Under the pieces are notes generated by a model. The model searched no databases. It worked only from the letters and a program-made list of their open reading frames with translations, and was not told where the DNA came from. A program made the position numbers and the translations under genes. A stretch of 58,739 bases of DNA from Nitrospirales bacterium (GTDB taxonomy: Bacteria; Nitrospirota; Nitrospiria; Nitrospirales; UBA8639): assembly GCA_021604365.1 (NCBI GenBank), contig BQIZ01000002.1, positions 1-58,739 on the forward strand. Reading direction: 5' to 3'. Of the stretch, positions 1 to 58,739 are shown one piece after another (the first letter of the stretch is position 1; each line of letters starts with the position of its first letter).

Positions 1-307
1 GGGCTATTTGGAATTCAACTATCTGGTGAAACATGCTCGTGGGGTGATTACCGATTCCGGAGGTATTACCGAGGAGACCACCGTGTTGGGCGTGCCGTGC
101 TTGACATTGCGTGACAATACGGAACGCCCCGAGACCATTACGATTGGAACCAACGAACTCATTGGGACTGATCCAAGCAAGCTGCCGCCGGCGCTGGCAC
201 GATTGTTAGCGGGCCAATGGAAAAAAGGGTCCATCCCTCCAAAATGGGATGGCAAGACGGCTCTGCGAATCGTCGAGCACCTAGAGCAAGTGCTTAAAAG
301 ATCATAA
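1..307 (+). CDS. wecB: UDP-N-acetylglucosamine 2-epimerase, C-terminal part (cut by window edge)
   Basis: This is the last ~100 codons of a gene that begins before the window; the frame is open to base 2. The visible protein contains the stretch ITDSGGITEE followed by LRDNTERPE, the C-terminal signature of non-hydrolysing UDP-GlcNAc 2-epimerases (WecB/MnaA family, GT-B fold), in which these residues contact the UDP moiety. The family interconverts UDP-GlcNAc and UDP-ManNAc in the cytoplasm and so supplies ManNAc-type sugars for surface polysaccharides, which fits the exopolysaccharide genes that follow on the same strand. The gene ends normally at 307 (TAA) with no sign of damage. Function is assigned from family motifs only; the N-terminal catalytic half is outside the window. 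Confidence 0.85.
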   Translation, partial: GYLEFNYLVKHARGVITDSGGITEETTVLGVPCLTLRDNTERPETITIGTNELIGTDPSKLPPALARLLAGQWKKGSIPPKWDGKTALRIVEHLEQVLKRS

Positions 308-768
308 TTCATCAAACGAGACTTGTTCGTTGCCGAACTGGAACTCACGTCCCCCCACTGTCTCCATTCGGTGTCGATCGTACAACTCTATAAATCGTTG
401 GGAGGAGGATGGTCTCCGGATCCTCCGGAATGACTCATCGCAATCCCCGGCTCAGCATCCTAAGCTAGACATGACAGTTGAAGAAGGTGAACATCCAGGA
501 TTTGATCGTTAATCCCACAGTCTGTGTCAGGAAAACATTGCCAACCCCTAATCGTCATGAATTAAATCGTCCTTCCAAATGATTTCCGAAATCTTCCCTG
601 CTGTGTGGGGCACAATCGTTTGTTGCCGCTCAACCGGTTAATGCCCATTACGCCTCAGCACATCCTGTGTTGCAGATGTGGAGGTCCCTAAGTCCCTCCA
701 ACCAGCCTTTTCCCCCGGACCGGTGGTGATGAAAGAAGGGAGGTGAATGCTGATGCCCTATCCAAATG

Positions 769-808
769 GTCATCCTCAGCGCAGCGAAGGATCTGTGTCC
801 AGGATGAC
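769..808. repeat. Short palindromic intergenic repeat
   Basis: The ends are a perfect 8-base inverted repeat (GTCATCCT and AGGATGAC), and the interior contains GCGAAGGATCTGTG. A related but longer stem-loop occurs at 36532-36614 (CGAAGGATCTGTG shared). The layout resembles dispersed extragenic palindromes; genome copy number cannot be judged from one window. Confidence 0.5.
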
Positions 809-844
809 GATACCATCGGTTAGTCAGATACTTAGGAAACCCTC

Positions 845-886
845 AAACAGGATTCATTGGTGGCTTGATTCCGGGAGGGCACTACA
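845..886 (+). mobile_element. IS3-family right-end scar
   Basis: These bases match the 3' end of the derelict transposase at 4729-4770 almost exactly, including its terminal codons (reading QDSLVA then TGA) and the end GGGCACTACA. Only the end of the element is present here. The same scar lies directly upstream of both duplicated glycosyltransferase genes. Confidence 0.6.
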
Positions 887-900
887 CTATAAGGTAGGTC

Positions 901-2232
901 ATGCCCAAACGAATATTAATCATAGCCCGCGATTTCCCGCCCTATGCGAATTCCCTTGGCTCCGTTTTGCGCATGCTAAAGCTAGGAGATTTTCTGGTGG
1001 ACAGTGGCTACGAAGTACACGTACTTGCGGCCGAAGGAGAACCGGTTAGCACATTCGGATACGATGCGACACTCAGCCGATTCAAGCTCCACTATGTGCC
1101 TGACCGTTTCCAGAGATACGCCACCAGATTCTGGATCAGACAACAGACTATCACAAGGGATTCGGATACAGTGGCCAAAGAATCTGCGGCAAGATGGGTA
1201 AAAACAAGACTGCTGGCCTATACTTACAAGAGTATCATTCCTGATGGAGGTCTACTCTATGCCCATAATCTTGCTGACGCAGCGCAAACCATCGCCGAAC
1301 GCTTCAATATACGGAACGTGATCGTCAGTTCACCACCACATAGCACGCAAGCTGTTGGATACATTCTGAAACAACGGATGGGACCTCGTATTAATTACAT
1401 CTTAGATTATCGAGACAGCTGGAACACCCTGGGTATATTCGCCGCAAAAAATCCAGTCACCCGTTGGATCAGCCAACGAATGGAAGCCTCTGCTCTCAAC
1501 GCGGCCGACCACATTACCTATCAGTCTGCACCGGTGCTTACAAAGCTCAACAGCATGTTCTTCAATGTTAGCTCTAAAGCCACATTGGTTATGAATGGAT
1601 TCGACGAAAAAATGTCTATTAAGCGCTCAGCATTAAAGACAGGATCGGATACAATCACTATTGGCTATTTCGGCGCGATTAATGACATACCCTCCTCTTA
1701 CCGTAATCCGACAACATTTTTTGAAGCTGTAGAATCCACCAAACTTCCGATGAAGGTCATCTTCTTCGGTGACATTAATCTGAGAGGAAATTGGGATAAG
1801 AGATTAGGTGAAAAACTTGAGATTTATGGAAGCGTGTCACACGACGAGGCGTTGCATCGAATGAGTGAAATGGATATCTTGATGCTCTTGCATTCGCAAG
1901 AACAGGGTAGTGATGAGGTGATTCCAGGGAAACTATTTGAATATATTTTTGCCGAGCGACCCATTCTTGCTCTTGGACCCGATGGAATGGAATCTAGGCG
2001 AATAGTTAAGGACGAGGGCATCGGATATACCGCAGATGCCTCAAATAAAAATGAGATAGAGAGAACACTGCTAACTATATATTCAGATTGGAAGGAGAAG
2101 CGACTTCCAGAGGTCGATGCAAAAAAACTCTCCACTTATAGTCGTCAAAACCAATACAGGAAAATTTTGCCCTATTTGCTTGATGTACAAGAATTGGGCT
2201 GCGATGCATCCATTCCCTCAAGTACGCACTAA
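901..2232 (+). CDS. Glycosyltransferase, GT-B fold (copy 1 of duplicated pair)
   Basis: A 443-residue protein with the N-terminal pattern of GT4-like transferases (KRILIIARDFPPYANSLGSV), in which the first Rossmann domain binds the acceptor, and a C-terminal donor site near residues 335-365 (EVIPGKLFEYIFAERPILAL). It probably adds one sugar to the lipid-linked repeat unit on the cytoplasmic face of the membrane; donor and acceptor cannot be told. The ATG at 901 is preceded by AAGGTAGG. It is a close paralogue of the protein at 4785-6068: the first 60 residues differ at only a handful of positions, and similarity extends ~56 bases upstream of the start. The C-terminus is a little longer than in copy 2. 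The downstream partner gene in this copy has decayed (2250-2805). Confidence 0.85.
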   Translation: MPKRILIIARDFPPYANSLGSVLRMLKLGDFLVDSGYEVHVLAAEGEPVSTFGYDATLSRFKLHYVPDRFQRYATRFWIRQQTITRDSDTVAKESAARWVKTRLLAYTYKSIIPDGGLLYAHNLADAAQTIAERFNIRNVIVSSPPHSTQAVGYILKQRMGPRINYILDYRDSWNTLGIFAAKNPVTRWISQRMEASALNAADHITYQSAPVLTKLNSMFFNVSSKATLVMNGFDEKMSIKRSALKTGSDTITIGYFGAINDIPSSYRNPTTFFEAVESTKLPMKVIFFGDINLRGNWDKRLGEKLEIYGSVSHDEALHRMSEMDILMLLHSQEQGSDEVIPGKLFEYIFAERPILALGPDGMESRRIVKDEGIGYTADASNKNEIERTLLTIYSDWKEKRLPEVDAKKLSTYSRQNQYRKILPYLLDVQELGCDASIPSSTH

Positions 2233-2249
2233 CCTGAATTGCCTCCTAA

Positions 2250-2805
2250 ATTGATAAGTACCGTTTCTATACCTGCTTACACCACTGCAACAATTCGTCT
2301 TTCCCGCGGGCGATAGAGCCATCTGCCATAGCAGATTTCTCTATATTGACTGTATTGCATTCCCTTGCTTGGGAGGATATTGCTATGGCCAAGTATGGCG
2401 CCCTAAAGCATGTCGCGATTTTTCACGGCCTGGATGTCTATCCCTTGCCTCATACTGATCCGCGCCGGACCACCGTTACGCCGAACTCTACGCGTCTGTA
2501 GAACGCGTTTTCTGCGCAGGCCCCTACATGGCGTCGAGCGGCATGCGATTGGGATGGGATGTCCAGAAGACAAGGTTCAGGTCCACCATATTGGCGTGGC
2601 AGTAGATCAGATCGCCAATCATGCACGAAACCGAACCCCAGGCGAATCATTGAGTACACGCAATGCTGTAACGTTCAAAGAAAAAGAGTATACCGTATGC
2701 ACTCCGCCGTGGAGGAATTAAATCGGGACCTTGAAGTTGAAGTTACAGTCAACGATGGAACAACCGACGAAGCTTGTCTGAGCGGAGCGAGTTATTCTGT
2801 CCTAC
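2250..2805 (+). pseudogene. Decayed, internally deleted copy of the glycosyltransferase at 6141
   Basis: Nucleotide similarity to the intact gene at 6141-7394 is plain: the 5' segment (GCGATAGAGCCA, GACTGTATTGCATTCCCT) aligns with 6200-6260, then ~270 bases are missing, and from GCCCTAAAGCATGTCGC (~2400) the alignment resumes at ~6563 and continues through CCCCTACATGGCGTCGAGC to about 2800. The 3' part that would encode the donor-binding domain is absent. Several frameshifts break the reading frame, so no functional product is expected. The order (glycosyltransferase copy, then this remnant) mirrors 4785-7394, so both genes were duplicated together and this copy degenerated. Confidence 0.85.
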
Positions 2806-2843
2806 CATGGCTTGTGTCCACCTTATGCAATAAGATCGGACGG

Positions 2844-2868
2844 GGAGCCAATGATTTTGGCTCCTTTT
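2844..2868 (+). terminator. Probable Rho-independent terminator
   Basis: An 8-base stem (GGAGCCAA / TTGGCTCC) with a 5-base loop is followed by TTTT. It lies just after the decayed glycosyltransferase copy and would end transcription from copy 1. Confidence 0.5.
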
Positions 2869-3814
2869 GCCTATACATCAATGGTCGCGCTCTTTGAGTT
2901 GCATCAGGTAGAACCTCGGTTGCCGGGCCGAAACCCGGCAATACAGAAAACATAATAGTGCTGTAAGGCCGGAACCATACATTCTGTTTGATCCCACCAT
3001 TTCATGGGATATACAAATTCCTCATTAACGATTAATGAAGATCGACTGGATGCCGGTGACTTCTACTGCAGGGAATTGATTTCAGGGAAGGATTTCAACC
3101 ATTTATTGTAGGTATAAACCTACGTAGCTAAATGTCCTAGGCAATGGCAAAAAACCATTGAAAATATTTGATATATGGCTGAGATAAATTGAGTGATTGC
3201 TATTGTTACGTAATATTGCTGTTGCTTTATTAATACATAATACTTTTGTACTTAAATGGAAGTTTTTTTGAAATTTCTATATAACTATATGTTATTAATG
3301 TAAAATTGTTTGCACGGTTTTCTCGTTCCCTATTCGGTATATATTTTGCTCGCTTTAATGTTAGTGCCAGTTCCTTTTAATTAATCGTTGATTTGTGCGA
3401 TTCAATTTGTGTATATTTGATCAGGCGTTGCACTTAATTGTTTAATCTTATATTCATTTATTTTTAACTTTCATAAGTGCAATGGATTCAATCTTCATTC
3501 CATACCATTCTTTTCATATTCCTCAATTCATCTCCACCTTTTCCAACTCAAATCCTTATAGAACTGAAGATGTGTTACCCGATGTTTCGACGGAAATCTC
3601 AAGGTAGGTAATCCTCAGATTCAAAATTTGTTTTTTAATCAGTGCAGGGCATTCGATTGTTTTGTCTGACGGCCGGGAATTTTTTATGCATTTTCGCAGG
3701 GGATCGCTCTGGAAATTGAACAGGCTGCCTCAAGAAGTGCCGGATTAGGTACGAGCGTTACCTTGTTTATTTTCTAATGTTGTTGTTAGCGCTATACAAA
3801 TTTGGAGAATTTTC
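2869..3814. other. AT-rich intergenic region upstream of the PEP-CTERM gene
   Basis: About 950 bases, strongly AT-rich between ~3130 and 3550, with no convincing gene on either strand. A 6-base inverted repeat, GTAGGT-ATAA-ACCTAC, at 3108-3123 could be an operator. A search by eye for a -24/-12 (sigma-54) promoter, which precedes many PEP-CTERM genes in other bacteria, found no clear match. The composition differs sharply from the flanking glycosyltransferases. Confidence 0.5.
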
Positions 3815-4216
3815 ATGAAACGAAAATTGAGGGTTGTCCTTTATTTAGTTTCGGTTCTTAGTATTTTACTCCCTTTTAATGTGGCATTGGCGTTAATCGA
3901 CAATCTCTCCATTATTGTGGATACAGTAGAAAATAACAATGGGAAGGTAGGTTCATTTGAAGTTATGGTGTTTGAGAGGACAGGTTCTGAAGGAAGTTTT
4001 AATTCTAAGTTGAACTCCACTCCCATCAACCTGCCAATCATTAAGAGTGAAACAAGCCTGGGAATTCAAGAGTTCATTATGCCTTCGACTTCTCTCGATG
4101 TCAGCGGAATCATTGATGGATTTGCTCCTACTCCCATACCACCTTCCATTTTGCTGCTTGGCACTGCCCTCATCGGATTCATTTGTGTTGCCCGGAGAAG
4201 TTTCTTTACGAAGTAA
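3815..4216 (+). CDS. Small PEP-CTERM-type exported protein (exosortase substrate)
   Basis: A 133-residue protein with an N-terminal signal peptide (residues 1-26: KRK, then a hydrophobic run ending VALA) and a C-terminal sorting signal: APTPIPPS at ~107-114, a hydrophobic helix ILLLGTALIGFICVA, then basic RR and a short tail. This tripartite arrangement is the PEP-CTERM signal recognised by exosortases, here with PIPPS in place of the commoner VPEP/VPLP core. The ~80-residue mature part shows no known domain. Such proteins are exported, cleaved and linked to the cell surface or EPS matrix, which suits the location inside an EPS locus. GGAG at ~3802 gives a good ribosome site for the ATG. No exosortase gene is present in the window, so the processing enzyme must be elsewhere. 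Confidence 0.8.
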   Translation: MKRKLRVVLYLVSVLSILLPFNVALALIDNLSIIVDTVENNNGKVGSFEVMVFERTGSEGSFNSKLNSTPINLPIIKSETSLGIQEFIMPSTSLDVSGIIDGFAPTPIPPSILLLGTALIGFICVARRSFFTK

Positions 4217-4243
4217 GTTTAATACTGTTGAGTAACACTTTTT

Positions 4244-4770
4244 GTGCAGAAACATCCCTGGGCCATGAATGTGAAGCATATCCCCTTTAGGCAGAACGGC
4301 TGGGGACATTTGACAGCCGCGATCGATTGTCATGATTGTCAGATTATGGGGAATGGGTTCGCCTTACGAGGACGCGCGAAGCAGGCGGAACGGACATTTG
4401 AAGCGGCCTGTTTGCCTCGTCTCCGCACTCTCTGCCTTGTCACGGCCACTTCGGCCCTTTGAAGTGATAATGAATTCATTTTCCAGAGCGAGACCTTCGG
4501 CAAGCTTGTTGCGACTATCGTTTATTTCAATTGTTTATGACCCCCGATACCCAGCAACAAAATAGGTTGCTTGAGCTGTTCTTTCGGAGCCTCAAAGAAG
4601 AGGTTCTCCGGCAACACGATTTTGAGACATTTGAAGATGCGCAGCAGATCAACACCTGGATGCAATGGTAAAACGAAGACCGACCGCATCAAGCACTGAA
4701 GTACCGAAGCCCTCGTCAATATGGGCGGAAACAGGATTCATTGGTGGCTTGATTCCGAGAGGGCACTACA
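4244..4770 (+). mobile_element. Derelict IS3-family transposase (3' part) with right end
   Basis: Conceptual translation across frames reads like the integrase (OrfB) half of an IS3-family transposase: NGWGHLTAAIDCHD, FALRGRAKQAER, SDNEFIFQSE, then after a frameshift near 4535 LLELFFRSLKEEVLRQHDFE, and after another stop NEDRPHQALKYRSPRQYG. Damage includes an in-frame TGA at 4460-4462, the frameshift, and a TAA at 4669-4671. The first catalytic Asp of the DDE triad appears as Asn (WAMNVKHIP), and the 5' part of the element is missing. The reading ends at TGA 4750-4752, followed by the end GGGCACTACA. The element is inactive. It starts just after the PEP-CTERM gene and abuts the second glycosyltransferase copy. 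Confidence 0.85.
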
Positions 4771-4784
4771 CTATAAGGTAGGTT

Positions 4785-6068
4785 ATGCCTAAACGAATAT
4801 TAATCATAATCCGCGATTTCCTGCCCTATGCCTATTCCGTTGGCTCTGTTTTGCGCATGCTAAAGCTAGGAGATTTTCTGGTGGACAGAGGCTACGAAGT
4901 ACACATACTTGCGGCCGAAGGAGAACCGGTTAGCACGTTCGGCTACGAATCGACGCTTAGGCAATTCAAGCTCCACTATGTACCGGATCGCTTCCAGCGA
5001 TACAGCACACGCAAATGGATTAAACAACAGTCGACCACCTGTAGCACCCCTACAGGTGAGAAAAAAGATGCCAAAGGCTGGGCAATAAAAAATTTCTTAA
5101 CCTTAGCCCACACATTAATCATACCTGACACAGGGATACTTTTTGCACACAGTCTTGCTAACGGTGCGCAAGAGGTCGCCGAGCGTTTCAACATCCGGAA
5201 TATTTTGGTTAGCTCACCCCCACATAGTACGCAAGCCGTCGGATACGTTCTCAAAAAGCGGATGGGAGTTCGTATCAATTACGTATTTGATTACAGGGAC
5301 AGCTGGAACACACTGGGTATATTCGCCCCCAAAAATCCAATCAGCCGCTGGGTCAGCCAAAGAATGGAAGCCTCTGCTCTCAAGGCGGCCGATCACATTA
5401 CCTACCAATCGGCACCTGTACTCTCCCAACTCAACAGCATGTTTTTCAATGTTAGCTCCAAAGCCACATTGGTCATGAATGGCTTCGACGAAAAAATGGC
5501 CCTTGAACCTATGGGAAAAATGTCCAGGACGGAGGACGTTACGATCGGTTACTTCGGTGGAATCAGTGATTTTCCCACTTCTTACCGAAATCCAACGACA
5601 TTCCTCGAAGCCGTAGAAGAGAGCCAAATTCCCATTAAAGTCATTTTTTACGGCGACATTAATTTGAGTGAAGATTGGGGCAAGAGATTGAAAGGGCGTT
5701 TGGAGATCTACAAAAACTTGCCCCACGACGAGGCATTGCGTCGAATGCATGAGATGGATATTCTGATGCTTTTGCACACGCAAGAACAGGGTAGCAACGA
5801 GGTCATACCAGGGAAACTATTTGAATATATGTTAGCCGAGCGACCCATTCTTGCTCTCGGACCCGTTGGGATGGAGGCTAGGCGAATAGTTAAGGACGAA
5901 GGGATCGGATACACTGCAGATGGTTCTAGCAAAAAGGAAATAGCTACCACCTTGTCAACTATATTCGCAGATTGGACACACAAACAAATGCCTCGAGTCG
6001 ATTCTAAAAAGCTCTCCACTTACAGCCGTCAAAATCAGTACAAAAAAATTCTTCCCGTACTTACTTGA
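4785..6068 (+). CDS. Glycosyltransferase, GT-B fold (copy 2 of duplicated pair)
   Basis: A 427-residue paralogue of the protein at 901-2232, sharing the N-terminal KRILIIIRDFLPYAYSVGSV region, the YRDSWNTLGIFA segment near residue 170 and the C-terminal donor site EVIPGKLFEYMLAERPILAL. It probably transfers one sugar in repeat-unit assembly at the inner membrane; the substrate is unknown. The ATG at 4785 has AAGGTAGG just upstream, identical to copy 1 because the duplication includes the leader. Unlike copy 1 it keeps an intact partner gene 72 bases downstream (6141). Differences between the copies are spread along the length and concentrated at residues 80-115, suggesting an old duplication with divergence of one acceptor-side loop. 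Confidence 0.85.
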   Translation: MPKRILIIIRDFLPYAYSVGSVLRMLKLGDFLVDRGYEVHILAAEGEPVSTFGYESTLRQFKLHYVPDRFQRYSTRKWIKQQSTTCSTPTGEKKDAKGWAIKNFLTLAHTLIIPDTGILFAHSLANGAQEVAERFNIRNILVSSPPHSTQAVGYVLKKRMGVRINYVFDYRDSWNTLGIFAPKNPISRWVSQRMEASALKAADHITYQSAPVLSQLNSMFFNVSSKATLVMNGFDEKMALEPMGKMSRTEDVTIGYFGGISDFPTSYRNPTTFLEAVEESQIPIKVIFYGDINLSEDWGKRLKGRLEIYKNLPHDEALRRMHEMDILMLLHTQEQGSNEVIPGKLFEYMLAERPILALGPVGMEARRIVKDEGIGYTADGSSKKEIATTLSTIFADWTHKQMPRVDSKKLSTYSRQNQYKKILPVLT

Positions 6069-6140
6069 AGTACGAGGACCAAGCTCGGATGCATCAATAT
6101 CGGCAAGTGCTTAGAATCCGAATGAGGCCCTAATAAATTA

Positions 6141-7394
6141 ATGACGGCCGTTCCTATGCCCTTTAGTATCACAGCCACAAAAGATCCGTCTTCCACGCGC
6201 GCGATAGAGCCAACTGCGGTTGCTGATTTCGCTGGTTTGACTGTATTGCATTCCCTCGAGAATTGGCTTCCCCTCACGGAAACCTGGCTCTACAACCAAA
6301 TTTGCTATCTGCCTTCGAGCATCCTCTCCCATGCCGTCAGCGAAAGGCGAGAAAATCTTGAACATTTCCCATTTGAAAAATTGCATACCCTCTATCAAGG
6401 GCGTGGCTATAAATTAAAGTGGGAAGGATGGTTACGCAAGCTTGGACTACGTAACTATTCAGGGTTCAAGTTACGGGTGGCAAGAAGTATAGGCGCGCAG
6501 ATTGTTCATTCGCATTTCGGAGACATCGCGTGGCAGGACATTGGTATCGCCAAACATGGCGGCCTAAAGCATGTCGCCACATTTTACGGCCACGATGTCA
6601 ATCGCCTGCCTCGTACTGACCCGCGCTGGCACTATCGCTACGCTGAACTTTTCGCCTCTGTGGATCGCGTCTTCTGCGAAGGCCCCTACATGGCGTCGAG
6701 CATCGTGCAATTGGGATGCCCAGAACACAAGGTGCAAGTCCACCATCTTGGCGTGGCAGTAGAGCAGATCGCCTATCATCCACGAAACCGAACCGAAGGC
6801 GAGCCGCTACGCATACTCATTGCAGGGACATTCCGGGAAAAAAAAGGCATACCCGATGCACTCCGTGCCGTAGGCGAATTGAATCGTGCTGTTAAAGTGG
6901 AGGCCACCGTCATCGGTGGAACAACCGGCGAGTCTCGCAGCCTAGTGGAAGAAGAACGCATCCGAAAAATTATTGCCGACTACAACCTCTCAACGCGAGT
7001 CCGCTTTCTAGGCTTTCAACCGCATGCAGTTCTGTTTGCTGAAGCATACAAACATCATATATTCCTCTCCCCCAGCGTAACAGCCGAGGATGGCGACACA
7101 GAGGGTGGCGCTCCCGTGTCCATCATCGAAATGTCTGCCACCGGCATGCCTGTCGTCGCTACGACACATTGCGACATTCCCAATGTGGTCCTGAACGGTG
7201 TATCCGGGTTGTTGGCAGAAGAGCATGATGTCACTGCGTTGGTTGGGCATCTCCAGTATTTAGCCGAGTATCCCGATCGCTGGGGTCCTATGGGCAACGC
7301 AGGCCGAGAACACATTGAGACAGAGTTTAATGCCATGACGCAAGGAATGCGGCTCGCTGCTATGTATGGTGAACTCGATACGGCCTCCGCGTGA
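6141..7394 (+). CDS. Glycosyltransferase family 4 (GT4)
   Basis: A 417-residue protein with a typical GT4 layout. The N-terminal domain carries HSLENWLPLTETWLYNQI, as in colanic-acid/amylovoran-type transferases, then HSHFGD and FYGHDVNR. The C-terminal Rossmann domain holds AGTFREKKG (the donor-phosphate K) near residue 230 and the late motif GGAPVSIIEMSATGMPVVAT (~320), a variant of the E-x7-E signature in which the first position is G/P-rich. It probably adds a sugar during repeat-unit synthesis in the cytoplasm. It follows glycosyltransferase copy 2 by 72 bases and is likely co-transcribed with it. A degraded duplicate lies at 2250-2805. ATG at 6141 is used, but an in-frame ATG at 6156 is also possible since neither has a strong ribosome site. 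Confidence 0.85.
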   Translation: MTAVPMPFSITATKDPSSTRAIEPTAVADFAGLTVLHSLENWLPLTETWLYNQICYLPSSILSHAVSERRENLEHFPFEKLHTLYQGRGYKLKWEGWLRKLGLRNYSGFKLRVARSIGAQIVHSHFGDIAWQDIGIAKHGGLKHVATFYGHDVNRLPRTDPRWHYRYAELFASVDRVFCEGPYMASSIVQLGCPEHKVQVHHLGVAVEQIAYHPRNRTEGEPLRILIAGTFREKKGIPDALRAVGELNRAVKVEATVIGGTTGESRSLVEEERIRKIIADYNLSTRVRFLGFQPHAVLFAEAYKHHIFLSPSVTAEDGDTEGGAPVSIIEMSATGMPVVATTHCDIPNVVLNGVSGLLAEEHDVTALVGHLQYLAEYPDRWGPMGNAGREHIETEFNAMTQGMRLAAMYGELDTASA

Positions 7395-7578
7395 TTGAGA
7401 ATCCACGAGACTGATCTCAGGGCCCCTCACGCCTGGTGGTCAGACCTAGAGTGGCCCACTCAAGTATACTTTGAAAAGAGACAAGGATTGATGTTCTTAA
7501 ATCGAAAACCTTGCCTCGCAATCACAACTTTACGAAAACACAGACCAAAATTTTAGCTATAAGGTAGTAATCAGAAAT

Positions 7579-8733
7579 ATGAATAGAGATTCTTTCCTAG
7601 TCTTTGGTGCCCCTGCGATTGAAGAAGACGAAATAGCAGAAGTTGTGGCCTCTATGCGATCCGGCTGGCTCGGGACGGGGCCAAAAGTGGCGCGATTTGA
7701 AACAGATTTCGCAGGTTACAAGGGGATGCCGTACACAGCCGCCGTCAACTCCTGCACGGCCGCCCTACACCTCAGTATACTCGCGGCCGGACTTGGCCGG
7801 GGAGATGAAGTCATCACCACTGCCCTGACTTTTTGCGCGACGATCAACGCGATAATCCATTCAGGTGCAACCCCCGTGCTTGCGGATGTGGATGCGCACA
7901 CTATGAACATTGACCCAAATGACATCGAGCGACGTATCACACCACGAACCCGTGCCATCGTACCTGTGCATTTTGCCGGGCGACCATGCGACATGGATGC
8001 GGTCATGGATATCGCTGGGCGTCATCAACTCAAGGTCATCGAAGATTGCGCCCATGCCATCGAGACTGAATATAAAGGACGCAAGGCGGGGACCTTCGGC
8101 GACTTTGGTTGCTTCTCCTTCTATGTTACGAAGAACATCGTCACCGGAGAGGGCGGGATGGTTATCGCACGAAAGGGCGATGACATCGCACGGATTAAGA
8201 CCTTGGCTTTGCATGGCATGTCCCAAGATGCCTGGAGCCGCTTCAGCGACGCCGGGTACAAACACTACGCCGTGACGGAATGCGGCTTCAAATACAACAT
8301 GATGGACATCCAGGCTGCCATCGGGATTCACCAATTAAAGCGAATCGAACAGTGTTGGAAGAGGCGAGAGGCCATCTGGCAGAAATACAACCACGCATTC
8401 AAGGCCCTTCCCATTACCATCCCTGAATCAGTTGAACCCCATACACGGCATGCGTATCATCTCTATACCGTCCTTATTGATGAAAAGAAAACCAGGATTA
8501 GCCGCGATGCTTTCTTAAGTGCTATGACGGGGACGAAGATTGGAATCGGTGTACACTATCTTAGTATCCCAGAACATCCCTACTATCAAAAGACATTTGG
8601 TTGGAGCCCCGAAGCCTACCCCCATGCCATGAAGATAGGCCGACAGACTGTGAGCTTGCCGATTTCAGCCAAACTTTTTGATAGGGACGTGGAAGATGTG
8701 ATCGAAGCGGTCACGCAAGCGATCAAAATATAG
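7579..8733 (+). CDS. DegT/DnrJ/EryC1-family PLP-dependent sugar aminotransferase
   Basis: A 384-residue member of the DegT family, which transfers an amino group from glutamate to a nucleotide-linked keto sugar. Key features: the N-terminal FGAPAIEEDEI, GSGTAAL-like stretch VNSCTAALHLS (56-66), VHFAGRPCDM (130-139), VIEDCAHAIET (D156, which contacts the PLP pyridine nitrogen), and FYVTKNIVTGEGG (181-193) where K185 should form the PLP Schiff base. All catalytic residues seem present. rfbA and rfbB, which make dTDP-4-keto-6-deoxyglucose, are intact at 19-21 kb, whereas the rhamnose branch is broken, so a dTDP-4-amino-sugar is a reasonable but unproven product. The leader contains CTATAAGGTAG (7557-7567), also present before the two duplicated glycosyltransferases. 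Confidence 0.85.
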   Translation: MNRDSFLVFGAPAIEEDEIAEVVASMRSGWLGTGPKVARFETDFAGYKGMPYTAAVNSCTAALHLSILAAGLGRGDEVITTALTFCATINAIIHSGATPVLADVDAHTMNIDPNDIERRITPRTRAIVPVHFAGRPCDMDAVMDIAGRHQLKVIEDCAHAIETEYKGRKAGTFGDFGCFSFYVTKNIVTGEGGMVIARKGDDIARIKTLALHGMSQDAWSRFSDAGYKHYAVTECGFKYNMMDIQAAIGIHQLKRIEQCWKRREAIWQKYNHAFKALPITIPESVEPHTRHAYHLYTVLIDEKKTRISRDAFLSAMTGTKIGIGVHYLSIPEHPYYQKTFGWSPEAYPHAMKIGRQTVSLPISAKLFDRDVEDVIEAVTQAIKI

Positions 8734-8971
8734 GAGAGGATAGGGCAGAGGATTCGATTTGACGCACACCATTTTGAGGTCGCAGATCACCGTTTTTATT
8801 AGAATCGGTTTGGTTTGTTCCCAGCCTCCGTGCCGTAGACAACTCGAGTCAGACAGCAAGTCAACAAAACCCCAATGTCGGTTAAAATTCATGGGGACGA
8901 CTTGGGACGAGTAATTAAAGACAAATCGAAGGCTTTAAATTTCGATCGCGCTTTTTTGGTTAGGGGGAAAA

Positions 8972-9973
8972 TTGGCAAGCAGAATAAAAATTCGGTCAGT
9001 TGATGAAGCTTCCGAAGACGAGTGGCAATTATCGTGGCAAAACTGCCAATATGGAACCTTTTTTCATTCACCTGCCTGGTTTCGGATTTGTTTGAATAGC
9101 ATCGGTCGTATTAGATGTTTAAAATATACATTTGACGACGGCAAGCAGGTTTTTTTGCCATTCGCCCTGCTGAATAAACGTCGACTGTACAAGGTAGCGA
9201 TACTCAGTCCCCAAGGAACATATGGAGGCTGGCTCAGTGACGGTCCGCTAGCTGAGCAACATCTTTCGGCGCTTGTGCAACAAACCTTGAAGCGTGGAAG
9301 CGTAGTCCTCTGGCGACTCAACCCCTATGATAAGAATCTGCTGTCTCACAGTAACAACTTGCTTGCCAACCGATTGATGCCTGACACAACTCAGGCCTTA
9401 CGAATCGACCGAAAATTCGACGATATTTTTCGAACCTGGTCAAATGGACACAAACGATCGTCAAATAAAGGTGAAAAAGCTGGTATCGAGGTACGACTCG
9501 CGTCAAGCTGGAATGATTGGTTGGAATACTTCGGAGTTTACGAAGACAGCTTACGGCGTTGGGGAGACACGGCCACATCACGATATCCGGTGGAATTTTT
9601 TGAGGCAATTTACAACCAGTCTATTACGAATTCTGCCATTGCCCTTTGGATTGCTATCCTTGATGGCCGCATCGTCGCAGGAGTGTTATGCTTTTCCGCG
9701 CAACGCATTGTGAATTATTGGCATGGCGCCGTGCTTGAAGCTTTCATGTCTCAACGTCCCGTTCATCTGCTTATGCGAGAGGCAATTCGACATTATTGCG
9801 ATCACACGCTTCAGTGGTTCGACTTTAATCCGAGTGGGGATCTGGAAGGCATTCGCAAATTCAAATCCAGCTTTGGCACGCAAGTCTTGGCAACACCGAA
9901 TGTTCAATTTACCTCGAAATATCTCACTCTTGCTCGAAAGGTTTTCAAGCAAAGATTAGGTTGGCGCAAATGA
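8972..9973 (+). CDS. FemAB/GNAT-like acyl or aminoacyl transferase
   Basis: A 333-residue protein with the double-GNAT layout of FemAB-related proteins that are common in exosortase-linked EPS loci: N-terminal half with GTFFHSPAWFRICLNSIG (28-45) and LSPQGTYGGWLSDGP, C-terminal half with VAGVLCFSAQRIVNYWHGAV (~235-254) and FDFNPSGDLEGIRKFKSSFG (~288-307). Family members transfer acyl or aminoacyl groups to cell-wall or polysaccharide sugars; an acetyl transfer onto the EPS is possible here, but the substrate is not visible. The start is TTG at 8972, chosen because AGGGGG lies 5-10 bases upstream and no better ATG exists. Its stop overlaps the ATG of the sulfotransferase by 4 bases (ATGA), so the two are probably translationally coupled. 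Confidence 0.75.
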   Translation: MASRIKIRSVDEASEDEWQLSWQNCQYGTFFHSPAWFRICLNSIGRIRCLKYTFDDGKQVFLPFALLNKRRLYKVAILSPQGTYGGWLSDGPLAEQHLSALVQQTLKRGSVVLWRLNPYDKNLLSHSNNLLANRLMPDTTQALRIDRKFDDIFRTWSNGHKRSSNKGEKAGIEVRLASSWNDWLEYFGVYEDSLRRWGDTATSRYPVEFFEAIYNQSITNSAIALWIAILDGRIVAGVLCFSAQRIVNYWHGAVLEAFMSQRPVHLLMREAIRHYCDHTLQWFDFNPSGDLEGIRKFKSSFGTQVLATPNVQFTSKYLTLARKVFKQRLGWRK

Positions 9974-10932
9974 GCCTATATGAAAAGGTCAAACGTCGCG
10001 GTCTTAGCCATCTAGAAAACACACTGGTAAACCGCGCTCGACCGAATCAACATCCGCCGATTTTCATTACAGGTTCGTGCAGAACAGGTACCACGGTTGT
10101 TTTTCAGCATCTCATTCATCACTTTCAGACTTCCTATTTTCCCAATGTAGCTCGCCATTGCTCGACGTGGCCCTATTTGGCGGCCCGATTAAATTGCGAC
10201 TGTGACCCGCCGTCCAAAAACTTCGATAGTCGTTACGGTGATATTCCTGGAAAATGTGCACCAAGCGACGGTTGGCAGATCTTCCACAGGTGGTTTTCCT
10301 ATTTCATGAACCCTAGAAAAACGAAGTTAGACCATCTGCGAAAGGCACCTCGCTTGGTAGGGCTATTTGAGCGATTTTATAACGACCGGCCATTCCTTAA
10401 CAAAAACAATTCCAACACCCTTCGCATCATCGAACTCCAATATATTTTTCGAAATGCCTTGTTCATCCATGTTACGAGGGACATCACGGCAACTGTCTTA
10501 TCCGTGTTGAAGGGTCGCGCGGAAAATGGTGTACCCCCAGATCAGTTTTGGTCCGTTGCACCGGAAAAATCGTTGATTCTATTTGATTTTCGCGACGAAC
10601 TCGAATTGGTTGTTTTTCAGTATCTCTTTTGTAACCGGTTTGTTGAAATCGCCAACAAGAAATTGCAGCTTGGCATAATTTTTGTCGACTATGAAAAGTT
10701 TTGCCCTGCACCATTACAACTCTCATCAGCCCTTGCAACTCAATTCTACCGTGTATCTGGCACTCCATTAGTAACAAGGGAATCCCATGATCCAAATTTA
10801 ACTTTTGAAGTCCGTGGTTCCCTAGACCACGAAATGAACAGGAAGATAACAAATATTCAGGCCATGATTTCCGGCCAAGTCAACGAACTTGCCCACGCTT
10901 TTTGCGAACAGGCAATTGACGTTTGCAAATAG
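9970..10932 (+). CDS. PAPS-dependent sulfotransferase family protein
   Basis: A ~320-residue protein with the two nucleotide-binding elements of sulfotransferases: the 5'-phosphosulfate loop PIFITGSCRTGTTVVFQHL near residue 30 and the 3'-phosphate element FIHVTRDITATVLSVLKGR near residue 160 (Arg and Ser). It would transfer sulfate from PAPS to a carbohydrate, plausibly the EPS repeat unit. An intact APS kinase gene (cysC, 18098-18652) in the same locus could make its PAPS. The ATG at 9970 overlaps the stop of the upstream gene (ATGA); an in-frame TTG at 9961 is less likely. No transmembrane segment is seen, so action on a lipid-linked intermediate in the cytoplasm is inferred. Confidence 0.75.
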   Translation: MSLYEKVKRRGLSHLENTLVNRARPNQHPPIFITGSCRTGTTVVFQHLIHHFQTSYFPNVARHCSTWPYLAARLNCDCDPPSKNFDSRYGDIPGKCAPSDGWQIFHRWFSYFMNPRKTKLDHLRKAPRLVGLFERFYNDRPFLNKNNSNTLRIIELQYIFRNALFIHVTRDITATVLSVLKGRAENGVPPDQFWSVAPEKSLILFDFRDELELVVFQYLFCNRFVEIANKKLQLGIIFVDYEKFCPAPLQLSSALATQFYRVSGTPLVTRESHDPNLTFEVRGSLDHEMNRKITNIQAMISGQVNELAHAFCEQAIDVCK

Positions 10933-11107
10933 GAAATCTGTCTCAGATTATTACCTCTTCAATAATTGCAAGTATCGACTATAAATCGACCAGTTTTGGT
11001 AAAAAAGACAAAGCCAGATATGTTAGATCAGCTGGAAAGTTTTTTGGAGACACACAGACTATGGCGTTTTATCTAAAAAACCCATTCTGCTATATATCCA
11101 CTGCACA

Positions 11108-11836
11108 ATGACACCACGACTAACCAGAAAAAAGAAGAGAGAATATCTTTCCCGTTGCTCAATCAAAATGACTTCACCCGCGTATAGGGTTGTGACAATT
11201 GGGGCAGTCGAAATTCGTGAGTCGGCGTACGATTACCTTTCGGGAAAAATGATCGATATAGGGTGTGGCACCAAGGCCAAGTCGATCCTAGTGGGAGATT
11301 TTGTGGATGAGCATATCGGGCTAGATCATGATGAATGCCCCCATGACAAATCACTCGTTGACCTGATCGGAACCTGTTACGACATTCCAGCTCAAGATCA
11401 GACATTTGATAGTCTTCTTTGTAATGCCGTAATGGAACATATCGAAGATCCAGCAGTAGCTTTGCAGGAAATGTACCGCGTGCTTAAGCCGGGCGGCTAT
11501 GGTGTATTTACAGTACCAATGTTCTGGCATTTGCACGAGGAACCACGCGACTTTCTACGTTATACGCGTTTTGGGCTCGAATACCTTTTCACCAACGCAG
11601 GATTCTCAATCGTCAATATTAAACCGATGTCTGGATTCTGGACGACTTTCCTTACTGAATTCAGCTACTACATCGTGATGAAGTGTGGGAGGTCAATTTT
11701 TCGTTATCCGGCAAAGCTGATGGTCGCCCAAAACAACTTTCTTGCGTGGTTGTTGGATCGAGGCAAACTCAGGGACGAACGGTTTTCTTGGATGCACAAG
11801 GCCATCGTTCAGAGACCAAAGGCAAACGGCAATTAA
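11108..11836 (+). CDS. Class I SAM-dependent methyltransferase
   Basis: A 242-residue methyltransferase with motif I MIDIGCGTKAKSILVGDF (residues ~48-65), an acidic residue after the second strand (IGLDHDE), motif IV FDSLLCNAVMEHIEDP (~104-119) and the post-motif YRVLKPGGYGVFTVPMFWHL (~127-146). This is the Methyltransf_11 pattern, and the HEEPRDFLRYTRFGLEYLF stretch is frequent in polysaccharide-linked O-methyltransferases. It probably methylates a sugar of the repeat unit. The ATG at 11108 overlaps a TGA (ATGA) that closes a short open frame from 10923, but that frame has no recognisable content. About 175 bases separate it from the sulfotransferase. Confidence 0.8.
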   Translation: MTPRLTRKKKREYLSRCSIKMTSPAYRVVTIGAVEIRESAYDYLSGKMIDIGCGTKAKSILVGDFVDEHIGLDHDECPHDKSLVDLIGTCYDIPAQDQTFDSLLCNAVMEHIEDPAVALQEMYRVLKPGGYGVFTVPMFWHLHEEPRDFLRYTRFGLEYLFTNAGFSIVNIKPMSGFWTTFLTEFSYYIVMKCGRSIFRYPAKLMVAQNNFLAWLLDRGKLRDERFSWMHKAIVQRPKANGN

Positions 11837-11884
11837 CTGGGCAATGAAAAAAATCCTAATTTCAAAATATCTTAAAAACCCGAA

Positions 11885-12115
11885 TTGTCAGGACTTCTAA
11901 ATGGGTTGCTGAAGGATGCCTGGTCAACCTTCAATTGCATGAAACTTCCCTATTACATCGCCCATACACGAATGCTTCTGACGAAGGCGTGTCGACAAAC
12001 TGCCAACGAGAAAAATGCAAAGCTCCAGCTTGAAACGACACTTAAGACTTTCCGTGAACTCCGTGCCAAACAAAATCTGGAACATGTGTTCGGGCTTATA
12101 CAAGAATCAAGATAG
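11885..12115 (+). CDS. Small hypothetical ORF, possibly a gene remnant
   Basis: A 76-residue open frame starting at TTG, ending seven bases before the flippase. The sequence (MKLPYYIAHTRMLLTKACRQ in the middle, then a charged, probably helical C-terminus) matches no family I recognise. Immediately upstream, in another frame, an ATG at 11843 opens MKKILISKYLKNPNCQ and stops after 18 codons, so the two may be the halves of one frameshifted gene. Composition is gene-like, but no good ribosome site precedes the TTG. It could be a real small protein or the tail of a decayed gene. Confidence 0.35.
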   Translation: MSGLLNGLLKDAWSTFNCMKLPYYIAHTRMLLTKACRQTANEKNAKLQLETTLKTFRELRAKQNLEHVFGLIQESR

Positions 12116-12121
12116 ACACGA

Positions 12122-13612
12122 TTGGACCAACCCGCAACGAACTCCGTGTCAGATTTGAGCTCAAACAATACTTCAGCCCTTCGTAGGCAGGCAGCTTCAA
12201 GTGCTCGCTGGATGAGCATGGCTACTGGAGCGAGTATCGCCGCCCAGCTCCTTCAGATTTTTGTTATGGGGCGCCTACTGGACACGGAAGATTTCGGGTT
12301 AATGGGGATGGTGCTAACTGTTGTCGCCCTAGGTTTCGCGTTGGGCGATGCCGGTATCAGTAATGCAATAATTCACTCCCAGAATGCTACAAAGAGAGAG
12401 TTGTCTAGTCTTTACTGGTTGAATGTCTTCGCCGGTGTCGGCGTGGTTGGAATTGTGTGGTTGACGATTCCACTTGTAGTTGAACTTTATGGCGAACCCC
12501 GCTTGACTTCGCTGATCAGAATGGCGTCAGTAGTGTTTGTCATAACACCAATGACACAGCAATTCCAGGTGATGCACGAGAAGGAACTTCTATTCCGCCG
12601 TCTTTCGATCATTGAGATGACCTCGTCGCTCACGGGCTTGACAGTGTGTGTGACCTGCGGATTAAACGGCCTCGGTGTGCGCTCACTGATATTTGGACTA
12701 ATCAGTAACGCTATTATGCGAGCTCTGTTACTCTTCGCTGCTAGCTGGAAACGTTGGCGACCGGCTCTGGCGTTTCATTGGAGCGAATGCCGGCGATTCT
12801 TTCGCTTTGGCGTTTTCCAGATGGGCGATCGTTTTCTCAACCAACTGGGTTCGCAGGTCGACCGGATTATTCTGGGCGCGATGTTGGGTGCTGGGCCGCT
12901 CGGCTTCTACTACGTAGCGCATAACCTGTCTCTCAAACCCTTCCTTATTATCAACCCCATTGTGACGCGAGTGGGATTTCCTGTCTTTTCGAGGGTTCAG
13001 GGACGCAACGACCAACTGCGTAGCGGCTTTTTACAAATACTCGAGTTGATCAGCGCGGTGCTAATTCCGATCTATACCGTTCTGATAGTGCTGGCCGGAC
13101 CGGCGTTGCACGTCGCCATGGGGCCGCAATGGGGACCATCCGCGCCACTGTTACAAATTCTGGGGTTCGTCGGAATAGTGCTTGGTCTCGGCAACCCGAT
13201 GGGCAGTCTCTTCCTGGCCAAGGGCAGGCCCGATATTTCGCTTATTCTAAACGTGATTCGCATCATTCTGGACGTCGCGGCCATTACTATCGCTTTCAGG
13301 TATGGGGTTTTAGGCATCGCCATCGCGGTGTTGATTGTGCGGGCAGGTGTAATGTTTCCAATTGGATTCATCCTTCGCTGGAAGCTAGTTGGGATGAAAC
13401 CGCAGGAGTACCTTGGCACTATTGCGCCTTTTATGGTAGCGGCCGCCATCACAGGCGCTTCAATGTATTTTGCACGCCACAACATCACATGGCCATCGCA
13501 ACTAGTCGAGTTATTGATATGCAGCAGCGGTGGCATGGTGCTTTACTTCGGAATGTTGCTGATATGGCAGCGCAATCGAATGGAACGCATTTGGATGGCG
13601 GTCAGAGCGTAG
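12122..13612 (+). CDS. Wzx-type polysaccharide flippase (MOP superfamily)
   Basis: A 496-residue, strongly hydrophobic protein with about 12-14 membrane segments, in the WzxC/Polysacc_synt_3 pattern: ARWMSMATGASIAAQLLQIF near the N-terminus, LLDTEDFGLMGMVLTVVALG (55-75), and the central QLGSQVDRIILGAMLGAGPL (~240) with its conserved D-R. It should move the lipid-linked repeat unit across the inner membrane for polymerisation by the Wzy-like protein at 23096-24385. TTG at 12122 gives the longest form; ATG at 12212 (residue 31) would cut into the first conserved segment, so the longer start is preferred though its ribosome site is weak. It converges with the asparagine-synthase-like gene, the 3' ends overlapping by 11 bases. 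Confidence 0.85.
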   Translation: MDQPATNSVSDLSSNNTSALRRQAASSARWMSMATGASIAAQLLQIFVMGRLLDTEDFGLMGMVLTVVALGFALGDAGISNAIIHSQNATKRELSSLYWLNVFAGVGVVGIVWLTIPLVVELYGEPRLTSLIRMASVVFVITPMTQQFQVMHEKELLFRRLSIIEMTSSLTGLTVCVTCGLNGLGVRSLIFGLISNAIMRALLLFAASWKRWRPALAFHWSECRRFFRFGVFQMGDRFLNQLGSQVDRIILGAMLGAGPLGFYYVAHNLSLKPFLIINPIVTRVGFPVFSRVQGRNDQLRSGFLQILELISAVLIPIYTVLIVLAGPALHVAMGPQWGPSAPLLQILGFVGIVLGLGNPMGSLFLAKGRPDISLILNVIRIILDVAAITIAFRYGVLGIAIAVLIVRAGVMFPIGFILRWKLVGMKPQEYLGTIAPFMVAAAITGASMYFARHNITWPSQLVELLICSSGGMVLYFGMLLIWQRNRMERIWMAVRA

Positions 13613-15281
13613 TGTCTTCTGTGGGCAAAGATCGGTAGCGAGCATTGAAGAATTGCTGTAGCCAGATTTCGAGGGTTGCGTATAGTCCTACTTCCAGACA
13701 ACGCGGAACCCCGCGTTGCAACTCCTCCCACATACGGATCACGATTCCACGGTCAACATACTCCGGATAAATTGCATCCTTCGAGGTTAGAATGTTGCTG
13801 ATTTGTGATTTCGCTGGATCCTGTCTCAGCCACTCATTATAGTCTGCGAACTGGGTATGTCCTGTTCCTCCCACACCCACCTTGTGCAATGCACGATTAA
13901 ACAAACTCTGCCAGCGTTTAAACTGGTACGCCACTGGGAGCGGCCATGTAATTGGCACTCCCGTCTCCTGCCAGGGAATCTTTTTGAAAAGATCAGGAAA
14001 TCGCATCAGCAACATGTCGGCGTAGACGTGATCGCGCGCACGCTGAGATTCAGGGATCGATAATGTGTACTCAAGCAGGTCGTTGTCGAAAAAAGGGATG
14101 CGATTCTCAAAATAAGTTGTTGCCGATTTAAGTCCATAGGCTATGAAGCGGCGACCGCGATTACGGATAAGGTCGATCTCATGGTCGCCAGTCTTACGGC
14201 TATAAGAACCCCCCATGGTCACATCGCCGAGAAAACCACTGAGATTGATGTCGAACCATTCGCGTCGTTCGTCAAAGCCACCCATTCCGTGCATGGCAAT
14301 GAGATTCAGGTGTCCGTCCTGCCACCAGACGCCTTCGAAGCGTGGCGCCAGCCAGTTGTGTACAGTGAGCTCTTGCACGTGATGAACAGCTCCGCGCACG
14401 GCCGCGGCCCTTGCGGCAATACGCACATCTGCCGCATCACGAATTCCGAACGTGACGGCATGCAACGGTGAAATGCTGTCAGGCATTGCGGCCAATATGG
14501 CTCGCGAATCGAGACCACCGCTTAACATCACACCTACGCGGCCATTCATACTCCGCTTCTCCACTGCCCGGACAAAAAGACGCCCCCATTCCTCAAGCAT
14601 TTCCCTAGGATCATTCGGAAGAGTGATATTGCCTACCCTGTCCCAATCCCAGTAGCGTTGGCTGGTCGATTCTCCAGTTAGCAGATCCCATGTGAGAATC
14701 GTTCCCTCGGGAATAAGTTCAATATTCTGGATCAAGGATTTATCGCCAGGAGGATATCCTCTCGCGAGATGCTGCGAAAGTGCGTCCCGGTCCACACGCG
14801 GTTGGAACCCAGGTAGGTGCAACGCTGCCTTCAACTCAGTGCCCCACCACAACTGATCCTCAGCAACAGTCCAGTAGAGTTGACGAAATCCATAGCGGTC
14901 GGTGAGCAGGTGGATTTTGCTGCCGGATTTATCGTATACGGCGGCTGTGAAATAACCGTCCAGCTTACATAGAAAAGAAAGGTCAATGTTGTCGCAAAAT
15001 CCGTCGGCTAGAAATGCGGGATCGGTCGCGTTACTGCCCGTGTAGAGTTCGCCATCCAACCACACGTACAAATCGCCGGAGCGGTAGGGCTGAGGGTCGG
15101 GTTGCAGCAGATGGGTATCTACCCGAGTAGCACACACACGCTCATCGCAAAATAACTCATCCGAGACAAGCCAATCTCGATGAGTGAGCGCTTCCCGCAT
15201 ACGGTCGAGAGCGTCCAGCCGCACAGACTTGCCGTAATCTGTACGGGGAGAAAGAGATGTAAAACCTATGAGACCAGGCAT
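13602..15281 (-). CDS. Asparagine-synthase family amide ligase lacking the glutaminase cysteine
   Basis: A 559-residue protein with an N-terminal Ntn-glutaminase-like domain (1-~215) and a C-terminal ATP-pyrophosphatase domain whose PP-loop SGGLDS is at 254-259, followed by GFLGDVTMGG and YFENRIPFFDNDLLEY. The protein starts MPGLIGF: the invariant Cys2 of AsnB-type amidotransferases is Pro, so glutamine hydrolysis is not expected, while ATP-dependent adenylation should still work. Such variants include lasso-peptide cyclases and beta-lactam-type synthetases, as well as amide-forming enzymes of polysaccharide loci. No transglutaminase-like partner or recognised precursor peptide is seen, so a lasso pathway is not established. 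The leader contains a perfect 13-base palindrome 27 bases before the ATG. No good ribosome site is seen. Confidence 0.8.
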   Translation of the reverse strand: MPGLIGFTSLSPRTDYGKSVRLDALDRMREALTHRDWLVSDELFCDERVCATRVDTHLLQPDPQPYRSGDLYVWLDGELYTGSNATDPAFLADGFCDNIDLSFLCKLDGYFTAAVYDKSGSKIHLLTDRYGFRQLYWTVAEDQLWWGTELKAALHLPGFQPRVDRDALSQHLARGYPPGDKSLIQNIELIPEGTILTWDLLTGESTSQRYWDWDRVGNITLPNDPREMLEEWGRLFVRAVEKRSMNGRVGVMLSGGLDSRAILAAMPDSISPLHAVTFGIRDAADVRIAARAAAVRGAVHHVQELTVHNWLAPRFEGVWWQDGHLNLIAMHGMGGFDERREWFDINLSGFLGDVTMGGSYSRKTGDHEIDLIRNRGRRFIAYGLKSATTYFENRIPFFDNDLLEYTLSIPESQRARDHVYADMLLMRFPDLFKKIPWQETGVPITWPLPVAYQFKRWQSLFNRALHKVGVGGTGHTQFADYNEWLRQDPAKSQISNILTSKDAIYPEYVDRGIVIRMWEELQRGVPRCLEVGLYATLEIWLQQFFNARYRSLPTEDTTL

Positions 15282-15538
15282 TGAGACGTCGTGGAAGTTG
15301 ATATAAATGCCGCCTGAGAAATTCTCAGGCGGCAGAAGTATATAAGGACGGTAAACCAGATGGCTAGGACTTGATTGTGTCGTCTAAGCTGGACTTGTTG
15401 AATGTCTTCAATGTGGTGATCATGATCGGAATATCCAAGTAAAAATTTTTCTAGACTATCCCATGTCCTCATAGAACCTTCCTGCGTTAGAATTGGTAAG
15501 TCATCTATCGATGCCAAATATTGTGATTCGATTTTCAT
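15266..15538 (-). CDS. Short hypothetical ORF upstream of the Asn-synthase-like gene
   Basis: A 90-codon frame overlapping the next start by 16 bases. The first ~55 residues (LPILTQEGSMRTWDSLEKFL, then an acidic and His-rich stretch) look protein-like. The last ~35 are encoded through the palindrome at 15308-15334 and read like non-coding sequence. It may be a small gene whose product ends earlier than annotated, or a remnant. A precursor-peptide role was considered because of the neighbouring ligase but no leader motif is convincing. Confidence 0.3.
   Translation of the reverse strand: MKIESQYLASIDDLPILTQEGSMRTWDSLEKFLLGYSDHDHHIEDIQQVQLRRHNQVLAIWFTVLIYFCRLRISQAAFISTSTTSQCLVS
15308..15334 (-). 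promoter_or_regulatory. Perfect inverted repeat in the leader of the Asn-synthase-like gene
   Basis: Thirteen-base arms TGCCGCCTGAGAA / TTCTCAGGCGGCA flank a single base. It lies 27 bases upstream of the start at 15281 on the coding strand. There is no T-run on either strand, so a dimeric-repressor operator or an RNA hairpin controlling translation is more likely than a terminator. Confidence 0.5.
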
Positions 15539-15755
15539 CTGCCCAACCTGCGTAAATCTGGGTGCTGTTTGATGGGTTTAGTCTGACCCTCAGCCTCTTG
15601 CACCCACGCCTTCTTCTCGTCGTTATGAGGACGGCTATTTTGACCTTTTAATACGTTCTTACGTCGGATTGTATAGCGAAAACGTTTAGTAATATATCAC
15701 CGATATAAATCTGGACAGATGTTTGCCGAAAAAATGATGGCATTAAGAGATACAG

Positions 15756-16511
15756 CTATCTAGTTGACACTAAAATGTTATTCTCCGGCAGCGATCCGTT
15801 AACAAATAAATATGCATTGGTGGGGATGAATGTACATTGTTTAAATCCTAACGATTTTAATGTCTTCTTCCACATATATTTACTGCGTAACCTTTTGTTG
15901 ACTTTATTCTCGGAATCAAATTGGACATTCACATTGTTTAGGAATCAAAAATGTCCTCCGACAATAAGGTGGCCGCCGGGTTTTAAAGAAGTAGAAATTG
16001 CTGCCAAGCCTCGCATCCACTCAGTATCCTCAACGACATGGAATATAACTCCGATAGCGTTGATCAAATCATATTTTTCTTACGTCTTTCCCAGGAAATC
16101 CTGAAACAGGCCCTTCTTGATTTCCACTGAATCATCATCGTTATATTTTGCGCGTAAATACTTTGTTGGCCTTTCCGATACATCGATTTCAGTACAACGC
16201 TTTGCGCCAAGGTTTTTGTAGAAATTTAACCAATATCCGGCGCCAGATCCTATATCAAAAACCGAAGTATCTTGGACATGAATTCCATGGTTAACCAAAT
16301 GCCTTGTAATCAGAAGTTCTACAGAAGCATAGTGGTATTTTGCCAAAGTTGCGTCTCTGTCGCTTGCGATCGTTTGCCGATCACTAACGCCGCATTCGTA
16401 AAAACGGTCAAACCACCGTCCAGGATTATATGGCTCGTCGACCCGGCTCCTATTTGTCCGGATAAGCCCTTTCAAAATTTTTCGCTTTTTCCACATAAAC
16501 TGTTTGATCAC
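15756..16511 (-). pseudogene. SAM-dependent methyltransferase with two in-frame stop codons
   Basis: Reading from GTG at 16511, which has AGGAG 6-7 bases upstream, gives a normal N-terminus and motif I (VFDIGSGAGYWLNFYKNLGA, ~85-104), then TAA at 16080-16082. The same frame continues at once with EKYDLINAIGVIFHVVED and LAAISTSLKPGGHLIVGGHF, which are motif IV and the post-motif of the same fold, then TGA at 15945-15947, then ~62 more coherent codons to TAG at 15756-15758. The total of ~250 codons equals a complete methyltransferase. There is no frameshift, only two nonsense changes, so inactivation is recent. It most likely once methylated the EPS or an associated sugar. Confidence 0.85.
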
Positions 16512-17209
16512 GTCGGACTCCTATCGGAATATGGTTGATTGTAATTATAAGGTACCACCAACGGTGATAGGGCGCGGTAGATTTATTTAGTATTATTTTT
16601 ACCAAGTTGCACTGGTGCTTTTTTCTTGACGTTAAGGGGGGACTCTTCTCTTTTAGTAAACTTTTGTGCTGGGTTACATATATCCGTTTTTTTCGAAAGA
16701 AGTCTCCAGTAACTTGTCAACTATTCCTGACGGTCGCAAAATTTGGTGTAGTTCATCCTCAATCCATTTACGCGCCAATAGCCGATATGTCAGTTTCCAT
16801 TTTTCTGCCTAAGAATGCAGTTTGCCGACTACTTATTCGACCTGCGGATGATCCTTCAAGTCATGATAATTTGGCGTTTGAACCGATAAACGTTGCTTAG
16901 GATCACTCATATCGGCCACGAAGCAATTAAAAGGCTTTCGCAGTTCTTTCCCTTTTCAAGATTAAAAAGCGACTCTCCGGGAAAATCTCGCTGAGCGCGT
17001 CTACACACAACAATTGCCTCAAGTTATTATTGATGTTATGTAAATGTCTAATTTTGGGCGAACACCAAGTCAATACCCAATTGAAGGCTCTGTAGATATA
17101 TTGGAAGGGAAGCGAGTTTCTATACTACTTTAAAAGGGAGTTCTTTTAGGAAATGGCATTCCTTAATGCTCTTCCACACCTAAGAGTGCTTGATGGGTTC
17201 CCACGATCT
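16512..17209. other. AT-rich stretch without an intact gene
   Basis: No frame is convincing on either strand. On the - strand, fragments such as ADMSDPKQRLSVQTPNYHDL (~16890) look like decayed coding sequence but match no family I can name. It sits between two pseudogenes and is probably further debris of the EPS locus. Confidence 0.45.
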
Positions 17210-17875
17210 TTATATTAATGGTAGGGCTTCAATTCGATGATAGCATCGAACCAAAACGTTATTAATTCTTCCTCCTCAACTTGAACGAAATTGCTTCGTA
17301 CAGCAAATAAAAATATTCAACCCCCTTGTCTTTTTCAGAACTTCTCCAATTATTTATAACTGGTTCACATCAGGACTGATGTTCGTTCTGTATATCAATA
17401 CTAATGGCCGATTGCCAATTTTAATATAGCGAGAATTTCGAAAAGTAGGATTTAAGTGATTGATGTGATCTCAAGAATCTTTGGTTGAATAATCCTGCTT
17501 CATTATACTCGTATATTCTGGGCATCCCAAACTCTGGTCCAACTTTCATTTGACCAGCATATTCAAAACTCAGATTTGCTACTTTGGTTCGTGAGCATTT
17601 TCATGAACGGGGTACCAATTGATGGTCTCCCATTTAACCAGTAATGATGATAACAAAATGCGTCTACTCCATATTTAAGAGTCATTCGGTTTTGGGCTTC
17701 TTGAATTTCAGTACTACGTAAATCATAAAATCCCAAGTCTGCTGACGTTTGCGGTTGACCTCGAAATCGTGGGCTAGCTTGGAAAACATTCCTCTAATCT
17801 GTAAACCCTTTCCCCACCATACTTCATTCCGGAAACAGGATGATAGTGTGGTAAATAGAATGCAATGAATTTCAT
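17210..17875 (-). pseudogene. Decayed WbsX/GH99-like glycosyltransferase gene
   Basis: Starting from ATG at 17875, which has a GGGAAAGGA-type ribosome site, translation reads MKFIAFYLPHYHP, the hallmark start of WbsX-like (glycoside hydrolase 99-like domain) proteins. After frameshifts it continues with NEVWWGKG, DLRSTEIQEAQNRMTLKYGV, DAFCYHHYWLNGRP, then past a stop ICWSNESWTRVWDA, SRYIKIGNRPLVLIYRT and FDAIIELKP, all in the order expected for that family. There are at least three frameshifts and several stops. Members of the family occur in O-antigen and EPS clusters, where they are thought to act in glycan synthesis. The remnant is invisible as a single open frame. Confidence 0.85.
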
Positions 17876-18097
17876 TGATCCTTTCCCATGAAAAATCTCG
17901 CAGCAAACTGGAAGAGTATCAAAGACGAAAAGAAATTTAGCTGTTGGAGATTTCCCTTGAAACATCCTTTGCGAAGTGGTTAACGGTCCACCATCTGCTA
18001 ATTGGGACTCTCCCCCAATGTTACGATACAATACCCATCAGACATATGGTAGGCATGTCAGGTCTCCTTTGAAAATGGACCATGCAAAACTACCCAG

Positions 18098-18652
18098 CTA
18101 TTTGAGGCCTTGTCGTTTTTCGCGCGGAAAATACCCTTGGATTTCCATGTAATCTAGGATCTTATGGATACTTTCATCAGGAGATTCTCTATCTGTTCGA
18201 ACAATGATCTCGGAGTTGTTTGGCGGTTCATATGGATCAGAAATGCCGGTGAAGTTTAGTAACTCCCCCTTCTGAGCTTTCGCGTAGTGCCCTTTTACAT
18301 CCCGCTGAATGCAAACCTCTAGAGGACAATTGACATAAACTTCAATGAAATTTTGAATTTCGTCACGCGCCTGCGCCCTCAATTTTTCATAGGGAGAGAT
18401 AGCAGCAGTAATGGCCACACCTCCAACACGCGTGATCAGCTTAGCCACGTAGGCGATCCGCCGAATATTTTCATCTCGCCCTTCTTTTGAAAAACCTAAT
18501 CCTTTTGTCAGCCTTTGGCGGACTTCATCCCCATCAAGAATCTCGGCAGCACATCCATTTTGGCCGAGATTCGCATGGAGCATTTTAGCCAAGGTGCTCT
18601 TCCCAGAACATGGAAGGCCCGTAAACCACACGGTAAATCCTTTACTGTTCAT
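18098..18652 (-). CDS. cysC: Adenylylsulfate (APS) kinase
   Basis: A 184-residue protein from ATG 18652, which has AAGGA upstream; a longer frame from 18700 adds 16 residues without a better site. It has the Walker A loop GLPCSGKST (12-20), the DGDEVRQRL substrate element, the Ser-containing segment ITAAISPYEKLR that carries the phosphoserine intermediate, and the YVNCPLEVCIQRDVKGHY motif. It phosphorylates APS to PAPS, the sulfate donor. A stand-alone cysC within an EPS cluster suggests supply of PAPS to the sulfotransferase at 9970-10932 rather than assimilation. It follows rfbB by ~90 bases on the same strand. Confidence 0.9.
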   Translation of the reverse strand: MNSKGFTVWFTGLPCSGKSTLAKMLHANLGQNGCAAEILDGDEVRQRLTKGLGFSKEGRDENIRRIAYVAKLITRVGGVAITAAISPYEKLRAQARDEIQNFIEVYVNCPLEVCIQRDVKGHYAKAQKGELLNFTGISDPYEPPNNSEIIVRTDRESPDESIHKILDYMEIQGYFPREKRQGLK

Positions 18653-18741
18653 ATCTTTTTCCTTGTGTATACTGGAAAAGGTTCGAATTAGAGATTCCAT
18701 TAGTTGTTGTTCTAATAAGGCGAGACGAGAAACGTTTCATC

Positions 18742-19746
18742 TTAAACCCTGTCCAGGGATTCGTAGTTATTCATATACCAGATAATACTTTCTTTAATTC
18801 CAGTCTCAAAGTCGTGCTTTGGCACCCATCCCAACTCCGAACCTATCTTGCTTGCATCAATGGCATAGCGCTGGTCGTGACCTAACCGGTCTTTTACAAA
18901 AGTAATGAGTTCTCGATGAGGTTTGCCATCTGGGTGGAGCGGGTCAAGTTGGTCACAAATCATTTCGACAACCTCGAGGTTGTGTCGTTCGCAATTCCCC
19001 CCAATGTTATACACCTCTCCCACCCTTCCATCCTGAAGGATTTTTTCTAGTGCTGCGCAATGATCCTCGACATATAACCAGTCACGAACATTGCTTCCAT
19101 TACCGTATACGGGTAACGGTTTACCTTGAAGAGCATTGAGAAGCACCAATGGGATCAACTTTTCAGGAAACTGGTATGGTCCATAGTTATTGGAACAGTT
19201 TGTCGTTAATACAGGCAGACCATATGTATGGTGGTAAGCCCGCACCAGGTGGTCTGCAGAGGCCTTTGAGGCTGCATAGGGGCTGTTGGGTTGATAGGGA
19301 GAAGATTCGCTAAAAGGCGGATCATCCGGCCCCAAGCTCCCATAGACCTCATCTGTCGATACGTGCAAGAAACGCTGGCCTTCATCGCGTTCCTTCCATA
19401 TCTCACGGGCGGTTTCGAGTAGTGTAAACGTGCCATGTACATTGGTACGAATGAATTGTTCTGGCCCCAGGATGGAACGATCTACATGCGATTCCGCAGC
19501 AAAATGCACAACTGTATCAATGCCTTCTTCCTCGAATAGCCCTTTCACCCGTTGGGCATCGCAGATATCGCCATGGACGAATCGGTAATTGGGAATATGC
19601 GCGATGTCAGAAAGGTTGTGGAGCTTGCCCGCATAGGTCAAAGCATCCAGGTTCACAAGCCGATCATCTGGATGTCTCGCCAACCAAAACCGAATAAAGT
19701 TTGAACCGATAAAACCTGCTCCGCCGGTGACGAGTATCCGTCTCAT
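18742..19746 (-). CDS. rfbB: dTDP-glucose 4,6-dehydratase
   Basis: A 334-residue short-chain dehydrogenase/reductase with the NAD-binding GGAGFIG (8-14), the catalytic T131-D132-E133 (VSTDEVYG), Y157 and K161 ([12 protein letters not shown]) and the [15 protein letters not shown] segment. It converts dTDP-glucose into dTDP-4-keto-6-deoxyglucose, the branch point to rhamnose and to amino sugars. All active-site residues are present and the length is normal. Its ATG overlaps the end of the rfbC'-'rfbD remnant (ATGA), so the operon order rfbA-(C'D')-rfbB is kept even though the middle is deleted. Confidence 0.95.
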
Positions 19747-20130
19747 TCTTTAAACTCCTTTAGCATTTTCACAAAGCTTTCTCGCCAGAGGGAAATGGGA
19801 TCACTGAACAGTGGAAGAATCTTCTTTTCACTCAGCACGGAAAAGTGTGAACTCTTCGCCAGGAGCGAAAATTCCTCGGTGGTCACAGGAATAATGTTTT
19901 TCACCTTGACCGTAAATCCGAGTTGACTCGCCTCTTTCACAACAGTGAAGATCGCGCAAAACACCATGGCAGGAATGTGGGAAATTATCTTGAGCGAAAA
20001 CGGCTGGCAACCCAGCATGGCTGTAGCGTTGGCCGTGGAACGTTTCCATAAAAAATCCACGCTTGTCCTCAAAAACCCTGGGCTCTATCACCATCAGCCC
20101 GGGGATCGCCGTCTTGATGATGTTCATATC
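19743..20130 (-). pseudogene. rfbC'-'rfbD deletion fusion (dTDP-rhamnose steps 3 and 4 lost)
   Basis: The 5' part, from ATG 20130, encodes residues 1-~60 of dTDP-4-dehydrorhamnose 3,5-epimerase (IIKTAIPGLMVIEP, FMETFHGQRY, FAQDNFPHS-GVLRDLH). Near 19960 the sequence switches to another frame encoding the last ~70 residues of dTDP-4-dehydrorhamnose reductase (FTVKVKNIIPVTTEEFSLLA, then FSVLSEKKI and SLWRESFVKMLKEF), ending at 19743. The epimerase loses its catalytic core and the reductase its NAD-binding and catalytic part, and the join is out of frame. A single deletion from within rfbC to within rfbD explains this. Neither activity can come from this locus. Confidence 0.88.
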
Positions 20131-21002
20131 TCTTTTTCCAGCTCTAGCACCTGTAACAGATACGCCCCATAGGCGTTTTTCGAAAGAGGCGCAGCCAGCC
20201 GCGCTAATTCTTCGGCCGTAATGTACTGCATCCGGTACGCGATTTCTTCGAGACACGCCACCTTTAGGCCTTGCCGTGTCTCAATGGTTTCGATGTAACA
20301 AGAGGCTTGCTGCAATGCTTCGTGAGTGCCGGTATCCAACCAGGCGGTACCACGACCGAGTTTTTGTACCGTCAACTGTCCTCGATCCAAATACGTTCGA
20401 TTGATGTCGGTGATCTCCAATTCGCCACGCTCAGAAGGATGCAACCCATTTGCGATATCGCACACTTCGTCATCATAAAAATAGAGACCGGTCACCGCAT
20501 AATGCGAACGAGGTCTCTTGGGTTTTTCCTCGATAGCCGTGACTGTACCCTGGACGTCAAAAGACACCACCCCGTAACGCTCAGGGTCATTGACTCTATA
20601 GGCAAATACCGTGGCCCCTTTTGTCAGTCCGGCAGATTGCTGTAAGGCGTCACTTAAGCCGTGACCATAGAAAATATTATCGCCTAAGACAAGGCAACTC
20701 GGCTTTCCATCAATAAACTTACGCCCGATGATGAAGGCCTCAGCCAGCCCACGAGGTTCGGCTTGCTCGGCATACTGAATGCTGAGACCCCATTGCTCAC
20801 CATCCCCAAGCAGACATTCGAAATGGGGAAGATCCCGAGGGGTTGAAATGACCAAGATCTCTCGAATCCCAGCTAACATGAGCGTGGACAGGGGATAGTA
20901 GATCATCGGCTTATCATAGATGGGTAACAATTGTTTACTGATCGCCCTGGTAACCGGATAGAGCCGAGTACCTGACCCTCCCGCGAGAATGATCCCTTTC
21001 AT
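20124..21002 (-). CDS. rfbA: Glucose-1-phosphate thymidylyltransferase
   Basis: A 292-residue nucleotidyltransferase with the signature [13 protein letters not shown] (6-18), [20 protein letters not shown] and [12 protein letters not shown]. It makes dTDP-glucose from dTTP and glucose-1-phosphate, the first step towards deoxysugars. The start at 21002 is preferred over the ATG two codons earlier (21008) because AGGAG is then 7 bases upstream rather than 1. Length and motifs are typical. Its stop overlaps the start of the rfbC remnant by a few bases, an ordinary rfb arrangement. It heads the rfbA-C'D'-B-cysC group, with ~100 bases separating it from the glycosyltransferase upstream. Confidence 0.95.
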
Positions 21003-21105
21003 GTGCATGCTCCTAATTATTGAAAATGTGGAGTTTCATGGATCCTCAAGCTGCGAATCCTTGGACCAAAACTCAGTTTTTCTGATAGAAAAAAATTCCA
21101 AGACC

Positions 21106-22341
21106 CTATCCTATTGACGGTACTTGTTTAGAGTATTTCTTTGTGCAGCTTAGGTCTAAGACCTCATGTGCAGCGCGTTCGTAGCCGTCACGATGCGTTT
21201 CAACGACTCTCTCTATCATTTCTAAAACATTTTCCCTGGCACTTTGACTTGACCGCGTCCTATGAATAAATTCCACGATGGCTTCGCAAGAGGTTAGGTC
21301 CGCTAAAAAAAGCGGGTAGTCTTGGCCCATTATTTCTCGGAAGACCGGAATATTAGACAAAACAGGTATACAACGAAACCATGCGGATTCAAGAAGAGGC
21401 AGTCCGAACCCCTCATTCTGAGAGAGAAAGAAACAAAAAGCGCTCTCTCTGTATAGTTGATTCAACATATCGTCATTCACATAGCCATGCACACGTAAGT
21501 CTACCCTCTCGAATTTCGCAGAGTTAAACAGAGCTTCCGCCTCCAGAGTTCGCTTCCCTACGACGTGGAAGATTATCGAGATATCCTCGTGCTCCAATAG
21601 ATATTGGTCAAGCCGACGGCAAGCGGCAATAACCAGGTCAAATCCCTTCAATCTATTGATACGCCCGACAAAGAGCAACCTCAGAGTTTTGGAGGTCAAT
21701 TTCTTTTCGACATCTTCCTTACATGGTCTGGCATAACGAATCATCTTAAATGGGAGGCCGTTAGGCACATGAATCATGTGCTTGTTTCTACTAGAAGAAT
21801 AATATTGAAACAAATCTTTTTTGGTGGATTGCGAAATATATCCAAGAGTTGCATCGGCTGCTATTCGGAAACGTGTCAAGAGATCTAAGTAAAGTTTGCG
21901 CCCAATGGAAAAATGCTTGCATGCCCTCTTATAAGTTAAGTCATGAACCAAGCCGAACACCTTCATTCCAGGGAGGAAAAGAGGCTGTAAGTTTGGGAGA
22001 ATAACCCTGTCATACGGTCCATTTTTTTGTAATCTTATTGGTACCATGACGTATTTCGTAAACAGATCGTTTCGAGAAAGTTTTATAAATGTAACGTGAG
22101 AGAGGATACTAGGGGGAAATCCGTGGAAATATTCCCTGATATTGGCTTGTAGGATGGCTGCACCCTTTCCGCAAGAATACACATCTATATGAATGTTCTT
22201 GTCATCTTGAGAGACCAAGCGTAAAGCTTGGGCCAAAAAATTTTCAATATATACACTCACACCGTCCCTTTGCTCAGTGAATGAGACCGCGACCAGCGCT
22301 AGTCGTTGATTATTCTTTATTTTCATTTTAAATTCAGCCAC
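21106..22341 (-). CDS. Glycosyltransferase family 4
   Basis: A ~411-residue GT-B protein. The N-terminal domain has LALVAVSFTEQRDGVSVYIE and the acceptor-side VFGLVHDLTYKR. The donor domain has LRLLFVGRINRLKGFDLVIA (~215-235) and the classic E-x7-E motif EGFGLPLLE (~332-340). It probably adds a hexose in repeat-unit assembly; the donor is unknown. The GTG start at 22341 follows the stop of the GT2 gene by 8 bases, and an ATG at 22326 is an alternative. It belongs to the long - strand EPS transcription unit. Confidence 0.85.
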   Translation of the reverse strand: MAEFKMKIKNNQRLALVAVSFTEQRDGVSVYIENFLAQALRLVSQDDKNIHIDVYSCGKGAAILQANIREYFHGFPPSILSHVTFIKLSRNDLFTKYVMVPIRLQKNGPYDRVILPNLQPLFLPGMKVFGLVHDLTYKRACKHFSIGRKLYLDLLTRFRIAADATLGYISQSTKKDLFQYYSSSRNKHMIHVPNGLPFKMIRYARPCKEDVEKKLTSKTLRLLFVGRINRLKGFDLVIAACRRLDQYLLEHEDISIIFHVVGKRTLEAEALFNSAKFERVDLRVHGYVNDDMLNQLYRESAFCFFLSQNEGFGLPLLESAWFRCIPVLSNIPVFREIMGQDYPLFLADLTSCEAIVEFIHRTRSSQSARENVLEMIERVVETHRDGYERAAHEVLDLSCTKKYSKQVPSIG

Positions 22342-22349
22342 CTATATTT

Positions 22350-23099
22350 TTAATTGTTGTGGCTATACTTCGAAAAATATCGTAATAAGCTAGCAATGTG
22401 CCAGCGTATGTGTGAAACGTTCCTGTGACTCTTCCGCTGGGCATTATGGATCACCGCGACCGAGGGCACCAAGGATACCCCGTAGCCAGATCGCCAAAAT
22501 CGTGCACAAACATCTGCATCCTCGCAATACATAAAAAATCTTTCATCAAAGCCCTTCATTTCAGAGAATGCATCACTCCGAAACAGCATGAACATGCCAG
22601 CGACCCAATCGGGGGAGATTGTCAATTCATTGATGTGATAGTCAGGCTCTTTGTCGATCTTCAAGAGCCGTCTGGCGATGGATATAGGAGTGATCACTCG
22701 CCTTGCATTATCTTCCATCTTCCCTGATGAATCGATAATTAATGGCGAAACTATGCCAATGTTGGGTTTCCTTAATTCTGCGAGTAAAGGAGGAAACGGA
22801 TCACTGTTTAATCGAATATCCGGGTTAAGTACGCAGAAGAATTTACTACTCATCCTGGAAAACGCTGCGTTGTGATTTGCACCAAATCCTTTAGGCTTTG
22901 CGTTTCGGACAATCCCCAATTCAAAAGGAAAATCCCTTTCTCTGAAGTTGAGCGTTTCCTCGACATTGATCGTTACTAAGACGGTCAGAAATGTTGGATC
23001 ACAGGCCATAGCAATATCAGACAATAAGTCAGCCACAATTGAGGCCTGTTTGTGGCTCACTAAAGAGACGACAAGACGTTCAGTGGCCAACCCACTCAT
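22350..23099 (-). CDS. Glycosyltransferase family 2 (rhamnosyltransferase-like)
   Basis: A 249-residue GT-A protein. It has LVVSLVSHKQ at the N-terminus, NAKPKGFGANHNAAF (~88-102), the metal-binding FCVLNPDIRL (a D-x-D-like element) and the late FDERFFMYCEDADVCARFWR (~185-204) typical of GT2 rhamnosyltransferases. It would add a sugar to the growing lipid-linked unit. It starts in a 4-base overlap (ATGA) with the polymerase gene upstream, so translation is probably coupled. If it truly uses dTDP-rhamnose, the donor must be made elsewhere, because the local rfbC and rfbD are broken. Confidence 0.85.
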   Translation of the reverse strand: MSGLATERLVVSLVSHKQASIVADLLSDIAMACDPTFLTVLVTINVEETLNFRERDFPFELGIVRNAKPKGFGANHNAAFSRMSSKFFCVLNPDIRLNSDPFPPLLAELRKPNIGIVSPLIIDSSGKMEDNARRVITPISIARRLLKIDKEPDYHINELTISPDWVAGMFMLFRSDAFSEMKGFDERFFMYCEDADVCARFWRSGYGVSLVPSVAVIHNAQRKSHRNVSHIRWHIASLLRYFSKYSHNN

Positions 23100-24385
23100 G
23101 TAGGCTGCCTTACCAACTGAGAGCTGTTCCTAGTTTCATGGGCACATGCCCAGGCAAAACCAAGAAAGATAAAATATTCCTCGTTTTGAGCGACGGGATT
23201 GAGATTAGCAGCAATAAATAGATACACCACAATAATTTGTGAAGGAAAGCTTTGCCGGCCATAGGCTGTGCTAAGAAGCCACAGGGAATACAGAAACCCA
23301 AGGATTCCAACAGAGATCCAGATATCCAAATAGGAATTAAAAATCATCCCAGTCCCCTCGCCTGTGCCTATCCCCGTATCTGCTGTAGCAATTTCGACGG
23401 CGCCAAACCCCAACCCCAACCATGGCTCTTGAGCGATCAAATCTAAACTCGCCCCCAATACTGCTCCTCGCTCGGACTCCCACTTATGCTGCAACATCGC
23501 CTCATTCACAATTTGTTCCTGAGGGTCCAAACTGGAGTTATACAAACCCACGGCAAGCACCGACACACACATCCCACCGAATACACGTAAGCCCCAACGC
23601 TTTACAGCGACTTTATCTATCGATGTTAACGCTTCAATATTGTGGGCAAACGTGTCACGATTGAAGAGGGCAACACAAAATAAAGAGGACCACGCAGCAA
23701 GCCAAACGGTTTTATTCGCACTTGCCACCAGGCAAGCAACGACAAACATATATAGAGTCCATATACCCAACTTTTTTGAAGGCCACATTCCATACTTGAG
23801 GCGCAACCCTAGGGCCGTCAATAACAACAATCCAAAAAAGAAGGCCAAGCCTATCTGCTCCCAAAAGGTGCCTTTCAAGGCTACGGATAAGTGTGGCGGA
23901 CGTACATGTATCAGCCCAGAAATTGGGTAATAATGAACGACAATAGAAAGTAAACAGGAAAGCAAGAGCACTGACTCGCATATCCGTATGACCCCTCTAG
24001 GTCCCAAAAGATCAAGCACCCGTTGCCCAAGGTAAAAGGCTGCAGGATAAATAATGAGATACTTAATAATGAACCCATTTTCTTTTATTTTTGGGTAGGA
24101 GGAGACACCGCTAATGGCCGTAAAAAGCAAGCCGAAAAAGAGAAGCATCAATAGCATTTTCATTGGAGCCTGGCGGCCTTGCAAGTCAGTAACTAGCAAC
24201 ACACAAAAGACAGCGACCAGAGCTACCTGACCAATACGAATCTCCATACCCAAAGATATCTTCGTCGCCTGAAGCGACAACAGGAATAACACGATGAAGT
24301 AACACCCTACCCAGAAGGTTCTGGGGCCTACTTGCACCGCTGGGGAAGGCATGGATATAGTCAAATTTTCGTGTCGCTGGTTCAA
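23096..24385 (-). CDS. Wzy-like O-antigen/EPS polymerase or ligase
   Basis: A 429-residue integral membrane protein with ~10-12 hydrophobic segments and a large periplasmic loop (~260-330) holding PWLGLGFGAVEIATADT, the position and style of the catalytic loop in O-antigen ligase/polymerase (Wzy_C) proteins. In a Wzx/Wzy pathway it joins flipped repeat units into chains in the periplasm. Family sequences vary greatly, so polymerase rather than ligase is inferred from the company of wzx, wzz and wecA-like genes. It is the only such protein in the window. Confidence 0.8.
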   Translation of the reverse strand: MNQRHENLTISMPSPAVQVGPRTFWVGCYFIVLFLLSLQATKISLGMEIRIGQVALVAVFCVLLVTDLQGRQAPMKMLLMLLFFGLLFTAISGVSSYPKIKENGFIIKYLIIYPAAFYLGQRVLDLLGPRGVIRICESVLLLSCLLSIVVHYYPISGLIHVRPPHLSVALKGTFWEQIGLAFFFGLLLLTALGLRLKYGMWPSKKLGIWTLYMFVVACLVASANKTVWLAAWSSLFCVALFNRDTFAHNIEALTSIDKVAVKRWGLRVFGGMCVSVLAVGLYNSSLDPQEQIVNEAMLQHKWESERGAVLGASLDLIAQEPWLGLGFGAVEIATADTGIGTGEGTGMIFNSYLDIWISVGILGFLYSLWLLSTAYGRQSFPSQIIVVYLFIAANLNPVAQNEEYFIFLGFAWACAHETRNSSQLVRQPT

Positions 24386-24414
24386 ACGAAGCCTAAAAGA
24401 ACGGCTCTAAGCTT

Positions 24415-26682
24415 CTATTGATTCGCACGCACTGCGAATATTCGATCAATATAGAAAGCTTTAATGGAGCCGGATTTTTGTGGCGCCATCCAGATGGATT
24501 TACTTCTGTCCCTTATCCATACTCCAGGGAGTATTAATTCAAGATAACCCTTGCCTACCACTTGATTCATCGTTATTTCCTGAGCCAGGCCAGGGTAGAT
24601 CCCTGCCTTGAATGCGATATCGTTTCCCTTTCCCAAGCCTTCTTCTATTCGACCCCTGAAATACAGTTTCCATTTTCCTTCGGCTGGCAGCACACTTAAA
24701 GGCAATTGAATCCCCCAAACGGTGCTATCTCCTGACATCCGCGCAGCTGATCCGTCGGATGCCATCGCGTCAGGAACAAGTCTGGCATCCCCAGCCAGCC
24801 GAAAATTAATATCCTGGAAATCGATACAATTCCCAGGCGAACGGTTCCTGCAGGCCTCTGGCGTCATCACTGAATTCCGTGGAAGTCTCAAAGTTTCTAT
24901 CAGAGCATCCATACTTGCCTGCTGCCCATCTTCTCGAAGGGACGTGATTTTTGCGTCCTTCAGATATCGTTTGAAGCGCACATACCTCGTATCATAATCT
25001 TCTCGGTTTCTGTCATATTTCTTAACGGCGGTATCAAAACGTTCATTGTTTACCAAAATTACGTAGTCAATCCCAAGCCGCGCCGCTTGGACATGACGTA
25101 GAAATTCAACTTCATCCCGTACCGCATGTTCCGCCTTCTGAAAGATCTGGTCGGCTTGGACTAAAAAGTCCGGGCTGAGGTAGGCCGCAGTCGGCGGAAC
25201 TTTAACAGACAAATGCATCGGGTGCTCTTGAATCGATTTTTCCAATAGAGCTAAATAGTCTGCCATGAATTGGCTTGCAGGGCCGTAGTATCCAGTTAGG
25301 AATTGCTGAATTAACACCTTGTCGTCTTGTTGGGGATTCCATAATAATTTTGAAAGTACCCATGCTCTCAACTCTGCGAATTCTCCCCCGCTGGTACCAT
25401 AGCTGCCTTGCTCAAATACCCCCTTCACTTGTGGCCAATGAGACAAAATTTGCAAGTTTTTACCAAGTACTCCAAAATTGGGATGTGGCTGTATATAGCT
25501 GTTAAAATTAGTAATGTAGTCCCAGATGATGATTGAGTCAGTTAGCTTGGTCCAGCCTTCTAAGTCATGAAGGAAATCACGATTTCCTGCACTGTCGAGG
25601 GGTTTTGAAAAATCCACCTCAATATTAGCGAGCATGATTCCCATGTTCCTGGGTAACTTAATATTAATGGGCGGTTGGCGAGACCATGTATAGGCTAATG
25701 CTAAAATGGTCACCTGCGGATATTCTTCTCTTACCGCATCGGCGATAACACGCACAAAATCGAAAAAGGCTGTCCCGGGAGCACGTCCCGCATCAATCAG
25801 CGCCTTGTCCTCATCTTTGTTGTAGTAGGAATCGATGTCAGCAGGCGAGATCAGGAGGAAGTAGGGTTCTTGTGGCCAGCGGCCTAACTTTCGGAGCACC
25901 GCCTCAACGGCCTTGGCCCGGACCGAGGCCTTACCGAAACGAAGCTGGCCTCCACCGAAAAACTCTGGATGACTTCGGCCATATTTGGAACGGCTGATCA
26001 GCTCTTGCACTCCAACTGAACGAATGTTTGATAAGGAACCAAATCTTTGCTCGTGTTGCCGTACCGCCCTATGCCCAAACTGGCCGTTCATCCGGTTCCG
26101 CAGGTAAAATTCGAGATTGTCGGTATCTGCCGAGAAGACCTCTCTGTGGACATATCGTGGAATTTGGAGGTCGAAGGTAGAAGGAATTGTGACTTTGGCG
26201 CGATAAGGTATGACCATAAAGTCCGAAGAGTACCAACGACAGCCCAGATAGTTTTCCAAGAAATGGTAGACACCAAAGAGGAGTCCTTCAGGAGATTGAC
26301 TCGTAATGATGAGGTCTTCATCTTTTGTCTGAATGAGAAAGCCGTTGGACAGCAAATCTTTAGGAGCAGACTCCATCACAGATCGAGGAGCTACAGCCAT
26401 GCGACTACCCAGCATAACGAACGGGTCAGGAGACAAACCATCAACCTCTTTGATCTGAAATTTCGCACCCGCCACCTTGCCTAGATAGGTTGCAAGTTCC
26501 TTTGCAGCATACCGCTCGGTCGGTGTCGCAGAGGCACTCACGAAAATCTCGTACTTAGTTGTTCCATGGTTCGCAAGGACAAGTTCTTTGTCGGAAGCAC
26601 CAGAAGATCCTGAGCAGATGGCTGAGGCAAGCAACGCGATAAAAACTGCGATGCTATTTCGGTAACCGTTGAAAAAGTTCAT
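24415..26682 (-). CDS. Exported DUF4838 protein (GH67/GH20-like N-terminal fold)
   Basis: A 755-residue protein with a signal peptide (residues 1-~29, hydrophobic VFIALLASAICSG). Residues ~40-165 resemble the alpha-glucuronidase/hexosaminidase accessory domain (PTERYAAKELATYLGKVAG, GLLFGVYHFLENYLGCRWY). The central DUF4838 region follows, with HPEFFGGG, DIDSYYNKDEDKALI and IIIWDYITNFNSYIQPHPNF. The C-terminal ~130 residues look like a beta-sandwich (WKLYFRGRIEEGLG). The family's activity is unknown; the fold suggests a periplasmic or surface glycan-cleaving or glycan-binding role such as trimming the EPS. Its start overlaps the stop of the upstream GT2 by 4 bases. Confidence 0.75.
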   Translation of the reverse strand: MNFFNGYRNSIAVFIALLASAICSGSSGASDKELVLANHGTTKYEIFVSASATPTERYAAKELATYLGKVAGAKFQIKEVDGLSPDPFVMLGSRMAVAPRSVMESAPKDLLSNGFLIQTKDEDLIITSQSPEGLLFGVYHFLENYLGCRWYSSDFMVIPYRAKVTIPSTFDLQIPRYVHREVFSADTDNLEFYLRNRMNGQFGHRAVRQHEQRFGSLSNIRSVGVQELISRSKYGRSHPEFFGGGQLRFGKASVRAKAVEAVLRKLGRWPQEPYFLLISPADIDSYYNKDEDKALIDAGRAPGTAFFDFVRVIADAVREEYPQVTILALAYTWSRQPPINIKLPRNMGIMLANIEVDFSKPLDSAGNRDFLHDLEGWTKLTDSIIIWDYITNFNSYIQPHPNFGVLGKNLQILSHWPQVKGVFEQGSYGTSGGEFAELRAWVLSKLLWNPQQDDKVLIQQFLTGYYGPASQFMADYLALLEKSIQEHPMHLSVKVPPTAAYLSPDFLVQADQIFQKAEHAVRDEVEFLRHVQAARLGIDYVILVNNERFDTAVKKYDRNREDYDTRYVRFKRYLKDAKITSLREDGQQASMDALIETLRLPRNSVMTPEACRNRSPGNCIDFQDINFRLAGDARLVPDAMASDGSAARMSGDSTVWGIQLPLSVLPAEGKWKLYFRGRIEEGLGKGNDIAFKAGIYPGLAQEITMNQVVGKGYLELILPGVWIRDRSKSIWMAPQKSGSIKAFYIDRIFAVRANQ

Positions 26683-27752
26683 GCCTTCTTACCAAAAATT
26701 GATGCTAATTCCCACTTGCCTAGCATTAACTGGATAATAGGAAAAACCCTTTTAATTTGTCCTCGCCTTATTCTATTCAGCACAACTCCTACCATCGTTA
26801 TCCAAACGCTTGGGAAAGCCACAATAGCGTGTTTGTAAGTAAAATACAGCCGGTTTCTCAGGGCAAGAAAATCTATGGCTTCACTTGGGACTTTTTGAGA
26901 ATTAATCGTTCCTCCTCCCTTGTGGTACACAAGACTCTTGGGTGCATAGGCCAAAGAATAGCTACTGCGGCTCCGAAAAACCCAATCGAGCTCTTCGTAA
27001 TAGAGAAAATACTCTTCGCTCAACAGCCCGATATCACCAAGGAATTGACGCGAAACCAACATTGATGCACCCAAGACGTAAGACATTTGTTTTTCTACAG
27101 TTTCTGATCTAGGCAACTTGCTGATCGATTGATATTCGCCAATTGGTTCTATTGTGCCAATCCATTTGTTATATCGTACGCCTCCTAACGCCTGGACCTG
27201 ATCCGGTTCATCGTATGACAGCAGAGTCGATCCACAAATTCCAGCACCAGGTCTCATTTTCATATGACCAACGAGTTCGGATAAGGAATCCTTGGATACG
27301 ACCGTGTCGTTGTTGAGTAACCACACATAGTCAAAACTAGCCCGCTCAAGAGCATGACGCATCGCCACATTACAGCCTCCGGCAAAGCCGAGGTTCTTGC
27401 CTGTCTGTATGAGAATTAACCGTGCGGTGCTGTCGGCAACCTTCCCTCCGGATTCCGCCATAGAGCGATCATAGACAACATATTTCACAGGCTTCTCTAT
27501 TGGTGGAAAGGAGAAAGCTCGCAACTTGGGATTTCCGGATTTTAGGACATCCAAACGACCTTCGGCCCAGGCTTGAATGTCCTCCATTGATCCGTCGCTG
27601 GAATCATTGTCACAAACAATAACCTGATAACTCTGATAGTCCAAACGAAAGACACTCTCCAAACATTCAAGCGTCTCGGGTCCGCTATTCCAATTTACTA
27701 TAGCGACACAAACATGAGGTACTGTGCATGCCTTATCGTGCAAAATATCCAA
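26679..27752 (-). CDS. Glycosyltransferase family 2
   Basis: A 357-residue GT-A protein: VCVAIVNWNSGPETLECLES (14-33), VIVCDNDSSDGS (~44-55), NLGFAGGCNVAMRHAL (~120-135), the metal-binding VWLLNNDTVV (~143-152) and LSEEYFLYYEELDWVFR (~243-259). It has an unusual ~45-residue insertion between the nucleotide-binding strand and NLGFAGG (residues ~70-115). A C-terminal hydrophobic segment (VWITMVGVVLNRI) may anchor it to the membrane. It resembles rhamnosyl/galactofuranosyl-type transferases, but the donor is not certain. It is the first gene after the 730-base gap that follows the WecA-like gene. Confidence 0.85.
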   Translation of the reverse strand: MDILHDKACTVPHVCVAIVNWNSGPETLECLESVFRLDYQSYQVIVCDNDSSDGSMEDIQAWAEGRLDVLKSGNPKLRAFSFPPIEKPVKYVVYDRSMAESGGKVADSTARLILIQTGKNLGFAGGCNVAMRHALERASFDYVWLLNNDTVVSKDSLSELVGHMKMRPGAGICGSTLLSYDEPDQVQALGGVRYNKWIGTIEPIGEYQSISKLPRSETVEKQMSYVLGASMLVSRQFLGDIGLLSEEYFLYYEELDWVFRSRSSYSLAYAPKSLVYHKGGGTINSQKVPSEAIDFLALRNRLYFTYKHAIVAFPSVWITMVGVVLNRIRRGQIKRVFPIIQLMLGKWELASIFGKKA

Positions 27753-28485
27753 GTTCTCAGATCTCCTATAGACAATCGCATTCTTTTTGGGCCTATATGC
27801 GATACCTCTTTAAATAAATAGGAATATTATGCTCCGCCTTAGGTCTGTTGATTTATAGAGCACGGGGTCACACGGCCACACAGAACTCTACCGAAATCCG
27901 ATGACAACCTTTTTCACAGAATTGAAACTCAAGGTAAATTTTCATTCTCTGCGAGAAACACACGAACTTTTTCTTTAGTTCTCTATATCGACAGTCCTTC
28001 CTTGTCTTACTTGAAAGGACATGCAACCATACCATCCACAATATATTGCGTGATTGCCTCAATACCAGATGGGAGGAATGCAAATGCCCACTAAGCTGCG
28101 CCCTCTGAAATGATATTTTCAGATCAAATATTTTGCGACTGCCGACGGTTGGAATTATAGAAGGTAGCAAAATAGTTGAAGATATCCTCGGGAATCCTAG
28201 CTTCTAAAAGGTTTTTCCCACTTTCTCCTACGTCAGAAATTGTGTTGGGCTTACGAATAGAACCCGATTTTGGCCTCAGTTTCTTACTCTCTATTAGAAA
28301 GTCTTGTTCTGAAATTTTTTGATTTCCTGCTACGATCTGACCAGAGCCTCCACCGGACTTGCCCCACATTGGAGGGACAAGTTTCCTTTAGAAGGCAAAT
28401 TATTACTTACCCTTACTGGAGCGACCGCCATAGATTTCCCAATTTTTCTGCCTGCATTAAATACGATCTAATTATTTAGGATCAG
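27753..28485. other. Intergenic region, no confident gene
   Basis: On the - strand around 28130-28200 a translated fragment (IFNYFATFYNSNRRQSQ) resembles the tail of an IS3-type integrase, but similarity covers only ~17 residues and upstream sequence does not extend it. The rest shows nothing recognisable. A promoter for the downstream EPS genes could lie here; none can be pinpointed. Confidence 0.4.
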
Positions 28486-30117
28486 TTAGTACCATCCCTG
28501 AAGGCCAAGGCCCAACAGGACAGCTCCTGACAGGTATCCTAGTTGGCGCGTCCTGCTGGAATACGCCTGAAGCAGGAATTCGCAGGCAAAGAATAAGACA
28601 ATAAGTTTTGCTATCATGGAACCCAGCTCTACCTGTCCCAGCTGAATTCCCAAGAGAAATGGCAAAACCAACGCCAGAAAGAGAAGTAAATAATCCATGG
28701 GAGTGGCCTGAAACCCATGGCCTTTATTTGAATGGATGTTCAGAAGCAGCAAGAGAACTAGAATCCAAAAAAAAGTTTTATACACGAGAGCTACCTCACT
28801 TCCCACTTCCAGGAGGGAGTTTTCAACGAGATAGAGCACAAGGGTGGATCCCAGGAAAAGGCTCAGTCTTGTGATGGCGAGAACGACTTTGGGATTGCCC
28901 AGCATCCAAAGAAAGATCGTTAACACAAGTCCCAGTGCGAGGTACGAGACTGCCAGAGGCGTTGTGTGGGGAAGAAGCATTCCCAAGAAGAGGAAACCTA
29001 CGACGCCTATCGTAAGGCCGTACAAACATGTTTGAGAAAACCAGGGTACCAATTGGAACCTGGACTGCCAATACAAAGCTCTGAGCCTCCATCTCTTGAT
29101 ACCATCCAGCAGCCTCCCGGTAGAAAAAATGTAATAGAAAGCCCCCATCGCAGCTAGGATGAGTAGATACAGGCTCGCAAGAATGAATCCGGAGCTCGAT
29201 TGACACGCATAGGCCAACCCCACCAAACAAATTTGGAAGAAGTAGATAAAGAGCACCACATGATCATGCGAGAACCCCAGCCTTAAAAGCTTGTGATGCA
29301 AGTGTTCTTGATCCGGGTAAAAAGGCGACCTCCCTTCGAGGATCCGTTGCGTCGCCACTGCCACCAGATCTAATAAGGGTACACCGATACAAAACAGCAC
29401 CAACATCGGACTGACCGATGACCGTCCTGGCTGGGTTAAAAGCAGTGCGGTTGTTCCGAGGGCAAACCCTAAAAATTGGCTTCCACCGTCCCCCATGAAC
29501 ACGCGAGCCGGAAAAGTATTAAATCGCAAAAATCCAAGTAGTCCTCCTATAACCGGAACCGTCAATAAAAGCACAAGGTGGTCTTCCAGATGATACGCGA
29601 TGAACACGATCAGGCCAAAACTCAAAAGGGAGAGGCCGCCCGCTAGGCCATCCAGTCCATCTGACAGGTTCATCGCGTTTGTCACCGCGACAAGCAGAAT
29701 CATGGTTAGGGAAATCGCCAACCAGTCTGGAAATTCAAAACCTAAGATCATCGAAAACGGCTGCCAGGAGAGTTGACTGTAGGTTGCAACCACACCGGCT
29801 GCTAGAAATTGCCCACCGAATTTATACCGGACCTGAAGATCCCAAAAATCATCCAGGCTGCCCATACTCACAATAATGATTGATGCGGCAATCACCCCGA
29901 TCACAACGTCATATTTTGGAATCCAATAACCTATGGAAACTAACGCGCCCACCGCAAAAGCAATGCCCCCGACTCTGGCAATGGGTTGCTTATGAACTTT
30001 TCGATGTCCAGGCTGATCCAACAAGTCAAACCATCTCGCTCCCAACATTAAACAAGGAGTCAAGATGGTCCCAATAAGAAGGGACAGCAGGAAGGCATAG
30101 AATAATACTTCTACCAT
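28486..30117 (-). CDS. MraY/WecA-type undecaprenyl-phosphate sugar-phosphate transferase with C-terminal membrane extension
   Basis: The first ~320 residues match the WecA/TagO/MraY family. They include RKVHKQPIARVGGIAFAVG (~38-56), the Mg-binding MNLSDGLDGLAGG (~147-159), VFMGDGGSQFLGF (~205-217) and the His-rich loop HLHHKLLRLGFSH. The enzyme transfers a sugar-1-phosphate (often GlcNAc-1-P) from UDP-sugar to undecaprenyl phosphate and so initiates the repeat unit. At 543 residues it is ~200 longer than usual: the extra C-terminal part is almost wholly hydrophobic, with about 6 additional membrane segments and no family I recognise. It is separated by gaps of ~730-750 bases on both sides, so it may have its own promoter. 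Confidence 0.88.
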   Translation of the reverse strand: MVEVLFYAFLLSLLIGTILTPCLMLGARWFDLLDQPGHRKVHKQPIARVGGIAFAVGALVSIGYWIPKYDVVIGVIAASIIIVSMGSLDDFWDLQVRYKFGGQFLAAGVVATYSQLSWQPFSMILGFEFPDWLAISLTMILLVAVTNAMNLSDGLDGLAGGLSLLSFGLIVFIAYHLEDHLVLLLTVPVIGGLLGFLRFNTFPARVFMGDGGSQFLGFALGTTALLLTQPGRSSVSPMLVLFCIGVPLLDLVAVATQRILEGRSPFYPDQEHLHHKLLRLGFSHDHVVLFIYFFQICLVGLAYACQSSSGFILASLYLLILAAMGAFYYIFSTGRLLDGIKRWRLRALYWQSRFQLVPWFSQTCLYGLTIGVVGFLFLGMLLPHTTPLAVSYLALGLVLTIFLWMLGNPKVVLAITRLSLFLGSTLVLYLVENSLLEVGSEVALVYKTFFWILVLLLLLNIHSNKGHGFQATPMDYLLLFLALVLPFLLGIQLGQVELGSMIAKLIVLFFACEFLLQAYSSRTRQLGYLSGAVLLGLGLQGWY

Positions 30118-30866
30118 TTAGGGGGTACCGGAAGAACCATTCTTGAACCCTGCGGGTAAGAAGGCTATATTGGCATGCATTTCAGTAAAAGGTGAATAAG
30201 TAGCACACTTCAGCTATTTCAGCACAATTGTTGAGCGAAAATGAGAAATGGACTGACAAAAGCGGTCCGTCAACCAATCCTTATCATTCACAGCTGAAAT
30301 GAAAAACTATTTAAGAAGCAATTTGAGAAAACCTAATTCAGGGCCTGTTCATAAAAAACCAGGTCAAATCTGCGGAATAAATGGAGGGGATGAATGGAGA
30401 GAATTAAATACATAAAAATAAAAAATTTATTCCGTCAGACCCATGAACCAGAAATTTAATATGTGATGTCTGTTTCGGAAATATAAAAATTTTATATATT
30501 AAATACATGAAAAGCAAATGAGAAAATTTGCCTGCCATCCGCACAGAATATTATACGTATTTAAAGTAACAATTGCCACAATTTCATTTTTCAATAAGGG
30601 GTTTTGGTCAACACATCTTGAGGGTGAAAAAAACGTTAACAAATTCATTGCTGCTGAAAATTTACCAAAATCAGCTGGTTGTAGACTGAGTAAAGCCCCT
30701 TCTGACAAGTATCCCAAATGACTCACTTAGGTTGAAAAGACCTGGAGAATTCATTCACAAGCTCTACCCATTGTTACTCAAGTTTCTTTCGAAGACATCC
30801 CTTCACTAGCCAGGACCATTCGTTTAAAAACCCCCAACCAGGTAGAGCATCGCTTTGCTGCCCCGT
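30118..30866. other. AT-rich intergenic region between WecA-like and Wzz genes
   Basis: About 750 bases with no convincing gene on either strand. Base composition falls to strongly AT-rich between ~30280 and 30560, a likely promoter region for the WecA-like gene that reads away to the left. No clear terminator or operator was identified. Confidence 0.45.
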
Positions 30867-32357
30867 TTAGCTTTTATAACTAATGCTGGCAAGAACCGGG
30901 ATCCCTTGCTCAAGGGCAGCCTGTTCCGGCCTTATATAACTAGTTTTGAGCAGTTCCGAGACAAACGCCCACGCCATTCCGCTTAGCATCCCCAAAGCCA
31001 TTCCAAGAGCAAAGATCAGGAGTTTTCTGGGTTTAATCGGTGCACTAGGGATTGAGGCCGCTTGTATCACGCTTACATTGGCAATTTGTTTGTCATCCAT
31101 TTGCCTAGAAACATTAGCCATTTCAAGTTTTCCTACATATATTTTTACATTCTCTCGGTCTTTGTCGACTTCACGTTGAAGCCCGTCAAACTGTTTTTCT
31201 AATCGATTAAGTCGTGCAATTTGCCGGTCAATTTCTTCTATTTGTCTCTGGATAACTCCTCCCTTAGTTTTGAGAGAAGTTAATTCTGATTCTGTGTTTA
31301 GAAGCTCCAACTGAAGGTCTTGATAAACAGGATTTCTAATAGTAGTCACTTGATCATCTTTAATTTGAGCTTCTTGTTCATTAATATAAGCCTGAATAAG
31401 AGCTATTTCTTCACGAATATCAGTAACCATTCGACTGTTCTCTTCGTACTTACCCAATAAATGATGTTCTTTTCGCCGAAGATCCAGCAATTCCTGTCGG
31501 GTAGAATCAACGATCTGGTCCTTCTGTTCCTTTTCTGTCCACATTGGAATGTACTCAGGAATATCCTTCAACTGTCTCCTAAGTGAATGTATTTTCGAAC
31601 CGGATCCTTGTATTTCATCTTCGTTGAATTTCCACCTACTGTCGAAATTTTGCCGTTGATCAAGGAGGAGTTTCCGTTGATCTGAGATTGATGAAATCTC
31701 ATGCTCTTGCTTGAAATCCTGCAGAGTGGTCTCTGACTGTTCTAAATTTTTACGAAATACCTCAACTTGCTCCTCTAAAAATGAGGCCTGTGGATTACTG
31801 AAAATGGCAAGATGCTTTTCTTTCCAAAGTTCACTGAGTAAGTTGAGCGCACGTGCTGCAACTTGGGGATCGTGGTGTTCGAAAGTTAAATTTATTACAT
31901 TTGATTTCCCAGATTGAGTAACAATTAAATTTTTTTGAAAACGTCCCTGGGCGGTTTCCATGGACGAATTAGTTAAAAATTCATTTTCTAAAATATCAGG
32001 ATATATGGTACCGACTCCAAGTTCTTCCAAAACTCTCAATCTAAGATCTCGGGTCGTCAGTATTTCAATTTCTGGAGCAATGAGTGCCTGAAGATCAAAA
32101 GCCACTTTCTGAGATTGATCCCCTACTTCCGAGTTGTAAATATGCTCTCTTCCTATTTTCACCATGAGACTTGCCTCGGCTTGATAAATTGGCGTCATCT
32201 TTATCGGAACAAGAAGGGAAAGAATCGTAAAAAATAGGAAGATCGCGATTATCACCCGTTGATGCTTAAAAAGAACCGTGAGAATATCCCGTATTCTCAA
32301 AAAGTCACTTTCATAAATGAGTCCTGATGGTTGACCGGAAGGGTTATTCATATTCAA
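30867..32357 (-). CDS. Wzz/GumC-type polysaccharide chain-length determinant
   Basis: A 496-residue inner-membrane protein. The first membrane helix lies at ~36-54 (VIIAIFLFFTILSLLVPI), followed by the Wzz fold (YQAEASLMVKIGREHIYN). A long coiled-coil periplasmic region spans ~195-400, rich in E/Q/K, and a second helix at ~440-462 is preceded by the Pro-rich IPSAPIKPRK that marks Wzz/PCP-2a proteins. It sets chain length and links polymerase to export. It lacks a fused kinase domain; the separate BY-kinase-like ATPase is encoded 80 bases upstream, the usual split form in exosortase-linked EPS loci. Confidence 0.9.
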   Translation of the reverse strand: MNMNNPSGQPSGLIYESDFLRIRDILTVLFKHQRVIIAIFLFFTILSLLVPIKMTPIYQAEASLMVKIGREHIYNSEVGDQSQKVAFDLQALIAPEIEILTTRDLRLRVLEELGVGTIYPDILENEFLTNSSMETAQGRFQKNLIVTQSGKSNVINLTFEHHDPQVAARALNLLSELWKEKHLAIFSNPQASFLEEQVEVFRKNLEQSETTLQDFKQEHEISSISDQRKLLLDQRQNFDSRWKFNEDEIQGSGSKIHSLRRQLKDIPEYIPMWTEKEQKDQIVDSTRQELLDLRRKEHHLLGKYEENSRMVTDIREEIALIQAYINEQEAQIKDDQVTTIRNPVYQDLQLELLNTESELTSLKTKGGVIQRQIEEIDRQIARLNRLEKQFDGLQREVDKDRENVKIYVGKLEMANVSRQMDDKQIANVSVIQAASIPSAPIKPRKLLIFALGMALGMLSGMAWAFVSELLKTSYIRPEQAALEQGIPVLASISYKS

Positions 32358-32437
32358 TACAAAGGGAACTAGAGGAATACTGGTTTATCTATAAAGTAAC
32401 AAACACTTAGCCAATCATTTTGACCGAAATGATAGGT

Positions 32438-33184
32438 TCATAGTCGCCCATAAATCCACTTGGGAATGTAATGGTGTTGTTTATTGAAGACCATGCCAAG
32501 GAGATTTCCACCATTCTGCACAATCCGGTCTTTGAGGTGAGAGATCACCTTGGCACGGGTTTTTTCTGCTTCCACCACCATCACGACCCCATCAGCGGCT
32601 GCACACAATTCCAATCCCTCATTAGAGATATCGATAGGTGCGGTATCTATGAGAATCATGTCGAATTGTTTTCGGATATGGTTCCACAAATCCCGCTTAT
32701 TGGTGATGACCTCGTGTTGCAAGGTTTCTGCGCTGTCTCCAGACAGCATGGCGAGGAACAAGCGGGAATGGAGAACAGGTGTGATGGCCTGATCTAAATC
32801 TCCTCCATTGCGCATAATATATTGCAAAGAAATTTTCGGAGGAATCCCAAAGAGTTGATGTTGGCTTATTTTTTGAGAATCTTCATCCACCAGCAACACG
32901 GACTTCCCTTGTTTTTCAACCAGGACTCTTCCAAGTTCCTGAACAATGGTCGAGACCCCTTCCTGGTTCCTGCTGCTGATAAATTGAATAATGTTGTGTT
33001 GGGGGTCAGGCAGAAGGCCGGCAAGGCGTTGTTCCAGTTGCACCATCTCTCGGCGCATTTTCAGGGGAGGTAAATTGGAAACGACGACCGGTTGCGAACG
33101 TGGGCGTTCTTCTATCGGATGGGTCTTGATGACTCCAAGTTGATTTTCGTAGGCCTGTTGCAAGGCCTCGTATACTTTACTCAT
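32438..33184 (-). CDS. BY-kinase/CpsD-like ATPase with altered Walker A
   Basis: A 248-residue MinD/BY-kinase-fold protein. The Walker A position reads SSRNQEGVSTI (70-80) where the family consensus has GEGKST, so the lysine is Val77. Walker A' is LLVDEDSQ (98-105, with D100 and D102) and Walker B is MILIDTAP (~174-181). BY-kinases also carry a C-terminal tyrosine cluster; here only two Tyr occur near the end (HHYIPKWIYGRL). It should regulate the Wzz protein encoded next to it, but without the P-loop lysine kinase activity is doubtful and it may act as a structural partner. It lies 50 bases after the AAA+ gene and 80 before wzz. Confidence 0.85.
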   Translation of the reverse strand: MSKVYEALQQAYENQLGVIKTHPIEERPRSQPVVVSNLPPLKMRREMVQLEQRLAGLLPDPQHNIIQFISSRNQEGVSTIVQELGRVLVEKQGKSVLLVDEDSQKISQHQLFGIPPKISLQYIMRNGGDLDQAITPVLHSRLFLAMLSGDSAETLQHEVITNKRDLWNHIRKQFDMILIDTAPIDISNEGLELCAAADGVVMVVEAEKTRAKVISHLKDRIVQNGGNLLGMVFNKQHHYIPKWIYGRL

Positions 33185-33233
33185 TAGGCGATTCTGATAC
33201 AGAAATATTCAAAGTATTGCTGCTTTGACAAAT

Positions 33234-35516
33234 TTAATTCACCGTCTGTTCCGATGGATTGGCTTCAGATGCCTGGTCTGTCTGCGTTTTCACATCCTGA
33301 GAAATTTTAGGAAAGGCAATGTCCTGCCCTGTAAAGATTTTCTTGGGATTCCGAATGTTGGGGTTGTACTCGAGGACACGTTGAACGTAGCTCGGATGAG
33401 ACGATCCATAGACAACCTTGACCAATTTTTCTAAGGTATCCCCCTCTTGTACGGTGGCCACCGCATAGGGGGAATCGCGTTTGGTCTCAACTTTGATTGC
33501 ATTCGGTTTGGGTTGTGTGGAAGAGCGCGCAAAGAATTTTTTCGAAGAAGGTAATTCCTTAGCTTTAACCGGGACCAAAGGCTCGTCTGCCTCAGGCACC
33601 TTCTTTTTATCGACGCTTTGTAAGGGCGGAAAGATAATTTTTTGCCCCGGATACATTCTTCGTACGCTCGCAATATGCCGATTATGTTCAAGAACGAATT
33701 GAACGGTAGATGGACTAGAGACCCCATACACATCATGCAATAACTTTGTTATTGTGTCACCCTTTTTCACGACCCTGGTGACTGGTGAAGATGATGAGGC
33801 AACCACTTCAGGCATACTTGAACTTTCCTGAAATGGCACCCGTGTTTGAGGGACGGGGACTGAAGGAGAATTATCTTGGCTACGTGGACTCATTTGTTCT
33901 TCAGCGGCTTCTGTGGGTTGTCCTGCACGCTCACTGAAGGTTTCAGGACTCATTTGAACCAGATTGGCCTCACTGAAATTTTCAGATGGTGGTTTTTCCT
34001 CATCCTGTACCACCGGAGTTCGCTCAACCATACTACTTGCTTCAGCCGGCGCAATCCCTTCTTCCTGAATTAAAAGCTCAGGGAGGTCTTGTCGGGTGGA
34101 CTGGTTAAATTGGGCTTCTGTTTTATCCTGACCAATTCTCGCTCCCTCTATCATGCTGTTGGCTTCAGCCTTCACTAGAACCTCTTCCTGCGTGGAGAGA
34201 TCGAAATGTTCTTGTTGGAGGGGAAGGATTCCAGGCGATACCGTCTCGGAGGTTGAGGATACCACTCGCTCATCTGAAACTAGAGGTGACTCAAGCTGGA
34301 AGTTATCCGGGGGCATTCCGGCAAGCAGGAGGTCTTCTTGATTGTCAGGGTTGCTATGTTTTTCGACATGGGGTTGAGTCGTGGTTGATTCGGAATTCGA
34401 ACCGACCCGGGTTTGTAATTTCTTAAAGACTTCAGATACTGATTGCGTTAAAAAGGTCTGTGCTCTTTCGGTCAAAGTCGGACCTGTTTGAGGAGGGGAT
34501 GGGGTATATTCCTGTACACTAAGAAGATCTTGATCAGATGCGAGGTCTTGTTTCGGATTCTCCTTATCTGTACCCGGTTGTCCAATCGTATGTATTGAAG
34601 GGATATCCGAAAATTTTGATTTATTCAGAGGCAGGAGGGCAATTAGTCCAAGGACAAGGATGAGAGCCAAGCCAATCAGGGGGACTAATTTCCAGAGTGA
34701 GTGGGCGGGTCGGCCGGTCAGGTCACCGATCACCTCTTTGGCAATTTTAGCTGTCACCAAAGCTGTGTTATACCCAAAGGCCGTGACCAGAGCATTATCA
34801 CAGAGAATATTCAGGCGCCGGGGAATCCCCTTGGCTTCTTGCACAATTAGGGCTAAGGCTGAGTTTGTAAAAATCTTTTTCCCTTCCCCCCCGGCCCTGT
34901 CCAACCGATGCCGGATATATTCAAAACTTTCCGGCTTGGAGAGGGGCTGAATGATGGCTCGTACGGCAATGCGTTGCCGTAACTGCCGGAGTTCATACTG
35001 ATCGAGAAGGGTATCTAATTCCGGTTGACCCAACAGCACAATTTGAATGAGCTTGTCTTTTGGAGTTTCCAAGTTTGACAACATTCGCAGATGCTCTAAG
35101 GTTTCTACCGGCATATTTTGCGCTTCGTCAATCAAGAGCACCACGGTCCGGCCTTCCCGATATTTTTCTATGAGGACGAAATGCAGTTGTTCCAACACTT
35201 CGGCATCGTCCCCCTCAATGGGGGTGTGTCCCAGTTCACGCAGCAGGGTCTTGAGTAAGTTGGTAAATGATAGGTTGGGATTGAGGAGATACACGGTTTC
35301 CTGATTGGCCTGCTGATTTTGATTCAGAAACGATCGGAGAATCGTCGTTTTTCCCAGACCAACTTGGCCCGTGACGGCAATAAACCCTTTTTTTTCCTTT
35401 ATCCCATAGATCAGCGCTCCCAACGCCTGTTTGTGGCCGGGACTGAGAAACAGGAAATCCGGATCCGGGGTGGTATTAAATGGTTTGGTCCGTAACCCGA
35501 AAAAATTAAAATACAT
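33234..35516 (-). CDS. Secretion-type AAA+ ATPase with transmembrane segment and two C-terminal LysM domains
   Basis: A 760-residue protein with an ExeA/GspA-like AAA+ domain (1-~265), the type repeatedly found in exosortase/EPS loci. It has Walker A GQVGLGKTT (50-58), Walker B VVLLIDEAQNM (~123-133) and RQRIAVRAIIQPLSKPE. One membrane helix lies at ~276-298 (LVPLIGLALILVLGLIALLPL region). A long acidic low-complexity linker (~300-580) follows, then two LysM domains (~590-645 VVKKGDTITKLLHDVYG; ~692-740 VQEGDTLEKLVKVVYG). The ATPase would sit in the cytoplasm and the LysM domains in the periplasm, where LysM binds GlcNAc-containing glycans. It is the first gene of the - strand EPS unit. Confidence 0.88.
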   Translation of the reverse strand: MYFNFFGLRTKPFNTTPDPDFLFLSPGHKQALGALIYGIKEKKGFIAVTGQVGLGKTTILRSFLNQNQQANQETVYLLNPNLSFTNLLKTLLRELGHTPIEGDDAEVLEQLHFVLIEKYREGRTVVLLIDEAQNMPVETLEHLRMLSNLETPKDKLIQIVLLGQPELDTLLDQYELRQLRQRIAVRAIIQPLSKPESFEYIRHRLDRAGGEGKKIFTNSALALIVQEAKGIPRRLNILCDNALVTAFGYNTALVTAKIAKEVIGDLTGRPAHSLWKLVPLIGLALILVLGLIALLPLNKSKFSDIPSIHTIGQPGTDKENPKQDLASDQDLLSVQEYTPSPPQTGPTLTERAQTFLTQSVSEVFKKLQTRVGSNSESTTTQPHVEKHSNPDNQEDLLLAGMPPDNFQLESPLVSDERVVSSTSETVSPGILPLQQEHFDLSTQEEVLVKAEANSMIEGARIGQDKTEAQFNQSTRQDLPELLIQEEGIAPAEASSMVERTPVVQDEEKPPSENFSEANLVQMSPETFSERAGQPTEAAEEQMSPRSQDNSPSVPVPQTRVPFQESSSMPEVVASSSSPVTRVVKKGDTITKLLHDVYGVSSPSTVQFVLEHNRHIASVRRMYPGQKIIFPPLQSVDKKKVPEADEPLVPVKAKELPSSKKFFARSSTQPKPNAIKVETKRDSPYAVATVQEGDTLEKLVKVVYGSSHPSYVQRVLEYNPNIRNPKKIFTGQDIAFPKISQDVKTQTDQASEANPSEQTVN

Positions 35517-36753
35517 CGCGTATTCCTACTTATGCGTTTCTGAGCATCGCTCGCTTATAAATGGATGCCTAGATCTCTGCAACTGTCCTGTCTTTCGGGT
35601 ACCTGCCCCCTGCTTCATATTTAGTCAACAAGGCCACACCGGTGACAGTTACGATCATTCAGGAAAGGGAGAAACAATTTTTTTGTTGCTTTCGTTCTAA
35701 ATACCCTTAATTTATGGGAACATCGTCGATTGATGTACAGTCGTTTTGATTCTGTCAGTCCACAATCAAACCGATGTTCACATGGCCTTCCACAATGAGT
35801 TCAGACACTGCACTTGGGGGAAAGAACGAAGATCCGAACTTCGCAAACTTCTTCGCATGCACCGCACTTAAGAATGAAAAAAAATTGAGGGGTTTAGTCT
35901 ATCCAGATACGCCATTTTGGGTAAAAAAGGTATGAAAATGAGGCTGAAAAAACATTAAGAATATGTACTGTATAAATAATTAGCGATTATAACGAAAAAT
36001 ATCAATATATAGCTAGTGATTTCCTATAAGGAGACAACGCTGATTTTAATAACCAAGTCACCTTCTCTCAAGGGAAGAATCGGGCCCCCGAAGGATCTTA
36101 GGGTGGCAGGCCATGGCGGTCGCTCTTGTGAAAATCCTGGCGACCAAGGCTGGATGGTTTCCCAGTTTCCGCATCGACGGAATGCTTAAGTGTGTTCATT
36201 TTCCACACTTCAAATCTCTTAAATGGTCAACCATTGGTGGAGGGCCTTTTAAACTCGCTTCCAGGCCCCGGTTTCCTCTATACGTGTAATGGTCGCTCTG
36301 TTCCTCCCGGTAGATATTAGAATGATAATCAAGGGTTTTTGATAGTTTGACTTTCCCGGGAAAGTTGAGGATAGTAGCCGCAGCGTAGTGTGAAAATGAC
36401 ACACATTTGTCCTTTATACTGTATCATTTCCAGGAGGCATCCCACGGAAAATGGGACCGTACGGAAATTTTGGTTCGACCCATTCGATTTTGCTCTCAGA
36501 GCAGACCCTAGAAGGCTCCGGGCCTCTCCTTTTCATTCTGAGAGCCACGAAGGATCTGTGCCCAGGTCGACCGGGCTATGGCTTAACTAGATGCTTCGCG
36601 CAGTTCAGCATGACAATTCTATTAGGGATATCTCCCACCTGTTTTCTTGTCATTCTCAGACGTTCAATGGACCTCATCAGGATTCATCCGTTCAGAGTAA
36701 TGAGCGCTGTAGGGTGTCGAACCCTATATTCTGCATGATCCGGGAAATGTTCC
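35517..36753. other. Long intergenic region between divergent EPS and sensor genes
   Basis: 1.2 kb separates the divergently read AAA+ gene (left) and the hybrid kinase (right). The part near 35880-36030 is AT-rich and could hold promoters for both. A 58-codon frame at 36113-36289 (+) has a weak ribosome site and no recognisable content. A stem-loop repeat lies at 36532-36614. No RNA gene was recognised. Confidence 0.5.
36532..36614. repeat. Long imperfect stem-loop, relative of the repeat at 769-808
   Basis: The left arm (36532-36557, TTCATTCTGAG...GAAGGATCT) pairs with the right arm (36589-36614, AGATGCTTCGCG...CATGAC) with mismatches. CGAAGGATCTGTG-CCAGG is shared with 769-808. It looks like an extragenic palindromic repeat. 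Confidence 0.5.
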
Positions 36754-39700
36754 ATGAAGAAAAAGTCGCACACTTCCGTTCAAAAGTTTGAGGGTACACG
36801 GGAGAGCAAGTCGTTTATTCCGCCTCTGGCTCCTGATGAACTTGAGGCCAAGAATGCCAAAATGAAAGAAATAGAGAGTCGACTCCTCCAATGTGTATTG
36901 GAGCAAACGGGTGAAGCTCTGGTTGTTTGTGATGCATCAGGAAATATTCTTCGAACCAGCCGGGCAGTCTATCATTACTACCAATATCCGTGTGTGCAAC
37001 AGCCCTTCCATGAAATCTTTCATCTGTCCTTCTCTACAAACCGGACAGAACATCTGTCAGCCATCTCTTTCCCAAATTTGAGTAAGAAGTTTTTTGCACA
37101 GGTACTGAACGGAGAGACCTTTCGCCATGAAAAGGTCCAACTGGAAAAACAAGATGGAACAATTGTCCCGGTCTTGTTCAGTGCCAGCCCCATCAAAGAC
37201 GAAGATCAGAAGATTCTGGGCGGAATTGTGACGTTGGTGGATAACGATTCCCGGAACCGTACCGACCATATCCTTCATCGTCATAATGAGGTGCTGGAAC
37301 ATATCATCAACGATCACTCTCTCTCAGTCATTCTGGAAAATCTTTGTCTGGAAATTGAGCATCATTTCGGTCCAGGTGTCCTGGCCTCCATTCTTTTGCT
37401 GGATGAGGAAGGCTGTCAACTTCGACATGGTGCTGGCCCGTCTCTTGCCGATAGTTACAAACAAGCTATAGATGGCATTACCATAGGTCCGGAGGTCGGT
37501 GCCTGTGGTGCGGCGGCCTATCAGAAACAGGCTGTCATTATTCAGGACATTTCTACGCATCCGAATTGGTCGAATTATAAGGATTTGGCCGAAAGCCATG
37601 GGTTGCGGGCATGCTGGTCGATGCCCATTCTGGCCAGTGACGGGAATGCGCTTGGGACCTTTGGCACGTATTATACGAGTCCCAGAGTTCCGACTGATGA
37701 AGAAATTGAGTTTGTGGAACTTCTTGCCCATTCTGCCTCCATTGCCATCGAAAAAGTGAGGGCGAAAGATCAGTTACGACAGCAGACTCATGCGTTGGAA
37801 GTGGTGAATCGGATTGGTAATTCGCTGGCAGCGGAATTGAATTTAGAGAAACTCGTCCAATCCGTTACGGATGCCTGTCGTGAATTAACCGGAGCGGAAT
37901 TCGGGGCATTTTTTTACAATGTCATGGATGAAAAAGGAAAATCTTTTGTTTTACATACGATTTCCGGAGTTCCTCGTGAAGCATTTGAACGGTTCCCGAT
38001 GCCAAGGAATACACCAATTTTCGCTCCGACATTTTCGGGTGAGGCTGTCGTTCGAATTGCCGACGTGACGGTCGACCCCCGATATGGACAGTTGCCTCCC
38101 CACCACGGCATGCCGCCCGGCCATCTTCCCGTCAAAAGCTATCTTGCGGTTCCGGTCGTTTCCCGCACCCAGGAAGTGTTGGGAGGATTATTTTTCGGTC
38201 ATTCACAGCCCAACGTCTTTACCCAAACTGCGGAGATGATGGTGAACGGCATCGCATCGGGAGCCGCCATTGCCATCGATAATGCCCGCCTCTACCAATC
38301 CGCCCAGAATGAAATAGGACAGCGAAAACATACAGCAGAAAATCTGAAACGGTTGGCGTCAATAGTCGAATCATCTCAGGATGCCATTTATAGTATCAAT
38401 ACGGACGGCATCATTATGAGTTGGAATAATGGGGCCGAAAAGATGTATGGCTATACCGCTTCTGAAATGTTTGGTTCGTCTTTTTCCTGTCTCCATGTCT
38501 CGGACGCCCGCCAGTCCGCTTCTTCCCAGTTGGATTTTATTCTGAAACAAAAGGGCAACATGACTCATGAAGTGCTCCGGAGGAAAAAAAATGGCGTGGT
38601 GTTTCCTGTGTCGTTATCGATTTCTCCAATCGTAGACGTGAATGGAGTCCTGAGCGGACACTCCTTGATTGAACGTGATGTTTCCGAACAAAAACGCATT
38701 GGAGAAGCCCTTCAAACGAGTGAAAGCCGTCTCCATGCCATTTGGGAGAATTCGCCTACTGTGAAATTTGTGAAAGATTTAGAGGGAAAATACCAACTGG
38801 TTAATAAACGGTTTGAATCGATTTTCCAAAAATCGCGTGAAATAATAATTGGACAAACAGATTGGGACCTCATGAGTCCGGCGTTTGCCAGTCAACTCGT
38901 CGCGCATGATCAGCAGGTTCTCGGCAGTCGAATACCGCAGGAATTTGAGGAACAGATACAATCCCCGGATGGAGTAGGCACCTATCTGTCAACGAAATTC
39001 CCCTTATACAATGCCGATGGCACTCCTTATGCCGTTTGTGGAATCGCGACCGATATTACGGCAAGAAAACGGGCAGAGCAGGAACTGCAAGAGTTGAACG
39101 AGACCCTGGAACGGCGGGTGATGGATCGGACTCGCGATCTGGTGGGATATCAGGAAAATTTGCGAGGGATGGCCTCTGAGTTGGTTGTCACGGAACAACG
39201 GGAGCGCCGTCGTTTGGCCACTGAACTGCATGACTATCTGGCGCAATTGCTTGTGGTGTGTCGGATGAAACTGACTCAGGCCAGGAATGATTGGAGCCTT
39301 CCTGCATTAAAGACGAATCTGGAAGAAATAGATAATATCCTGTCCGATTCGCTTTCCTACACACGCACTTTGATTGCCGAGCTCAGTCCCACCATATTGT
39401 ATGAACTGGGTCTGGTTCCCGCTCTGAAATGGTTGGGGCAGCAGATGGAGCGACATGGCCTACATGTGCAGGTGCAGGCAAGTGATCAGTCCGTCCGCCT
39501 TCCTGAAGATCATGCTATTTTTGTGTTTCAGGCTGTTCGCGAATTGCTCTTCAATGTTATCAAGCATGCCGGTGTCACCAATGCGACCGTTTCTCTTGAT
39601 GGTCATTCCGAACAGGACCTGGAAGTTCTGGTTCAGGATGGGGGCCATGGATTTCAGCCGACCTTGGAATCCACGGATTATACGAATCCGGGGAAATTCG

Positions 39701-40266
39701 GCTTGTTTAGTATTCGAGAACGGGCGGAGGCGTTGGGTGGTTTCCTTTTCATCGAATCCGCCCCAGGGCAGGGAACTCAGGCCAAACTCGTCGTTCCCTT
39801 CCAAGCGACCTCTGCACCGGTGTCGGCGAATTCCGCATTGGCGGAATCTCTCAAGCCGCCGAATCAATTGTTGCCACGACCTTCAAAAAAGAAAGTCCTC
39901 CGAATACTTCTGGTTGATGATCATGCCATGATTCGTCAAGGAATCCGGACGTTATTGGAACACCATGATGATTTTATGATCGTTGGTGAAGCAAAAAATG
40001 GAGAAGAAGCTCTGGAAGTGACGAACGTGGTTTTTCCTGATGTGGTGGTCATGGATGTCAACATGCCGAAGATCAACGGCATTGATGCGACAAAATTGCT
40101 TACCAAAGAACACCCTTCAATCAGGGTCATAGGATTGTCCGTTCATGAGGACAAGGAGATCGAAAGAATGCTGCTCGAAGCCGGGGCGGCCATGTATGTG
40201 ACCAAAAGCAGTGTTGCCAACACACTGGTCGATGCCATTCGGGATGTCGTGAATCAAACTGGCTAA
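36754..40266 (+). CDS. GAF/PAS hybrid histidine kinase with C-terminal receiver
   Basis: A 1170-residue cytoplasmic sensor with no membrane segment. Order: PAS-like domain (~40-160, VLEQTGEALVVCDASGNILR), GAF1 (~175-335), GAF2 (~350-515), PAS (~530-650, SSQDAIYSINTDGIIMSWNN), PAS (~655-775), coiled coil, HisKA_3/NarX-type dimerisation domain with ATELHDYLAQ (phospho-His ~826), HATPase_c (~895-1010) and receiver (~1047-1165, LLVDDHAMIRQG; phospho-Asp in VVMDVNMPKING). The receiver is NarL-like but no HTH follows, so output is by phosphotransfer. It is a paralogue of the Kai-linked kinase at 44884: the PAS with LEQTGEA, the kinase core and the receiver match closely. A GGGAAA ribosome site precedes the ATG. 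It appears monocistronic. Confidence 0.9.
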   Translation: MKKKSHTSVQKFEGTRESKSFIPPLAPDELEAKNAKMKEIESRLLQCVLEQTGEALVVCDASGNILRTSRAVYHYYQYPCVQQPFHEIFHLSFSTNRTEHLSAISFPNLSKKFFAQVLNGETFRHEKVQLEKQDGTIVPVLFSASPIKDEDQKILGGIVTLVDNDSRNRTDHILHRHNEVLEHIINDHSLSVILENLCLEIEHHFGPGVLASILLLDEEGCQLRHGAGPSLADSYKQAIDGITIGPEVGACGAAAYQKQAVIIQDISTHPNWSNYKDLAESHGLRACWSMPILASDGNALGTFGTYYTSPRVPTDEEIEFVELLAHSASIAIEKVRAKDQLRQQTHALEVVNRIGNSLAAELNLEKLVQSVTDACRELTGAEFGAFFYNVMDEKGKSFVLHTISGVPREAFERFPMPRNTPIFAPTFSGEAVVRIADVTVDPRYGQLPPHHGMPPGHLPVKSYLAVPVVSRTQEVLGGLFFGHSQPNVFTQTAEMMVNGIASGAAIAIDNARLYQSAQNEIGQRKHTAENLKRLASIVESSQDAIYSINTDGIIMSWNNGAEKMYGYTASEMFGSSFSCLHVSDARQSASSQLDFILKQKGNMTHEVLRRKKNGVVFPVSLSISPIVDVNGVLSGHSLIERDVSEQKRIGEALQTSESRLHAIWENSPTVKFVKDLEGKYQLVNKRFESIFQKSREIIIGQTDWDLMSPAFASQLVAHDQQVLGSRIPQEFEEQIQSPDGVGTYLSTKFPLYNADGTPYAVCGIATDITARKRAEQELQELNETLERRVMDRTRDLVGYQENLRGMASELVVTEQRERRRLATELHDYLAQLLVVCRMKLTQARNDWSLPALKTNLEEIDNILSDSLSYTRTLIAELSPTILYELGLVPALKWLGQQMERHGLHVQVQASDQSVRLPEDHAIFVFQAVRELLFNVIKHAGVTNATVSLDGHSEQDLEVLVQDGGHGFQPTLESTDYTNPGKFGLFSIRERAEALGGFLFIESAPGQGTQAKLVVPFQATSAPVSANSALAESLKPPNQLLPRPSKKKVLRILLVDDHAMIRQGIRTLLEHHDDFMIVGEAKNGEEALEVTNVVFPDVVVMDVNMPKINGIDATKLLTKEHPSIRVIGLSVHEDKEIERMLLEAGAAMYVTKSSVANTLVDAIRDVVNQTG

Positions 40267-40351
40267 GCCTTGTGTGTATTGGCTTCCGAGAATCGTTTTA
40301 GACGGGCTTCATTGAGACAAAATCTCACAGTCATAGCAGGATCAATCCTTG

Positions 40352-40371
40352 GATCACATCATCGTGTGATC
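40352..40371. repeat. Inverted repeat GATCACA-N6-TGTGATC
   Basis: Seven-base perfect arms with a 6-base spacer, between the hybrid kinase and the outer-membrane protein gene. The arms resemble the half-sites of CRP/FNR-family regulators (TGTGA-N6-TCACA in the inverse orientation), but the sense is reversed, so a hairpin is equally likely. There is no T-run. Confidence 0.35.
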
Positions 40372-40498
40372 TCATAGGTGTGCTTGCGATTACTACCTGG
40401 CGTAAAAGGTGCCCCCATCTCATCTCTCCCTGAACGACAGGCAATCCAGGTCATCATTGGTACGTTTTTGAGTTTTTTTTAACAGAACTCCAGATTCT

Positions 40499-41368
40499 AT
40501 GCGTATCTCCTGTGTTTTAACCATTACAAGAATTGTACGATCGCTCCCTGGAGCCTTAGGATGGTCACTGTGTGTGATCCTGCTTGGACAGTCCTGGTGT
40601 TATGGGCAGGAAAATGGAGGCGAGCCGACTCCCTTCCGTCCCTGGATTATGGGGCAGGCCGGCTCTTTTTCGGGACCGATCGCGACGGATCGGCCGACAT
40701 TCAGCCTGAGTCCTGCCACCATCCCCGAGGGACGCATTCAAATTGAAACCGGATATACCTTTTCTTTTGAAAAGGCATCTCCCGATGTCAAAACTCATAA
40801 CTTCCCTGAAACCCTTGTCCGTATTGGATTGACCGAGATTGTGGAGCTTCGCGTGGAATGGCCAACCCTGACGTACATTGACAATGGCCAGGATGTGAAT
40901 GGGTTTAATGATCTTGCCCTGGGATTTAAAGTTCAGGTCCTTCAGCAACAGGGGTTTAGGCCACGATTGAGTTTCGTCGGCCGACTGTCGATTCCCACGG
41001 GTGATAAGGATTTTTCCTCGGATCGGGTCGACCCCCTATTCCGGACGATTTTGACGTATGCGTTGAATGAACGGGTGGGGTTATTCGGGACGGTGAATGT
41101 CGGTAGTCCTACTTCTCAGGGCACGCGCTTTGTGCGGGTCTCTTCGTCCCTGGGATTTAGCGCAGCCATTCGGGATCAATTAACCGGATTTGTGGAGTAT
41201 TTCGGATTATATCCCAGAGATGTGGCGAGTGGGAGCGCAAATTTTCTTCAAACGGGGGTGCTCTATCATCTGACATACAATCTTCAACTGGATGCACGCG
41301 TGGGAGGCGGCCTGACTCATGGAAGCGATGATTTCCTGACGGGGGTGGGTATTTCGTGGAGGTTTTAG
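40499..41368 (+). CDS. Outer-membrane beta-barrel protein (MetA-pathway/transporter family)
   Basis: A 289-residue protein with a long N-terminal signal peptide (cleavage probably after WCYGQ, ~36). The mature part has alternating amphipathic strands (RIQIETGYTFSFEKA, FRPRLSFVGRLSIPTGDKDF, RVGLFGTVNVGSPTSQGTRF, LQLDARVGGGLTHGSDDFL) and ends in ISWRF, a terminal aromatic signal for barrel insertion. It matches the pattern of the 'phenol MetA pathway' transporter family, including ATDRPTFSLSPATIPEGRIQ after the signal. No substrate can be inferred. It stands between the hybrid kinase and a convergent TPR gene, probably with its own promoter. Confidence 0.7.
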   Translation: MRISCVLTITRIVRSLPGALGWSLCVILLGQSWCYGQENGGEPTPFRPWIMGQAGSFSGPIATDRPTFSLSPATIPEGRIQIETGYTFSFEKASPDVKTHNFPETLVRIGLTEIVELRVEWPTLTYIDNGQDVNGFNDLALGFKVQVLQQQGFRPRLSFVGRLSIPTGDKDFSSDRVDPLFRTILTYALNERVGLFGTVNVGSPTSQGTRFVRVSSSLGFSAAIRDQLTGFVEYFGLYPRDVASGSANFLQTGVLYHLTYNLQLDARVGGGLTHGSDDFLTGVGISWRF

Positions 41369-41412
41369 CCTTGGTGGAAAGGAAGAAAAAGGGTGTTGTT
41401 CATTTACCTGAT

Positions 41413-41447
41413 ATAGAGGTGAACTCGGGGACGCATGACACCTCTAT
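41413..41447. terminator. Possible bidirectional terminator between convergent genes
   Basis: A 9-base stem, ATAGAGGTG / CACCTCTAT, with a 17-base loop is followed by TCTCTTCT. It lies between the outer-membrane protein gene and the 3' end of the TPR gene. The T-tract is imperfect. Confidence 0.35.
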
Positions 41448-42205
41448 TCTCTTCTGAAGAGTAGGTGCAAAATTTTATTTGTTTCCTGGACGAGTCGATC
41501 CTCATTGGGTGTAGAGGCCTCAGCCAACTCCAGGCGGGAATGGGCCTCTGAAAAGTCCGGTCGTAGACGAATGGCTTGCCGGAGTGCCTTAATGGCATTC
41601 TGGGATTGCCCTTGGGCCATGTACGTCAGACCTAAATCAGAAAAAGCATCAGCATCATCGGGTTTCAGCCTCGTCGCCCTCCCCAGAGCATCCTGAGCCT
41701 CGTGAAATTTTTGTTGAGCCAGAAGTGACCGACCCAGCCAGTATTCGGTCCGGCTATTCCCGCTATCTAACTGCGCGGCTCTTTCAAGCACTTCTTCTGC
41801 TTTCTTCCATTCGTGTTGATCAAGGTAGACGGCTCCCATACCCTGAAACGCACCGGCGAGATCGGGGTCGAGTTGAATCGCGGCCCGATATTCCTCAATG
41901 GCGCCGTTCGGATCTCCCTGCTGGTTGAGTATTTCCGCTAATTTGAGATGAGTAGCGGGGGAATTGACCTGGAAGGCGGGTTCCGCCCTGAGCCATTCAC
42001 GCCTCTTCCGAAGGCCGGCTTCCACACAATCGTTTGTAACCGGTGCGTGGGCGGTGCAGGTCTCTGACGACGGTGGACCGGCAGGGACGCCTTGGAGGAG
42101 TTCCGGATGAGTGGAAAGTGGAGGACCTACAAACCATATCGCGAGAAAAAGCAGGAGGATGGATTGGCAACGGCTGGGCGGCTGAGAAGCTGAACGAGTC
42201 TGCAT
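41444..42205 (-). CDS. Exported TPR-repeat protein
   Basis: From ATG 42205 the product is ~253 residues; a frame open to 42349 would add 48 residues without similarity, and GGGA upstream of 42205 plus the signal sequence (SILLLFLAIWFVGPPLS) favour the shorter start. After the signal lie four or so tetratricopeptide repeats (~85-225: HLKLAEILNQQGDPNGAIEE, GMGAVYLDQHEWKKAEEVL, WLGRSLLAQQKFHEAQDALG, DLGLTYMAQGQSQNAIKALR). TPRs form helical scaffolds for protein-protein contacts; here probably in the periplasm. No enzymatic domain. The partner is unknown. Confidence 0.8.
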   Translation of the reverse strand: MQTRSASQPPSRCQSILLLFLAIWFVGPPLSTHPELLQGVPAGPPSSETCTAHAPVTNDCVEAGLRKRREWLRAEPAFQVNSPATHLKLAEILNQQGDPNGAIEEYRAAIQLDPDLAGAFQGMGAVYLDQHEWKKAEEVLERAAQLDSGNSRTEYWLGRSLLAQQKFHEAQDALGRATRLKPDDADAFSDLGLTYMAQGQSQNAIKALRQAIRLRPDFSEAHSRLELAEASTPNEDRLVQETNKILHLLFRRE

Positions 42206-42568
42206 GTCCCAAACCACTAGGGGATGAAGGGCAAAGGTTCTCTGAACTGAGACGGACGGTATAGACGGAATGGGGAAGAATTTATCGGAATATTCGACAA
42301 ATGAGCCGGGCTTCGGTCGATTCCGTCCATTCTTCTCTGTCCAAACCACATGTTACGGTGTTTTCCAAACTTCTTACGTGACGCATGAAAGTAACTGCCT
42401 CACGCTCAAAGGGAAGTGAGATGTGGTAACACCTTCATGTTTTCAGGGAAATCACCCACCATCCGTTGTTGTTGGAATCTTAAAGTTTGTCACCAATCTG
42501 TATTATTTTTTAAAGGAATTATGTTACATTTTTTCCGTCATTTTTACTATTTCAGGAAATTGTAAATC

Positions 42569-44017
42569 ATGCCCAGGAAAAAATCATCAGGTAACCCGGT
42601 TCATTCAGAATTTCCCAAAGCGCCAACCGGCATTCAAGGCCTGGATGAAATCACGGGCGGTGGGCTTCCCCGAGGACGAACCACGTTGGTCTGCGGAAGC
42701 CCTGGCTGTGGAAAAACACTATTGGGCATGGAGTTCCTTGTCCGCGGAATTTTGGAAAGCGGAGAGCCCGGTGTCATGCTGGCATTTGAGGAAACGGCCG
42801 AGGAATTGACCCAAAATGTCCGGTCCCTGGGGTTTGATCTGGATGACTTAATTAAGGATAACAAATTAATTTTGGACACGATTCCTATTGAGGCCACCGA
42901 ATTTGAAGAGAATGGAGAATACGATCTCGAAGGCCTATTTGTGCGGCTGGGTGATGCTATCGACACGATCGGCGCCAAACGGATTGTGTTGGACACCATC
43001 GAAGTCCTGTTCGGCGGGTTATCCAATCAGGGGATCATCCGGTCGGAGCTACGGCGTCTGTTTCAATGGCTGAAAAACAGGAACATGACCTCCATTGTCA
43101 CCGGTGAACGGGGGGAGGGGTCCTTAACCCGTCAGGGACTCGAGGAATATGTGTCCGATTGCGTCATTCTGCTGGATCATCGAGTGAACGAACAGATGTC
43201 CACCCGCCGGTTGCGTGTGGTCAAATACCGGGGAAGTATGCATGGCACCAATGAATTCCCCTTTCTTATTGAACAACATGGGCTGTCCGTCCTGCCCATC
43301 ACTTCCCTAGTCCTTGAACACAAAATTTCAAAAGATATCATCTCAACCGGCCTTCCACAATTGGATGAGATGTTCGGGATAAAGGGCGTGTATCGGGGTT
43401 CAACGATTCTGGTGACAGGGGGGGTCGGGACAGGGAAATCCAGTCTGGTCTCGCATTTTGCGGATGCCGCTTGTCGACGGGGAGAACCGGCCATATATTT
43501 TGCATTTGAAGAATCCAGTCCTCAAATTATCCGGAACATGAAATCGATCGGACTTTCATTGGATAAATGGGTGAAAAAAGGCTTGTTGCAGATTCAGGCG
43601 TCCCGTCCAACGCTCTTCGGTTTGGAATCCCATCTCGTGAATTTCTACAATGCGGTGCACACCTATGCCCCGCAGTTGGTGATCATGGATCCGATTAATG
43701 ATTTTTTATCCATTGGTTCACCTCGCGAGATCAAGTCGTTATTTTTACGGATGGTGGATTTTCTGAGATCCCGCCAAATCACCCTCATATGTACAGCCCT
43801 TACCACGCCTGGGGAATCTTCTCAGGATACGGAGGTCGGAGTGTCCTCTCTGGCCGACACCTGGATTCTTCTGTCAAACCGGGAATATGATGGTGAACAT
43901 CAGCGGCAACTCTATATTTTGAAATCCCGGGGTATGGCGCATTCGCATCAGGTGCGTGGATATACGATGAATCATCGTGGCTGGCATCTAAAAGAGGTGT
44001 CTGGCGGTCACCGTTAG
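42569..44017 (+). CDS. kaiC: KaiC-family double-RecA ATPase
   Basis: A 482-residue protein with two RecA-like domains. CI (~15-240) has Walker A GSPGCGKT (43-50) and the catalytic pair E74-E75 (LAFEETAEEL). CII (~252-480) has Walker A GGVGTGKS (284-291) and E314-E315 (FAFEESSPQI). At the place of the KaiC autophosphorylation sites Ser431/Thr432 it has S426-S427 (EVGVSSLADT). Both domains keep the late KaiC motif (VVKYRGSMHG; ILKSRGMAHS). KaiC proteins are hexameric ATPases that switch partners by phosphorylation. It leads an apparent operon with two KaiB genes and a hybrid kinase. No kaiA is seen. A clock role is not implied; in many non-cyanobacteria such modules are stress or signalling switches. 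Confidence 0.93.
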   Translation: MPRKKSSGNPVHSEFPKAPTGIQGLDEITGGGLPRGRTTLVCGSPGCGKTLLGMEFLVRGILESGEPGVMLAFEETAEELTQNVRSLGFDLDDLIKDNKLILDTIPIEATEFEENGEYDLEGLFVRLGDAIDTIGAKRIVLDTIEVLFGGLSNQGIIRSELRRLFQWLKNRNMTSIVTGERGEGSLTRQGLEEYVSDCVILLDHRVNEQMSTRRLRVVKYRGSMHGTNEFPFLIEQHGLSVLPITSLVLEHKISKDIISTGLPQLDEMFGIKGVYRGSTILVTGGVGTGKSSLVSHFADAACRRGEPAIYFAFEESSPQIIRNMKSIGLSLDKWVKKGLLQIQASRPTLFGLESHLVNFYNAVHTYAPQLVIMDPINDFLSIGSPREIKSLFLRMVDFLRSRQITLICTALTTPGESSQDTEVGVSSLADTWILLSNREYDGEHQRQLYILKSRGMAHSHQVRGYTMNHRGWHLKEVSGGHR

Positions 44018-44154
44018 GACTCTGGACTTGATTGGTCCAACCAAGACATTCAAGCATGAAGGGGGGGCGGCACTCAAAGAAAGATTGATCAAAGCCGGGA
44101 AAGATCGTTGGCTGGTGACACGAATGATCGGTGACCGAGAAAGGCCTCGCTATT

Positions 44155-44523
44155 ATGGAAAAAGCCTCTAAGACCTCATCGAAATCCAAGAGGCATGCTG
44201 CAAAGGATTCTCCTTACCACTTAACACTCTATGTGGCAGGACATTCTCCTAAATCTCGTCTTGCCATGAGTAATTTGCAACAATTGTGTGATACCCATCT
44301 GTCCTCGAAGTATACGGTGGAAATTGTGGATCTTCTCCGGGAGCCCAAGAGGGCCAGGCTTGACCAGATTTTGGCTATTCCCACGCTCGTTAAAAAATTA
44401 CCGCCCCCCTTAAAAAAAATCATTGGAGATTTATCGAATGCAGAAAAGGTCTTAGTGGGGCTCGATCTGAGCGACGAATCGGGTGGGGTGATTATGTCAA
44501 GTGCAATGGAGCCACCGTCATGA
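44155..44523 (+). CDS. kaiB: KaiB-family protein, first of two
   Basis: About 122 residues from ATG 44155 with AAAGG upstream; a GTG at 44131 would lengthen it by 8 residues. It has the KaiB thioredoxin-like fold signature LTLYVAGHSPKSRLAMSNLQ, VEIVDLLREPKRARLDQILA, IPTLVKKLPPPLKKIIGDLS and VLVGLDL, with no CXXC redox pair. The long basic N-terminus precedes the fold and the C-terminus has ~15 extra residues. KaiB binds the CI ring of KaiC. The stop overlaps the start of the second KaiB gene (ATGA), so equal production by coupling is likely. Confidence 0.9.
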   Translation: MEKASKTSSKSKRHAAKDSPYHLTLYVAGHSPKSRLAMSNLQQLCDTHLSSKYTVEIVDLLREPKRARLDQILAIPTLVKKLPPPLKKIIGDLSNAEKVLVGLDLSDESGGVIMSSAMEPPS

Positions 44524-44864
44524 GCCCTCGCAGGCCATCAACCACCAGGAAAGTCGTTCCTGCCGGGGCAGATGCCGGAATTCGTCTTCGGCTCTATGTA
44601 ACCGGCGCGACCAGCCTGTCGCTCCGTGCCATGGCCAATATCAAATCCATTTGCCGGGACTATCTTGAAGACCTGAATCCTGACCTACAAATTATCGACT
44701 TGTATCGCAATCCTTCTTCCGCCCGGGCCAACCATATTTTTGCCGCGCCGACCCTCATCAAAGAATTCCCTCTTCCCAGTTGCCGGATCATCGGGGATCT
44801 TTCAAAAAAGGACCGTGTGTTGCATTCTTTGGGATTGACCCCGTCTCCTCCTCTGACTTCTTAA
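44520..44864 (+). CDS. kaiB: KaiB-family protein, second of two
   Basis: A 114-residue KaiB paralogue: LRLYVTGATSLSLRAMANIK, LQIIDLYRNPSSARANHIFA, APTLIKEFPLPSCRIIGDLS. It differs from the first copy in several otherwise conserved places: the I-PTLV-KLPPP stretch is APTLIKEFPLP, and the segment before the loop has AANH-type residues (ARANHIFA for ARLDQILA). It could therefore bind a different partner or antagonise the first KaiB. It starts inside the first gene's stop (ATGA) and is followed after 19 bases by the hybrid kinase. Confidence 0.88.
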   Translation: MSPRRPSTTRKVVPAGADAGIRLRLYVTGATSLSLRAMANIKSICRDYLEDLNPDLQIIDLYRNPSSARANHIFAAPTLIKEFPLPSCRIIGDLSKKDRVLHSLGLTPSPPLTS

Positions 44865-44883
44865 GGTTAACCGGACTATTTCC

Positions 44884-46995
44884 ATGGCTTCCAAACATAA
44901 ACCGTCTCTCGTCAAATATGCTCCTCAAAGTCAGGAGGAAATGTTACAGCAACGGTTGAGGGAAGCGGAGGACACGCTCCAGGCAATCCGGGAAGGAGGG
45001 GTGGATGCCCTCATCGTCGAAACGGGCGAGGGAGACCAAGTCTTTACGCTCAAGAGCGCCGATTATCCGTATCGACTCATCATCGATAATATGATTCAAG
45101 GGGCGGTGATTTTTGATGATAGCGGGATTATTTTTTATGCGAATGCCACATTTGCCGGAATGGTCAATTACTCCCATCAGGAGCTGTTCGGCTATACTCT
45201 CGACTCATTTATTGTTGAAGAAGATCGGGAGTTTTTTAGAACTCTGTCTTCTTCCCATTCCCACTCAGCCGGGGGAACGGGGACTATTCGCTTGGTGCCC
45301 AAAGATCGACATGATCTTGCCGTTTTTGTCGGCCTTATCTCCATCAAGATTGATAACCAGTATTTGCATTGTGCGATTTTGACCGACCTGACGGAACAGA
45401 AGAAATACGACCGGGCGTTGGCGGAAGAAAAATTCTCCAGAATGATTTTGGAGCAAACAGGGGAAGCGGTGGTCGTGTGTGAACCGTCCGGCCGAATTAT
45501 TCGCAGTAGTCGTGCGACCGACAGACTTGTCCAGCAATCCACACTTCATACCTGGTTTCATGAAAAATTCAAATTTCAGTCTCCTATCACCGGCATGCCT
45601 GCCTGTGGAAGTGAGCCATGGAATGAAGAGAGGAATGTGGTCGAGGACGTGATTGGAGGAAGGACGCTCCATGGGTTGGAAGTGGCGTTGCAAGTGGCCA
45701 ACAGGACCGTGCCGTTGCTCCTCAGTGGCCGACCCCTGCAGGATGAAGACGAGAATACGATCGGGGCCATCATTACGATGGTGGATATTACCGAGCAAAA
45801 AGAGGCCGAACAGGCTTTGAAACATCTAAACGATACCCTTGAACAACGTATTGTGGATCGCACGCGTGACTTGTTGGTTTATCAACAACATCTCCGGGAG
45901 ATGACGTCGGAGCTTGTCGTGACAGAACAACGTGAACGTCGACGCCTGGCTAATGAACTTCACGATTATCTTGCCCAATTAATAGTGGTGTGCCGCATGA
46001 AACTTGCCCAACTGAATCGGGCAGGGTGGACTCCGGAATTGAAAACGAACATCGAGGACATCGATAAAATTCTGACGGATTCCCTTGAGTACACCCGGAC
46101 CCTCATTGCGGAGCTCAGTCCCAGTATTTTGTATGAATTGGGACTTGTGCCTGCCCTGTTCTGGCTTGGAGGGCAATTTGTCCGACATGATCTTCATGTG
46201 GATGTCCAGGAGGAAGATAAAGATATTTCACTCCCGGAAGATCATGCCATATTTGTGTTTCAAGCTGTACGGGAACTTCTCTTTAATATCCTGAAGCATG
46301 CCGACACCAAACACGCCACGATCTCACTCAAGAAGACAGCTCCTCACGAACTGCAAGTGAAGGTGAAGGATGCCGGAAGAGGGTTTCACCTCTCAACCGA
46401 ATCGCATGATTTTGCCAGGCCCGGAAAATTCGGACTCTTCAGTATCCGCGAGCGTGTCGAAGCCCTGGGGGGGGGGATTCAGATCGAGTCAAAACCGGAA
46501 GAGGGGACCTGCATCACACTTTGTGTTCCTTTTGATTCTCTCACTCCATCAGAACTTTCTGATAGCCGGTCGGGTCCCTTGACCTTCATGAAATCTCAGT
46601 CTCCCACCACGACACGGGATAAGGGCATCCGAATTCTCCTTGTCGACGATCATGCCCTTGTGAGGCAAGGCATGCGGGGATTATTGGAGGTTCAACCGGA
46701 TTTTCTTGTTGTGGGAGAGGCAGAAAATGGTCTGGAAGCGATTGAAAACACACGAACGCTTCACCCGGATATTATTGTGATGGACGTAAATATGCCCAAG
46801 ATGAATGGCATTGAGGCGACCCGATACATTATGCGGGAATTCCCCTCGATGCCTATTATCGGCCTGTCTGTCCAGGAAGATAAACACGTACAAGGACTCA
46901 TGAGGGAAGCAGGAGCTATCCTGTATTTGACCAAAAATGGCATTGCCAGCCAACTCGTCGACGGCATTCGTCAGGTGGTGGCCCGGACCCCATAG
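44884..46995 (+). CDS. PAS hybrid histidine kinase with C-terminal receiver, Kai-operon member
   Basis: A 703-residue soluble sensor: an N-terminal helix (MLQQRLREAEDTLQAIREGG), PAS1 (~60-180, YRLIIDNMIQGAVIFDDSG), PAS2 (~190-310, ILEQTGEAVVVCEPSGRIIR), HisKA_3 dimerisation domain with ANELHDYLAQ (phospho-His ~360), HATPase_c (~425-540; VKDAGRGF and GKFGLFSIRER boxes intact) and a NarL-like receiver (~580-697; LLVDDHALVRQG, phospho-Asp ~633 in IVMDVNMPKMNG, lysine in YLTKNG). No DNA-binding domain. Its place right after kaiC-kaiB-kaiB implies that it acts with them, as SasA does in cyanobacteria, although it lacks SasA's KaiB-like N-domain. It is a paralogue of the kinase at 36754. Confidence 0.9.
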   Translation: MASKHKPSLVKYAPQSQEEMLQQRLREAEDTLQAIREGGVDALIVETGEGDQVFTLKSADYPYRLIIDNMIQGAVIFDDSGIIFYANATFAGMVNYSHQELFGYTLDSFIVEEDREFFRTLSSSHSHSAGGTGTIRLVPKDRHDLAVFVGLISIKIDNQYLHCAILTDLTEQKKYDRALAEEKFSRMILEQTGEAVVVCEPSGRIIRSSRATDRLVQQSTLHTWFHEKFKFQSPITGMPACGSEPWNEERNVVEDVIGGRTLHGLEVALQVANRTVPLLLSGRPLQDEDENTIGAIITMVDITEQKEAEQALKHLNDTLEQRIVDRTRDLLVYQQHLREMTSELVVTEQRERRRLANELHDYLAQLIVVCRMKLAQLNRAGWTPELKTNIEDIDKILTDSLEYTRTLIAELSPSILYELGLVPALFWLGGQFVRHDLHVDVQEEDKDISLPEDHAIFVFQAVRELLFNILKHADTKHATISLKKTAPHELQVKVKDAGRGFHLSTESHDFARPGKFGLFSIRERVEALGGGIQIESKPEEGTCITLCVPFDSLTPSELSDSRSGPLTFMKSQSPTTTRDKGIRILLVDDHALVRQGMRGLLEVQPDFLVVGEAENGLEAIENTRTLHPDIIVMDVNMPKMNGIEATRYIMREFPSMPIIGLSVQEDKHVQGLMREAGAILYLTKNGIASQLVDGIRQVVARTP

Positions 46996-47194
46996 CCGTG
47001 CGACCTTCAGTTCGTTGGTGGCACAACCGCTCCTGAAGTGCATTCCAGGGTCGTTTGACATTTTCCTTTCTGCATTCCCATGTGGAACCCTTTGTTATCG
47101 GGTTACGTGTGTCAGAGCACAACCCATCAGTCCTACGTGGATTGATCCTGGTTGCGAGCCTGCGTCCTTTCAACAGCAAAGAGGCCAGCGGGAG

Positions 47195-48295
47195 CTACGT
47201 TGAAAGACGAGTCGCTGGCCGAATGGACATTCCCGATCGCGCCTCAAGAATAATCTGATGAATATACTGTAATTTTTCAATAACGGGAGGAACCAGCACT
47301 TCCGGCATCAGATCCAGTAAGCCCATGGCTCGATTCATTTCGTTGAGCCCCAGCCCCAGGCGTTGGTAGGATCGAATCATGTCTGCGAACGCGTTCCTCG
47401 TGGGATCGATTCCCTCTCCGATACCGGTCTGCCTCGCGGTATCGAGCACACTCACGATGGCCAGATATTTGGCAAATGTTTCCGCAAAATCCTCCCATGG
47501 GTGCATGGTGGCATAGACACTGATGAAGCGGGCTTGCCAGTCAGAAGGCGGGCCTTCCCGATAGTGCCGTTCCAGGGCTTGCGCATAGGTTGGCTGTTGA
47601 TAATTGCCGAAGATCCGGTTGAAAGACTCTTCCTGCTTGTCCTGTATCAACATTTCCCAATAATAGTGGGCAATCTCATGTCGGAAGTGACCAATGATGG
47701 TCCGGTGGGCTTCTCCAAATGAGACCCGTAATTTTTCCCGCTCAACATCTTCGGCCTCACGCAGATTGATGGTGATTTTCCCGTTGTGATGTCCCGTCAA
47801 CACCTGTTCATGGTCTCCCATGGTATGCCAATGATTCCCGGAGAGGCTGACATCGGCTTTGAAGTCAAAGGATAAGGCGGGTTGAATGCCGTCTTCTGCT
47901 TTCCCATAGGGAAGACCCAACACGTCCAAGGTGTAAAGTAGGCGTCGTTTGCCGGTTTCCAGGCGATACCAACGCTCTCGATTTCCCTCCACAGTAAGAT
48001 CGGGAATCGTGTCGTTATAGCGGCAGTAGTCACAGAGCTGCGTGACGAGTTGGTCATTGGGGCTTGCTTCAAGGCATCGATTACAGACCTGTTCGACAAC
48101 ATAATTATGACATTTCAGTAGGGGGGCATGACATGCCGTGTAGCCACATCGATAGACGCCGTCAGGACTCACGAGTAGCCCCGACATCCGATGGCAAACC
48201 GGGCACCATCCCACTTCCGAATTGCAGGATAGGCAGCGGGTATTTTCAAAGAACAGGGTATTGCCGCAATGGCAGGTAAACATTTTCATGGTCAT
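47195..48295 (-). CDS. Putative zinc-binding metallopeptidase (PF15887-type)
   Basis: A 366-residue protein. The N-terminal ~100 residues hold several Cys pairs that form zinc ribbons (CHCGNT, CLSCNSEVGWCPVCHRM, CNRCLEA, CDYCRYND). The C-terminal part has a zincin motif, HEIAHYYW (~205-212), and a downstream acidic residue in HPWEDFAETFAKYLA that could be the third metal ligand. This matches the DUF2248-type 'putative zinc-binding metallopeptidase' family, whose substrate is unknown. No signal peptide, so cytoplasmic. It follows the glutaminase gene by 87 bases on the same strand and is probably co-transcribed. Its 3' end converges with the Kai-linked kinase. Confidence 0.85.
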   Translation of the reverse strand: MTMKMFTCHCGNTLFFENTRCLSCNSEVGWCPVCHRMSGLLVSPDGVYRCGYTACHAPLLKCHNYVVEQVCNRCLEASPNDQLVTQLCDYCRYNDTIPDLTVEGNRERWYRLETGKRRLLYTLDVLGLPYGKAEDGIQPALSFDFKADVSLSGNHWHTMGDHEQVLTGHHNGKITINLREAEDVEREKLRVSFGEAHRTIIGHFRHEIAHYYWEMLIQDKQEESFNRIFGNYQQPTYAQALERHYREGPPSDWQARFISVYATMHPWEDFAETFAKYLAIVSVLDTARQTGIGEGIDPTRNAFADMIRSYQRLGLGLNEMNRAMGLLDLMPEVLVPPVIEKLQYIHQIILEARSGMSIRPATRLST

Positions 48296-48382
48296 TTTTT
48301 CCCGGTTAAGAGTGAACGTGAGAATCCAGGCGAGGGGAAGAAAGAGCCTTCATCTGGCTGTACAAACAGCCATCATCATGAA

Positions 48383-49306
48383 TCAGAAAATAGACACGCC
48401 GGTTTTGGTGGTGAATAATTCGAGTGCATATTGTCCCGCCAATGAATTGCCCTTTTCGTTTAATCCGGGAGACCACACGGCCACAGTGAGCCGGTTTGGG
48501 ATGACAGCGACAATCCCGCCACCCACCCCACTTTTCCCCGGCAATCCCACATTGAAGGCGAAGTCTCCGGCAGCATCATAGGTCCCGCAGGTCAGCATAA
48601 GGGCGTTTACTCTCTTTGTCTGACTCGGAGTGAGGACCTGTTGATTGGTCCATGGACAGTGACCTTTGTTGGCGAGAAAGAGAAATCCTTTTGCCAGGTC
48701 CACACAGTTCATGGACAGTGCGCAGTGAAAGTAATAAAACTCCAACACCTCTTCAACTTCATTCGTGAGGTTGGAGAAACTTTTGAGGAAATTGGCCATG
48801 GCCGCATTCCGAAAGCCGCTTTGTCGTTCGGAGCGGGCTACCTGAGTATCACCTTGAATGGCGGCATTATTGGCCCGTTGCCGAACATAATCGAGAAAAG
48901 AAGATTTGGCATCCTGTAAATGAGATAGGAGGATATCGGAGATGACCAGGGCTCCCGCATTGATAAAGGGATTTCTGGGTATGCCATGTTCATACTCGAG
49001 CTGGACGAGAGAGTTAAAGGTCGATCCGGATGGTTCGAGTCCGACTCGGGTCCAAACTTTGTCCCCTTCAAACGGAAATCCGAGGGTCAGGGTATACACC
49101 TTTGAAATGCTTTGAATCGAGAAGGGCTCTAATGCCTGCCCCACCTGGAACCCTTCTCCACCAACGGTCTGGACGGCCATGCCGAATTTGTGAGGAGAAA
49201 CGGATGCCAATTGGGGAATGTATGTGGCGACAATCCCTGAAGGTAACACCTGAAGGACTTCCTGATGAATTTCTTCTAAAATTCCTTGATAGTCAATAAG
49301 TCCCAA
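48383..49306 (-). CDS. glsA: Glutaminase A
   Basis: A 307-residue serine-dependent glutaminase of the beta-lactamase fold. It has the catalytic SxxK-type element SIQSISKVYTLTL (~63-75), the asparagine-rich GIPRNPFINAGALVI (~109-123), RNAAMANFLKSF, and the Gly-rich PGKSGVGGGIVAV near residue 258. It hydrolyses glutamine to glutamate and ammonia in the cytoplasm. Length and motifs are normal. The start at 49306 is ATG. The neighbouring metallopeptidase shares the strand. Production of glutamate and release of ammonia would be of interest in a nitrogen-cycling host, but that is context, not evidence. Confidence 0.92.
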   Translation of the reverse strand: MGLIDYQGILEEIHQEVLQVLPSGIVATYIPQLASVSPHKFGMAVQTVGGEGFQVGQALEPFSIQSISKVYTLTLGFPFEGDKVWTRVGLEPSGSTFNSLVQLEYEHGIPRNPFINAGALVISDILLSHLQDAKSSFLDYVRQRANNAAIQGDTQVARSERQSGFRNAAMANFLKSFSNLTNEVEEVLEFYYFHCALSMNCVDLAKGFLFLANKGHCPWTNQQVLTPSQTKRVNALMLTCGTYDAAGDFAFNVGLPGKSGVGGGIVAVIPNRLTVAVWSPGLNEKGNSLAGQYALELFTTKTGVSIF

Positions 49307-49589
49307 ATGATTTTCCTCATAGATGACAGTGTGAGGTGAAAGAATCCGGTGTTATGGGCATCTCTTTATAAATTCATGTTTCTCTCACTCTAGTCTATAA
49401 CTTTTTGCGCAAAGGGAAATCTATAGACAAATCGTATGAAAAGGTACGGATGATAGCTCAGTCCAGGGCATCAATTATGATCACGCCATGGAAGTGAGGA
49501 TATTTGAGAAGTCTGAATATCAAAAAGTGGTATGTTAAAAAACAGGAAGACCATTCAATGCCATCGGGGTGGTGGGAGTCACAAGCGAC

Positions 49590-50006
49590 TTAAGGGGCTT
49601 CATCCTGTTCAATCATTTCAAAAAGACTGTTCATTGGTTGCTTGATGGATTTGGGATAGATGAACCATTTTATGAGATGTCGCACAAAGGAGACAGGGTA
49701 ACCTGGGGTGCCTAGCCTGGGAGCAAAGTCATTCCAGCTCGAAATTGCTGAGGAATTCACTCCCGGCTGCGCGAGAAACCACTGTTCCAGATCATTATCA
49801 ATACGAGTGTTTATGACGGCACTTCGAAATTGCCGAAAAGACAGCCCAAAATGCCGAAGGAAATAGCCGTCAATGCCAATCGGACTGCCCAAAGACACGC
49901 GATAGAGAAGCGGCAAATCCCCCTTCTGGGAAGCCCGCACTTTATCGGCCATACGGGCGAGCCAACAGCAGCTCGCTATGGTGTCTTGTGGACGACGAAG
50001 TTTCAT
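49590..50006 (-). CDS. DUF5069-like small protein
   Basis: A 138-residue protein with the pattern of DUF5069 proteins: an N-terminal LRRPQDTIASCCWLARMADKVRA (similar to 'gg..lpRmidKaRa') and a middle LGSPIGIDGYFLRHFGLSFRQF ('g.D..fL...gl....f'). No signal peptide or membrane segment. No function is known for the family. The ribosome site before the ATG is weak. It stands alone between the glutaminase and the CBS protein. Confidence 0.65.
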   Translation of the reverse strand: MKLRRPQDTIASCCWLARMADKVRASQKGDLPLLYRVSLGSPIGIDGYFLRHFGLSFRQFRSAVINTRIDNDLEQWFLAQPGVNSSAISSWNDFAPRLGTPGYPVSFVRHLIKWFIYPKSIKQPMNSLFEMIEQDEAP

Positions 50007-50320
50007 ATTTATTTGCGTGAGGACACCCGTACAAATCTTACCGTATTTGCCTCGGTGAGGGATATTCTAGTGGACAAGGTAAATCAGGGTTTTCCGCCAT
50101 TTTAACGGGAATGGGGAACAACACGCCCTGGGTTTTTCCAGTGGTTCCACTCGTGATCTTTTTATTTCACAACACTTTCCCTCACGTTTGAAGGCACGTT
50201 TCCTTAATGTGGGGCGCTTTACTTTTCTGTAAAAAAAGAGCATGGTAGAAACAATCTAAAAAATCGAGGTTGTTATGGGGTAAATTGTTATTTATTGACC
50301 CTATCTGAATTGATCCACAG

Positions 50321-50366
50321 GAAGGCCTTCCGGGGATGTATATGCCCGGAAGGCCTTCTTGTTTTT
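50321..50366 (+). terminator. Strong Rho-independent terminator without an obvious gene
   Basis: A 14-base perfect stem, GAAGGCCTTCCGGG / CCCGGAAGGCCTTC, with a 10-base loop is followed by TTGTTTTT. On the + strand no protein gene lies within ~1.3 kb upstream (the nearest gene, 49590-50006, is on the other strand), so it may end a small RNA. Confidence 0.7.
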
Positions 50367-50664
50367 GTGATGAAACCAACAGCAAATATTTAAGGATGAA
50401 CATGAAATCCTGAAAGGGAGTTGCGTTGAGGACGGGAAGGGGGTGTGGCAATGCGAAAAGAGTTGCAGGGGTGGGTGATGATTAAAGTGTGGTTATTCAG
50501 CCCCCGATTGACAGTTTGGGGGGAAGGGGTGATTGAAGGTCTTATTTTCAGCCTTATAGCGTTGGGAATGTGGAGGGTGACTTTGGATTGAAGGATCTGA
50601 TCGTGCCCTGTGGTCTTACAACACATGAGCTCACCCTAGTTCCCTGAACAAGGAGGGATGGATT

Positions 50665-51108
50665 ATGCGACGCGTTGATTACATTGTTGGAGCCAGGGAC
50701 TTTAAAGGTCTTATTGCCGAGCAATTTATGCAAGATGCCGTGTATGCCTATCATCCTGAAGATTCGGCAGAAGCCTTGGCGCAGACGATGACCGAGGAGG
50801 GTTTTGGGAGCGTGCCAATCGTTGACCACGACCAGCATTTGGTTGGGATTGTCAGTGAGTTCGATCTTCTCCATGCCATTAAAGAGGAGCGTTCTTTGTT
50901 AGGAGTTCCGGCGAGCGACTTGATGACTCCTGCGCCGATGACGGTGAAGCGGGAAACCCCGGCTATGGATATTATTGATCGGCTGGAAGGGAAGCATTTG
51001 ATTCGAATGCCGGTGGTTGATGAGGATGGAAAGCTTCTGGGAGTGGTGGCAAGGCGGGATATCCTTCTCGGATATTTGAATGCCACCAGGCAGACAAAAG
51101 TATTTTAG
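50665..51108 (+). CDS. CBS-domain pair protein
   Basis: A 147-residue protein made almost only of two CBS domains. The first (~18-75) has MQDAVYAYHPEDSAEALAQT and GFGSVPIVDHDQHLVGIVSE; the second (~85-140) has MTPAPMTVKRETPAMDIIDR and LIRMPVVDEDGKLLGVVARR. Such proteins sense adenine nucleotides or similar ligands and regulate a partner. An aggagg-type ribosome site (AAGGAGG) lies 8-9 bases before the ATG. No neighbour suggests a partner. It converges with the receiver gene at 51201. Confidence 0.88.
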   Translation: MRRVDYIVGARDFKGLIAEQFMQDAVYAYHPEDSAEALAQTMTEEGFGSVPIVDHDQHLVGIVSEFDLLHAIKEERSLLGVPASDLMTPAPMTVKRETPAMDIIDRLEGKHLIRMPVVDEDGKLLGVVARRDILLGYLNATRQTKVF

Positions 51109-51200
51109 GTGGTCTAATTCCATGCCGATGAGCATCATTTCGGCAGATTTCTGGATGATTGAGCTTGAACTAATCGCGGAGGGAGAGAGTCGAAATTTAA

Positions 51201-51611
51201 TTACCCCTTTAATGAATTAAAAAAAGCGACGAAGTCTGCCACGTGAGTGGGTTTGACTTGAAATCCGTTTGCTCCCAAGGCTATGGAACGCTCCGTGTCT
51301 TTGGGATTATCCGAGTTGGAGAACATCAACAGGATGGGCACGTGCGTGAACACTTGATGCTGTCGAATGGATGTCAGTACCTCAAATCCATTCATGATGG
51401 GCATGTTGAGATCCAACAAGACGAGTGCAGGTATCGGGGCCTCTTTATGTAACACGGAATCCATGTGTGAGAGGAAGGTTGGTCCGTCGAAAAATGTCAA
51501 AAATGGATTTTGTAATATAGATTTTTGATAACACCGTTTCGCAATGAGTTGGTCGGTTTCACTATCATCAACCATGATAATTGGATCATTTGTGGCAATC
51601 ATGGTGTCCAT
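51201..51611 (-). CDS. Single-domain response regulator (CheY-like), partner of the upstream kinase
   Basis: From ATG 51611 (GGAAGG upstream) the product is 136 residues, one receiver domain: IIMVDDSETD, phospho-Asp in LVLLDLNMPIMNG, Ser in MFSNSDNP and Lys in FQVKPTHV. All phosphorylation residues are present. There is no output domain. The start lies 4 bases after the stop of the sensor kinase gene, so the two form an operon and probably a pair. A longer frame back into the kinase gene is a shadow. Confidence 0.9.
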   Translation of the reverse strand: MDTMIATNDPIIMVDDSETDQLIAKRCYQKSILQNPFLTFFDGPTFLSHMDSVLHKEAPIPALVLLDLNMPIMNGFEVLTSIRQHQVFTHVPILLMFSNSDNPKDTERSIALGANGFQVKPTHVADFVAFFNSLKG

Positions 51612-51615
51612 CGGA

Positions 51616-53502
51616 TTAACCTTCCTTTCCAAAAGTAAAGCGGATGTGAACCACATTTTCTTTGATTTCCGTCCAGAGCGTTCCACGATGTCGTTCAATG
51701 ATTCGTTTGCAGATGGCCAAGTCGAGCCCTGATTCTGCGTGAGGCGATGTTGCTTGAGTAAGCGGTGCAAAGATGCTGGCTAAATTTTTCTGATCCATAG
51801 AGAGTCTGGTAACCATTATGCCCAATATCCATCCGTCTGTTGATCGCTCTGCGGTAAATGACACCATAATGTCATTGGAGCGGACATGTTTCAAGGTGTG
51901 ATCAAGTAGATTTTTATAAAAAACTTTCACCAGACTTTCATAGACATGCAAAGAGGGTGATGGCGAAAAAGTAATGACTGCTTCTTTGGCCTGGAATGCA
52001 TAGGTATATTCGTCCGTTAAGGATCGGATAAGATCTTCCATATTGACGTTTGTGCGAAGGATTTTTCCCTGGCTGAGATTGGTAAATACCCTGAAATCGG
52101 TAATCTGATCCAGAAGATTAACCGACGTGGATTGTAATTGGATGAGTAGATCCTGGCATGCGGGTGGTACCCCCTCCTTGCCTTCATGGCAGATTAAATC
52201 GGCTAGCATGATCATCCTTCTCGCCGGCTCACGAAGATTGTGGGATGCCAGATAAACAAAGTGCGCAAGATCTGTATTGGCTTTGAGAAGCTGCCGATTC
52301 ATGGAAGCAACTTGATTCTCTTTTTGGTTAATGGAGGCGACCATGTGATCAAAGGCTTGAGATAATATGCCGATTTCATTTTTCTCATGAGGCGGCCTGG
52401 AAGAGATGGCGAGTCCCTTCGCGAAGCGTTTGGTCGAGTCCGTCAGCCATTCTAGAGGTCTTGTCAAGCGTGTAGTGAGGGAAAATGTCAGGGCTAAACC
52501 GATGAGGATCAGAACCAAGGTTATGGCGAATACTTTAAGGAGAATAATGTTGGTGCCGGTTTGGATATCACCAAAAGAGGCCGTTACGCCAAACATCAGA
52601 AACCGTTTTGGGTCGTCAGGAAATATTCCGATTTTTCGAAAATGAATCAGGACAGGGTTGGAAAATGAAAGGTCTTTCCACTCTGTGACGAACTCTTGAC
52701 CGGAAGAAATAAACAAAGGAATGAGGTCGGGAAATTCCGCTTGGGCCGCATTGGGTTTTCCAAACTCGAAACCAAATGTCTTCGAAGATTCAGGGTGAAT
52801 GAGAAAATCTCCATCCGGATTCGTGAGAAAATAGGTGTAGCGCCCTGGTTGGATATGAAACAGGTCATCAATGAATGTTTTGAAATTCATGTTGATGATA
52901 ACAAGGCCAAATAACTGGTTTGTTGCCTGATAGATGGGTAAGGCCACACGGATGGTCGGTTTGTATGGTATTTCGATAGTGCCATGTTCACGATTTAAGT
53001 TTATTTTAGAAAAATATACATGGCCGGGATCGGAATGGAGGATTTCGGCAAAATAGTCACGAGTGCTTTTCTGTTGCAGGTCCGATTCTTTGACAATGAG
53101 AACCTCGCCTAGGTTTCTTTCCACACGGACAAGTTCCTTCCCCTGGTTGGCTGCTTCGATGAGGCGGATTTGGTCGTAATGGGGTTTGGTTTTTAAGAGT
53201 TCTTTGAATAATAGGCCGAGATTGGATTTTTCTTCTCTTTCAATGGAGAACTTTCCTGCATGATGGGCGTGGATGATTTTCGAGATTGCGGGAATTTCGG
53301 CTATAAATTGGATGTCGTGCTGTATTTCGGAAAAGGCCGTTTTCAGTCGTTCTGTTTCAAGGGCGACGAAGCTTTCCAGGCTTTCGCGTTGTTGGTTCAT
53401 AATCAAGGCATGAAAGCCCCAATAGACGACGATGCCAATAAGGAGAGCGGTGCTGAGAAGCAACCCAAGCGATAGAAGACGAATCTGTAAGCCGATTTTC
53501 AT
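51616..53502 (-). CDS. Membrane sensor histidine kinase with degenerate ATP-binding domain
   Basis: A 628-residue protein: TM helix (~8-30), periplasmic double-Cache-like sensor (~40-310), TM helix (~325-347), HAMP (~348-400), coiled coil, HisKA with YLASHNLREP (phospho-His ~421), and an HATPase-like region (~490-620). In the latter, the second, Mg-binding Asn of the N box is replaced (NLLDHTLKH), the DxGxG (G1) box is missing (VTRLSMDQ), and the G2 box is SGLDLAI instead of the usual TGxGLAI. ATP binding is therefore unlikely. It may be a non-catalytic sensor that binds a partner kinase. The receiver gene follows after 4 bases. Confidence 0.85.
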   Translation of the reverse strand: MKIGLQIRLLSLGLLLSTALLIGIVVYWGFHALIMNQQRESLESFVALETERLKTAFSEIQHDIQFIAEIPAISKIIHAHHAGKFSIEREEKSNLGLLFKELLKTKPHYDQIRLIEAANQGKELVRVERNLGEVLIVKESDLQQKSTRDYFAEILHSDPGHVYFSKINLNREHGTIEIPYKPTIRVALPIYQATNQLFGLVIINMNFKTFIDDLFHIQPGRYTYFLTNPDGDFLIHPESSKTFGFEFGKPNAAQAEFPDLIPLFISSGQEFVTEWKDLSFSNPVLIHFRKIGIFPDDPKRFLMFGVTASFGDIQTGTNIILLKVFAITLVLILIGLALTFSLTTRLTRPLEWLTDSTKRFAKGLAISSRPPHEKNEIGILSQAFDHMVASINQKENQVASMNRQLLKANTDLAHFVYLASHNLREPARRMIMLADLICHEGKEGVPPACQDLLIQLQSTSVNLLDQITDFRVFTNLSQGKILRTNVNMEDLIRSLTDEYTYAFQAKEAVITFSPSPSLHVYESLVKVFYKNLLDHTLKHVRSNDIMVSFTAERSTDGWILGIMVTRLSMDQKNLASIFAPLTQATSPHAESGLDLAICKRIIERHRGTLWTEIKENVVHIRFTFGKEG

Positions 53503-54010
53503 AACTCATCATTCATAAATGGTGATCCGTGAGCAATCTTTTGCAGGACATTTTTGCGGGTATTGAGCAGTGTCGATGGCCGGTACCGGGATTGTCATGT
53601 GGATTTCTGTAAGAAAGCAATAAGGTATGAGAGCCGAATGCGGGGAGCGGTATTTCTTAACTATTCCTTTGGAATAGTTCGAAGAAGCAGTGTTGAGATG
53701 AAGGCTCCCATTCATAATCTCGTCCATCGCTGTTAACGAGTTTGGGTGGGAAAGCACATGCGTCAATTCAAAAAAAACGATTTTCAATCCTTTCCACGGA
53801 AGGGAGGGATTTGTAAATCGACTGGATCGGAAAACAATAGGAATATTCGGCTTAAGATATGATAAATGTCTTGGACCGTTTCCATTTCATTGCTCTCTTC
53901 CTCTAATGATTAAAAATCATTCCTTTCTTAATGAGTAAAAAAATCAGAATGATTTCGCCTCGTACAAGGCAATTTCCGAAGGGTCCCATCATCAATCTTT
54001 CAGACACAGT
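53503..54010. other. Intergenic region between two sensor-gene groups
   Basis: About 500 bases with no convincing gene. AATGATT-AAA-AATCATT at 53904-53920 is a small inverted repeat in an AT-rich stretch, possibly a terminator for the gene on the right or an operator for the kinase on the left. Promoters for the 51616-53502 kinase should lie here. Confidence 0.4.
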
Positions 54011-57000
54011 TTAGGATTTCTTTGATTTGTTGAGAGACAACACCCTGGCTAGCGTCTGACTGAGTTGGTTCACGAGAATTGGTTTGTCGAGGAATGCGCT
54101 TATTCCTTGCTTCAGAGCCGTTTCCTTGTCAATAGCATGGCTGAAACCGGTACAGAGAATGATGGGTGTATCGGGGCGTATTTTAAGAATTTCTCGAGCA
54201 AACTGATCTCCACTGAGGCCGGGCATGGTTTGATCGGTGATGAGACAGTCGAATTGTTGAGGGTTTTTTCGAAACACTTCCAGTGCTTCCAATGGACTCA
54301 CCTGAACAGTAACCGTATAGCCCATATGCGTAAGGAATTCTTTCAAAACTTGGGTGATGGATACTTCGTCATCTACGAATAAGACATGTCCGTTTCCTGC
54401 ACAGCTGGGAGTAAGCTCTAAATCACGGACTGAATTTGTGGAGGTTTGATACTCTGGAATCGCAATGGAAAATATGGTTCCGGACCCTTGGGACGATTTG
54501 ACGGAAATGTGGCCTTTTAGATTTTTTACGATGCCATGCACCACCGACAATCCCATTCCGGTTCCTTCTCCGACGGGTTTTGTGGTAAAGAACGGGTCGA
54601 AAATGTTGGGGAGAATTTGCTCAGGAATCCCCGGCCCTGAATCGCAAATGAGCAATTGCACATACTTTCCGGGGTCCAGGGTGGGCGGAAACCGAGAATT
54701 GCCCGATTCAAGGTATGTGGTGGTCAGATCAATCGTAAGGATTCCACCGTTAGGGCGAAGGGCATGTTCCGAATTTGAGCAAAGATTGATAATAATACGT
54801 TGAATTTGAACGGGATCGGCAAAGACCATGTTCATGGGTTGATGAGAGGCAAAATGCAGTTCAATATTGGAGGGAAAGGTTGCCCGGAGAAGGACCAGGG
54901 ATTCCTCGATAACCGGACCGAGATCGACCGGGCGAGGATGGTGTTCCGTTTGACGGCTGAAGGTCAGAATTTGTTGAATTAACTCACGCCCTCGTTTGCC
55001 CGCAATGCCGATTTGCTCAAAATATTTGTACGCCGAATCCTCTGGCTCAAATTTCAACGTACCCATTTCTGCCCATCCGAGAATAGCCATCAGGATATTA
55101 TTGAAGTCGTGAGCAATGCCTCCTGCCAGGGTTCCCATGGATTCCATTTTTTGTGTCTGTCTCACATGCTGTTCCAGGCGTTTTTGTTCGGTGAGATCCC
55201 TCCAGATGGCCGTCACGCCTGAAATCGTTCCGTCCGACTCTACATAGGGATTCAGTCTGACCTCCATGAAGCGAACGTTTTTTTCAGGAAAGGTCAAATG
55301 CTGTTGAAAGCAGACGACCCGTCCTTTTCGACAGTCATCTAAATGACTGTGTACCTGGGATTCAAAGAGATCCGTTCCCACAAAATCCCGAATGTGACGG
55401 CCGGTAATTTCCCGGGCAGGAAGATTGAAATATTTACAAAATCCATGATTAACGGCTTGCAGGCAATTCTTCTCATCTAAAAAGCAGAGAAAGTCCGAGC
55501 TGGTTGACACAATTTGTTCATACCGACGGAGCGCTTTGGTCGCCTGATGCCGCTGGGTGATATCCCGGCCGACGGCATAGATGGCTTTTTCCTGAAGCTG
55601 GGGAGTGGCACGCCATTCCAGCCAGAGGTATTTGCCACGGATATCACGGATGCGGTTCTGGAAGTCCACCACATCTTTTTCTTCAGCAAGTTGATGGAAA
55701 ACTGCCTGGGTGGATATCCGATCATCTGGATGGGTGAAAAAGATCAATGGTTGGGATAACAGTTCTTCTTGGGTGTACCCAAGAAGTTTTTCGAAGGCAG
55801 GATTGGTTTTTTTGAGATACCCGTCAATGCCGATGATACACATGAGATCCAGAGAGAGGGAAAAAATGTGATCCCGTTGGATTTCTGCTTTGAATTGGGC
55901 TGTGACATCGATCGAAACACCGCCCAGTATCGGTGGACGGTCATGTTGCCAAATAGGAAATTTGCAGGATAAATACTGATGGAGGCCGTCTTTGAGTGGA
56001 ATGTCTTCGAGAATTTCGAGGGATTGACCGTGTGAGAGCACCCAGTCATCATCGTATTGGAGCCTTGCCGCCGTATCGGGAGGTAGGACGTCGTGAACAG
56101 TTTTGCCTATCCAGTTTTTGAGATGAATATTGAACACCTGCTCAAATTCCAGATTCAAATATCTGAAACGATACTGTTCGTCTTTCATGTAGGCCAAACC
56201 CGGAAGATGGGCCATGAACTGTGCAAAGCGTTTTTCGCTGGCCTGAAGGGCTTCTAACATCGTGGTGCGGTCGGTAATATCTTCAGCCAGCCGGGTGATC
56301 CGATACGGATGCCCCCCTGGAGAGTGATTGATGAGTCCGCGTTCATGAATCCAGCGAGTCGACCCGTCTGCTTTAAGGATTCGATAAATCTCGTTATATC
56401 CTCCGGTGATATTCAACTGCAGATAGGCGTTTTTGATACGGTCCCGGTCCTTGGGATGAAGGGCTTCAAGCCAATCCAACGGGTTTCGAGCGAGCTGATG
56501 AGCCGGGCGGTCCCAAATTTTTTCATAGGTCGGGCTGACATACAATAATTTTTTTGGTTCCTGAAAGTCGGTCAGCCAAAAAATCCCCTGATAGTGCTCC
56601 ATGAATTGGTGAAACCGATCATGGGCTTCTTTGAGTGATAATTCCAGTAACTCATTTCTGATTTTCAAGCGATGATGCCGGATGACTTCAGCCACTAGCG
56701 CCGGCAATAAATCCAGATAGCCGCTTTGGGAGGCTTTGACCAAATAGTCATTCACTCCGGCTTTGAAGGCTTCAATGGCAACCTGTTCGGACCCATTGCC
56801 TGTTAAGAGAATAAACGGAGATAGGCATTTCATCTGACGCAGGGTGCGAAACAAAGCGAGGCCATCCATGCCCGGGAGCTTGAAGTCGGCAATGATGACG
56901 TCAAATTCCGAAGGAGATTGTTCCAGATGGCGAATGGCTTCCTCCGCACTTTCACATTCCAGAAGGGTGTGAAGGTCCTTCTTAAGGGAACGGCGGATCG

Positions 57001-57067
57001 CGATTCGTTCATGGGAATTGTCTTCGATGAGGAGAGCTGATAATCCGGAATCCTGGACTAGGGACAT
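54011..57067 (-). CDS. Hybrid sensor kinase: REC-PAS-PAS-PAS-PAS-HisKA-HATPase-REC
   Basis: A 1018-residue cytoplasmic protein without membrane segments. Order: receiver 1 (~8-125, LLIEDNSHER, Asp in VIIADFKLPGMDG), four PAS domains (~145-265, ~275-395, ~400-515, ~520-635), HisKA with GGIAHDFNNIL (phospho-His ~652), HATPase_c (~755-870, INLCSNSEHAL; ICDSGPGIPE; GEGTGMGLSVVHGI, all intact) and receiver 2 (~893-1010, FVDDEVSITQV, Asp in CLITDQTMPGLSG). The kinase core is of the PAS/PAC-NtrB-like type. An N-terminal receiver suggests it is itself controlled by another kinase, such as the one encoded upstream at 57501. It follows the small receiver gene by 15 bases. Confidence 0.92.
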   Translation of the reverse strand: MSLVQDSGLSALLIEDNSHERIAIRRSLKKDLHTLLECESAEEAIRHLEQSPSEFDVIIADFKLPGMDGLALFRTLRQMKCLSPFILLTGNGSEQVAIEAFKAGVNDYLVKASQSGYLDLLPALVAEVIRHHRLKIRNELLELSLKEAHDRFHQFMEHYQGIFWLTDFQEPKKLLYVSPTYEKIWDRPAHQLARNPLDWLEALHPKDRDRIKNAYLQLNITGGYNEIYRILKADGSTRWIHERGLINHSPGGHPYRITRLAEDITDRTTMLEALQASEKRFAQFMAHLPGLAYMKDEQYRFRYLNLEFEQVFNIHLKNWIGKTVHDVLPPDTAARLQYDDDWVLSHGQSLEILEDIPLKDGLHQYLSCKFPIWQHDRPPILGGVSIDVTAQFKAEIQRDHIFSLSLDLMCIIGIDGYLKKTNPAFEKLLGYTQEELLSQPLIFFTHPDDRISTQAVFHQLAEEKDVVDFQNRIRDIRGKYLWLEWRATPQLQEKAIYAVGRDITQRHQATKALRRYEQIVSTSSDFLCFLDEKNCLQAVNHGFCKYFNLPAREITGRHIRDFVGTDLFESQVHSHLDDCRKGRVVCFQQHLTFPEKNVRFMEVRLNPYVESDGTISGVTAIWRDLTEQKRLEQHVRQTQKMESMGTLAGGIAHDFNNILMAILGWAEMGTLKFEPEDSAYKYFEQIGIAGKRGRELIQQILTFSRQTEHHPRPVDLGPVIEESLVLLRATFPSNIELHFASHQPMNMVFADPVQIQRIIINLCSNSEHALRPNGGILTIDLTTTYLESGNSRFPPTLDPGKYVQLLICDSGPGIPEQILPNIFDPFFTTKPVGEGTGMGLSVVHGIVKNLKGHISVKSSQGSGTIFSIAIPEYQTSTNSVRDLELTPSCAGNGHVLFVDDEVSITQVLKEFLTHMGYTVTVQVSPLEALEVFRKNPQQFDCLITDQTMPGLSGDQFAREILKIRPDTPIILCTGFSHAIDKETALKQGISAFLDKPILVNQLSQTLARVLSLNKSKKS

Positions 57068-57082
57068 GGGCTACCCGTTCGT

Positions 57083-57541
57083 TTAGGTTGTTAATGGCTT
57101 GGGATAGGGTTCCACGCAACTCCAGAATGTCCGGAGGGATTTTAAGAGATTGGCAAAGTTAGCATACCCGACCGGTTTTTTGAGGAACGCCGTACATCCG
57201 TATTCATAGCCTTTGTTTCGGTCTGTGTCGAGGGTTGAATTCGTAAGAATGATGACCGGTAAAAACCGAAACTGATTTTTCGTTCGAATGGTTTTGAGAA
57301 CCTGATGTCCATCCAGTTTCGGGAGCTTGAGGTCCAGAAGAATGAGGTCGGGGTCGGGGAAAATATTCGCTTCCTGGTATTTTCCCTGATGAAACAGGTA
57401 TTCCAGGCATTCTTCGCCATCCGATACGATATGCAGATGATTCCCAAAGCCAAACTGTTCCCAGGCACGTTTGGTGGCCAGGACATCATGGGGGTTATCT
57501 TCAGCCATTAGAATCGTCAAATTTCGAGTTTCTTGCATCAT
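57083..57541 (-). CDS. Single-domain response regulator (Rcp1-like)
   Basis: From ATG 57541 the product is ~152 residues, one receiver with ILMAEDNPHD, phospho-Asp in LILLDLKLPKLDG, ILTNST and FLKKPVGYANF. The long loop between helix 2 and strand 3 (YLFHQGKYQEANIFPDPD) marks it as the Rcp1 type, often paired with phytochrome-like or PAS kinases. GGAGAG precedes the start. Its start lies 41 bases inside the 3' end of the sensor kinase gene, so the two are coupled, and the hybrid kinase follows 15 bases after its stop. Confidence 0.9.
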   Translation of the reverse strand: MMQETRNLTILMAEDNPHDVLATKRAWEQFGFGNHLHIVSDGEECLEYLFHQGKYQEANIFPDPDLILLDLKLPKLDGHQVLKTIRTKNQFRFLPVIILTNSTLDTDRNKGYEYGCTAFLKKPVGYANFANLLKSLRTFWSCVEPYPKPLTT

Positions 57542-58739
57542 GGTGAGTCTCTCCAATCGGTACCGTAAATGAAAAGATACTGCCCTTGCCCAATTCGGAT
57601 TCCACGTGTATTTCTCCGCCAAGCCTGCTCACGGCCTTTTTGACAATAGCCAATCCGATGCCGGTTCCCTCATATTCCCGCGTCGTGTGAAGTCGTTCAA
57701 AGACCTGAAAGATTTTGTCCTGATATTGTTTAGGGATCCCAATGCCATTGTCACTGACTGTGAAGGTGATAAAGCCAGGGTGTTCCTCCCTCCAATTCAT
57801 ATTCAGAACTTTTGGGGATGAGTGGTTGAATTTGACTCCATTAGCCAGGAGGTTCTGGAAAATCTGTTTCAAAAGATGTTCATGGCCAAGAACCGTTGGC
57901 CATTCATCCGGTGTGTGAATATTCACGTCTTTATCGAAATTCAGCAAGCGAAGAATTTTGGGAATCATGTCCCGAACGTGGCAAACTTGAGGCGGGGATT
58001 CTTTGACGTTTAATCGTGAAAGCTCCAGCAGGTCGGAAACCAGTTCTTCCGCCTCACAGACGGCGGTGGTAATGCCTGTCAAGTACGCTGTTTGTTCGGA
58101 CGAAACCTTGGGAGACAAATCTTCCAGCAGAAAATCCGCATAGTTATGAATGGCTCTCAAGGGTGTCCGCAAATCGTGGGAGACGGCATAGCTATAGGCT
58201 TCCAGTTCCTGGTTTTGGTTGGCCAGTTGGTGATTTAAGCGTTTAAGCTCAGCTTCGTGTTGCTTTCTGGCGGAAATGTCTACAACTGAACTGAGCACCA
58301 TGAAGCCATCTGGCGTGTTGATGGGATTCAGGCCGATTTCTACGGGAAACTCACTTCCGTTTTTTCGCCGGGCAAACAGATCCCGTCCTGCCCCCATGGA
58401 TCGGGTACTTGGGTTTTCGAGAAATGCAATACGATGTCGGGCATGTTCCTGCTGAAATCTTTTGGGAACAAGTGTGTCGATGGATTGTCCGATTAATTCA
58501 TGTTGTGAATACCCAAAGAGGGTTTCAATTAATTTGTTGGCAAAGACCACCTTGCCGAGATGGTCGACAATTAACATGCCACTTGGGAAGGCATCAATAA
58601 ACACGCGTAGCCGACGCTCCTTGTCTTCAAGATCATTTTTGATCAATTTCATATCTTCTAGCAGAACCGTCATTGTGTGATTTTGCTCTTTCAGTTCCTT
58701 GGTTTGTAAGCCATATTTGACCTCGAGATCTTCCTTGAC
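57501..58739 (-). CDS. PAS sensor histidine kinase (5' end outside the window)
   Basis: At least 412 codons; the frame is open to the window end with no stop (VKEDLEVKYGLQTKELKEQN before the in-frame ATG at 58673), so the true N-terminus lies beyond. The visible part has a coiled coil, a PAS domain (VFIDAFPSGMLIVDHLGKVV to VVDISARKQHEAEL), HisKA with SYAVSHDLRTPLRAIHNYAD and a complete HATPase_c (NLLANGVKF, VSDNGIGIP, GTGIGLAIVKK). It heads a three-gene operon with the Rcp1-like receiver and the hybrid kinase, and is the likely phosphodonor of the receiver. Confidence 0.92.
   Translation of the reverse strand, partial: VKEDLEVKYGLQTKELKEQNHTMTVLLEDMKLIKNDLEDKERRLRVFIDAFPSGMLIVDHLGKVVFANKLIETLFGYSQHELIGQSIDTLVPKRFQQEHARHRIAFLENPSTRSMGAGRDLFARRKNGSEFPVEIGLNPINTPDGFMVLSSVVDISARKQHEAELKRLNHQLANQNQELEAYSYAVSHDLRTPLRAIHNYADFLLEDLSPKVSSEQTAYLTGITTAVCEAEELVSDLLELSRLNVKESPPQVCHVRDMIPKILRLLNFDKDVNIHTPDEWPTVLGHEHLLKQIFQNLLANGVKFNHSSPKVLNMNWREEHPGFITFTVSDNGIGIPKQYQDKIFQVFERLHTTREYEGTGIGLAIVKKAVSRLGGEIHVESELGKGSIFSFTVPIGETHHDARNSKFDDSNG

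Follow-up and report, generated by a model that had tools for sequence, protein, structure and literature searches.

A histidine kinase-like sensor with a degenerate ATP site and its adjoining receiver, encoded on a lineage-specific insert in a Nitrospirales bacterium

The stretch of 58,739 nucleotides from a Nitrospirales bacterium that we analysed, here called the window, carries on the minus strand at 51616-53502 an open reading frame of 628 codons, free of internal stops, for a sensor protein with a degenerate CA domain. The domain order TM-dCache-TM-HAMP-DHp-CA is intact. Hydropathy places two transmembrane helices at about residues 7-30 (53413-53484, minus strand like all features of this protein) and 318-341 (52480-52551), and between them, at about residues 34-301 (52600-53403), lies a periplasmic sensor of the double-Cache type, recognised by Pfam as HK_sensor_dom_bact (PF21623, 67.7 bits) and resembling the solved sensors PDB 3lid/2p7j (E 1.4e-10); the dCache_1 match, at 37.2 bits, falls under its cut-off of 45. 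A HAMP domain follows at residues 343-392 (52327-52476; 28.5 bits, cut-off 25). The original prediction, made from the letters alone, had described the sensor domain, HAMP and phospho-accepting histidine as intact, which the Pfam matches and the retained His421 bear out, and had proposed a domain search of the C-terminal part, where we found HATPase_c at 35.3 bits (cut-off 26.4) and HisKA unmatched. No promoter or terminator match was found upstream of the gene.

Downstream on the same strand (51201-51611) lies the gene for a single-domain receiver of 136 aa, Rcp1/DrRR-like, whose start at 51611 is 4 nt past the stop of the sensor gene. The phosphorylation-site residues D15, D16, D67 and K120 are kept, together with a Ser at position 98 that aligns with the conserved Thr/Ser, so that the intact receiver gene predicted four bases away is indeed there. 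Its best match in the PDB is DrRR (6xvu, E 5.1e-16). The arrangement of a kinase gene followed directly by a receiver gene is also seen in canonical relatives.

The transmitter departs from an active HisKA-type kinase at both the H box and the ATP site. The H box SHNLREPAR (residues 420-428, 52219-52245) keeps His421, Glu425 at H+4 and Arg428 at H+7, and has Asn422 at H+1, where all 52 relatives have Asp. The acid that follows the phospho-accepting histidine is the general base and is required for autokinase activity. The N box NLLDHTLKH (residues 531-539, 51886-51912) retains its first Asn, Asn531, as well as Lys538, and has His535 in place of the second Asn. At the position of the DxGxG box (residues 564-569, 51796-51813) we read VTRLSM instead of DNGIGx, the G2 box (residues 590-597, 51712-51735) is ESGLDLAI instead of GTGIGLAI, and the last Gly-rich box, GxGSxF, is lost, with ENVVHIRF in its place (residues 615-622, 51637-51660). 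The N-, D- and G2-box stretches are all in frame with the open reading frame, and the alignment across the D box with canonical relatives of the SHDLQEPLR group is gapless (WILGIMVTRLSM versus WIFSVQDNGIGV; DNGIGV replaced by VTRLSM). This agrees with the box readings of the original prediction (NLLDHTLKH, VTRLSMDQ without DxGxG, and SGLDLAI), which had, however, missed the loss of the H+1 acid; this loss weighs as much as those of the boxes and, with the general base gone too, ATP use appears to have been lost more completely than had been stated.

Counting the ATP site and H+1 together, eight positions are invariant in the 52 relatives, and seven of these are changed (D422N, N535H, D564V, G566R, G568S, G590E and G594D), leaving G592 as the only one retained. 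Among the other invariant positions five of six are kept, including His421, a post hoc contrast for which our own count gives a Fisher p of about 0.03; when all positions conserved at 80% or more are taken, 3 of 10 catalytic and 21 of 40 other positions are kept, and the difference is not significant (p = 0.29). The residue states strongly support the loss of ATP use, and the protein would be expected neither to bind ATP nor to autophosphorylate. We consider it very improbable that autophosphorylation still occurs through an unusual ATP site: the retained His421, Asn531 and Lys538 speak for it, but the H+1 acid, the Mg-ligand Asn, the D-box Asp and four glycines are all gone.

A sequence error restoring the boxes was also considered and rejected. 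The other two frames carry stops and contain neither DxGxG nor GxGxG, so no simple frameshift brings the boxes back, and errors in seven separate codons would be required. Nor is degeneracy a general trait of this genome. HATPase_c has 64 matches; all boxes align in 56 domains, of which 37 follow the canon at each of the eight positions. The domain described here misses six of the eight and is the most degenerate, the next worst missing three, and these are mostly of the HisKA_3 type, which has its own canon. No box is lost in the kinases at 54011 and 57501, as had been predicted.

Four further loci of the genome with unusual HATPase_c regions came up in this survey. A kinase-like gene (L094, 440-2320, plus strand; contig C14 near 22460) has a partly degenerate ATP site, with N box CIFKNAIE, D box NDGVPI and an intact G2 box, and a HATPase_c domain (L111, 545-1456, plus strand; contig C136 near 10108) has intact N and D boxes and has lost G2 (DLLPNLHA). 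A kinase (L052, 1-1869, plus strand; contig C204 near 4982) is canonical except for the D-box Asp, which is Ser (SEGEGI), and a kinase-like HATPase_c match on contig C87 near 14477 (L099, 981-1631, minus strand) contains one in-frame TAA, so that this gene is possibly broken.

Searches of the genus (21 genomes), the family (49), the order (236) and the phylum (396) gave no full-length orthologue of the sensor protein, only relatives of the sensor or of the transmitter, and two scans of genome contigs with peptide patterns, which are insensitive, gave none either. The pattern HNLxEPxR matched, in the 396 phylum genomes, the gene itself and five places that translate to unrelated frames. Relatives of the sensor, at 27-35% identity, sit in kinases, and those whose HATPase region was aligned are canonical. 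The terminal branch of the transmitter is long for both DHp (1.75, median 0.28) and CA (1.95, median 0.31), and DHp positions beyond the catalytic ones have also changed, for example Leu471.

These long branches would suit a gene in early decay, that is, an insert that is losing function with the boxes of the CA domain as the first to go; the codon signal is weak in residues 541-600, where periodicity is noisy, and no orthologue under selection is available for comparison. Against this, 628 codons have stayed open at great divergence, including the last 108, in which 44 single changes to a stop are possible, the receiver is intact, the HATPase_c score lies above its cut-off and the CA fold is confidently predicted, which makes decay in our opinion quite unlikely. 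The structure prediction, another step that had been proposed from the sequence, gave an AF2 model with a mean pLDDT of 85.7, the CA blocks being mostly at 86-97 and only residues 584-590 of the ATP lid below 50. The input alignment had 33 rows, made up of the window's own sequences and kinases from viral contigs, and the other kinases in it, drawn largely from those contigs, keep their boxes almost completely. By VIA-align the model is close to ZraS (Z 19.1), GacS (18.8), RetS (17.1) and DivL (16.9), and fold matches in the PDB include RetS, the RetS-GacS complex, DivL and phytochrome transmitters. The transmitter also matches DrBphP, the partner of DrRR. The ATP-site chemistry is gone, and the predicted CA fold is kept.

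Both genes lie on a segment of about 2.9 kb (51112-54035) that is missing from the sister genomes and that, of all genomes searched, only this one carries. The flanking genes, for a hybrid kinase and a CBS protein, are side by side in five sister genomes, tens of bases apart, and we thus regard the pair as a lineage-specific insert. Gene order in the sister genomes runs from a kinase through a receiver and the hybrid kinase to the CBS gene and its further neighbours, and apart from the pair it is the same as in the window. In these five, homology to the window ends at 51108-51111 and restarts at 54036-54051. In a sixth sister genome, G018, the insert site falls within a stretch of N, which makes its state less sure. 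Orthologues of the hybrid kinase are 77-85% identical, and their tree places the host genome between G018 and the other four, which favours a gain in the host lineage, although a single loss is also compatible; the two genes would have entered this lineage together as a single insert, or have survived as such in it alone. DNA relatives of the insert elsewhere in the genus amount to two short matches, 30 and 57 bases long, no repeat of at least 9 nt is common to its two ends, its tetranucleotide composition is ordinary and its GC content is 0.44, the window averaging 0.47. The final dozen codons of the hybrid kinase gene (54011-54050, minus strand) lie beyond the end of the homology to the sister genomes, as if the insert had replaced its 3' end.

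The history of the locus bears on possible partners. The kinases at 54011 and 57501, with which the original prediction had proposed to test phosphotransfer, are conserved side by side in several sister genomes that do not have the pair, and this weakens the idea that they are natural partners. The proposed loss of ATP use stands and, of the three roles then considered, that of a phosphatase is now the best supported, given Glu425, Arg428 and the presence of DrBphP and DrRR among the closest solved relatives. The history of the locus is also relevant to the rather unlikely reading that His421 takes phosphate from the receiver of another protein and hands it on to the one at 51201, in the manner of ChpT or Spo0B and gated by the membrane sensor. 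The retained His421 fits such a phosphotransferase, as does the precedent of ChpT, in which the fold remains kinase-like and the ATP pocket binds no ATP (PMC3433190). A gene for a hybrid kinase that ends in a receiver domain lies 508 nt upstream, and Hpt domains are matched only three times in the genome, always within open frames of at least 451 aa. The Glu/Arg pattern that is retained is, however, that of a phosphatase. We give less weight to a relay involving the hybrid kinase at 54011, since that gene is conserved beside its other neighbours where the pair is missing, and a shared history that would support a relay is not seen.

Our preferred reading, to which we give about an even chance, is that the protein, kinase-dead itself, acts under the control of its sensor as a phosphatase on the adjoining receiver, similar to RetS and to DrBphP/DrRR. 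The periplasmic dCache domain would bind a ligand and act through HAMP on the DHp helices, which would still dock the receiver encoded 4 nt downstream; Glu425 and Arg428, beside His421, would then help to remove phosphate from this receiver, or from single-domain receivers related to it, whenever the sensor adopts the appropriate state, the phosphate having been supplied by another kinase or by a small-molecule donor. Glu425 belongs to the T/N/Q/E class of phosphatase residues at H+4, and it is the retention of the DrBphP-type H+4 and H+7 residues, together with DrRR as the best solved relative of the receiver, that makes this the best reading. As Glu at H+4 and Arg at H+7 also occur in active relatives, their retention reflects inheritance and is not specific proof. 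This is one of two main doubts, the other being that the phosphatase activity of DrBphP needed ATP (PMC8292422), which the protein described here should not bind. The fast evolution of the DHp domain and the lack of a significant concentration of losses in the catalytic positions, when all those conserved at 80% or more are taken, also count against this reading.

An unlikely alternative to catalysis is that the protein forms a heterodimer with an active kinase, or senses whether the receiver is phosphorylated, in the manner of RetS, DivL and, as proposed, FasC. These precedents and the likeness in fold to RetS, the RetS-GacS complex and DivL are in line with a docking pseudokinase of this kind, whereas a co-conserved partner kinase was not found. 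More broadly, and with considerable doubt, we suggest that the membrane-sensor pseudokinase and its receiver could form a self-contained cassette, acquired as a unit, which would couple a signal from the environment to the phosphate traffic among resident kinases, serving as a ligand-gated phosphotransferase or draining phosphate, with no kinase of its own. Two-component genes are routinely annotated as kinase and regulator by gene order alone; here, with the general base and the ATP site both gone, phosphate probably flows in the direction opposite to the one annotated.

Kinase-dead sensor kinases are already known, so the novelty lies not in the kind but in the combination of features and in the insert. 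RetS of Pseudomonas aeruginosa is likewise a sensor kinase with a degenerate HATPase, without G boxes, that keeps its phospho-His box; it cannot autophosphorylate and its transmitter is a phosphatase (PMC5992135), and GacS is inhibited by contact with it. RetS, unlike our protein, has fused receivers, an HExxT motif with Thr at H+4 and a hybrid kinase, GacS, as target, whereas here we find HNxxE with Glu at H+4, as in DrBphP, a dCache sensor, no receiver domain and a separate receiver gene. The sensor of RetS is of another type than that of the protein described here. ChpT and Spo0B share the use of a dimeric DHp as phosphotransferase and, in ChpT, a CA-like domain without ATP use, but they act in relays and consist of DHp and CA-like domains only, with no membrane sensor, whereas our protein has two transmembrane helices, a dCache-type sensor and HAMP. 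FasC and DivL are also kinase-like, with known or proposed signalling roles that do not depend on autokinase activity: FasC is a proposed pseudokinase that heterodimerises and works with FasB, and DivL, a docking sensor, is the reverse case, having kept its ATP boxes and lost its His. In DrBphP of Deinococcus radiodurans the H+1 acid is missing, as is one Asn of the N box; it shows no kinase activity and dephosphorylates DrRR by means of Glu at H+4, assisted by Arg at H+7 (PMC8292422). DrBphP thus shares with our protein a HisKA-family transmitter with the same H-box features, and DrRR is a single-domain receiver; it differs in being a soluble light sensor that keeps its D and G boxes, and the N-box Asn lost is the first in DrBphP and the second here. 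With its degenerate HATPase, retained CA fold and Glu425, the protein would fall into the RetS-like/DrBphP-like class of kinase-dead transmitter phosphatases, and it is an orthologue of neither. It joins DrBphP-like H-box features to a RetS-like dead CA domain, and would make it testable whether a transmitter unable to bind ATP can be a signal-controlled phosphatase of a stand-alone receiver, a task for which DrBphP needs ATP.
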